This document shows positions 1 through 64,000 of a DNA stretch of 64,000 bases, in pieces; the first letter of the stretch is position 1; every line of letters starts with the position of its first letter. A model generated the notes under the pieces. That model was not told where the DNA came from. It ran no database searches and was given only the letters and a program-made list of their open reading frames with translations. The DNA comes from Allacma fusca (taxonomy: Eukaryota > Arthropoda > Collembola > Symphypleona > Sminthuridae), in contig OX359247.1 in NCBI GenBank assembly GCA_947179485.1, forward strand, positions 58,749,131 to 58,813,130. The letters are read 5' to 3'. Made by a program: the position numbers and the translations under genes.

Positions 1-574
1 GGAGTCCTTTCCGGCGATTGATCATTACGTTCCAAGGGCTGAGATTCCGCCCCATTCTGACCTTCAATTGGCTTTTCAATCCGTTGGCACTTCAGATCAT
101 GTCAGAGTTAACGATTTTATTACATTAAGGCATGCATTTACGGTTCCGTATTTTAAATAAATGCTTAGTCATTTTATCAAATAGCATTTGACTAAACTAC
201 TAAATGAAGATCAAGCTTTTGACTTTTATACAATTAACACTACCTTGCAATTTTCAGACTGAAAATTAAACGTTTCGTCTCCCGCCCCAGTAAAGCTGGA
301 ATTTGAATTAGACCCATGTTTTGCATCTGCGTAAGACAAATCGTTAATACAACGATACACTCCAACGATCCTAATTCCGAAATGGTATTTAGTGAAATAA
401 TTCACCTGTTCTTGTCGATAATCGTCGAAAATGATGGGACAAATCCTCAAGGTTCGTGGAGTTATTGACACTGCGCAAAGGCGAACCTGGTGTTGCTGGA
501 CGAGTTAGAATACCATAACTGACATTGACACCGTTCTGAGATAAATTCGAATTTGCTGGAGTTCGTTTAATACC
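1..574 (-). CDS. 3' part of an unidentified minus-strand gene (two firm exons, one tentative)
   Basis: I do not recognise the product. Exon A is complement 406-574: it follows a TTTCAG acceptor, reads GIKRTPANSNLSQNG and ends with an ACAG|GTGAAT donor in phase 1. Exon B is complement 244-326: it follows a TTACGCAG acceptor, starts in the matching phase (split codon G|AT gives Asp) and ends at AAG|GTAGTG in phase 0. The joined protein is rich in Ser, Asn and Thr, with an RPATPGSPLR segment that looks like a flexible phosphorylatable linker. A third exon, complement 1-89 (RIEKPIEGQNGAESQPLER), is open in the required phase but its acceptor (CTGAAG) has a poor pyrimidine tract. Upstream exons should lie above 574 but I could not find them. 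The gene runs off the left edge, so neither its length nor its family can be judged. Confidence 0.5.
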
Positions 575-2076
575 CTGAAATTAGCAATAATAAAAGACTT
601 CGCTTAACACCCTCGATAAATCACTTCATCCAAACATGGGAATCAAGATATTTAAAATAAACAAGGAAAGTAAACAATTTCTTACACTCATTTTATTTTG
701 AATACCACTCCGCATAATGATATTAATTTGTCAACGCTTACTTTACTTCGTATTTATAATTTCTATTGTTTGCGTAATTATGACTTATGACGTTATGACT
801 ATGTAAATCATGAGAGGTTTTTAAAAATCATCCTAACGCATTTAATTTTTTTATCATTTAATCCAACCATTTATAAAATTTTCAACAGTACCCGCATTCA
901 CCATGCTCTTTTGTCTTCTACATTCTATTTATTCTTCAGCATAATATTTATTTTGTTCCTTCTACTTAAGTGCATGCATAGATTATTTCAAAAAATTTTA
1001 AGAATCTTTTTCATACTGGTCATCCTTTATACAATAATTTGGTCATGTCATAAACGTTTTGAATTTTCGCGCCAAATCTACGAGCCAATAAGAAAGCTAC
1101 ATCTAATTTCAAAATTAGTACAAAAAGTAAAAGAGCGTATTGCTAAAAAAGCACAAAAAACCTTGAAACAATAATTTGGCTGTATCATAAACTTTTTTAA
1201 TTTCGCGCGAAGCTTAATAAAGATTAAAAAATTAAAAATAATTATAATAAATAATGATGATTAGTATTTTTAGCTTTGGGCCGAAGCTCATCGGCATTCT
1301 TTTTTTTCCATTGGCGAAGCCGATGGCTGTTTATGCTCGTTGCTTTTAAAACAATGAAATTCACATTTTTTTTGAAAGTACAATCTTGGGACTTTGAATT
1401 GTTTAGTTACAGCATACAAATGATTACATTTCTAATAATGTTAGTTCAGTGCCGTGGCATCAATCGATGGAATATTCCTAAAGTACTGAGAGTATATTTC
1501 ACAAGCTTTCTTATGAATCAGCAATAACGTACCACCAAAGTTGCAAAGCTATTTTTAAACGCATACATACATAATTTTATTTACAGTCGTAGTATAATTT
1601 CGAACATGTGTAGCCTTACAGAATGTAGTGTAGACTGTACTTACGAAATAAAGTAATAAACAGAGTCCACACAACTATTTCTTCTGTTTCATTTCATAAT
1701 ATTCATTTCAATTACTTTCATTACATTTAATTTCATTCAAATAATAATATTTGTTTGGACGGTTTCCGAAGAAATGAGATTTTGGCCCAGAATTACCTTC
1801 CAAATATGTTCTTGAACTGAAAAAGTACAATAATGGTTATTGTTATCACATGAAAGAATCGTTTCCTCTTTGAAGTTGAGCTTCCGTATTTTGTACTGAT
1901 TAATTAATGGGTTATACTGTCAAGTGAAAATACTGTATGGATATAATCAATAATGCAGTTCTATCTATTCAACCCAACTATTGTACAATCATTGTTAGAG
2001 AGCGTGTTCTTTGCCGTACTACGTGCAACGACAGAGATATAGACTATTATGTCATTATTATTTAATTGTCATTTTT
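574..2076. other. Intergenic stretch without a supported gene
   Basis: AT-rich sequence between the left-edge minus-strand gene and the secreted-peptide gene. It holds the E2F-like direct repeat and a short imperfect repeat of GGCCGAAGCTCATCGGC near 1278-1325. A hydrophobic open frame at 911-1174 lacks an ATG start and reads like AT-rich chance sequence. Missing upstream exons of the left-edge gene may lie here. Confidence 0.5.
1033..1214. repeat. Direct repeat of about 44 bp with E2F-like cores
   Basis: Two copies of a block reading roughly acaataatttgg, then tcataaac, then tttcgcgc occur about 138 bp apart (near 1031-1075 and 1169-1213). The first contains TTTCGCGCCAAA, which matches the E2F/DP consensus; the second has TTTCGCGCGA. 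They lie about 0.9 kb upstream of the small secreted-peptide gene. Function is not shown; this may be only a chance local duplication. Confidence 0.35.
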
Positions 2077-3979
2077 ATGACATTTGATTTGGCTACAGCT
2101 GTATTTGAAGCTTTAGAGCAAAAACATGTGAAATCATTTTCAAGTAAGTTATAAATTCTGTTGTTTTATTAATTATAGCCATAATTACAGTATCCAAATG
2201 AATATTTACAACGAATGAGGTTTTATTGATTTTACAGGTGGAATCCCAAAAGAATGGATATTTGGTTTGCTCTTGCTATCCTGACAGTGAGTTTTTTGCT
2301 TGTAGAAACAAAGGTATAAATTGACTGCCCATTTTTACATGGATACTGGCTTGGGTTATTTGTATAACAAAGAGTGACGTGCTTGATACAGTGAATTTCC
2401 TATATAGTGGTTTCCAAGGGAGTGACAAATTCCTGCCACTATATAGGGATAGTGGTCGGACCAATTCAATTCAGAATTGGAAATTTTCGATTCGATTCGA
2501 TTCGATTCAATTCGATTCAGTAGTATTTCGATTCGATTTGAAGGAAAGCCAAATCGAATGATTCGATTTGGGTATTGAACTGAATCGAATCATATTTTGT
2601 GAATTGCAATTCAAACAATTCATCAAAACCGCTTCGGCTGCGCACGGGTACTTTTTTTCCCGCATATTCAAAGTCCAAATACTACGTATACCACAACGTT
2701 TGTTATTTTAACGTAGCTTTTACTATACCCTTTATAATATGTATACGACACTCCAGTCACATAACGCAAATTTTGTATTTTCCCACTTGAATCGTTCGAT
2801 TTACGATTCAATTCGATTCACTGGGTGAATTGAATCGAATTGAATTGCTTTGGGGCAAATTGAATCGAAAATCGGTTTTTCGATTCAATTCAAGCTTCAA
2901 ATTGAATCAAATTGAAAAATTCGAATCAAATTGAATCGATCCGACCACTATATAGGGATGCCACTGTATGTGACTAATGGTTAACTATGTACTATTAATG
3001 ACAGTAATTATTATCTATTAGACAATAACTGTAGCTAAATACATTTACAGAATACTCAAAATTATGAGGTATCAGCCTCATTGAGTTTAATATGTTCAGT
3101 AACTTTAGTTTTCCTCATACTATTAATAATGTTAGTCGTAACAAACTTTTCGACTGCAAGGTCACCATTCCAGAAACCAAATTCCTGGAATTATGTTAAT
3201 GGGAATTACTTCCACTGAGTACTCTGCGGTTTTGTCACTATGAGGTTTTGCTTTTGTATTTATTTTATTATTTTGAAAAGGTTTTTTTTAAATCAACACT
3301 AATTGAAACTTATTAGAAGTGAACCCAGACAAAAATGGCAATGATTTGTGTTATAACTTCGTTTTAACTTAGGTCACGGATCATATGACGTAAATCCAGC
3401 TAATCATACCAGGGCTTCAGTAAACCAAAATATTAATCAAACTGTATTAACATTTGAAATTAAAATTGAACCAACCGAGATAATCATTATTAATCGCCCG
3501 CACGTTTTTTAACATCATGTTATACTTTTGTAGCCATTATCTAGCTAATTTTATGCCAACTGCCATTATAATTTCGCATTGTCTGAGCCACCGCAACACA
3601 CAATAGTGCCATTATAGAGGGAATACCATTATAGAGGGTGCCACTATACTGTATACCTTTAACATTGCAAACCTCTAGGGAGGGTTTTTTGATGCCATTA
3701 AAGAGGGAATGCCATCTAAGAGGAAACCACTATATGGGAAATTCACTGTACGTAGTATCTGATTACATAAACGTAGGAAAAACTAATTCAAAAATGTTGT
3801 ATTTAACTTAGGGACCGAAGAAGCATGCTTCTCAAAAAAAGAAAAACAGCAAGCAGGATAAAGGACACGGAAGGGTTACTCATAGTCAGAATCAAGTCGT
3901 CATAACTTTAAAAATTCCTCACAGAAATTTAGGAGTTCCCATATACCCAACCAGGCACCCTGTCAAATTTTCAAAATAA
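2077..3979 (+). CDS. Small secreted basic peptide precursor (75 residues, two coding exons)
   Basis: The coding sequence is 2254-2313 joined to 3812-3979. The first coding exon starts at an ATG and gives a signal-peptide-like start (MDIWFALAILTVSFLLV), ending at AAG|GTATAA. The second follows an AACTTAG acceptor in the same phase and encodes 55 residues ending in ...HPVKFSK and TAA. The mature part is short, Lys/His/Gln-rich and strongly basic in its first half, with a hydrophobic VVITLKIP segment in the second. It contains no cysteine. A probable upstream exon, 2077-2143, ends in a perfect AA|GTAAGT donor and splices to an acceptor at 2238; its own ATG would make a 37-residue upstream frame, so it is probably 5' UTR. 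The intron 2314-3811 is almost entirely a transposon. An alternative donor at 2287 would drop nine residues. I do not recognise the family; an antimicrobial, neuropeptide or cuticle-type peptide is possible. Confidence 0.6.
2389..3748. mobile_element. pogo/Tigger-like MITE (1360 bp including a nested element)
   Basis: Terminal inverted repeats begin CAGTGAATTTCC at 2389 and end GGAAATTCACTG at 3748. Each end is followed inward by an ACTATA/TATAGT plus GGTTTCC-type block. A TA dinucleotide flanks each end (2387-2388 and 3749-3750), the target duplication of Tc1/mariner-pogo elements, and CAGT ends are typical of the pogo/Tigger group. Subterminal TATAGAGGG and CCACTATA motifs recur near 3600-3740. 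No transposase frame is visible, so this is a non-autonomous copy. Without the nested hAT copy and its duplicated target site it is about 850 bp. It sits inside the only coding intron of the secreted-peptide gene. Confidence 0.75.
2450..2950. mobile_element. hAT-type MITE nested in the pogo-like element (501 bp)
   Basis: The ends are TAGTGGTCGGA (2450-2460) and TCCGACCACTA (2940-2950), exact inverted repeats of hAT type. They are flanked by a perfect 8-bp target duplication TATAGGGA (2442-2449 and 2951-2958), the size hAT transposases make. The subterminal parts are runs of GATTC/GAATC pentamers on both sides (about 2487-2590 and 2790-2940), so the two halves can fold on each other. No coding capacity. 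The intact target duplication and ends indicate a fairly recent insertion, younger than the pogo-like host element. Confidence 0.85.
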
Positions 3980-5339
3980 ACTAGTCATACGGCTGTTTGA
4001 ATTAAGATAGCACTCTTTGGTTTATTTTTCCAGAACAAATTAATTCCACACCTATAATTATTACATACATATATATATGTATAAGATGGATATTTGAAAA
4101 CTGTGAGTGTAAAAGTAGTCATTTCTACTATAGAAATGTTTCTCAGAATCTTCTTACAAACAATAGGGTTGACTTACCAGGTAACTACACCCGATCCGCT
4201 TGAACCTAAATATAGTTGATGTGAGCTTGAAAATTTGCAAAATTTAATATTCAAGTGGTGTTTAAAAGTTTTGAAGTGATAAACTTGTTTATAAGTTATT
4301 AGTACATGAGGAAGCATTGTAAATGATTATAAAACCAAGAAAAAACATTTAAAACGCACAAGTTTGTGCACACACAATTATCAAATTCAGGTAATTATAT
4401 TATACTTTGTGTAAGACAAAATAACTTAACTAGTGTTGTTGAGCTACCTTCAACATATAATTTAAGCCATGTCCGTTTACATTTATATTTTTTATTCTAT
4501 GCTAATGACGCGATGAGAAATATTTTTACCTTTCGTTTGTGAATGTTGTTTATGAATAATTCTGAGTTCACTTTGACCTGTGCGCTTGTTTTCCTTGTGG
4601 TTATTTTTAGGAGCAAGCTACATTTTTACCTGATAAAAAAGGTTTTTGATAAGTTGGCTTCAAGAGAGTCTAGCGAGCGGTTCCACTTTACCTGTACTCT
4701 AAATTATTATTTTATTTTGAACTTAATTAAAGGCTAAGGTTAATTGTACCAAACTAATCCCCAGCCTTATTGCATATTATTTTCCATCCGCAATCTACAG
4801 CTACATACTAACAGTCATTCTACCGTATCACACGCACTTTCAAGTGTAATATTTCGCTTTCCTAACTATTAATCTAATAAGCTTACAATTAATTGCATTA
4901 CAGCTAATTTGGTATTGAAGGGCAAAAATGTTTTCTAATAGTGCAGACACATTTGACACAATTTTATTTATATTAATGGAGTTTTATTATCCAAGTATGT
5001 GTTTTATCTGTTACAAATATATACACAAGTTTGGAACAGATCGTGCTCGTGTTGTAGTACTGTAACTTAATTAGGAAAATATGCCATTGTGCATACATTT
5101 ATGTAAGTGTAGTGCATTCTTGTCACGAGAGACCAACTCGAATGTGCATTTTCATCATATTAGGTAGCAATAATGTTGACAAATTCCCGTTTACAGTACA
5201 AGTGCTGTTTCTTCCCGTCATAGAGTGTGCAACTATATATACACATCTGATTCAAACGTTTTCCCTTTTAGGGGCGTTCTAATTCCGAATTTGTGGTCAA
5301 GGAGCACTCAAGTTTACCTTAGTATTAAGATCAGTATTT
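3980..5339. other. Intergenic stretch, nothing coding supported
   Basis: AT-rich sequence with a short TACATATATATATG run near 4065-4083. Open frames are short and lack splice-site support. The reading frame at 4543-4737 is not convincing. Confidence 0.5.
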
Positions 5340-5347
5340 GATGAGAC

Positions 5348-6290
5348 CAGTGCATCGCATGGGTACATAAAAGCTGTACCTGGACCTGAACCTGGACCCA
5401 AATAGTGGGTACCGGCAAACATCGTACCCATACCCGTACCTGAATAAAAGTACCCATTAAATAAATGTTGGTACCTGGACCTGATTATTTTGCAGTGCGT
5501 ACCTGTACCTGAATTTTACCCATACCCAAAATATACCGAATATATGGACCTGTACCTGAAAAATTTGCCTACGTATCTGTACCCAATCAGGTACTTTAAA
5601 AACAATTACTGTAAACGATTCAACATAATGACATTCGATCATTTACATCACAGCAATTACAAACTAGAAAATTCTGCCTCGTCATAGTTTTTGCAATACT
5701 ACAGATATACATCTTAATGGAACTATAACTTCTATACTCTCTGAGGTATTGCCATCTCCAATTGAATCTTCCACTTCTAGGACATCCTCCATAACCACAA
5801 TATCATTTAACGCCATTTATACTGAATCACAAGTGGAATTTGTAATTACACGTACTTATAGCTGGCACGTTGTGCTAAGCCAACCATCTCTATTGCATAA
5901 CTGTATGCTTTTTCAAAAATGACGACGCACTCATGAAAACACGATGAATATCAAAATAAACCTGTAGGTCGGAGAGAGAGTCACATACTACACTAGATGC
6001 CTCGTAAGATGGATTTCTGTTTGTAAAAGTACCCACATTTTCGGGTATTAATTTGTCAGGTCCAGGTATATTGGAAGCTTGTACCTGTTCCTGCCAGGTA
6101 CAACCCAAAAAATTCCAAGTTTGTACCTGTACCCAACACCTGGTTTTGTACTCAAAATTTGGGTACTTATAGCTAGTACCCATAAAGTACCCCATTCAGT
6201 TTGGGTGCTTAAAGAGAGTACCCATTTCGGACCTGGACCTGTACCTTTACCCAAATACTCAGGTACTACCCGTACCCATGCGATGCACTG
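5348..6290. mobile_element. hAT-like MITE with GGTACC/TACCTG-rich ends (943 bp)
   Basis: Near-perfect terminal inverted repeats start CAGTGCATCGCATGGGTAC at 5348 and end GTACCCATGCGATGCACTG at 6290. The flanks gatgagac (5340-5347) and gtagagac (6291-6298) agree at six of eight positions, consistent with an aged 8-bp hAT target duplication. Both subterminal regions consist of degenerate TACCTGNACC / GGTACCC units (5375-5600 and 6060-6275). These make overlapping open frames on both strands that I do not take as genes. The middle (about 5600-6050) is unique sequence without recognisable transposase. Confidence 0.75.
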
Positions 6291-6312
6291 GTAGAGACAC
6301 TTATCTTAAGTA

Positions 6313-7957
6313 TTATGAGACGTTTTCAATGGTTGGAACGCAGCTATCGTTCCAGGCCGTACCTCCGTTTGATCCATCGCCGGCTTCAAATTGAATGAGA
6401 ATGACTATGTATGTTGTTATTGCCGCAAGAATCTAAACCAAATAAGAAAGAATTTTGAAAAGAATGAGCAAAATATTTTGAAAGTAAACAGTTAGGTTAC
6501 GGATATAACATATGTATAGAGTACAGTGATTTCGCCGTACCGATGTAATCAAATGGCGATCAACCTTGAAGAACTGTCCAGGAGAAATTGTAGGAGCATT
6601 TGTTGATAGTTTTAAGGTCATAGTGCTAACCTAATTACATATACATACGTTAGAGTATTAGATTTTCAAGGGAATTATCTAAAATGCACAAAATACCCCC
6701 GCGGGGGGGGGGGAATAAAAAGTATGGAAATATTTTGCATATATTCTAAATAGTTTTTATGATATAGCTTATTTCTGATACACGAACCTTCATAAAAAGA
6801 TGTTTGGAAATCTTATCAGAATCTATGCAGTACAATTTGTCAAGAACAGCCTTTATAGCTCCGTCCAAAGATGAGCAATGAGAAGTTAAGTAGTAAATCT
6901 GGTATGTGCAAATCATGGCATATAATCCAATCCAAAGAGCATTTATGTATTTCCCAATAAAGAAGTAAAAAATAACAAAAAATATTTGCAAGGAGGTGAT
7001 AAGGACTGAAAATAAAACAATTAAAATTAATTCCAGAGTGAAATGACGATCGAAATCCTTAATTATATCCTCTAAAACGTTATAAGCCTGGAGGCAACTT
7101 CCTATAAGAATTTCTATGATGTTCGAATCTTCCCCAGTCGGTTTCCTCGGTGGAAGTCCGTCAATTTTCTTAACCACATTCTCTAATTCGGTCTTGATGA
7201 TGGAGAGACATGCGGTGTAAATACCCAGGAAGAAGGTAATGCTCAATGTGAGTACAAAATTGCTTGTGTTCGCCAGCATCCATAAACAATTTTGGAGGAG
7301 TTCCAGCGCCGATTTTAAATCCATTGGAAATTTCTGAACTTGCACTGGTATATGTTTCAGAGTAGAACTGATGAATATAAAAAAGTTCAAGGTGATGGGG
7401 TAAAATAGGCCAATAATGATACAGTACTTAATCGAGGATTTAATTTTCTGGAAACACTCATAGTACTTGCACGAATCGGAGCAAAAGTCAAGGTTGGGAT
7501 GAATTTTTGCAAACGTGTCCAATTTCTTTAGGTTATAGTGCCAAAAATTAAGAATTGACCGAGATCTAAATAATGAGATCATCCTAAAGCATGTTGAATT
7601 GAGAGACAAAATTGCTGACAGTAAGGAATAAGCTATTCTTTCTGTTTCACTCCCTGCAGACATTGTGGGTACGTTTAGATAAAAGTTAATATTTCTTTCC
7701 AAAATCATTACCAAAAATATAATAGTCCACCAGAATGATGGAGAGGTTATTCTGAAGGAAAGTTTAAATGTTTTGTTGTATTTTAAAACTAAGGGGAAGT
7801 ACCCAAAGAAGCGAAGACAGTGCAGTAAAACCTTGCTGCTCTGGTACACTTTTTCTTCAATTGAAACCCTGATTGAGGGTATACTCACTGATGTAAAGGC
7901 TGCCTTTCTTTTTTCTAATTCTGTCCTTTTTATTTTAAGAGAAAAAATATTAAACAT
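6313..7957 (-). CDS. Gustatory-receptor-type chemoreceptor, copy 1 (459 residues)
   Basis: Seven-transmembrane ligand-gated chemoreceptor of the insect gustatory receptor superfamily, expected in sensory neuron membranes. Exons, all complement: 6788-7957, 6541-6630, 6313-6432. Donors are AAG|GTTCGT and TCG|GTACGG; acceptors are AATTAG and GTTTAG; all junctions are phase 0. Hydrophobic segments lie near residues 75-88, 108-130, 178-198, 225-252, 308-335, 340-358 and 421-435. The last carries the family signature TYxxxxxQF as TYIVILIQF (427-435). The conserved penultimate exon encodes LKLSTNAPTISPGQFFKVD. It is a tandem paralogue of the gene at 9334-10931, with identical exon lengths for exons 1 (1170 bp) and 2 (90 bp). 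A MITE ends 22 bp beyond the stop codon, and I found no obvious AATAAA nearby, so the 3' end may have been altered. The ligand cannot be inferred. Confidence 0.88.
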
Positions 7958-9268
7958 CTTTCTAACTTTAACCAGGTTCTCGATTATAATTTTACACTGA
8001 TTCGTCTGGACGGTTTTTTATGTTTTTATTTTTGTCAGTAAAAGTTTTTTGACAACTTTTTGTAAAATTCGATCGAACCTTCCCTTTCGTACAAAAATAA
8101 GGAAAACCATTCGAGCTACCTTTCTCTTGTTCAAGATATCGAATTGATTTCACCTGACGAAAGTGTACAAATTGTTTCACTAGGATTGTGCAAAGTAATC
8201 ACTTAACCAGTCATCCATTACGAGTGCCTATTGCTAACAAGCCACAATTTTCTGAGATGGATGAGATAATACAATGTACACAGTGCACTCTTTTCCATAA
8301 AAGCACCCCATAAGGCAGGAGCAAAATTAACATTTATAATATAGACGTGCTTGGTATGGAAAAGAAACTAACATTGGGGTCAGTTGGAACGCGTTCAAGC
8401 ATTTTTAGCCTTGCGCTAAGTACTCAAAAGTTTGCTGGAAAAGTTCTCCTAAATGGGTATATAGCCCTAAATGTAGTGAACTCTTGCAGGTGAAAAATTA
8501 ACAAAATACCTGTCGTGTCCAATTATTGTCCCCCCAAATAGAGATGCCTTGAACACGAAAACGAGCAAAGTACACTTTTCTAGCGAGATCACACTGTAGT
8601 TAGAATAAAATATTCTGTACAATTGTCCTCAAATGATTAATTCAGGTCTGATCAGTGTATGGGAAATAAATGTACTTTTGAAGATGTATTGAATATGTGC
8701 AGTAGTGAAGCAGCAAACGGCTTTAATTTCAGTAATGACTCTACAATACTCCTGATTTTGTAAAGATAAGTTTCGTGTAGTATTTGTTATTATTACAAAC
8801 AACTCCTTGTATTTGTGTGTAAGGCGTTAATAACGGCCTAATTTATTCGTATCAATTGTCATTCTTATTTAGGCATTTATTTTGAAAAAACAAAACGGTA
8901 TGAATAAAATGAAAGACGAAATTAATAATTCGGTTTTCTTATAGTTATTCTTTCTTGAGCTTGTACTGTAAAGAACGAATAAAATTGTTATATGGACATG
9001 AGAAACTAAAAAATCTTATATAAGTAAGTATACCAACCATACGACTTTAATAGCGCAGTTATGTCAGACATTATCCACTGGAGGAAGTACCATTTAAAAG
9101 TATATACATACATATGTACAAGCAATCTTGTACTGCTTAGGGACTACCTGGTTACGAGAACCAAATTCGTCTATCTTATAGGTATCCTGAATTTAGTGAG
9201 GGGTTGTCATTCTGATGGTTTTGAGTCTGGGTCAGTATATTATGTGCGCTATAATTCTTTCGTTCTAT
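7958..9268. other. Intergenic spacer between the two receptor genes
   Basis: About 1.3 kb of AT-rich sequence upstream of receptor copy 1 and downstream of copy 2. No coding exon supported; the promoter of copy 1 should lie here but no clear TATA box or initiator stands out. Confidence 0.5.
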
Positions 9269-9274
9269 TTTATT
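9269..9274 (-). terminator. Polyadenylation signal of receptor copy 2
   Basis: AATAAA on the minus strand, 60 nt beyond the stop codon of receptor copy 2. Between the stop and the signal, three short CTTCAAGNATA-like repeats occur. Confidence 0.6.
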
Positions 9275-9333
9275 AGTTTAATACAATATTTTGAAGTATA
9301 ACATTTCCTTGAAGTATACATTACTTGAAGTTT

Positions 9334-10931
9334 TTAAAAAGTTGGAGAGCAGCTAACGTTCTCGGCCGTACCTCGGTTTCCCCCATCGCTGGTTTCGAAT
9401 TGAATAAGAATAATTGTGTAAGTTGTAATTGCTGCTATAATCTAAATCAATAAGAAAACATTTTGAAAATAACAGGCAAAACAATTTGAAAGTAATTAAA
9501 CGTATGTGGTGTAATGTGTCCAGTAGATTTGGAGTACCGATGTAATCAAATGACGATCAACCTTGAAGAACTGTCCTGGGGAAATTGTAGGAGCATTCGT
9601 TGATAGTTTTAAGGTGAGGGCGCTAACCTATAAGTAATGCTAAGTATTACATTATTGATTATAAAAGTAATTGTTTGAAATGCACAAAGTATACCTCCAT
9701 AATAATAAAAAAAGACGTTTCCTTGAAAATTTTGAATAGTGTGAGCATATTTATCACGCACCTTCATAAAAAGATGTTTAGAAATCTTATCAGCATCTAT
9801 GGAGTACAATTTTTCAAGGACAGCTTTCAGAGCTCTGTCCAAAGATGAGCAATGAGAAGCTAAGTAGTAAGTTTGAAATACACAAATGTTGACATAAAAT
9901 GTAAATCGAACGGCTTGCAAATATTTCCCAACAGAGAAGTAAAAGGTTACAAAAAATGTTTGCAAAGAGATATTCAGAACTGAAAATAAGAGAGTTAAAA
10001 TTATTTCCAGGCTGAAATGACGATCAAAATCCTTAATTAAATTTTCAAGGACTTTGTAAGCCTGAAGGCAATTTGTTGCCAGAACTTCTGTATCATCCTC
10101 AGTTGTTTCTCTTATCGGGAGAATAAGACAGTCAACTTTCTTAACCACATTCTCCAACTCTGACTCAGTGATGGAGAGACATGCGGTGTAAATTCTGAGG
10201 AAGTACGCGATGCTTAATATAAATAAAAAATTACTTGTATTCCCAAAAATCCAAATACAATTTCCAAGGACACGCGGCAACGCTTTCAAGACACTTAAAA
10301 AATTTTTTTCAAATTGCAACGGTACATAACTCACAGTGAAGTTGACTGCTATAACCGAGTTGTATGCGATGGCGTAAAAAAGGCCAACAATGATACAATA
10401 CTTAATCGAGGATTTAATTTTCTGGAAACAATCATAGTGCTTGCACGAATCGGAGCAAAAGTCAAGATTAGGATGACTTTTTGCAAACGTGTCCAATTTT
10501 TTCAGGTTATTGTCCCAAAAATGAACAATTGACCGAGACCTGAATAGTACTATGATCCTAAAGCAAACTGAATGGAGAGACAAAGTTGCTGTCAATAATG
10601 TATAAGCGATTCTTTCTGTTTCGCTTTCTTCATCTGATGCCCTGTATCCAAACAAAAAATAGTTAATATTTCTCTCCAAAATCAGTGCCAAAAAAATAAC
10701 GGCCCACCAGAATGATGGTGAGGTTATGCTGAAGGAAATTCTAAATGTTTTGTTGTATTTTAAAACTAAGGGGAAATACCCAAAGGTGCGAAGACAGTGC
10801 AACAACAACTTACTGTTTTGATACAATTTTTCTTCTATTGAAACCCTATTCGGGGGCATTTTTACTAAAGTAATATCAGTCTTGCTACCTTCTGTTTTTA
10901 TGGTTTCTGTGTTAAGGGGAATTTGTAACAT
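9334..10931 (-). CDS. Gustatory-receptor-type chemoreceptor, copy 2 (455 residues)
   Basis: Tandem paralogue of the receptor at 6313-7957. Exons, all complement: 9762-10931, 9538-9627, 9334-9441. Donors are AAG|GTGCGT and TCG|GTACTC; acceptors are CTTATAG and GATTTAG; introns are phase 0. The open frame runs on past the first donor, so an unspliced reading would add a false tail after residue 390. The signature TYTIILIQF sits at residues 427-435, the same positions as in copy 1. Blocks shared with copy 1 include RVSIEEK, FGYFPLVLKYNKTF, SETERIAY, FDRHF and SSLD; the first 25 residues and the extracellular-loop-like region near 195-225 differ most. The start ATG at 10931 is the first in frame. 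Ligand unknown. Confidence 0.88.
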
Positions 10932-12909
10932 CTTTCTAACTCCAACCAGACTCTTTATTTACAATCAAATATTTGTCCGGAATTTTATTACTGATAGAAG
11001 AAAAACTCTAGATTTGTGAAGTACTGTATGAATCAATTTCCGTTTTCATACAAATATTAGGATGATCTTTTGAGTCCAACGTGTCTGGGAAAAGGTACTG
11101 GGTTAATTATACCTGAAGAGATTGCAAGCATTTATTGACTAGAGTGTGTAAATTTATCACTTAACCAAATATCCACTGCTTGCGATTAATTAGCCCTGGT
11201 GATGGACTCTTATTGCCTCACTCGAGCTCACTGATGTATATTGTAAAGAAATAAGTTCAAATAAATGAATCCCCCTTCTGACGAGTGTCACATGAAGTAT
11301 ACTTTTGGGGAGTAATAAAAACGCGTGGGAGTGTAGCAAACAATTGGCTTTAATTCCAGGAAGGAAATGTTTACCAAGCCTGACTTTGTAATAATTGACA
11401 CTAATATTTTATAATGCTAAAAGCAAGTTTTAATTTGTAAAAAGCGATACACGTGGAAGTCATGCAGTAGTGCCAAATATTGTCAATACTATTAAGATAA
11501 TTTTAAGAAAACAAAAGTCAATCAATAAATTAAAAAACGATTAGGAAAACATTTTGTTTGATGATTTAAGGAGATTATTGCTCTTCTTGAAAATGAGTTT
11601 ATCACTCTTCTTGAAATGGAGTTTATCACTCTTCTTGAAATGGAGCTTATCACTCTTTTTGAAATGGAGTTTATCACTCTTCTTGAAATGAAGTTTATTG
11701 CTCTTCTTGAAAAGGAGCAAGTTGTTGTACAGGGTTTTCATAACAATCCTCGGTCACCCATAGCTTCTCGAATAATTGTATGATATTTTCATGCTGAACA
11801 ATTAAATGAGGTATTTTTATACGCAGGATTTTATCTCGGATAGGAAAAATATACTTCAAAGCAATTTGTCAGCAATCATTACAAAAATAATGACCATGAA
11901 GCAAACAAAAACTTAAAAAAACTAATTAATTTTTCACATTTAAATTCGTTTCAGTGGAATCCATTGTTTATTACGAATGGAAAGCTTTCGAACAACAACT
12001 GCTTCAGGCTTTCGATCAATCTTCGCGGATATGACCGCAGGAGCTTCTCGAAATCCATTAGTGTCATTTTTCATTTCATCCATCACCTAAATTTTCCCTT
12101 ACTTGTTTTGGTGTCACTGTTAAGCATTTTCTGAATCAGATGATCTAGCATTTAAGTCAAGTTTCCAGGCCAGTCTGAGTGTCCAAAAAAGTTAATAAAT
12201 TTATGGGACACAGAATTTCCTTGGCTGATTTTGCTTTTATGCAAGGGACACGGTAATTATTATTATTTCTAAATTCTATTTATTATTTCTGAATTAAATA
12301 GTGGAGAAAATCACCCATAGCTTCTGCGCTTACTGCTTATGAACCGATTGATTCGAAAAATTTTGGTGGACCCAAATTAATATTTTCAACAAACTTGAAC
12401 AAAGCATTTTTTTCTACAATTGTGTAGCATGATTAGTAACCGGAGAACCTACGGAGGCAAAAGTTACTGAGCAACAGATAGGCAGTACTAAGTATTTGAT
12501 TGAGTATGGAAATGAGAATTGAAATAACCTTATAAAAGTAAATATTGAAACCATAGAACTTTAATAACGAATAGTGATGTAAATACATAAGACGTAATCT
12601 TCTGGAGGCAGTTCCATTTACACGCATGACATTTCTTGGTGATGGCAATAAAAGTTTGCATTAGCCGAGCAAATTTGAGAAGATAAATTCTTGTTTGCTA
12701 TGATTCTTACAAAGAAATTACCTTACTTGAAATGTAATTTATAGTTAATGACGCTAGCCACATGCTAAAAAACTATTCGCAATAACTAAAACGAACAATA
12801 TCCCTTGTGGTATTACATTTTGCAAATCGACGCGAATGGCTACAGTTGCATATATTCACAGAGTTTTGGTCATAACTTGGAAAGTTGGCTAGCTGCTAAA
12901 TCAAGCCCA
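10932..12909. other. Intergenic spacer between receptor copy 2 and the kinase gene
   Basis: AT-rich spacer of 2 kb with one clear minisatellite (11581-11724) and no exon that I can support. Confidence 0.5.
11581..11724. repeat. 24-bp minisatellite, six units
   Basis: Six head-to-tail 24-bp units of the form CTCTTCTTGAAATGGAGTTT plus ATCA, with one to several changes per unit; the last is the most diverged. On the minus strand the unit is in frame as an eight-residue repeat KLHFKKSD inside a 66-codon open frame (11541-11741). There is no sign of splicing, promoter or homology, so I call a DNA repeat rather than a gene. Confidence 0.85.
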
Positions 12910-12915
12910 TTTATT
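12910..12915 (-). terminator. Polyadenylation signal of the CDKL-type kinase gene
   Basis: AATAAA on the minus strand, 37 nt beyond the TAA at 12952, a usual distance for a short 3' UTR. Confidence 0.65.
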
Positions 12916-12951
12916 GTAAAATTTTTGAACTAAGCGAGCCTCATATGTAAG

Positions 12952-22630
<9,679 letters not shown>

Positions 22631-23011
22631 GATCCAACCGAAGTGTTGGACGATAATTAATTCTTTTGTTAAAAGTTAAGTTGACGCAGTAAGCACCTGA
22701 AGCCACGAAAGTAAAATCCGGTTGTTAATAATTATTGGAAATTAGTTGCATTCAGTCAAAATATTACCCAGGTGGGATGAGATGACTTATACAAATATTG
22801 GAAACCGCGATTCAATCACGACGATGATTTGAGCAACTGTTCTCAAGGTTACTTCCAGTTCTATTCAATGGGAAAATGTAAGGCTTTGATTTCCTAGGTA
22901 TTATGCAAGTCAACACATTATTGACACAAGTATAACTAAATGACAGATGGATTGCGGTTCATCCTTTTGTACAAAATATGAAAACGTGTGAGGTCCCAAA
23001 TGACTCTTAGC

Positions 23012-23017
23012 TATAAA
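23012..23017 (+). promoter_or_regulatory. TATA box of binding-protein gene copy 1
   Basis: TATAAA 44 bp before the ATG, inside a block conserved with copy 2 (TATATAA at 32071); both are followed by cccttgatttgatgaa-like sequence and an A-rich leader. A short 5' UTR is implied. Confidence 0.6.
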
Positions 23018-23060
23018 TCAGACCCTGATTTGATGAAGCATTCAATGTGCAAAAATAACC

Positions 23061-25379
23061 ATGGCAAACTTTCTGGTGGCGGTAGTCGTAATCATTGGCT
23101 TCGCCTCTAATGTGGTAAGGACCATACTTGGGCTGTTAATTTGATAAATCTTCATGTAGTCTATTGTTAATAAACTTTTGCACTTTAAACACAATTTTAG
23201 AAACTAATAGAAGTAAGTATGTTGAGCAAAAGCTTTAATATTTATATTTATCAATAGTAAAATCATTAAATTACAAAAACTTGATTGATTTTAAAGCATG
23301 TCAAATATTCCCTGCTCCTTTTTGTACATACAGCTTGACCTAATATTAAGAGAACATACTTAGATCTGCCTGAATTGACATGCAAATTGCTTTAAAATAC
23401 AGGAGCTCCTTTACGTATCCCCTGGGGCAAGTCCAAATAAAACCGACAATTTTGGTGTAGAGACAAAGTCATTGGATCAACTGTATGCCGATGCACAAAA
23501 GGAAGGTTGCAAGGCAATCATTTACGCCGGAGGAGATGTCCCCGGCCAGCAAGATTATTACAAGAATCTTTTTGAACAAAAGTTCAAAGGCTGCACCCTG
23601 GAAATGATTGTTGATTACAGTAAATTCCATGATGCACGTATCAACTATCAATTCCAAAATGGACCGCTTATTCCTGATGTGGTTCAACTTCAAACACTGC
23701 AAGATTTTCCCATTTGGAAGAACCAAAGTCGTTTCATGCGCTACAAACCCAAGGATTGGGATATGATAATGAAGGAATACAAGGACCCTGACGGATACTT
23801 CTTGCCAATATTCTTTTCTCACTTCACAAACTGCGTGAACAATAACCTAATGAAGGATCCTAAGACTTGGCCAACGAATATCAAAGATTATCTGAAGCCT
23901 GAACTGAAGGGTCATATTGTCCTCACTTACCCCAATGACGATGACGCGGTTTTGTTTCTCTTCAAACTGTTCATTGATAAATATGGCTGGGGATTTGTTC
24001 AAGAGCTAAATGATAAGCAGAATGTGACTTGGGTTCGTGGAACAGAGGTATGAAATTTTTTATTACATGTGAGGATTAAAGCGCATACTAAATGTAATTA
24101 AAAAGCACATATTCACACCCGCACTCTATAAAAATGAAAATGCCTTTTAGATTAGCTTAAATGCTGTATATTTAGATATAAGTAGCCTTTGTGCGTATAC
24201 ATAAGTTATATTCGTTTCTGTGAACCTGGAAAGGATCAGTATGATAATTACCTGGTCCATTTAAGTTTCAAAAATGGGTAGCTGGACTCGTTGAGATACC
24301 TTTACAAATAGCTAGAAATCTGAACCCGTTTTCCGCTTCACCAGCTAATATACCCGGACCAATTCCTACGTCATAGTTATACTACTTACACCTAAATGTC
24401 AACACAGCCAGGGGTGTAAATATCAAACGCTTGTAGTTAGTTCTGTAGATCTGCAGTTCGCGCTTCGTTTAACGAAATGTAAACCAGTAATATTAAATTG
24501 ATTTATAATCTTTAATCCCTAGTTAAAGTTTTACGGGTTGAATTATATTTTTATAACTTGTCCTCCCTGATAAGAGCACGAAATTTCTTCTCTATGAAGT
24601 TCAATACTTGCATACAACTTTAGAGCTAAATGTAGATATAGTTGATTGTTTTACTAATTGTGAGTGTATGATCAGGATGAATGACACACTGAAGACAACT
24701 CAAAATCTGCTGGCACTTTCATTAAAATAGATTCAAAGTGAAATTCTATTTGAATGAATAGTCTGTAAGAGCGCTATTAAAAGGAGAACTTCACATTATC
24801 ACAAGTGTAATGTTACAAGGAGAAATTTTGAAATGTAAATATGTCGACGTGTCGAAACATTTCCCTAAGAAAATAGTTCTCTTTAAATTTAAATGCTACA
24901 GGGGATATATTTTGTGTGATGTTGTTTAATTTTAGGAACCCAGTGTAGCATTGGCTGAAAATCGTACCTGGGCAGCTATTGCAGCAGGATGCGATTTTAA
25001 CAACCCACCGGGCGTTTCAACCTTTGTCCTTCCAAAATCAGATCCCTTTATGACGTGGGCTCAGACCGCTGCGATTTTCAAAGATGCAAAAAATCCCGCT
25101 ACTGCCAAGCTCTACCTCAACTGGATCATATCTGCAGACGTTCAGCGAAATAATTTAGGGTCCTGGTCCATCCGCACAGATGTCCCACCACCAAAACCTT
25201 ACGGTCCCTTGTCGTCCTACAAAAGCCAAACGAATCCAATGGATTTTAAGACTTTTATGGAAAATCGAGCTGCGGTTGAGGATCTTAAAACTAAAATGAT
25301 GTTAATTATTGGTGAGCCCAAAGGTCCAGCATCTCCTGGAAACCTTGGGATGTATCCTACGAAAGCATTACCTCATTAA
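23061..25379 (+). CDS. Secreted PBP2-type (Fe3+ ABC-type) substrate-binding-like protein, copy 1 (380 residues)
   Basis: Exons 23061-23114, 23403-24047 and 24936-25379, all joined in phase 0 (donors GTAAGG and GTATGA). Exon 1 encodes a signal peptide (MANFLVAVVVIIGFASNV). The mature protein resembles the periplasmic-binding-protein type 2 fold of bacterial Fe3+/spermidine-type ABC importers and their secreted fungal relatives: IIYAGGD near 57-63, DYYKNLFEQKF (69-79), DVVQLQTLQDFPIW (110-123), LTYPNDDDAVLF (192-203), TWVRGT (227-232) and a C-terminal KLYLNWIIS helix. No permease or ATPase partner is present, so it is not a working importer; binding a metal or small solute outside the cell is plausible. 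Several N-glycosylation sequons occur. A possible 12-nt microexon (23201-23212, KLIE) fits the frame. Introns, TATA box and AATAAA show a host-adapted gene. A fungal or bacterial origin is inference from family distribution. Confidence 0.85.
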
Positions 25380-25406
25380 ACATTGTATTGTGTTGTGCCC
25401 GGTTAC

Positions 25407-25412
25407 AATAAA
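25407..25412 (+). terminator. Polyadenylation signal of binding-protein gene copy 1
   Basis: AATAAA 28 nt beyond the stop codon, conserved in position and context (GTTACAATAAAA) in copy 2. Confidence 0.7.
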
Positions 25413-25420
25413 ATTTGAAT

Positions 25421-26550
25421 ATTTAATGATTTATTCAAAATAATATGAATAAAGCATTTGATTTGCCCTAATTAAAAATGCTGCAGTTATCTTTTAAAAC
25501 CAGCATCGTTTCAGAATTTTTGAAAGATTTTCTTACCATCCTGTACATTAACGGGGAGTTTTTTTGAGTTGGAATAGATCGAAATATCACTCATCCTGTA
25601 TATTATCTTCATTTAATACATTTCAGTATATAATTAATCATAAAATAAATAGTATCAAAAGAGGCTGTTTTGAATAATAATAAGAATGTATCGTAGTTAA
25701 AATTACGCAGATTATACGTACTAAGCGTTTCCCTGTAAGAATTAAAATAATGACAAATAACAATGAAATGAATTAGGTCTTAATTTTCATGCATATAACT
25801 TTAGGTCCAGGCAATCACATTTGCTACTTCTTGTAAACATTTGAGTTACTATACTGCGTCCAAGTTACTTCATTCAATTCTAGTGCTCCGAAGACCGACA
25901 TTCATATTTACAAAGATCTTGAAGCGTTATAATGCTCAAAATGCCCAACTTGCCGGCCCACATCTACAAAAGTATCCAGAAACTGGGCATGCTGGAAGCC
26001 ATTTTCATTGTAAGTTGGATGGGCAAAACCTTTAAGAGGTTTTAGATGAAGTGGCAATAATTCCTGGTTACAAGACCAACCATATATTTTCCCGTTTGGG
26101 TTAAACCCCGAGGTCTTAACAAAATTTGAGATGACAAACTCGTAATCAGTGAATAACAGGCGGTTTGTCGTGACCAGACATGTGAATAAAATACCTTGAC
26201 GGGACTATATGAATACACTATACGGAGAATAAATCGAGCAAAATGAGGAAGACGGTATGGTACATCTCCATCGTTTTAATTGTGCTAGAGCTCTTGGTTT
26301 TCAAAAGATACGATTAGTAGCTGAAAAACTTCTGACAGATTGATAATCTTGCTGCGAGAGATTGTATATAACCATTCTTGTTACTTTCCATTCGTCCATA
26401 ATATTATTAACTTCATCATCCAAATTAGTATGAGATAAAGACAACCAAGAGGCACTTGCAACCCTAATTCCAACTTTACAGCAATTAATAGGAAATTACT
26501 CTTATGACAATATTTCTGATTTTACCTACCAAATAATTCATTTGTACTTC
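25421..26550. other. Spacer between binding-protein gene 1 and the long-TIR transposon
   Basis: AT-rich, no exon, repeat or signal that I can support. Confidence 0.5.
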
Positions 26551-27005
26551 CAAGGTAAGATTTTGGGATGGTACACGCGGATTGAAACAAAGCACAGCTC
26601 ATGTTTTAGTACTTCACTAGTATGTTTCAAAATTCGTGTAACTCGGGTGCATTTTGCCCCGTTCGCTTAGGACACGTCATCAAAGTTTCAAAATTTAATA
26701 CGATACCTCAGGTGGGGGGACCTGTCTTTTCAAAAAAAGTAAATGTTAAATCCCATAAGGATTTTCAAGTTTTGTAAGTCCATGAAATTTTGATCTTTAC
26801 TATTTCGAGCAAATTCAAGTTTTATCGTGCGCATTTATATATCCTTCAACAAAATTCCCCCAAAAAGTAATCCCCCATCATGGCGCACCCGTATGTATGT
26901 AGTCGATATGATATATTCACTCCATATTTAATCACTTATCTACATACGCATAAACTAAACTTGAGTTTTGTCCTAGGATGTACATATGTACAACCAGGGT
27001 TACTC

Positions 27006-27365
27006 CAGGGGTCGGATTTTTGTGGGAAGACGGGAAGATTCTTCCCAGGGAAAAAATACTCAACAGGGAAATTCTCAGGGATAATGGATATTTTTTTGTA
27101 AACAGGGATTTTTAAATTCGTTGATCTTTTTTTGGCAGGGATTTTCAAATTTGTTCAGGGAATTGTTTTTCAGGGAAATTTGTTAGGCAAACAGGATTTT
27201 TCGATTGGTTTACTTTATTTGGAAGAGATTTGACGTATTAGAGGGTAATTATTTTTGCGAACAGGGATTATGAAAATCGTTGAGGACCTCCCTGCAGGGA
27301 TATTTGAATCAGCAGGGAAATTCAAGAGTAATCTTCCACGGGGATTTACAAAAATCCGACCCCTC
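27006..27365. mobile_element. hAT-like MITE nested in the long-TIR transposon (360 bp)
   Basis: Inverted ends AGGGGTCGGATTTTT (27007-27021) and AAAAATCCGACCCCT (27350-27364), of the CAGGGGTCGG type common in hAT elements. The inside is made of degenerate CAGGGA / TTTTTG units. No clean 8-bp target duplication is visible, so it is either old or its flanks have changed. It begins just where the homology to the right arm of the host transposon stops. Confidence 0.7.
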
Positions 27366-28229
27366 TTCTAATGAAAAAGGCTTTATTTCTGCCCACCTAA
27401 AAATGCCCTGAAAATGGCAAAAACGCCGAAAATTTTGGTCATGTTGGCCAAAACATGTACACTATTATTGTCCGGAGCATCTTGAAATAATTGAACCCAT
27501 ACAGTTTTAGAAAACTTTATTGTTAAGTTTCTAAAAAGTCAGTAGGTATAATTGATTAATAATGAGGAGTGGCTAAAAATTATGTTTCTAATGATTTAAA
27601 AAGACTTGGTTTTGCGATCAGTTGGCGCAGTGCCTGTGTAAATTCCGAATTTTGATCACGACTATATTTGAATATTTTTTTAAAAACTATATAAATTTTA
27701 TAAAAAATTCAAACGTTGGAGATTATGTAGTAAATTTTAGATCGACTTTAAAAATTGAATTTTATCAGCCCAAGTAAACCTAGGAGTCAAAAATGTGACA
27801 ATACAAAAATTGCATATAGATGATGACTAGTTTTGCAGCTCATAAACTAGTGTTCTTAACAGTTATTTAATCTTTGTGTGTTATATTTTTGCAAAAATAT
27901 GTTTGCATGCAGTAGGCATTATTTGCAAACGAATTATTACGCCAAAAAAAATAAAAAATAATATTATTATATTTCTCATAAAGTTTCCTATTTCAACTTG
28001 TAACATACTGCTTTGAGATTTAGTAGATCCATAGCTAAACTTACATATTGACACAATTGGAGCGAATATGTCAAAAATGCTTACCTCAGGATGCATATAC
28101 CAAAAGTGCCATTGATGGCCATAATTTCATCACATGAAAATGCCTAAAATGATAAGGCATTTTGGGCAGGCATAATGACAAAATTGTGAAGGCATTTTCA
28201 ATTGCCCAAACCTGCGTACAACATCCATA

Positions 28230-28545
28230 ATCAAATTTTCTCCAAAGGTAATCCCTCCTGCATGGATATTAATGTTTTCTTCCGTCAAGAATTCTTCTAG
28301 TATAGCTTGTTTATCTCTGATGTGCATACGTACAGCCGGCATAATTTGCCGCCCCCCAAAATGTCATTAAATTTTCTCCAAATGCAATCCCATAAGGGAT
28401 TCATTGGGGAGGAAAGCACTAATATAATTACATGTTGGCTGTACATATGCACATCAGAGATAAACCATCTATGCTGGAGGAATTCTTTGAGAAGTAAAAC
28501 TGTGCACTACATGGTGGAGGGATTACCTACGAATAAAATTTGACG
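28230..28545. repeat. Fold-back inverted repeat inside the transposon
   Basis: Arms 28230-28337 and 28437-28545 are inverted copies with several mismatches (shared GGTAATCCCTCC, TTTATCTCTGATGTGCAT and GTACAGCC), around a loop of about 99 bp. It may be an internal structure of the transposon or another nested MITE; flanking target duplications are not evident. Confidence 0.75.
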
Positions 28546-29017
28546 ATCTTTGTATGGGAAGTTAATTATTAATGTTGGACATACGTGTATCCTAGGACAA
28601 AACTCAAGTTTAGTTTGTGCGTATGTAGATAAGTGATTAAATATGGAGTGAATATATCATATCGACTACATACATACGGGTGCGCCATGATGGGGGATTA
28701 CTTTTTAAGGGAATTTTGTTGAAGGATATATAAATGTGCACGATAAAACTTGAATTTGCTCGAAATAGTAAAGATAAAAATTTCATGGACTTACAAAACT
28801 TGAAAATCCTTATGGGATTTAACATTGAATTTTTTTGAAAAGACAGGTCCCCCCACCTGAGGTATCGTATTAAATTTTGAAACTTTGATGACGTGTCCTA
28901 AGCGAACGGGGCAAAATGCACCCGAGTTACACGAATTTTGAAACGTACTAGGGGAGTACTAAAACATGAGCTGTGCTTTGTTTCAATCCGCGTGTATCAT
29001 CCCAAAGTCTTACCTTG

Positions 29018-31650
29018 TTAGTGAATAGGATACGGATGAAAATACGACTCTGCGATCAATGTATATGTATCTTTTTGTTCACATATGTTGCAAGAACAAT
29101 ATCTTGCAAGAGATATAGTATAAATAATCATTGATTTGGCAGGACAACCCCATATGAGTTCACGCATTTTTACCGTAATACATAATTCTATTTTGTAAAG
29201 AAATTCCGTGTTCTTGTATGACTTCGATTTCTTCGACAAAATCAAGAAGAAATTCAAGAATTGTTTAGCATACTTTCTCCCCAGTCGCTCAAAACTATAT
29301 GGGATTCCTATGGGATGCAAGTTCTGTGAGAAAATGTAGCAGAAATCCCATCAGCCATATAGGATCTTGTAGAAATCATTCAGCTTGTCAGAAAATTGCA
29401 CGCGATTCTTATAAGTTAGTGAATCATAAGAAGTTTTTAGAAAAATCCTATAAGTTGGGTGCCGCATATCCTGCAAGTTGGAGCACCATAGGACACTTTC
29501 AGAAAAATCCTGTAGTTTGGAGATACCATAGGACATTTTTAGAAAAATCTTGTACTTGCTTTGACAAGGATTTTGCGCTCCTCACCGTTTGTACACGACA
29601 TAGAATATAACCGCCAAATTTGCATTACTTCAACAACAGTTCTCGGGTGTATCCCGATCCCAGCGATAGAGGACCTGCTACAATCGCTCGTTATCCTACC
29701 TTGTATTTGCTAAATTCGCTGTTGCTGCTGATTTTTGCCAGAGGAAAGTCATCCGAAATAATACTTTTTACAATTAATTCAAACAAAAAGGTACATAGAT
29801 CAGTTGGATCAAAGAATTTCCTAATCAAAACATAACTTCTGGGCTCCCTGTTACCAACTCTCTGGAAAATTGATCTTCCGCCTTCATTGAAGACTAGCCT
29901 TCGAAGGCTGGATATGTCTGCATTGTTTACAACGATTCGAATTTCATATAGAAATGTTTGTGTTGTTTCGGATAAATATCGACAAGGCTCGAGTTGGAAG
30001 CCCTTTAGTTAGAACTTTTTAATTTCTACATTAGCAAAAACCTAAACCCAGAAGTATAATGTTTGCGGAAAATAGTGAGGATTAGAATCACCCATTATTT
30101 AAAACTGATCATGATCCAACGTGTTATGAATGCATTACAAATTACGTGTATGTTATTTGGGGAAATAATAAGTACGTACATTGACGTGTTGACGATATTT
30201 TTCCTGCTCATTTTCGAAAACAACCGAATTAATCAATCAAAAAATGTCTGAACGGAACTTATTGCATTTTTTTATTTAGACGAACATTGACGCTAAATTG
30301 TAGAATATTTTACGAACTTCTCTTGGTATCAAACGGATCGACATGCTCCTCTTGCGATTTAAGGGTGACTCCTAATCTGGACTAGGCTTTCAGTTCAATA
30401 ATAGCTCGGTGCGCCCAGTAGAAACTTATAACAAAGTACAATGATATTCAATTACCAGTCTACAATGTTTGCGGGAGTGATACTTTGGGGGAAAATACCC
30501 AGAAAATGAAACATCTCTGACTTCACGTCACTATTTTGTTTTGGCTTTGGAGCAAGTATCGGGCACGTCTGATCTCCTTCAGGTCTCGATCCAACTCTGT
30601 CCTCCTTTTCTTCCGAAATCGTTCGTATCTCCCTGAGTCCATCCAAGGCTCCTTGTCTCCCATTGCTCAGCTATTTTCTTTCCTTTTGGCTACCTCATCT
30701 GGGATTGGCTGCTCCCCTTCTTGACGTTCTTATTGCTCCAGTTTGTCAACCATCTTCACCCTAACGATCGTGCTGACAGATCTCAGCTGCTTCGATCGTC
30801 CTGACTCCAAATTCATGAGTCACGTTTGGTAACGGTGGGAATTTTGAAATTACTTCTGGCGTTACTTGCACCCGGCCTGGCTTGTAGCCTCTGGCAATCT
30901 CGTTATGTTAGTCGTTGCTGAAACCTTATTTAGCTCCTATCCAGCTCCAACTATGACTCCATGTTTTCTCGAGGACAACGATCTAAATTAGAATTAAACA
31001 CTCACTAGAACTATTCATTTCAGGGTGTCCAATACGTGAAAAATCGTCTGTTATCAGTACTTCGTGGTAAGTCAACAAGGGATATGAAGCGCTACTGTGT
31101 GATGTGACAGCACAAGGTACTAACTGTAAAACATGTATATACATATACAAAAGCGATCGTTAACAAATGGGCATTAAAAGATTTGTATGTACTGGGGAGC
31201 TTAAAACGTTTACCTCATCTATACCTTTATTTACACTATTATATTTATATCGATTTAACGAGCAATTAAATTCACACATATTGCATCACTAATTGTAAGC
31301 CTTTACAAACTTGAATCATGCATACATACATCTGTATATGAGTTCATGCGATATCTGCCGGTTCATGGAAAAGAAAACGTAAACGACAAATCCGACTAAG
31401 ATGGCACAAGCTTTATCTCTCATTTTCTGTACATGTGTAATTTACATGTGTTTATATGTGACCTCGATTAATTTTCTGAGATCAAAAGGATGAGCTGATT
31501 TCCTCAAAAAACAATCGACTTGTTACTTTGTATCTAATATACCCCTACAAAAAATGTGATTTGCCTGGTACCCTAAGTCAGTTAGCCAGAGCAGACAACC
31601 CGACATTCGCAATAGTGACTTTCAGCTTCGTCTGGTCCCTAAAAGTCAAA
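29018..31650. other. Spacer between the transposon and duplication unit 2
   Basis: No gene supported. Contains degenerate short tandem repeats near 29410-29560. A stretch of more balanced base composition at about 30530-30900 has coding-like texture on the minus strand (REIRTISEEKEDRVGSRPEG) but no recognisable domain and interrupted frames; it could be a decayed repeat. Confidence 0.4.
29410..29560. repeat. Degenerate tandem repeat of about 40 bp
   Basis: Units contain ACCATAGGACA, then TTTNAGAAAAATCCTGTA, then GTTTGGAG. Two and a half fairly clear units (about 29485-29560) are preceded by more diverged ones (AGAAAAATCCTATAAGTTGG). Confidence 0.6.
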
Positions 31651-32070
31651 CCAATGACACCTTTGAATGATATTAAATATTTTGTTAGATGTTGGATTGA
31701 CGCAATAAATAAATAAAAACACTGAAGTAAAATCTAAATATTAATTATTACTAACATTTAGTTGCATTCACTCAAAATGTTACACAGGTGTGATCCGATG
31801 ATTTATACAAATATTTGTAACCACGATCGAATTATGTTGAAGATTTATGCAGCTGTCCCCAAGGTTACTTCCAGTTGCTATTCATTGCAAATCTTGGATC
31901 CGGGTGAGGTCTTTGAGCAATGTAAAGAAATAAAAATTTCATAAAGCTTTGAATTCGTGGATATTTGCAAAACAGAATATATATTGATATAAATATAAAT
32001 GAAGGGTGGTTTGTGGCTCATCATGTCATCTAAAATTTAAACAACATGTGAGCTACACAAATTACTTTGG

Positions 32071-32077
32071 TATATAA
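32071..32077 (+). promoter_or_regulatory. TATA box of binding-protein gene copy 2
   Basis: TATATAA 41 bp before the ATG, within a block conserved with copy 1. Confidence 0.55.
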
Positions 32078-32117
32078 GCCCTTGATTTGATGAAACTTTG
32101 ACAGTGCAAAAGTAATC

Positions 32118-34537
32118 ATGGCGAAAATTCTGTTAGCAGTGGTCGTAATCATTGGCTTCGTCTCTCTCGCGGTAAGAACCATACATGACCATTAATTTTA
32201 TAAATCGTTCTGGGAATTTAATAATTTGTTTTGTCTTACAACTTTGTAAACCAACTTAGTAGCATTTATGTGTGGCAAACATATTCTTTATTATTTTTCA
32301 TTGGCAAAATTGATAAATTATGGGTATAAAACACCTCATTTATTCACTTTTATCCTTTTAAAACACAGCTTACGCAGGTACTAAGAATATATGCTACGTG
32401 CTGGCAGTATTAAAATATAATATATTAAAATATCCATGCTGTACAGGAGCTCAGTTATGCACACCATGGAGGAGGATACCATGGAGGAGGATACCATGGA
32501 GGAGGATACCATGGAGAAGGATACCACGGTGAAGGACACCATGGAGGAGGATGCAATGGAGAAGGACACCAAGGAGGATCATCCACTGGAGGAACAACAC
32601 CTGGAGCTCCGCCCACTAGCAGTTCTAGTGTAGAGACCAAATCGATGGACCAACTATACGCCGATGCCAAAAAGGAAGGATGCAAGGCAATAGTTTACGC
32701 CGGTGGAGATGTCCCCGGCCAGCAAGATTATTACAAGAATCTTTTTGAACAAAAGTTCAAAGGCTGCACCCTGGAAATGATTGTTGATTACAGTAAATTC
32801 CATGATGCACGCATCAACTATCAATTACAAAATAACAAACTTATCCCTGATGTGGTTCAACTTCAAACACTGCAAGACTTTCCCATTTGGAAGAACCAAA
32901 ATCGTTTAATGAGCTACAAACCCAAGGATTGGGATGTGATAGTGAAGGAATACAAGGACCCTGACGGATACTTCTTGCCAATATTCTTTTCTCACTTCAC
33001 AAACTGCGTGAACAATAAGCTTATGAAGGATCCCAAAACTTGGCCAACGAATATTAAAGATTATCTGAAGCCTGAACTGAAGGGTCATATTGTCCTCACT
33101 TACCCCAATGACGATGACGCGGTTTTGTTTCTCTTCAAACTGTTCATTGATAAATACGGCTGGGGATTTTTTGAAGAGCTAAATGCCAAGCAGAATGTGA
33201 CTTGGGTTCGTGGAACAGAGGTATGAAATTGTTTATTGGTTGTGATGATTTAAACGGATATTAAACTTCATTAAAAAGCACATACTGCCACCCAGTCACC
33301 CATATTCTCCCTTTAAAACGATTCGGTTTGCTTTAATGCACATTACGTGTAAGTAGTCTTTGTGCGTATAAAATTATATCCGTATAAGTGAAATCTAAAT
33401 GTATATTTCCCTTAAGTTTAACAAAACCTGGATTTGTATCGGTAAAATCAGTATGATACATATTTACCGTTCCCTTTAAGTTTAAAATTGGGCCCCTGGG
33501 TTAATTATATTCCTTTACAAAGAACTTGAAATTTCGACCTGTTGAGCTAATACACACCGGGCCTTTCCCACATCACAGTCAAACTTTACACATAGTTGTG
33601 AACACAAGCAGGGATGTAAATATCAAATGCTTGCAGTTAGTTCTGTGGATAAAAACACTGACAAGGACAGTTCACGCTCAGTATATATTTTAGGAATCCG
33701 ATTGAAAGATACAAATATTTGTGAAAACCTTCTAATTGGGAAAAGGTGAAAATGACAAGTATTCTTTCTCCAGTTAAGATGCATGTGTTAAACACGGATT
33801 GTTTTACTAATTGTGAGTCTGTGATCGGGATGAATGACATACTGAAGACTACTCAAAATCTTCTGGCACTTTCATAGAAATAGTTACAACATGAAATTAT
33901 AAAAATATAATGGGTAGTCTATAAGAACACTCTTTAAAATGGAGCACATGACATGAGCACTGTTGTAATGTTACAAGGCGAAATGTTGTGTGAAATGTAA
34001 TTGTGTCAACATATTTTTCACTAAGAAAATAGTTCTCTTAACTCTAATAATTGTTACAGGGGATATATTTTGTATCATGTTGTTTAATTTCAGGAACCCA
34101 GTGTAGCATTGGCTGAAAATCGTACCTGGGCAGCTATTGCAGCAGGATGCGATTTTAACAACCCACCAGGCGTTTCAACCTTTGTCCTTCCAAAATCAGA
34201 TCCCTTTATGACGTGGGCTCAGACCGCTGCGATTTTCAAAGATGCAAAAAATCCCGCTACTGCCAAGCTCTACCTCAACTGGATCATATCTGCAGACGTT
34301 CAGCGAAATAATTTAGGGTCCTGGTCCATCCGCACAGATGTCCCACCACCAAAACCTTACGGTCCCTTGTCGTCCTACAAAAGCCAAACGAATCCAATGG
34401 ATTTTAAGACTTTTATGGAAAATCGAGCTGCGGTTGAGGATCTTAAAACTAAAATGATGTTAATTATTGGTGAGCCCAAAGGTCCAGCATCTCCTGGAAA
34501 CCTTGGGATGTATCCAACGAAAGCATTACCTCATTAA
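32118..34537 (+). CDS. Secreted PBP2-type substrate-binding-like protein with His/Gly-rich N-terminal repeat, copy 2 (423 residues)
   Basis: Exons 32118-32171 (signal peptide MAKILLAVVVIIGFVSLA), 32447-33220 and 34094-34537; introns are phase 0. The second exon starts GAG CTC as in copy 1, but where copy 1 has about 20 ordinary residues, copy 2 has seven five-residue units of HGGGY type (32465-32569), then a Ser/Thr/Gly/Pro linker (GGTTPGAPPTSSS) leading into VETKSMDQLY. The binding-protein core is as in copy 1 (LTYPNDDDAVLF, TWVRGT), with about 15 substitutions in the central exon and no amino-acid change in the last. About nine histidines in the repeat could bind Cu, Zn, Ni or Fe, and Gly/Tyr/His repeats also occur in cuticle and antimicrobial proteins; neither role is shown. 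A possible 9-nt microexon (32369-32377, LTQ) fits the frame. Confidence 0.85.
32465..32569 (+). repeat. In-frame 15-bp minisatellite encoding HGGGY units
   Basis: Seven units of CATGGAGGAGGATAC, the first three identical and the later ones changing to HGEGY, HGEGH, HGGGC and NGEGH. The homogeneous 5' side points to recent unit expansion there. Alternative frames through the same repeat give MEED or Pro/Trp-rich shadows that should be ignored. Confidence 0.9.
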
Positions 34538-34564
34538 CCATTGCATTGTATTGTATCCAGTTAC

Positions 34565-34570
34565 AATAAA
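34565..34570 (+). terminator. Polyadenylation signal of binding-protein gene copy 2
   Basis: AATAAA 28 nt beyond the stop codon, at the same place as in copy 1. Confidence 0.7.
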
Positions 34571-34599
34571 AATTGAACCCTGAATGAACATGAGCCTTA

Positions 34600-34850
34600 T
34601 ATATCAGTTTTTGTACATACAGTAGTTGCATGTTTTTGTAAGTGGCCTCATTTAATTTTCTGTGGCAAAACGAATGACCCGATCTCTTCAAAACGAATAG
34701 GCATTTTATTTTCTATCCAATCTACCCCAAAAAAATATTTAAGTTGCCTGGTATCATTGGTTCGACAGTTAACGTCGGGACAATAAAGCAACCGCGACAA
34801 TCGTAGTAGGGACTTTTAGTTTTGATAGCCCTAAAAAATCGTAAAAGTAC
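34600..34850 (+). repeat. Probable remnant of a third duplication unit
   Basis: Resembles 31420-31650, the upstream edge of unit 2: TTAATTTTCTG, then GATCTCTTCAAAACGA against GATTTCCTCAAAAAACAA, then TTGCCTGGTATC against TTGCCTGGTACC, then GGGACTTTTAGTTTTG against AGTGACTTTCAGCTTCG. Resemblance ends near 34850, and no binding-protein exon follows. Confidence 0.5.
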
Positions 34851-37800
34851 CAAAATAGTTCTAGACTTATTCTTGCTCACGTCTTCCCAATATGTTTACG
34901 TAAGTTTTTTTTCAGGGGATACTTTATTTGTGAAAAACCACTAGAACAAAAAATGCGAAATTATATATTAGTGAAATATTAAATCCAGTTTGTTAAAAAC
35001 CCCAACTGTCAATGACATGAAGGTCTCCGGGCGCGAGATATTCAAGTATCGAGATTGCGCTATCCTTGAATCCCCGTAAGAAACTATGTACTTTGTCAAA
35101 ATGTTTTCACGTTTAGTTACATATAACATTCTATCGAAGCGAAGGGAAGACATCCATACACTTCCTTTAGAATTAGAAATTTTCCTGTACCCAAAAATTA
35201 CTGTTTGTAGTTGTAAGATGGCGTTGCGCATTCAGAATTTCGTAAGCTGGTCTTCCTTCAAATTTAGCTAAGCTGACTTTCCTATTATGGAAGGACACAG
35301 GAAATTCAGACTAGTTTAAAATCCTTTGGGTCATGTTGTGATTATATTACCCGTATTGCAGAACGCGCTAACTATGAGAGCCCCCTTTATCTTATTATAA
35401 TTATTTTATTGTATTAAAAAATGCTATATATTAAAAGGAGAGTGTGCATTAATACAGGTCAGACATATGAAGACAATAATTCAATAACTTGTTCATTTTA
35501 GCCAAAGTACGCACCCAACGCGTGTAATGTATTATTTAGTTAATTTAATGTGTGTTACAACGCATGTATGCAATGTACTAATAATTCCAAGTATTTTATG
35601 ATTGTGGGCATAGCATCTCTATTAAAATCTCTAAATTGCCCTGAAATAGGTTTTTTTACACACACAAGATTTCCCAGGACGCATTGACATCCGAAGATTG
35701 GCACTCTCGTTAGTACGGACTGTGACAGTCAATGTGCCGACAATTTGTGGATGTTTTCTCGGAAAGCCGTATTGATAGTGGGACGGTGACAAAACACGAT
35801 TTTTCATGTCCGAATGAAATGAATCGCCAATAATGATAAATGTAAGATGCAAATATGCAAATCGTCAGCTCACAAAGTTTCCTAAATAACAAACTTCATT
35901 TTCAAAGAACAGAGAAAAAAAATAGGATGATTTCATACTTCCTCTCCACATAACTAACCTCATCCATTCAGCTAACTCAGAGTGTCGAACACCGAGTAAT
36001 AAAGCACAAATAAATTATTTTCCGAGAATTGCTGATTGTGAGTGAGACAATTTCACATGAGTGCCCGCTCATGGAGTTGTTACGTGAAAAAGTCCTATTT
36101 TTCGTGTGAGCATTTGTGAGCATGCTATTATGTAAACATTGCCTCCATACACTTGTTTGACAATGCATGGGGCGGACTTGTCCCTACGAGCTCACATAAC
36201 TCTCGGCGTAAATTAATCATGAATACACGAGCGTGATATGGGACAAAGTGAGGGCCGGAAAGAGTCATCATTATTGATGATTCGTGTCAATAAAAGTCGC
36301 TCATTACTGTCTTTCTAGGAAACCCCTTATTGTTCCGCCCATAGTTTACTCAAACGGACTATCTTCCATTCTCCACTCCTTAAGATTATCTTTAGCGATC
36401 AGATTATAATAATATACACAGGGAAAGGAAATTGCAAACTTGGCACATTCCATAAAAAAGTAACGTCTCCAAAAGTGAAAGACATATACATATGTATAAG
36501 GGGTTGCAAAAGAATTCATCCTTCTCCCTGCCACTGCAATAAAACTATAGACTAAAAATAATTATTGTTGTAATTAATCATACAGGCATGAATGTTTCTT
36601 AATTTGCACAAGAGTTCTTTCCGTTTTGCTAAATTCATTGACTTGCTTGAAAAGTAATAATAATTGTTTGACTTGTCTAGAGTCCTTGACAAAATGCAAA
36701 CTTTTCTTCAACAAAATTTAACCTTTTGTTTTAAAACCCAGAAATCTATCTAAGTCAAAATATTCCAAACTTCCAAGTAATTACTAGTTTAACACCTGAT
36801 CATCAGTTTTATTTTAATAGTGACTAATACATACACAATTATTCAAATACTTCCATGAAATCCCAATAAAAATCATGGCTATCACAGTATCGGTAAAAAT
36901 CGAAATTTAACTTTTATAAATGATGAAATATATTCCCATAATTAAAAAATAACCTTGATTTAATATTAATTTGTTCAGATACGTTTTTAATCTCTAATGA
37001 AAAGAAGACACCATATGATCACAGTGGCTGAAGCTGTAATAATTGGTAATGCTAGAAGAATGATGCCATTGCATTTTGCACATGACATTATTTACAATTT
37101 ATACCGCAAAATTCACAAGAATCGACAAAACATTTCGGCTTTTTTCAACACTTATAACCACTGCACTATAACTAGACATTAAACTAGAACATATATTACG
37201 TTAAGTCAGTGTATTCCATATTACTAGAATAAAATTACGGATCATGGATGAAAACCCATAGGACCTTAAATAAATATATATAAAATAAAATACTAGAATA
37301 AAAATTGATTTTGTTCTAAGAAACAATAATAACAACTTTTGTAATTATTATATTGCAGTACGATTACTCATTGGAATGGAATATTATTTCTTCATAAGGG
37401 GTCAAAATATGACGATGATTTGAATTTATCACAGAACTACTTTTTCCTCAAAAGCATTCAACTAGCCTTTAAAAATTCAATTATTCAAATTCATTATTTA
37501 TAAGTATAAAAGTATGACGTCTATAGGGTTGAACATATTTAGGTGTACCGATTTACCTTAATGTATTGGCTTGTCCATATAAAATGATATCATTAAAAAT
37601 TTCGAAGTTTGCAACTGAGAGCGTAGTGTACTGTAATTTTTTGAATTTTACTCTGTTTACAAAATTGTTTGCATGTGTTACGTTTTTAGGAAAAAAGAAT
37701 ATCCCTCAATAGAAGATGTTGCTTCTGTTATCCTAATTGTCGGAACAAAAATATTTACATTTAATTTACATTAGCATTACCGTAATATTAATTTTTCTAG

Positions 37801-40800
37801 CTAAAAGGCAATTATTATTATCCAAATTGTGCTTATATTAGTGAGCCCTTAAGGGGTGACTGACTACATGCTCATATGAGTTTCAGGGTAAAGGAGAGAT
37901 TTGTGGGGACTCTGTACATTGAATAATGGCGAGCGTCGTAGTGAAGACGTTGACAATTATTAGACCGGCACTTCCGAACTGCGAATGAGCCGAGCAGTCG
38001 GACAAGAATCGAATTTCAAACAATGCATTAATACCCTAATAATATCGGAATCACTGTCTAAAAGAACGGACTGTTATGTAGGGAATCACGAAATTTTTTA
38101 TCATTTCGCTCCGTTTACAGGGAAGAGTTGATCAAGTGAAATAGAGAGTAGAAGTCTAGAGGAGCATTGTTTGGAGGGAGAGGATTTACGTACATATGTG
38201 GGATGTATTTTGATACTGACGCATGAGAAGGAATCTCTTGATAACGTAAGATAATGGATTATTAAAGTTGGAAACTATTAGAAACAATTTGGGACGGCTC
38301 ACGACAACCACGACTTGCCAATCAAATGGTCTCATCGTTTTGTTTTCTACATATATCCTCATGTCTCGTATATCGTAATTGCCATCCTAACGAGCCATCA
38401 AAACATGATATCAACCTTCATCTGTTCATTTCATCTCCTTTCTCTCTGCCCGTCGTTCCACTCAATTCTCAAAGATCATGTTATCTTTATAGGCGGAGGC
38501 GGTTGACGTGCGGCTTGAGTCTCTTTTACAGATCCTTCAAATGCTCCTCCAATTCCTCCGTGAAAGAGCAAGACCCTGACAACATCAACTCATGTCTATT
38601 CACATTCGATCTTCTACTTACAGTAAATCTGTATCATCAATACAGCAAAAACATCCTCGGCACAATTTCTTCTTTAACTTGAATTTATTATTACTCCGTA
38701 TACCGTCACAGTGGAACAACATTGGAGCGGATCTCTCTTACAATTTTACTTACGCAATAAATTATTAATTGCTTCTTCACAAATTTGCTATTTCTATTTT
38801 TCCTACGAGATGTATTTAATTAATTGTTATAGTATGTTGCTAGATGAGACCTCCTCACGAGAGACTTTTCTCTACAAGAGCACGCATATTTGAAACACAT
38901 TTTCATTTACCACAATGTTGTAACTTTTGTAACCTATAAATGTAATAATTACACACTCACAACTAGATGAAGTATGAGTGTGTATGAGTCTTAAATTCTA
39001 ACCACAATATTAGAGGCACACATCGGGGGTGGAAGGTCAAAGTGATACAAATTATGAAAGGCATCCAGAGAAATCTTCAACAAGAGAAAAGGTTCCATCG
39101 ATTGGGATAACGCCAAGTCAATTATAAAAGAACCAAATCAGTTTTTGAGGAAAAATACCGAGGTTTAATAATCCAACAATCCGACAAGAATTTAATGAAC
39201 GTCAACCATAGTTTTTATTAGACGTTGCATGGAAGTCTTTGATTCAGAAAATTATAGCTAGTTTAAAAAAATGCGTTCATCGAAAATTGAATTTAAAAAA
39301 AATGTGTTTTTTCTCCATTCTGCTTGCTTGTTAGTGCCTGATGATGAGTCTGTTAGATGTCGAAAGCTTGAATATTATTTACCTTGTTTTACAAAGTTAA
39401 CCACCTAAGCCAAAGATATCTATGGAAACTGTAATTCAGAAAAATTATTGTTTAAATATTATCCATGCAAATACAGATGGGGCACAAATACTGGAAACGT
39501 CCTAGCCCAAGTGCATCCATTGTGCATACCAATCCTGCCAAATGTCCCCAGTAACACAATTAATGCATAATGGTAAATATTGAGGCAGCTTCAGCCATTG
39601 AATCAATGCGCCTCAAAAGAGGAGACAACATATATTGGGATATTTTTAAATAGTTTTGCACACTAGTTTCTATTGAAATTCACTCTAACAGAACATATAG
39701 ATAGTGTAAGTTGAAATGATCGGGATCTTTTGTGCAATTTTCTAGTCAAAGTAAATCTTGCCATATGCTTGATATAATATCTATATACATACATACTTAT
39801 AGATATGTAACAGACTGCTCTGACTGTCCCAAGCCTCGTATACTTAACGCTTAAGGATAGTGCCTTTAACGGGTGAAGTTGACCTTCCCCAGAGCATCCG
39901 CTATATTGAATTATGATTTTATACGTACAGATAAATCACAATCTCCAGGTGGTTTTAGGGATATAACTTATAATAATTATTATTGCAGTTGTAGCTAAAA
40001 TCTTCTGGTTGATTTCTAGGCATTTTAAAGTCAGAATGTAGTTGAAGTATCTACGACATCAAAAGCCTGATATTATTCATGACAGTTTATCCTTTTGCTA
40101 AAAGTAACTTTCTCTGCGAATCGAAAGCTACAGAGTGATTACAAATAGCCAGGGCAGTGCACCTTCTCTAAAACAGCACATTTTAAAGCAGCAACAAGCA
40201 ACAATACTTGGCTCTTTATAGGTACAGTATGATAAAATTCTAGGAGAAAACGCTTATAAAATAGTCGGAAGGAATTTTTTCAAATATTTAATAAAGCAGT
40301 CGTAATAAAGTGTATCAGACTGTTTGCCATTTAATCCGCCGTAAGAAAACTAACAAACAGGGAAAAACAGCAAAACTGTCTTTAAAAAACGCTAAAATGT
40401 CCGAAAGTTTTTTCAAAGGCTCTTGTCAATTTGATCGTTTGTGCTGTTCTGCATGCAGTGGGCTCTCTTTAGATTAGCATCCCAGAAATTCCCCAAACTA
40501 CAACAATGTGAGTCTTGTGAGTTCAAAAAAATTAACAATCTCGTAAATGGAATTTCTTTAAGATAATGTTTCCCAATGCTATCAAGGATCACTAGTAAAG
40601 AGGTACTGTGTAAAATAGCCTGATTCGCATCACATGCTTCGAGGAAGATTTAAATCCTTCATAGAAATGAATCAGCTGAGAAGATGTTAAATGCATAACA
40701 ATTTTTCCCTGATCTTTGTCAGTATACGAATAAAGAATAGTTACATATGTACATACGTGCATCTTATATTTTGTTATCTATTTGGTTATCCTTAATTATC

Positions 40801-43800
40801 TACAGTATAGGATCTCTATATACATACGTAATATATCTGAAAGGAGGAAGAAAAATGAACACTATGCGAAATGGGAACTAATATGTCGGAACATTTCTGC
40901 CCTATAGTAAAAAAATGCTTTTATACTGGAATGTGTTACAAGATAGTAGGAATGTACTGTACATTGCTCACAAGATAAAGTCATGTATCTTGTGAGCCTT
41001 TTTGCAGGTTGAAACACATGAATGATGAATGAGCGGGAATTATAATGTAATCGTATTGAGATCACATTTGTAGTAATGTAATGTAACATATCATGAGAGT
41101 GCACGATGCATTTAGATCTGGATTTTCTCATCTGATTAACAATAATTATTAATCTCCAGATGTAAGCGGACCGTGATGAGGAAGGAATTCATGGTTGCTT
41201 ATTATAAGACAGTGAGGTCTCTTTGCCATTGTGCGGGCGGACCGGCAATGCAGCATGGCAGCTCACGACTTCTCTAATTGTAATAAGTTTTTCAACATTT
41301 TCCTACACACTCCTCTCACGTTGTTCACAGCCTCAAGTAAGCAACGTCAATATACACATCACAATTTCCGCATGAGCATCATCATTTAAATGAATGTGTC
41401 TTCCACTTCACAATGTATTCCCTCAGAAAGATTTCTATCAAATCAACAACCAGGGACTGTCATTTACCAGTCAGTCCCAAAGACTTGGCCTTATTGGCAC
41501 GCTTATTATCTCATGTGAGTTGTAGCTTTGAGTTTGAGGGGAATGGATTTTAAATTATTGGAAACATTCCTCCCGGAATATTAAAAGGCGACAATGCACT
41601 ATATGTCGGGTCATTTTGTTAAAAGCTATAAAAACCTTATCCAAAGGAATGTTTTCAATTGGTGGAAACATTTGTGAACACATTCGTATTTACTACAATG
41701 TTAATTTGTCTACGTACAAGAGCTACTTTTGCACACTCAGTGATATCTCCCTTCAAAACTTGGACACTTCAAGAGATTTTTCTCTATTTTAGGAAATATT
41801 TTCGGACAGAATCAAATATGCCACATTTTCCTTTCATAATTCGAGCGTTTCTTATTGTAGTACACTCAAGTTTAGCTCTTTTTAGAGAAAGGCTTTATTG
41901 AGGGGTGTATTTATTCTGAGAGGTTATACCGTGTTTAAATATAGACAGTATTCTCTAAGATTTCCCACGCTTTAGTAGAATCTTGAGAGCTCATTTAAGC
42001 CTTAAGCACATTATCGTTACCTTGCAATTAATAGAGAGTCTATAAAATTAAAATACAGTAGGATCTCTCCAATACAGCACTCGAAAAGAGTCTCAAAATA
42101 AGGAAATTTAAAAATCCGGCTCTTTTTGATCCCACAGGAGCACATATGAGATTAACATTGGCCTTGGCACATAATGTACAGTGCATTATTTTGAGAAGCA
42201 CCTGTGAAATACACAGGACATGAATCTTACGATGCTATAATTATGGGGAGTGAACAAATATACACAATATGCTGTAAATAGTAATTGGGATAGTTCTTAA
42301 TTAGCAAAAAATATTATTCATCTGTTAGAGAAGATGCTATTAGTACAGATCACAGTTTTTACAAGAGGTGCTCAAAAAGCCCCAAAATGTGATGCTTAAA
42401 TTGGCAAGCTCTTATTAAGAAATAACATTGTGTTACATATATCTAGGAATGCTTCAAAAAATCTCTCTCATCTATGATATCACACTCTCACAATAGGGCC
42501 CTGTTACAGCATGACTACACTCTGTAAGATTTGAAACTGTAATATGTGAATAGTATCTATGGACAGTATTAATAACGTCCGAGTGAGTACGCTCTGGTCC
42601 ACAATAATAATTCACCAATAATTTACGCATAAATTGTTAGTTCAAGCAAAAATAAGGAAACATGAAATTTGCTTCCCATATACATAGATACTGATAACAC
42701 ATGAACAACAAAGAGGAGAAGTAGCATTGAATTGAATGGGAAAAAAACTCTTATAATCCCACAATGCATTCCCTTTATAAAACTTTTGTTACAGAATATT
42801 CTCTCGTGATATTATTTTTCAAGGAGTTATAGAGCTATAGTCAAAGAGCTATGTAATTATCTACATATATGCTGATGTAAAAAAAATTCATGCTGAATAT
42901 ATTATATCATATGTAGATATATCTATAGCTATGTGTGTGTGTGAGTATGAGTATTTTGAGCATGCATCTTTTTTTTGCTACAGTTACTTATAAGCTGATG
43001 AATTAATTCATGTGCTATTTACAATCCCTTGGATTGGAGAAGTTGAAAGAAGAAATCATGAGGTGAATTTTTTTTTCCATGTCAGTAACAATTGTTTCCA
43101 AAGGGGTATTTTTTCTGCTAGAAATGATTCATTGGATTTTGCCATAGTTTTTAGTAACACCCGATTTATCGTGGAGCGGACAAAAAGTGTATAATGTGGA
43201 CAGGCATGCATAAGTGTACAGGGGAAGAGACAGAGGGACGGCGTGTATAAGTAAGCGCCACACAAAGGGTTCTATTGTCAGAGGAAAAGATACAGTGTCG
43301 GTACGTAGGCACGACGTGAACCATGAAGCACATGATTTGTCCATTGCTTTCCAACTTGACTCAAAAAAGTTTTTCTTCAAATCTTTAAAAGTCATACATG
43401 AGCGTGTGTGGTACAGGATGATGATGATTCCCAAAGGAGTTTTTTTTTAATTCAAGCCGTTTAGCAGGTCCTCACGGAGTAAGTCAGTGCAAATACAGTG
43501 CAGGCACTCAAGGAAAGCACTGCCTTAACGCCATGCAATTTGATTCCTATGAGCAGATGCTTTTCAAGAGGAAAGCCTTTTGGATTAGGGTGTAAACTCT
43601 TGTCCAAATGATTTTGCTCATATGGAGAATCTCCTCTTACCAGGGAGTCTCTGACAGGGGAAGTCCACTGCACGTAGTAATATGCATGATCACAGTGGTT
43701 CCGCTCTTATCATCACTCCTTTGATCCTTATCAGCGTACATACGTACATATATCCGAGGATACACCTGTAGATACATGGGAATACAGTGGACTCTTATCT

Positions 43801-45940
43801 TACTGGCCCTCTGTGTAAAGGCCCTTCCCTTGTAGACCAGAGACCCTGAGACTCTCCCAAAAGTTCGTTTTTACAATTAGGGAAAAATGTTAGAATGACA
43901 CTGGGCTTATAATGGGAGACAATGTAGTAGGATCCGGGGTCGCGATAGGGAGGGTCAAGTGTAGGGACATGGGGTGTACTATGTAAAAGTAGGAGCTGTA
44001 CACCAATGTTAGAGGCTCAGGTGTACACATGTAAATCCTTAAGCACTGGCACTTAAGCATACAGTTGGTTTCCCAAAAAATACATTAAATATGCTATTTT
44101 TCTACTTGAATGAGCGATTACAGGTTGATTACTTACACAAAAGGCCTGGGCTTGTGTGTGTAGGGATGTATCTTTCTGCATGTATGCGTTGCACATGGGT
44201 AAGGAAAAAATAAAGGTAGCACAACATATACATGAGATGATGCTCCTTTCCTCTGCCACACTGCTCCACGGATTGAACTTGGGCCGTGCTATTAAAATCA
44301 CTGGGTGCTCCTTCCCTTTGCTTCCCCCGTTAATCCCATTTGAGGGACAGTGATAAAAAATAGAATTTTAACCTGTGGTTTAGCAGTGAGATGTTATTCG
44401 AGATTTTCCAAAATTTTATAATGTACCATGAATGATCTAATATTATTTTAGTTGCAGGATATCAAAATATAAGAACATTTGACATTTCATGGGTGAACAT
44501 ACTATACAACAAATACAGTATTCACAGTGTTAACATAACACAGCACCGGGGTTTATTGAGGGTTAGTGAATTTGATTTAGCGGGAGATTCAACGGGATGA
44601 TTACATTGCAATTTGCCAGGTGGAGTGAAGCCATTTCTACATTTTGAGAGAGCTACAGAATAAAAAGATGTACTCCTTGTATAAGTAGGTGGAAATATTG
44701 GCTTATATGAATTCAAAATGTTTAAAAAAAATTAAACAAATATGTATTTAAAATAAAATGAAAGATTGAATTTCGATATTGTTTTTTGTTTGGGCGAAGG
44801 GGGTTGGAGAGATTTCAGGCCACCCCGTCATGTACATAGTAAATGTTTTTCCCTTTGATCTTATGGTTTGTACAGGAGTTTGGAAAAAATGTCAAGTAAT
44901 GGCAGCATGAATGGATATCAACACATGACATACCATGATTATACAGCCACGTCATGTTTGCTTGAGCACACGTTCAAATCAGCCAACCGAATATTCATAT
45001 CCGTATTGGTGTAGTTCTTTTCTCTTACCCTGATATTTCCAATGATTTCGTCTGATTTCTGCAAGAGTCATAATGATGTAAACAATTCATGTGTAAAAAC
45101 GTTTACATTACCTCCGGTGACATTTTACATGCTCATTTACTATATATGTGTACTGTACTTGTTTCGTTAGAAACGGGATAACTTATGTTCCTGATAGATG
45201 AGGGACTTGTGGTACGAGATGGAAAGATGGAGTAAATGTGTTGTAAAAGATTGGAGCAAACAACAGTATGTTAAACCTCAATAAGACTCAATTTAATTAC
45301 TGCATCAAGAATAGTTACTACAAGGTACTAAGTTTAAAGGGTACAAATTAATTACGGAGCTTTGGAAAAGATACACTCCAAAGTGAACTTAGGTAGGGTC
45401 AATTATGGTTAAAATACACTTGGTAATGTCAAAGGGGTAAAGTGGGAATGTGCAGAGTAAAGTGTAGGAATTTTGGAGATAATGCTCCAGGAAATTGAGG
45501 TCCTTACAGTGGAGAGGTTGGAGAAGAAGTGCTCGCCGAGTTGTAGTCTCGGAGCCCTTTTATAGGGCGAGGTTTCTTTGTCTTTTGGAGGAAAACGTAT
45601 TACAATCAAATAATTATGAATAAAGAGTAATTTGTAATACATTGGTATAGCGCTTAAACTAGGTTAAAATACATATAAGATAAAGCATATAAAAAAGGTA
45701 CATACATAGGTTACAAAAATAGTTGTATATGAAGAGTTGAGCTTGACCGGTGATTCAACTCACTCATTAGATTGTAGGGTTAGCAGAAAAAATGATTAGA
45801 ATAATATCCAGGTATTTTAGAAACGTTAGAAAAGTATTGACATTAGTATTTGGGAGCCCCAGGTGAGCTACTCAAAGTAGACATTCAGACAAATACAAGC
45901 ATAATTAGTACAATAAGAAAGGTAAATGAGGTAAAAGGTA
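34850..45940. other. 11-kb stretch without a supported gene
   Basis: AT-rich, with scattered simple runs (for example a GTGTGTGTGTGAG run near 42932-42945) and many short TACATATGTAC-like palindromes. I found no exon with paired splice sites and no conserved domain on either strand. Base composition is somewhat less AT-rich in 38-39.5 kb and beyond 43 kb. Unrecognised 5' exons of the gene that starts below 47 kb could lie here. Confidence 0.45.
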
Positions 45941-46036
45941 GGAGCTGGGCTCCAGCTAAGAAATGCAAATTAGTTAGAACGTTCGGGTGTTCTGTGTATA
46001 AGGGAGCTGGACTCCAGGTAAAAAATGCAAATATAG
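45941..46036 (+). repeat. Direct repeat with paired octamer (ATGCAAAT) motifs
   Basis: GGAGCTGGGCTCCAGCTAAG followed by AAATGCAAAT (from 45941) recurs as GGAGCTGGACTCCAGGTAAA followed by AAATGCAAAT (from 46003), 62 bp apart. Each has a short GGAGCTGG/CTCCAG palindrome 5' of a perfect octamer ATGCAAAT (45963-45970 and 46025-46032), the consensus site of POU-domain factors. Regulatory use is inference. Confidence 0.55.
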
Positions 46037-47072
46037 TTTAGGCTAATGCAGCCTGAACAGTACTTGTTGCTGGTTCTGCATCTGGTCCTCCATGTGTCAG
46101 TACAGTGGTTCCACCCTGTACTGACTGTTTTTTCCCACGACTCATGCAATCCGCAGAATCTTACAGTATAAGATCATACTACAATGTATTTATCATCACC
46201 GTATCACTCATCAATAAATTCATTTTTTTAACAGTACACCCCCTTAGTATTCCAAAATTCCTAAAGATTTTACTCTTACCCTCACAGGCTGTTAGGAACA
46301 AAAAGACAGGATTGTATGATAATCTGTCTAAACATAGAAAATCCTCTTCGACGAGATGCGTTACTGTCCACACATTGGACCCTATCACGACTTTCCCTAT
46401 GGAATAGAAACTTTCTCTGTCAATTAAACCAACTACAGAATTATACAAAGAAATTTTGTAAGTTTTGTCAAAGTGTACCTATAAAATTTTGTCAAAGAAT
46501 TTTTATGTAATTTGAACTCCGGATAACAAGGCCATTATCAAATTGAATCCTCAGATCCCCAGAATACAATAGTAAGGATTAACTCATAGAGCCAAAAATA
46601 ACAAAAACAGTTGCAGGTCGATTCGAATTTGAGCTTCTGTTGCAATACATAATTATGCATCTTAAAGTCGGTCTACTATGCATTAAACTTATATGTAATT
46701 ATTTTATCCTTCAAAGTTTAATGAAGGATTCAAGAATCATCTGCATGGCGTTAAATTTTAGCCAGCATGATATATTTACTATTAAATATCATTGTCTTTC
46801 AAGGAATTGTTTAGGAAAATAGCATGAGTAATTTATTCCAAGTATTTTCGGGGAGCTGACTGCCGTGTGAGTAAAATCAAGAAAATACCACAAGGCAAGT
46901 GTAGAATATACAGTGGGCAGTCTATATAAGAGCACCCGTGTATAAAAAGAGCAGATAGAATATAGTGAAGAATAAACAACACTTTATTATACAGTCATAT
47001 TTGAATTCTCTCTTTAAGATCAATCCTAAAATAATAAAATTTTGACTATGACACACACGCTCTTGCTCTTAG

Positions 47073-50000
47073 AAATTACCAATGGGGTAAACATGAGTGT
47101 GTCCAAATATTTGTACTCCCATGCAGACAGGGATCTTTTACGGCAGGACCTTCCACAAAGACTCCACTGTATCTTAAGGCTAGATTTTAGTTCATCCGCA
47201 TCTAAGTTTTATGGGGAGATTTTTCCTGGTGGCTGTATGACACTTGCCATTTCCCCTTGCGAGTGTGTATTTACAGATGGTGATATTTGGGGGTAAAAAC
47301 AAAGGTTGCTTCTCAATTGAGTGGAGGGAAGGTAGAATCATCGGCACATGCATATGTACATACATACATACATAGGGGAGGCGAGCATACAGGGTGAGTG
47401 ACATTGAGTCATTGAGTCAAATCGGTGGAAAACTCCTTTGACGATGACATGCAGGTTATTTTTTCAACTTGATTGGGCATAACACACCTGAGGTTCCTTG
47501 AGTGACATCCACATCCAACTCAAAAGTCACCTTCTTCCTCTTTCCTATTTCTATTCTCCTCTTCATTCCCTAACCATTCGTTGAGATTCTCCTCAATACA
47601 CAGGTTACATGGGCTGTTACCAAAAAAAACTAAATTGACGTAAGTATACGTAGCAAGTACGTTATTTCATGGGCACACACCTGACGTGCCTCATTGGAAA
47701 TGTGTAAATAGCATTTCAGTGATTGAGTAGATTTATGTACATACAATTACACAGAGCATTAACTTTGGCAATATGCCATTTATAAGGCGATAAAACCTAG
47801 TGGAAATAGACATATGATATGTCCCCTGTGGTTTTTAAAAAAGCCCTCGTAACAAGGACAATCATAATAATTACAATATTTTGGCATATGTTCCAGTTCC
47901 TCCTTGCAATAATAATATTTGGCTCGAATGCAGAGCTGTAATAAAATGCTCTTGCTAGAAAAAAAAATACTATTTTAGTAAAAGAGAATCTAGTAATTAT
48001 TTTTGCTTTAATAGCATTTTCTCCTACATAGGAGCACCTATGGCGAGAGCACATTGTAAAGTTATAATAATTTATCACATTTAATTTAATATAGTAATAA
48101 TTCATATAATAACGACAATCGGGATTTTTCCCGTCATAAGGGAGCTGTCGTTATAAAGTTCTAATTTATTTGCATGTGGAATGTAAATACAGATGTTCTC
48201 TATGCACAGGGAAGTGTTTCTTTAAGGACAGCCAGTTTAGAGAGAGTACACAGTATGGGTACATTTACTCACTGGACAGAAACGACAATGAGCCATTTGA
48301 TTTAAGGTCCAGGTATGTAACAATAATTGAGGACACAACGGACGCTCACAATTAGATTTTTGCTTTTCCTTTGGGCAAGAGCAATCTTAAGATATGTGAG
48401 GACATGGATGTATTTCGTACCTATTGACAAGCTACCTGTCTCCCAGGCTATAAATACCTTCCCGAAGGAAATGAAGGACTTGGAATAAGGTACATTATAC
48501 CAATACAGGGTTAATCCATGCGTAGGGTAATATATAATATGTAATGCGTGCTTCTTTGACACAACAATCTCTCCTCTGTACCTCTCTCAGTTCCAGAAAC
48601 AATTGACAGCATGGATGATGTTTCACAAGGACGAACTACGCACAGGACTTACAACACATGCCAAGACCAGACTATCAGAAATTATTACATTGAGAGTGAT
48701 ATGCAGCCGAAAATTATTATACAACGGCCCTCACAGGAGGACAGCTTTGAGCACATACTATTTGTATTTGCTTGATTGAAAATGACTGCATCATACGTGG
48801 GATTTGTCCTGCGAAAAGCCAGTGCGGATTGTATCAAGAGACTGGTGTCTTGAGGTGATCCATTATAAGATTATTCTACGGAAAACATTTCCTTGCACAT
48901 CTATGTACATGTACATATATATAGTTAAGTATACTCTGTCCATGAAAACTGGAATATAAATGATCACATGAGTTACAATAGAATTAAGCCTCATAAGCTA
49001 TGTTTGGGGCAAGGGGAGACAGAACGTGCTCTCGTGTTCCCTTTTTGTTGAAAACATGTCTGGGGTGGATAAAATTTTCAATAGAGGATTTGAGGTCCGA
49101 GATAATACTCTGTTTACGTTATTTTTGTAGGCCATGCCTTGTTCCAGGAACCTTTTAGGGATGGACATGGTCCAAGAACCAAGTAAAAGCAAGAGGATTG
49201 GGCCTAGTGTTTTGGACGTACATTACTTACATATAATACGCAATGCATACATTTTGATGTCCAGTTATTTATGAGTGTTGTATAAACGCCTTATGTCTTC
49301 ACAACTACTCAACTCTCATTTCTTCTGACACAGTCATGCTATCCATAGCCTGCATTCATATCCCAATGCATTTATTCACACTCAAAGGCATAATATGCTA
49401 CTGTATGAGTATTCTCTATGAGTAACTCCGATTTTACAATTCGTTTTCTTTTCACTCCCGACGCTACAAATAGTACTTTACCTTTAGAGATTCATTAGGA
49501 AGAATTTCTTGTGGGTCTGGAAGACCCTTTACAAAATCCCTTTTCCTATAATAAACCCGTCTATAAATAGTGACATTTAAAGTATAAAGTGACAGAATTA
49601 GATCTCAAATATAATCTGTTTTTTAGACTGAAATTGGAATGACTGCAGTGCATTGTCACTATGTATGAGAATTCACTGGTACAGGTACAGCGTAAATAAC
49701 GTTAGGTAACTGGAATGTTCTTCGAATCCTTATTAATATTGAGTTCGACCAAACTAGCGTCCAATATTTGGCCATATTTTAAGCCTCCTAAATTGTGATT
49801 AGTTCAAAATGGAATGAATCACAGCATGTCTATTTGCCGTGATAGTGTATATGGTTATTGAAATCTTCGACTCTTTAAAACCAAACGTTACTGAGTTCTT
49901 GTCGATCGGTAAATGTCAATGGCGCTAAAACTTTGTTTTTACGATTTTTTATGAGCAAAGACGTTAGTAGCTTGATAGCTTGACCATGGATTTGGCTAAC

Positions 50001-53000
50001 AGTAATCAGCAATCGAGATTTGAGAAAAGAAAACCTGTTTCGAAGGAAGATTGTAGGTAAACCCTGGAGTTGGACCAGAAATGCATTGTTTTATTACTAA
50101 AAACTATACATGCAATTTAGTCACTTCAATCTCAATGAAGTACTTTAATACTCCTATTTTGGACGCCTCAAAAAGTGCAAAATAATTCCTCCCCGGCGGG
50201 GAATCGAACCCCGGTCTCCCGCGTGACAGGCGGGGATACTTACCACTATACTACCGAGGAATTGGATACCAGTGAGAGCTCCAAATCCTCTCCCGACCCA
50301 CAAAATGACGCGGCTTATTGCGTCACATTTTTCATTCAGAAATAGCAAAATGCTTGAGCAGCTCCATAAGAACAAAAATAATTTATATGAGAATTTTCCA
50401 GAGTACGTCAATTATTATAATTTGGAATATTCGCTCCAACATTCCTGTTCAAGTACAGTAAACTCTGTGTACATGTGACTCCTCAGCCAATTTTCGTGAG
50501 TGACAAAAATAATTGGACACATTCTCCTTAAACGCAATACTCATTTTTCAATAGCTTGATATTATCGCAGTCAAATACCCTTTTTTTAACCGTTGATCTT
50601 ACAGGGAGAATTGCTCAAACTCAATACTATTGCATACCCTCCGATTTTTATTAACAAATGAACAGCATTAGAGTAATATTATAACACGGAAGTATTAATT
50701 AAAAAAGGGCATAATTGAGCTTTTCACACAGACACTATTGAGAACATGTTGGTGTACTTACAGGTGAAATTAATACTTTCTGTGCAACATATTTGGGGCG
50801 CATTGAGACTTTCAAGCAAACCAGCAGTACTGTACAGTCAAGTTAAACTCCAGTGTAAAGGAAATAAAAATTTTGTGGGGCATTATATTTCCTAAAAATT
50901 CCAGATGAGTATACACTGTGTTTTATACTGCAGTAGACATAATTTTATTTATAATAGAAAAAAATGATAAATCCTGGGTCAAAATGCTTGAACCAATTCA
51001 CAAATATTACATTTTTCCCTCAAAAACGCATTCCCTCTTTGAAGTTTACTTTTGAAACTTTTACGGACTCCATTTGAAGTTGAATGCACTTTACTGTAAA
51101 AACTTGCTACACATATACTACATTTTCGTATCACTATATTTGGGTACAGAGAATTTACTTCATAGGAAGGAGCTCCGTAGGAATAAGGTCAGACAAGGAA
51201 AAGACATAGGGTGAACTGCATTTACAAAAGCATACCCCTAAACTAAGAAAAATGTAGCTCTTATGATGGGTTGCCACTATAGCTAGAAGAATTAAGATTG
51301 TGACAAATAGGAATTCATGCGTAAAAATATGTCTGTCACTAAAGTGACCCTGCTACGTTGCAGTGGACTCTGATAGGAAGGGCCCACTGTACACTGTAGG
51401 TATCTGCATATAGAATGTGTAAGCAATCAGTAATGAGAAAACACTGGAGTCAACTGGAACCGCAGGACTGATTAAAAATGCAAGGAGCGAGTCAGGGATA
51501 TATGAGCATGGAAATTAATATGGTTATGGTCTCCTTCTGCATAATAATAATTTGATATGGGAGTCTAATCATGAACCGTCTTAATGCATCCACATAAGAC
51601 GACTAAGGACTTGCAAGAGATAGACACTAGGCCCAGCCGATGAGACACACTCCACTCACTATCCTGAACTATCCTCCCCTTCACACGTCCGTCCGTACAT
51701 ACATATTTACAAACAGTCATAGTAGTGTAAGCATACACGGAGTCAAATCCTACAGGGACGGATTTTCTTCCCTCTGACAAGTAGTGTTCTGGGCTCGCAT
51801 GCTTCCACTTGAAAAGGCTAAAACTTACCCTTCGCACATTCATATGGAACTTCACCCCTATAGTCGACTCGTGTGTGCTCACACGTATAAGTACAACATG
51901 TGTACATTGGGAGAAACTCGGGGAAATAATAGTGCTAAAGTATCCACGGTGTGTGAGCGAGACGTGAAGCCATAATGAGCACACACCATGTCAATTCTAC
52001 ACACACAGGTCTTTCACTGTCCTTTTCCATGAGAAAGTCGGGGGCTCCTATTGTGTCCTACATATTCACATCTCTTCATATATTTTTCATATCCACACTC
52101 ACATGTACTCTGGACCTATCTACATAAACATATTTACATATAAAATGTGCAATATCCTTCCCTCCAGCCTAAATTTTACAATGTGATTTTGACTGAGGAA
52201 AGAATCTGTCGTTGGGGATGTTTTTATAAATGGGTATAGCGCACAATGGGTCTCACACAACATTTCGACTCCCCTATACTTCTCACAAGGAAAGGTCTTC
52301 CAATTCCTACCTTTTGGAGTCAATTGTCTGGCGGAATATTAAACCTGTCAAGCTCTGTCTAGAAATCTCTTTGTAAAATCTTAAGTAATTTTACATATAA
52401 CGCGATCGTAAAGTAATTGTCAGTCACAAGACGTAGTTTATATGTGAGATGTAGAGGACCGTTCCATTGGTCCACCGAAATATTGGTTGCACATGTGCTG
52501 TACAGCGTGATTGGCTTGAAGTTATGCCGGGGAGTTTGAAAGCTTCGTCTAAACAGCGTACTTCGCTGTCTGATTGGCTTATAGTGGGCTCGGAGTTGCA
52601 TCATGCAGTTTCATTGGCTTTGAGTTATACCGCGGAGTTCAAAAGACGTGAAAGGGGAGGGGCATGGACAGACCCTACGGATGGACAAATATAATAAAGG
52701 ATTTTGCTGTAACTATAATATGATTAAGTCAAACAATTATTACTAGTTTTAGGAATTATGCATTTTATTATTGTAATCATTGTAATGTAATGAGTCAATG
52801 ATGTGTACGACATTACTAACAATACTACTCATTACCATTACACACTAGCGCGTATTAGACAAATTAATATAAATAGACGATAAGCTAGGGGGAGAAAAGG
52901 GGTTTCCAGTACTCACTACTATAAATGTGATGTACAAATATATTGACTTACAATTAGTATATGCATGTACTTGCTGGCCCTAAATCGAAATATAGAATGT

Positions 53001-56000
53001 ATTTGGGCTACTAAGTACATGTAGGAATGTGAATTTTCACATGTACACATGTACGTTATGTTGCAATACTGTACACACACATGTACTAGCTCTCATGTCC
53101 CCTCTCATCTTCCCAGGCTGTGTGTAAAAATTAATATGCATCAAGTGAAATCTGCATTTTCTTTAGCTATGCTCTGAAGCGGCAGGATTCCAGGAACCAT
53201 GAGCGAACTCATACACACTTCGGTCATGAGATGAACATCAGTGGGACCGTTAAATTTCCAGGACTTATTTATATGTCCATACATATGCATGCATATGCAA
53301 AAGTAGTTTGGAGAAGAAAGACTATGGGAAGTGAAGGATCCCGAAAATGCTAAGTTGTGTGGGACACCCAGAACAGAAGGAAAGCTGAATACGTATCAGT
53401 AAATACACATGGGCAAGGAACACACGCTATCATATGCAGGCTTCCAGAGGCTAAGAAGCTAAATCAGTCTGTGCAAGCGCTACACAACATGTATGTAATT
53501 ACATACATACATCCCCCCGCTATTAATACAGCCTCGCTCTCAGTAATAACATTTTATCTGGAAGGATAAAAAATATTTCATATTCACGACAAACCCAATA
53601 TTAATTTTTCTTCTTACAAAACAGAATATCAAATGCTTCCTTTACGGTCGCTCTAATAGAGAGTGCCTCCTGAATTGTGAGGATATAAATATGCTAGAAA
53701 TTGTGGAGAGACAAAGTAAGTACTCTTTCAAGCAGTGTAGATGCTCAATTTTAATTCTTCATAATTTCCAGGTTTCCTTTTTGCTGAGCATCAATTGTCC
53801 AGGTACAGGTCACTCAACTTATAACAGCACCTCTTAAACAGATACAGAATTTGACCCCTACTCAGAAATCCCCTCAGAAAAATCTATAGAGGTAAACGCG
53901 ATTGTTAGATCCGAATATTTTTTAGTCCCAGTTGGCATATAACACTTGACCAGGAATTAAAATTTGCTTCTTAGCTGTCAATGCACAGAGCATTTCTTAT
54001 AAATAATTACCCGTATGGAAATAATTATGCAAGTACGTATGTACAATTAGATACATACCTACATTTAATATTTACCTCCATAGAATATTTCCGTAGTTGA
54101 CTATACACACAGTCACAGATTAATGCTCCTATAAGTATGCACGTACATAATGCAAGTTTGGAGTGATTCCTCCTTATAATAGTCACCAAAACACAAACTA
54201 CTTGATCTGAAGCAGCAGGAGATTTGAAATGAGTCACGTTGAGTCCAATGTTGATTGTTCCCTGTGAAATAGTATGTCTATGTCTATGATAGAGTGGAAT
54301 TTCGGATGATTTTGAAGATGCTGTGACATTGAGTCCCTACTGTACATGCCCACACATCTTCCCCACACACTCTCCACATTGTCATTTCAAACTTCATAAT
54401 GCATATGTAGGAATTCCTGTGTTAGAAAGAGGGGTCTGGGAAGAAATTGTATGTATAGATATGTATAGATACGTATAGGGATGTATGTACCTAATGATAG
54501 TATCTTGTGTGGGCCGTGGAGCTCTTATATGGAATTAATTATGCACGTACATATATAGGACGTAGATGAGGAGGATGTTTCCTGGCCTGTCTTTGTCTCA
54601 CTCTCTCGTTTGTATTGATTAAGATTAAGAATATTTTATGATAGGAAGGATATTTTGCTCATTTGTATTTCCATGTTCATCCTCGCCACACTTTGTGCAC
54701 ATGTTATCATGCATTACACACGGACTCCCCAGCATAATACTCTCAGCTCCTTGTGTTGGTATTCATGCAGCTCCTCTGCCCTTCCCTCAATAAAGAACAC
54801 TGGCTGGGGACTTAACATGTATGCAAATTACGGGAATATAGTACACGCAGGGACTCGGGAAATGACTGATGAGGAATTTTCTTCCCGCTTTCTTCCTCAA
54901 CTTCACCAACTTATTACGATTTTTCTCCCGCTCTCCCTTTCCAGTCATTACTCCTTCCTTGGGGCTCTTGCCCTAAATACTACCATCCCAATTATTGGGA
55001 GTCATCCGTAGAAACTACACATACATTCATATACATATGTACACGATACTCCTCCATGTTCCGAACTCCTTTAGAAAATCATTGGCCCTATATTCAAGTT
55101 CAGAGAAAATCCTATTCATATAATGTAAATACTCCAATGTCAATTTGTAACCTTCAATACATTTCCTATTTGTTCTTTCAGAGCTTCAAAGTAATTATTT
55201 GTTTATTTCCCAATAATTCACAAGAATCCTTAAAAATTAAATACAGTACAAGGAGGCAAAGAGGACCCCTACTCATCTGCTCTTATTGACCCCTGTCAAT
55301 CATAAAAGAACTGTGGAAATTCATCTGTAATGTACAAATGTCTTGAATTGTCTCAGACATTTAAAAAATCAATGAAATTTTAAGCAGAATTTTTTAAATA
55401 GAATATTTCAGGAGGAATTTCACAGAGGACTTTGTTACTTGCGGGTTGTCACGCTAATTTCCGTCCTTCATCAGGAGCATATATGTTATTATAATAATCC
55501 AGTTTTGCTGCCTGGAGAGCTAGTTAGTGCTTGTGATAAAAACAGTGGGAGTCGTAGCTGTATCTTTATGCATCCATACGCGTAAATATTTGCCACAATT
55601 ACCGCCCCAGACACATTGGCGTAATGTGTTGATAAGGATCCGTGAAAGGTGAGAAAGAAAGGGATACTTTTAGCATTTAAGTGGTTCCAGCGTCCTCGGG
55701 AATTCATGTGTAACATTATTATATCACACATTAGGGGATGTGCATATATGTATAAGTAAGCACTATAGTAATTACATACAATAGAACGATCCAGGCTGAT
55801 TGTACGGAAGACACACTGAGAGTGTGGGGACATAATTAGATAATATAATAATACAGGGCTAAATGCCCATTAGCATAATCATGGGACAGGGGCGCTGTAT
55901 CCTTGTGGACTGTTAAATGGGAAATAACCCAGTAAACCACAAGCGTTGGAGAACCATTACACCAATGTAAAATTCTAACGTTAGCATCGTTGATCTAACA

Positions 56001-59000
56001 TTAAACTTAGCGTTTCTGAAACATTCAGATGTCCGCTTGCGTAGCGCTAAACTAGCACTCCTAGTTATGATTAGCGCAACGTCAAATTCTAACGTTGAGA
56101 CAGCGCATGGACAGCGAATCGTTTAATGGTAGTCTAACGCTAGATTTTTGTTCATAAGTACAAGAATTTACGTTGAATGAAAAAACTTGAGTTAAAATAA
56201 CTAAAACATTTGATTGTCAATTATATAATTATATTTATTTATTAAAACAATTTATATACAATTTAATAATAAGATGTACATACATACATACCACCTCCAT
56301 AATCTGAAAAAATAATCTAAATAATTCCATAATCTGGAAATGACATAAACAAGGAACTTTTAAAATAAACGAAGATGGCACGAATCTCGACAGCAGTAAA
56401 AAGGTTGGTCCCTTTTGAATCCCCGAACATAACAAATGGCAGCTGAGGAATGAGGCTGTAAAAGCAAAATAAAAAGATTATATATAATGTATAAATAATA
56501 AAACTTACAAGAAATAATTACAGTAAGTAACAGAGGTGCCCAAAATACAACGAAATACAGAGGCCTTTAAACAAAGTGCGAACTTCAAAATACTGCCCCG
56601 TGAGGAAAATAAAAAATGGTTTAATTCAGCACATATTCACCAAATACTAACTACAGCATACTTTTTTAACTACATTAAAATCAAAATACTTTTTTTGAAT
56701 AAAATTTATTTTGGAGAACTCAAATAATTATATGATTATGTAAATAATTATATAAATACTTATATAATAATAATAATTAGGTATACACTGTCTACCTTCA
56801 ATTATTGCCTACTGAAGCTCCAGTCCCAGACTTAAACTGTAAGTTCAGCAGAATCATCAGAGCAACACTCGCAGTTGCCAGTTGGTTATCATCAACATCA
56901 AAATCTGCTTACCAACCCTCTTCACTGAAATGATACAACAAAATAAGAACATAAATACAAAGTATATGTTATATAATTTTAATTAATTAACTCCCGAAAA
57001 TAATCCACAATTAGCTAAGCATTAAATGAATGATAGGAATTAATGTCATAATATTTTAGGTTACACACTTACCTTATTTGGCGAAACGAGCACCATAAAT
57101 AAACGCTTGTATCCTTTTTCTCCGAACCAAATTTAATTTAATTTTAGCAAATTGTTAAGATCCAGCAAACTAATTTGAAGTACTGTACAAACAGCGTACG
57201 TTTGCTGTGCTTACACTGCTTACTGACTGCAGTAACGGCCGTAAAATTGATTTCCCTTCCAACTTGATTGATACATTCTTGGTAACGCGCATGTCCGCTA
57301 ACATTAGCACTAAATAAGCGTTATGCAAGCGTTTGTTTATGAACGGTTATGCAGCGCTATGTTTTTATGTTTCGTAAACGGTATTTGTAAGTGAATTTTC
57401 AAACGATGCTCTAACGCGGAACACAAATATTGGTACAGCATTAAAACCGTAACGTTATTGGCCCTGCGTTTATACAACATTAACTTTCGATGGAAACAAT
57501 GCAACGTCAGGGTTTAACGTTAGTCCAACCTAACGTGGTTTACTGGGAAGGTCCCAATCACACACATGTATGGTGCATGGGGTCCATATGGCACCTCCAA
57601 ACAAGCCATTCCTTGTAAAATGACATTGTTCCCTCAAGCATTGTCCCGTCCGAACATTTGTAGAAAAACGAGGGAAATTGTCAACATCAATTGTCCCGTA
57701 TGAGGGGCAATTATTTCCTCCGGGCTATAATAGTTTTCCTCTGTTATGAAAAGTCCCAACTCCGGAATATCCATATACGTGCTCATACATGTAATTATTA
57801 CTGTCCTTAATTCTTTTTTCATGGATAATTATTTCAGGAATAATGGACGAAAGTGTGAGGTGCTCTGGAGATATGCGTCCCACACTCTATATTTCTCTTG
57901 AACGAAATTTGACGAAATTCTCTTATTCTTAATAACACTGCACTCTCTTTATAGGAGTCACTCCTAAGTGAACAAAATTCAGTTCTTCAAATAATATTAT
58001 AGAATTAGAATAAAAAATACGTTCGACCCAACCAAGGGCCCTACAAAGAATATTTTGCTCGTATAGACGAGTACTGTAGACTGGATTTTGAATATATGTA
58101 GATAGAAAAAGACTCAACCAATGCAAGGTAATCAGAGCCAATTTAATCACATGTTTCCAATCATACATTAGCTTTTAGCAGCTTATGTATGCTGGATGTA
58201 TTTTCTGAAGAGAATCCAATTGGAACTTCCCTCATAATTAGCTTCATCAAGATACGCTGGTTTCCACACTTCTTCCAAAGTTTTGACTACTCGGACTCAA
58301 GGATAGGAGTGTGAAGATTGTGAATAATTAATTTTGATAGTATGTATCCTCATGTGATTATGCTCCCCTTGCGGGTTGCTAAATAAAATAATATGCTTTT
58401 AATTCACATGTGCCATTGAGAGAGCATTAGGGAATAATGACAAAAGGGAAATATCTTTTGGTAATTATCCAAAGGTAAACCTCCCCTTGCTTGAGACTTT
58501 CTCATGAAAAATGTAGATGGGAAGTATTCCCCCAAGTCACACTTCATTTCCCACTCGGCATCTCACACCACATCAAACAATATGTACTTAATTAACGGCC
58601 TGGACATTCGTGATGAATTTTGTCATTTTTCTATACAGACAAATATTCGTCCGACACTTTCGTCCTCCGAACACTTTGTAACACTTTCCTTGTCCACGAA
58701 TGCGCTCTTTATGTGTATGTAGATATACTCCATGTAATTATGTTATTATATTTGTACATATGTCTCACATTATTAAATAACGTAAGAGCTCTCTATAAAG
58801 AACTCCCTTAGCATAAGCATTTTTGTTTTGTATTACAATTATTACAATATGCAATTCGGTTTCTTTACAGTTATAAAGCATTTGTGAACCTTTTCCTTTA
58901 AAACAATGGTATTATTGATCCTTTCACAAATATAGTTCTTTTTCGCCTCTGATTTTTTTCTCTCAGGGTTGCTCTCAAAAAAGAGTGCACTCCATGCAAA

Positions 59001-62000
59001 GCACAGAGGTCACACTTGCTTGAGTTTCGGTACTTTATTTACCAGCGACATTCCATGACAGCATTCCGCATATTAACAGTGGATACAGTAGCAGTTTTTT
59101 TATACAAGCACTCCTTCAAACACGGTCTTGATTTATTTTTAATGGAGCTGGAAAGTTATTACATTAAAATATCTACTGTCTTTACTAGACGAGCACTCCA
59201 AAATCTGACTTCTATGTACAATGACATTGTCCTCCAAAATATCCAACTTAAGTTTCGAGACAAGCTTTCATACACCTATCTACATATATACAAATATAAT
59301 AGCATGTAAGGGTCCTTGGATTTTAATACGTGTAATTACGACAGTGGCTTGTAAAGGCTCTTCAGTTTAATCCCAAATGTTTACCAGTAAAAAGAATGAA
59401 AGATTTAAATGGAATGCTTAAGAGCTAAATCCACTCTTTTATAAAATCAACAAGTTTTTCATACTCACAAGGTGAGCCCTGATGAATGAAATAAAAATTG
59501 AGACTGGGGCACTGTGATACATGCAGATTCATGACCACAAGTTTCCCTTTTTAAGGAAATTCCTTATGCACTGCATTTCGCATATCTCCCATAACCAGAC
59601 GAAATTAAGATCATGGATTAAATATATTTGGGCAAAGAAATAGTTTCGATATCCACGGATCCCATTCAAATGAATGTAGATGAACGTAATGTTGCATATT
59701 ATCAATTTCGAAGGTCAACCGGACGTATTTAAGATCTCTGCCAGTAATGATTTACTTCTGAAAATAAATCTCGCTGCAATTTGAAGGGAATAGGAATAAA
59801 AATAAGGATAATTGGATGATTTAATAAAGATGTGTGTGAGCATTTGAGGGATAAAATGCTGAAATATTTGGTTTGAAACTCCTCGACAATTTAATTGCTC
59901 CCTTCTAGCCTTCTATGCTAGATTGGATGATTTCATTCTCCTGTGTCTTTAATCAAGGCTTATTGTATTGAAGGGCATTGAAATAAGTATATGTTTGTAA
60001 ACATGGTCTATTGAGGAGACTCTCGACATGGAACCGTTATTATCTATTATTCTTATACTTATGCAGAACAATCCTCTCCCCTGCTTTGAGATGCTGCGGA
60101 AGCCAGATAGGGAAATAGGGGTTAGTCGTGAACTCGCATGTAAAATAAATTATGTATCTATCTATCTATAGATAGTTAGTTATATATGTACATGGGGCCC
60201 TATAAAGGTACTCCCAGTGTAAACGTGGGGATCTCTCTCCGGTGGAAATGTAAAATCTGTAGCAGTTCCTCTCTCCCTATAACACACACTTTATCGTCCA
60301 CTTGATCATCATGTGTTTTTAAACCAAAGCAGAAATTGTGAATCCTATCTCTGTGAGTGTAGTGTAAGGAGGCCTGGAAGGAGTTACATTTGACTCTGCC
60401 CTGTATATCTACAGTCTACTCTCCCTACTCAGGAGACCCCTTCCAAGAGTATTCCTTTCCCCACACCTCAGAATTAATTCGACACATTCCCACTTACGAC
60501 CATGCAAATTTATTCGAACGTGAGAAGATCCATGTGAGTCATCAGACTCAGATTTACTCCTGACAGGGATGCTCTCACAGGTTGAGTACACTGTACATGT
60601 GTGGTAGTGTGGAGACTTTTTCCTCCATGTGGATCGGCTGGGTACAGGCTTCTAGCATAGGAGCATCTTCTTATCATGTCCCCAGTGCATTTCACTAGTT
60701 ACTCACTTGTCGACAACAAGGATTTATTCAAAGTGATATATTGCGATCGCCGCCGTCCAACCAGCAACACATGACCAAAGTGGACCCTGAGTGAGTCTCG
60801 GAAAAATACCTGTCAACGGACCCTTGCATAGATATCAATGTGTTTAAATACAAGCTCCAGCCCCGGCTCCCAAACACACCTCTGATTCAGCGTCCCCTAC
60901 TTACAATAGGACAGTATACAGCAGTGCATCGTCCAAAACATCCCCACTACATTCCTGTAATTATATACATACCCAGTGCCTAATAAAATATCCTCACATA
61001 ACATTTACAACACATAACAATAAGTGCATGCAAAACACATGCATAACAACACACACACACATCCACATTTGAGGAAAGTTCAACTAACTTCCCTATCTTC
61101 CTCAAATCCATACCCTTGAATTTTTACTCGGGCTTTTAGTACTTACTCTTTGAGAATGTGTGTGCCCTCACTCTCAGTCAGACTTATTCCTACCGTTCGT
61201 CCCGTCACAGACCAATGTAATCAAGTGATCCCAACTCATGTGTACCTGGTCTCCTGAGTGTATGTACCTGTCATTGTGTGCAAGGGGATACATACCTGTT
61301 GTTCAGATAGTAAATATATCTACCTGTTGTCGGGAGTGTGGATGCCTGCTGTAAGTGGAGTTCTAAAAGTCCCTGTCTCACAGTGCCCCAAAGTATATTA
61401 TTTGGATTTTAAAAGGAAAAATCCAAGTGACCTCACACACACACACACAGATTTTTAAAACTCTTATAATCTTAGCCCAAATTTAGTCAAAGAAACTGTC
61501 TCAAAGACACTCTCTCTCAATTTAGTACACAAGAGAAACTGTGATAAATAATTACGTATGTAGGTTCTAGATAGATAATCATATAGGGAATCTCATGTGA
61601 TTAATTGTAAACATACGTTAATTTTTTAAGTGCCTTCATTGAGTACAGTGATACCTCTCATCCTGAGTACCTTTAGATCTTGCCACACTGAGCAAGGAGG
61701 AATATGTTCATTTTGAATAATTACATATTGTAAATGCTCCAGATAAACCAAAGCCTGGGAACGGTTGGGAGTGCTTCGGAGCTCTATGCAAAGAGTGTGA
61801 CAGGAGAGCGTGGATGTGGACACATGGATAATTAGATATATTTATGTATGTACAAACTGGTAATTAGCCTTTAGGGCTTCGGTCCAACCTGTCCTACTCA
61901 CAAGACATATATGTAAAATTGTAGGATAATATGAATTGGGATAGTCCCTTACAGTAGTGTTGGGATTCCGCACTCGTAAGTCGTAAGAGTCACTTGACTT

Positions 62001-64000
62001 TAGTACACTTGTGATAATTTAGTAGTTGAGCCAGGATTGCTCCAGTCATTGTCACTCTTGTATAGATAGATAGATACCTGTGTCGCGCTTGTTTACACGC
62101 AATTGTGAGGGATCATCGGAAGGAAGTGACCATCACATTTAATGGAACTCAGCGGATTTTACAAGCAAAGGTGAGTCTGTTTTTGGGGATGCTCACTATA
62201 CATAGATACATATATCCCACTTGTTTTGTTACATGTGAAATGGTTATGCCAAAGCTTGTTACGTACAGGGGTATTATCTCCAGTGTGTGCGTACATATCT
62301 GAGTTTACCTAGAAAGTGCTCCTTTGGAAGTATTGATTCCTCCCTGTCTTTTATTATATCCTGCCTTTTTGGTATTCACTTGTATGTAAAAGTTATAAAA
62401 CATGTTTGTCTTCTTGACATTACTGAGTCTTACGTTCTGTGCATGCAGTCATACGCTCATATGCATATGTGTGTTTGTACGTATGTATATGTTTGTATGG
62501 GGTGGACACAAAGTAGGGAGGACTTATTGAGGAAAAATTGTTGGAGTATGGATAGGGCCATTGTTTCCCAACGCACCTTTCCCTCTCCACTTGCACTCAC
62601 AACTTTACATAAACTGACATTATCCCTGGACATGGGTGGCTTTTGATGGACAGGTCATTGAGTTCACGTGCATTGCATTACGCCTAACTCCTGGTCCAGA
62701 CGACTTACCTGTGCCTCTTGGAGCCAGCCTATTGATAACTCAAGGTGTACATATGTGCAAACCCCTCTATGTAATTACATGTATGAATAACTTTTCCGAA
62801 TACAACTTTAAGCTCATGGATGCAGAGCGTCCATAATAGAAATAGTCCGGTCCGTTTTAATATGACTTTTGACTTTTCCCAAGATTAAAACTCTTAATTC
62901 AAATGAGTACTCAATGTGACGAATTAAGGATGCTCAAGTTTAATATTAATTTGTTTCCATACATAGATACATACATAAGCACAAGTCCTGACAAAAGTCA
63001 GATCTGGCTCCTTTTAGGATTATTTCTGGACAGAAAGTGGACTGGATGTAGTAAATTGGACGTGATAAAAGTAGAAATGTAGGACGAGTCGGTTGTGAAG
63101 AATTCCCTAGCCTTGTTAATCTTGGCATTATCATTTATTGCGTTTTTTAGGTTTATTTATTTATTTCCTATTGAGTGTATTTACTCAATGCAGGAGCTCA
63201 ATACAGGGTTACAAATGATTATTTATTGGTGGGACCTTCTCAGTGCTCGCAGTGTGCATAAAATACTAAACACAGGAGTACCCTTGTTTATTGCCTTGCG
63301 ATGGTTCTGTCGTCAATGTAATAAGCTCTGATGAGGAAAGTCCTGGTTGGACTTCAAAAATTCTGTCTCTAGTATAAGTATGTATCATATGTATAGATAT
63401 CTACAAATGCATATGTGAGAAGATTCCATATTGCTACAGTTCTGAGCGTGCCAGAGATATAGATGTCCACAATATTATCATAGGTTATACTGTATCTATA
63501 GGTATATATTTATACATGTACATTAGTGTTAGATGTGATAGGACAAGACAGATAAATGCCGGTGAGCCCTTTTGGAGAATTTTGAGCTTCACCCTGACAA
63601 TGCAATATAAGTATCTATAGGATGGGATACGGTAAATATTGTTAACCCCAGAGACATTTGAAATTTCCTAAATGAAAGAAAATGTGTAAAATAACTTTGA
63701 GAGTCTCACTCACACTAAATCTAATTCGAAGGAATGAGGGTCTAAGTAGCAGCTCGGAATTGGGGTTTGTGAGGAGACTTATTGAGTTTACTGTTTTGTT
63801 TGGGCTCTTCAATCGCCTTACATTTCAGTCTCTGTCCATTATCTACAGTGTCTCTGTCTCCGTCATTGTCAGTCTCTGTCCTATTAAGGGATGGCAGTTG
63901 GGACGGAATTTGCGGAAATTTTGTGCTCCTATCTTACCAAATAATCTCAATTAATTCAGGAAATATTCGACTACAAGCCGAATTTTCTTCCCCCTGGAAA
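47073..64000 (+). CDS. Unidentified multi-exon gene with large introns (partial, runs off the right edge)
   Basis: I do not recognise the product. Five exons are well supported: 53625-53715, 60721-60790, 62110-62170, 62654-62744 and 63960-64000. Each is open in one frame, has AG/GT borders (donors AAA|GTAAGT, TGA|GTGAGT, AAG|GTGAGT, AAG|GTGTAC) and its phase fits the next (0-1, 1-2, 2-0, 0-1, 1). Joined they read KCFLYGRSNRECLLN, LEIVERQRFIQSDILRSPP, KVDPEDHRKEVTITFNGTQR, EFTCIALRLTPGPDDLPVPL and ITQGNIRLQAEFSSPWK. Three upstream candidates also fit in phase: 47073-47279 (weak donor), 48210-48312 (KCFFKDSQFRES, donor AG|GTATGT) and 48610-48763 (weak acceptor, two competing frames). The alternating hydrophobic pattern in the last exons suggests beta-structure, with one sequon (NGT). 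No signal peptide or membrane segment is seen, but the start is missing. Introns reach 7 kb. Confidence 0.55.
48764..50178. other. Intron interior, no further feature
   Basis: Non-coding between candidate exon 48610-48763 and the tRNA gene. Contains a GTACATGTACATATATATAG run near 48905-48925. Confidence 0.4.
50179..50182 (-). terminator. RNA polymerase III terminator of tRNA-Asp
   Basis: First TTTT on the minus strand, six nucleotides after the tRNA 3' end; a TTTTT run at 50170-50174 gives a second stop. Confidence 0.75.
50189..50260 (-). tRNA. tRNA-Asp (anticodon GTC)
   Basis: A 72-nt cloverleaf on the minus strand beginning TCCTCGGTAGTATAGTGG. The acceptor stem TCCTCGG pairs with CCGGGGA (with a G-T wobble), the discriminator base is G, the anticodon loop is CTGTCAC with anticodon GTC, and the T arm is CGGGG-TTCGATT-CCCCG. 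A box (TAGTATAGTGG) and B box (GGTTCGATTCC) are intact, and there is no intron or encoded CCA. It is nearly identical to other animal tRNA-Asp genes. It lies antisense inside a large intron of the unidentified plus-strand gene and supplies the aspartyl decoder for GAC/GAU. Confidence 0.97.
50270..52440. other. Intron interior, no further feature
   Basis: No exon with paired splice signals. A 139-codon minus-strand open frame (51565-51984) has unusual length for this base composition but no domain, splice or promoter support. Confidence 0.4.
52466..52700 (+). promoter_or_regulatory. Promoter-like block: five inverted CCAAT boxes, GC box, TATA-like site
   Basis: ATTGG (reverse CCAAT) occurs at 52466, 52482, 52510, 52573 and 52613. 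The last three head degenerate repeats of the form ATTGGCTTNGAGTTATNCCG followed by GGAGTT. A GC box GGGGAGGGGC follows near 52654, then AATATAATAAAGG near 52688. CpG content is locally high. NF-Y and Sp-type factors bind such sites, and CCAAT clusters are typical of histone and cell-cycle promoters. It lies about 0.9 kb upstream of exon 53625-53715, so an alternative promoter of that gene or a non-coding transcript is possible. Confidence 0.5.
53716..55927. other. Intron interior, simple repeats only
   Basis: Contains short TATGTATAGATA-type simple repeats near 54450-54500 and the 118-codon open frame at 54655-55011, which has no splice or homology support. Confidence 0.4.
55928..57547. mobile_element. 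Terminal-inverted-repeat element with TAACGTTAG-rich arms (1620 bp)
   Basis: Perfect 13-bp inverted ends CCCAGTAAACCAC (55928-55940) and GTGGTTTACTGGG (57535-57547). Both outer 200-250 bp are full of AACGTTAG, TAGCGCTA and GCGTTA-like motifs, so the arms are related but diverged. The AT-rich middle (56160-57100) has only short open frames. No target duplication is clear: flanks gaaataa and aaggtcc do not match. A non-autonomous DNA transposon of unknown superfamily, sitting in a large intron. Confidence 0.75.
57548..60720. other. Intron interior, no further feature
   Basis: No exon supported. A TATCTATCTATCTATAGATAG run lies near 60155-60175. Confidence 0.4.
60791..62109. other. Intron interior with short CA and GATA runs
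   Basis: Contains ACACACACACACA near 61434-61449 and TAGATAGATAGATA just before exon 62110. No other feature seen. Confidence 0.45.
62745..63959. other. Intron interior, no further feature
   Basis: Non-coding between the last two exons. The open frame at 63682-63954 ends just before the exon and is out of phase with it. Confidence 0.45.

What the first reader, a model, noticed from the sequence alone, without database searches (positions are those of the whole stretch)
22630..34580. Tandem, intron-bearing, secreted substrate-binding-protein genes of probable fungal or bacterial origin
Both genes encode a signal peptide plus a complete PBP2-type core with YAGGD, LTYPNDDDAVLF and WVRGT motifs, which I associate with bacterial Fe3+-type ABC importers and secreted fungal relatives, not with animals. 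Introns, TATA boxes and AATAAA signals argue against contamination. A free-standing extracellular solute- or metal-binding protein in an arthropod would be a notable recruited function.
Basis: partly seen in the sequence, partly recalled or inferred. Interest (0 to 1): 0.85.

Follow-up and report, generated by a model that had tools for sequence, protein, structure and literature searches.

The report
Springtail copies of microbial iron-binding protein
A globular springtail carries several intact-looking, intron-containing copies of a secreted metal-binding protein that its ancestors most likely picked up from a microbe; the family and its presence in springtails are already published, so this is a new, well-anchored member rather than a new kind of thing.

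Summary
Two three-exon genes, A (23061-25379, 380 aa) and B (32118-34537, 423 aa), encode a hydrophobic leader plus a complete substrate-binding-protein domain. The closest solved structure is IbpS of Dickeya (6hhb, E 3.5e-105 for A; 48% identity), prototype of the secreted iron/copper-binding Ibp family; all eight published iron-cavity residues are kept. The window is chromosome 3 of the springtail Allacma fusca (contig length equals the published scaffold N50 to the base). That genome holds at least a third intact gene (C) and a truncated copy (D) 58 Mb away on the same chromosome, so contamination is very unlikely. A, B and C form one clade (99/99) among bacterial Ibps. Ibp genes in the springtail Folsomia candida, and their horizontal origin, are already in print (Liu 2019; Vieira 2021): a new member of a known kind. 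Bacterial versus fungal donor could not be decided, since no fungal or other animal sequence was available. New details: springtail-only cysteines, a His/Gly-rich tail on B with no second match in the genome, and near-identity of A and B largely limited to exons 2 and 3. Best functional reading, inferred from IbpS: an extracellular low-affinity Fe/Cu buffer that damps Fenton chemistry.

The parts
23012..23018 (+). TATA-like box (TATAAAT) 49 bases upstream of the ATG of gene A
   Evidence: pattern match only
23061..23114 (+). Gene A exon 1: hydrophobic leader of 18 aa (signal peptide by hydropathy)
23403..24047 (+). Gene A exon 2: first part of the binding-protein domain; iron-site residues in YSKFH, QLQT, NDDDA; ends just after WVRGT
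24936..25379 (+). Gene A exon 3: rest of the domain including the M334 equivalent, dimer-helix residues and C-terminal tail; stop codon
25407..25412 (+). AATAAA after gene A
   Evidence: pattern match only
32071..32077 (+). TATA-like match nearest to the ATG of gene B (two more at 31978 and 31988)
   Evidence: pattern match only
32118..32171 (+). Gene B exon 1: hydrophobic leader of 18 aa
32447..33220 (+). Gene B exon 2: His/Gly-rich N-terminal stretch, then the same domain part as gene A exon 2
32463..32578 (+). 15-bp tandem repeat (7.7 copies) coding HGGGY/HGEGY-type units, in gene B only; no second match found in the genome
34094..34537 (+). Gene B exon 3, 2 differences in 444 nt from gene A exon 3, both silent
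34565..34570 (+). AATAAA after gene B
   Evidence: pattern match only

Best explanation
Genes A and B are tandem members of a small Ibp (IbpS-like) gene family of the springtail Allacma fusca, descended from one microbial gene gained by horizontal transfer before A/B and C split, and since fitted with a leader exon, introns and cysteines. The products are most likely secreted, dimeric Venus-flytrap proteins that hold Fe3+/Cu2+ loosely in the conserved acidic cavity outside cells (gut lumen, saliva or body fluid), which lowers free redox-active metal and so Fenton damage during feeding or defence. Shown here: gene structure, family membership by sequence, conserved metal-site and most dimer residues, a single springtail clade, place in the chromosome. 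Inferred from IbpS: metal binding, dimer, antioxidant effect. Guessed: tissue and ecological role.
For: Match to IbpS 6hhb/6fjl over the whole domain, including the N-terminal helix region and the C-terminal tail. All eight residues of the IbpS iron cavity (S86, K87, Q110, T111, D191-193, M334) are identical in 3 of 3 springtail genes, against 22 of 31 other full rows, IbpS included (site named in Liu et al., read). Dimer residues R223, R337, E341 and E353 are kept in 3 of 3; R344 is K in A and B. One springtail clade, 99/99, and 99/99 with the four longest other rows left out. Intron 2 lies at the same codon (RGT[E/Q]|EP), phase 0, in A, B and C; intron 1 lies at the end of the leader in all three, also phase 0, though the leaders are too unlike for an exact match. 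A-B core dN 0.022 against dS 0.112, so the protein is constrained. Liu et al. report Fe3+/Cu2+ binding and protection from H2O2 (abstract and introduction) for IbpS.
Against: No expression, splicing or binding data. IbpS binds copper weakly (Kd 11 uM), its iron is poorly coordinated, and its authors allow another ligand in vivo. A and B lost the Arg at 344. The springtail cysteines at 157 and 245, the latter next to the pocket-facing S244 of IbpS, could mean a changed ligand. The donor is not resolved (AU p 0.398 for grouping with the enterobacterial rows; rhizobial grouping supported only 28/0), and published trees do not exclude an older animal origin with losses.
Confidence: 0.6

Rival explanations
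1. Same gene family and transfer, but the donor was a fungus (or the gene came from another arthropod that had it from a fungus), as in one scenario of Vieira et al. 2021.
For: Vieira et al. name a bacterial donor for nematodes and a fungal donor for arthropods as one of two scenarios they hold equally likely (passages read). Many fungal Ibp genes have introns.
Against: Liu et al. [quoted passage not shown] The closest relatives found here are rhizobial and enterobacterial at 53-57% identity, but no fungal row could be compared.
Confidence: 0.3
2. [quoted passage not shown]
For: Vieira et al. enforced arthropod plus nematode monophyly and the AU test did not reject it.
Against: It needs very many losses; Liu et al. 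read the nematode and springtail genes as two separate bacterial transfers. Not testable here without other animal sequences.
Confidence: 0.08
3. The proteins bind an organic or phosphorus ligand and act as a scavenger or carrier, not a metal buffer.
For: Weak NCBIfam matches to phnS2 (phosphonate), PotD (polyamine) and SfuA (thiamine) models, all far below cut-off. The IbpS authors leave open another ligand.
Against: The iron-cavity residues are kept 8 of 8 in 3 of 3 genes. The classical pocket is partly closed by the C-terminal tail in IbpS, and that tail is kept.
Confidence: 0.2
4. The proteins are saliva or gut secretions aimed at food organisms (damping plant or microbial oxidative bursts, or keeping iron from microbes), as suspected for the nematode gland-expressed homologue.
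For: A Radopholus homologue is expressed in oesophageal glands; IbpS is secreted and contributes to plant infection.
Against: No tissue data for any springtail; feeding of A. fusca was not examined here.
Confidence: 0.3
5. Assembly chimera or microbial contamination.
For: The right flank is not anchored by a named gene: 0 of 9 downstream ORFs scanned had a Pfam hit.
Against: Introns in three paralogues, intron 2 at the same codon; GC 0.35-0.375 in the four 2-kb steps that hold the genes against 0.32-0.41 across the window; a 7tm_7 chemoreceptor ORF and a protein-kinase exon upstream, 2 of 5 ORFs with hits; paralogues at 0.59 Mb of the same 66 Mb chromosome; 80-fold HiFi plus Hi-C assembly.
Confidence: 0.01

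Closest known systems
IbpS of Dickeya dadantii (6hhb, 6fjl) and the Ibp family (Liu et al. 2019, PMC6813330)
   Same: Whole-domain homology, iron-site residues, C-terminal tail, most dimer residues, free-standing gene with a leader.
   Different: Springtail genes have introns; four domain cysteines in A and B and two in C at columns where none of 31 other full rows has one; R344K in A/B; a His/Gly-rich stretch in B.
Ibp genes of the springtail Folsomia candida (six copies, Liu et al. 2019; also Vieira et al. 2021)
   Same: Same family, same animal class, several copies after transfer.
   Different: Another order (A. fusca is a symphypleonan).
SBP_bac_6 proteins of plant-parasitic nematodes (Heterodera avenae, Radopholus similis)
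   Same: Same Pfam family, animal host, suspected microbial origin; introns reported for Radopholus (5).
   Different: Published work treats them as possibly separate transfers; no sequence compared here.
FutA/FbpA-type ferric ABC importer binding proteins
   Same: Class II/cluster D fold, by homology to IbpS.
   Different: IbpS lacks the FutA iron ligands (Liu et al.) and the springtail proteins have no Tyr at the aligned pocket-loop columns 241-245; FutA itself was not aligned here.

Membership tests
Ibp (IbpS-like) family | Whole-domain homology to IbpS | tested here: met
   6hhb E=3.5e-105 (A) and 1.2e-121 (C); A 47.8%, B 48.4%, C 53.5% identity over 339-340 columns
Ibp (IbpS-like) family | Iron cavity S86, K87, Q110, T111, D191-D193, M334 | tested here: met
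   8 of 8 in A, B and C
Ibp (IbpS-like) family | Extra N-terminal helix and C-terminal tail (352-372) | tested here: met
   Alignments run from chain residue 29 to 370 (A) and 33 to 372 (C); sequence only, no structural model
Ibp (IbpS-like) family | Dimer residues R223, R337, E341, R344, E353 | tested here: inconclusive
   Five of five in C; four of five in A and B, where R344 is K; dimer itself not testable
Ibp (IbpS-like) family | Secretion signal | tested here: inconclusive
   Strongly hydrophobic first 18-19 residues encoded by exon 1 in A, B and C; no predictor run
Ibp (IbpS-like) family | Binds Fe3+ and Cu2+, protects from H2O2 | not testable with these tools
   Needs protein
Pfam SBP_bac_6 (PF13343) | Score over the curated cut-off of 24.6 bits | tested here: met
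   A exon 2 26.3, B exon 2 25.0, spliced A 25.4; C exon 2 is below the cut-off at 21.4
FutA/FbpA-type ferric importer protein | Iron-ligand Tyr pair on the pocket helix (Y241/Y242 in FutA1) | tested here: inconclusive
   At IbpS columns 241-245 A and B read IAAGC and C reads PAVAC, no Tyr, but FutA1 was not aligned here; that these columns replace its Tyr helix rests on Liu et al.

The most novel reading that the evidence does not exclude
After transfer, springtails rebuilt the microbial Ibp into a different metal protein: cysteine pairs fit it for the animal secretory route or add a thiol site at the ligand cleft, and gene B carries a newly grown His/Gly repeat arm that makes it a multi-site metal sponge, while conversion centred on exons 2 and 3 keeps A and B alike in the core domain.
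Probability: 0.3. Interest if true: 0.5.

Novelty: new member of a known kind. Interest (0 to 1): 0.35.

Why it matters
It extends the published springtail Ibp transfer from Folsomia (an isotomid; its order, Entomobryomorpha, is recalled) to a symphypleonan with a chromosome-scale genome, which suggests, if orthology is confirmed, that the gene was gained early in springtails and kept. Three intact copies, with A and B shown to be constrained, shared intron places and gained cysteines give a concrete set for testing how a bacterial-type periplasmic protein is refitted for animal secretion. It does not open a new kind of system.

Tried and rejected
Contamination or chimera: set aside on introns, paralogues, GC, upstream genes and assembly evidence. 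ABC importer component: set aside because the closest family is Ibp, which its authors separate from FutA-type importers; not tested against FutA itself. Viral origin: the scan of viral contigs gave 4 pattern matches and no relative. Naming the donor: two trees and one AU test, unresolved. Expression evidence: no tool offers it. Structure prediction was not run: the spliced protein is not a letter-for-letter frame of the window, and a solved homologue exists; so the disulfide pairing is untested.

Searches for prior reports: (all ten allowed). None of the listings names a paper on Ibp genes of Allacma; two searches listed 25 of 99 and 12 of 78 papers and 10 of 11, only open-licence PMC papers are held, and most listed papers were not opened. 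Papers seen: PMC6813330 (parts 1-3 of 9, discussion, and passages), PMC8601627, PMC10427803, PMC5490193 and PMC13389597 by passages only; the rest as listings.

Full report
What is there. Gene A (23061-25379) has three exons (23061-23114, 23403-24047, 24936-25379) giving 380 aa; gene B (32118-34537) has three exons (32118-32171, 32447-33220, 34094-34537) giving 423 aa. The four introns are GT-AG, phase 0. Exon 1 codes a hydrophobic leader. TATA-like matches and AATAAA signals are present, as pattern matches only.

Where it is. The window is C10:58749131-58813130 of a 392,743,791-base genome in 91 contigs. C10 is 66,084,411 bases long, exactly the scaffold N50 printed for the Allacma fusca assembly qeAllFusc8.1, whose chromosome 3 is 66.08 Mb (PMC10427803, passages). 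The published total is 392,786,974 bp in 95 scaffolds, slightly more than held here. I take the species as settled. Of five upstream ORFs scanned, one on the minus strand matches a chemoreceptor family (7tm_7, 28.6 bits) and one a protein kinase; three have no hit. Ten more ORFs, nine of them downstream, gave no Pfam hit.

How many. Searches of the whole genome with exon 2, exon 3, the Pfam model and protein C found A, B, a third gene C (588,603-590,023 of C10) and a truncated copy D (match at 599,040-599,549). C gives an open 390-aa protein with intron 2 at the same codon as in A and B and intron 1 at the end of its leader, both phase 0. D keeps only the end of exon 2 and exon 3. Counts from this tool are lower bounds.

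What it is. By sequence the closest solved proteins are two entries of IbpS of Dickeya dadantii: 6hhb at E=3.5e-105 for A and 1.2e-121 for C; the next PDB match of A has E=0.014. Liu et al. 2019 (PMC6813330; parts 1-3 of 9, the discussion and passages read) describe the Ibp family: secreted, SBP fold of class II/cluster D, dimeric, binding Fe3+ and Cu2+, with an iron in a cavity of S86, K87, Q110, T111, D191-D193 and M334, and protection from H2O2. They found it in bacteria, fungi, oomycetes, the springtail Folsomia candida (six copies) and the nematode Heterodera avenae, and argue for several horizontal transfers. On my alignment all eight cavity residues are kept in A, B and C (3 of 3) and in 22 of 31 other full rows, IbpS included; of the nine others five differ only by M334L, two (L028, L041) by two residues, and two (L042, L043) are distant binding proteins that keep only S86.

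Relatives. 19 of 72,556 plasmid records hold a match to C, the best eight at 53-56% identity over 88-91% of it in Enterobacter, Agrobacterium and Rhizobium. The one scan of genome contigs confirmed 17 of 386 pattern matches as relatives, up to 57% identity; two peptide patterns were used, which favours near relatives. In samples of whole genomes matches at E <= 1e-20 are rare: 6 of 398 (phylum of G001), 2 of 396 (phylum of G007), 2 of 197 (order of G002), 7 of 199 (order of G001), 1 of 198 (phylum of G006), the centre genome counted. Two of the 6 and two of the 7 are the same 26-27% matches (G207, G224), that is, more distant binding proteins. G001, G002, G006 and G007 are the genomes of a Mesorhizobium, Enterobacter soli, an Aquimarina and an Actinomadura. 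Among the 9 listed features round the Enterobacter plasmid gene there is no ABC permease or ATPase (the plasmid gene tables are incomplete). The Agrobacterium gene has branched-chain ABC genes on the same strand ending 2.8 kb upstream, with two other listed genes between.

Tree. With 34 rows the three springtail proteins are one clade (99/99) beside a group of 20 rows, 18 of them named enterobacterial or rhizobial and two unnamed; the fork holding both has 85/93. With the four longest other rows left out (30 rows) the clade stays (99/99) but its sister is unresolved: grouping with the enterobacterial rows is not rejected (AU p 0.398), and grouping with the rhizobial rows has support 28/0. The program warns of long branches, Afus_C among them, and of unusual letter make-up in A and B. 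No fungal, nematode or other springtail row could be included. So descent from a microbial Ibp is supported; donor type is not decided. Liu et al. favour bacteria for the animal genes. Vieira et al. 2021 (PMC8601627, passages) find homologues in F. candida, two Bradysia species and several plant-parasitic nematodes; [quoted passage not shown]

What changed in the springtail. Cysteines at IbpS positions 157 and 245 occur in A, B and C, and at 49 and 77 in A and B only; none of the 31 other full rows has a cysteine at these four columns, and only L050 (2), L041 (1) and L043 (1) have any cysteine at all in the sequences aligned. Added pairs suggest disulfides formed in the animal secretory route; the pairing is my inference. 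Position 245 is next to S244, which points into the pocket in IbpS, so a thiol ligand site is possible. B has a 61-residue stretch between leader exon and domain (18 in A) with 9 His, 23 Gly and 5 Tyr, much of it from a 15-bp repeat; a search of the genome with it found no second match.

A and B history. Identity is 71% in the 450 bases upstream, 78% in exon 1, 63% in intron 1, 91% in exon 2, 70% in intron 2, 99.5% in exon 3 and 47% in the 600 bases downstream. Exon 3 has 2 of 75 fourfold sites changed against 9 of 63 in exon 2 (Fisher p 0.023, a contrast chosen after seeing the data). Silent sites in exon 3 (dS 0.020) are far less changed than the intron beside it, so selection on the protein alone does not explain it; conversion centred on exons 2 and 3 fits. 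The limit is not exact: the last 40 bases of intron 2 are 36 of 40 alike and the first 40 after the stop 33 of 40, and exon 1 is not homogenised. Core dN and dS are 0.022 and 0.112, so A and B are constrained; C was not tested.

How it likely works. A secreted dimer with an acidic cavity would hold Fe3+ or Cu2+ reversibly outside cells and so limit Fenton radicals. Shown: sequence features. Inferred: binding and dimerisation, from IbpS. Guessed: gut, salivary or body-fluid use. The tail of B would add metal-binding capacity if it binds at all.

Verdict. A real, open, chromosome-anchored member of a published, horizontally spread family in a second springtail lineage. Interest is moderate to low because the essential surprise is in print; the cysteines, the tail of B and the exon-centred conversion are the new details.

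Noticed in passing
window 26546-26994 and 28574-29022: 449-nt inverted repeats, 96% complementary, 1579 nt apart, between genes A and B: looks like a DNA transposon with long terminal inverted repeats.
   Followed up: partly
window 23403-25379 against 32447-34537: Near-identity of tandem paralogues centred on exons 2 and 3 (exon 3 99.5%, introns 63-70%), suggesting exon-centred gene conversion.
   Followed up: partly
L012 about 4900-5549 (C10 near 599 kb): Truncated fourth Ibp copy about 9 kb from gene C: end of exon 2 plus exon 3 only; left end judged by eye.
   Followed up: yes
window 6746-8017 and 9609-10958, minus strand: Two receptor-like ORFs that look alike by eye; the first matches 7tm_7 chemosensory receptor, the second has no Pfam hit.
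   Followed up: partly
window 28231-28342 and 28432-28543: Second, weaker inverted repeat (76%, 112 nt) inside the transposon-like element.
   Followed up: no
L028 (Aquimarina): This Bacteroidota relative has F for K87 and T for D191 in the iron cavity and lies on a long branch.
   Followed up: no
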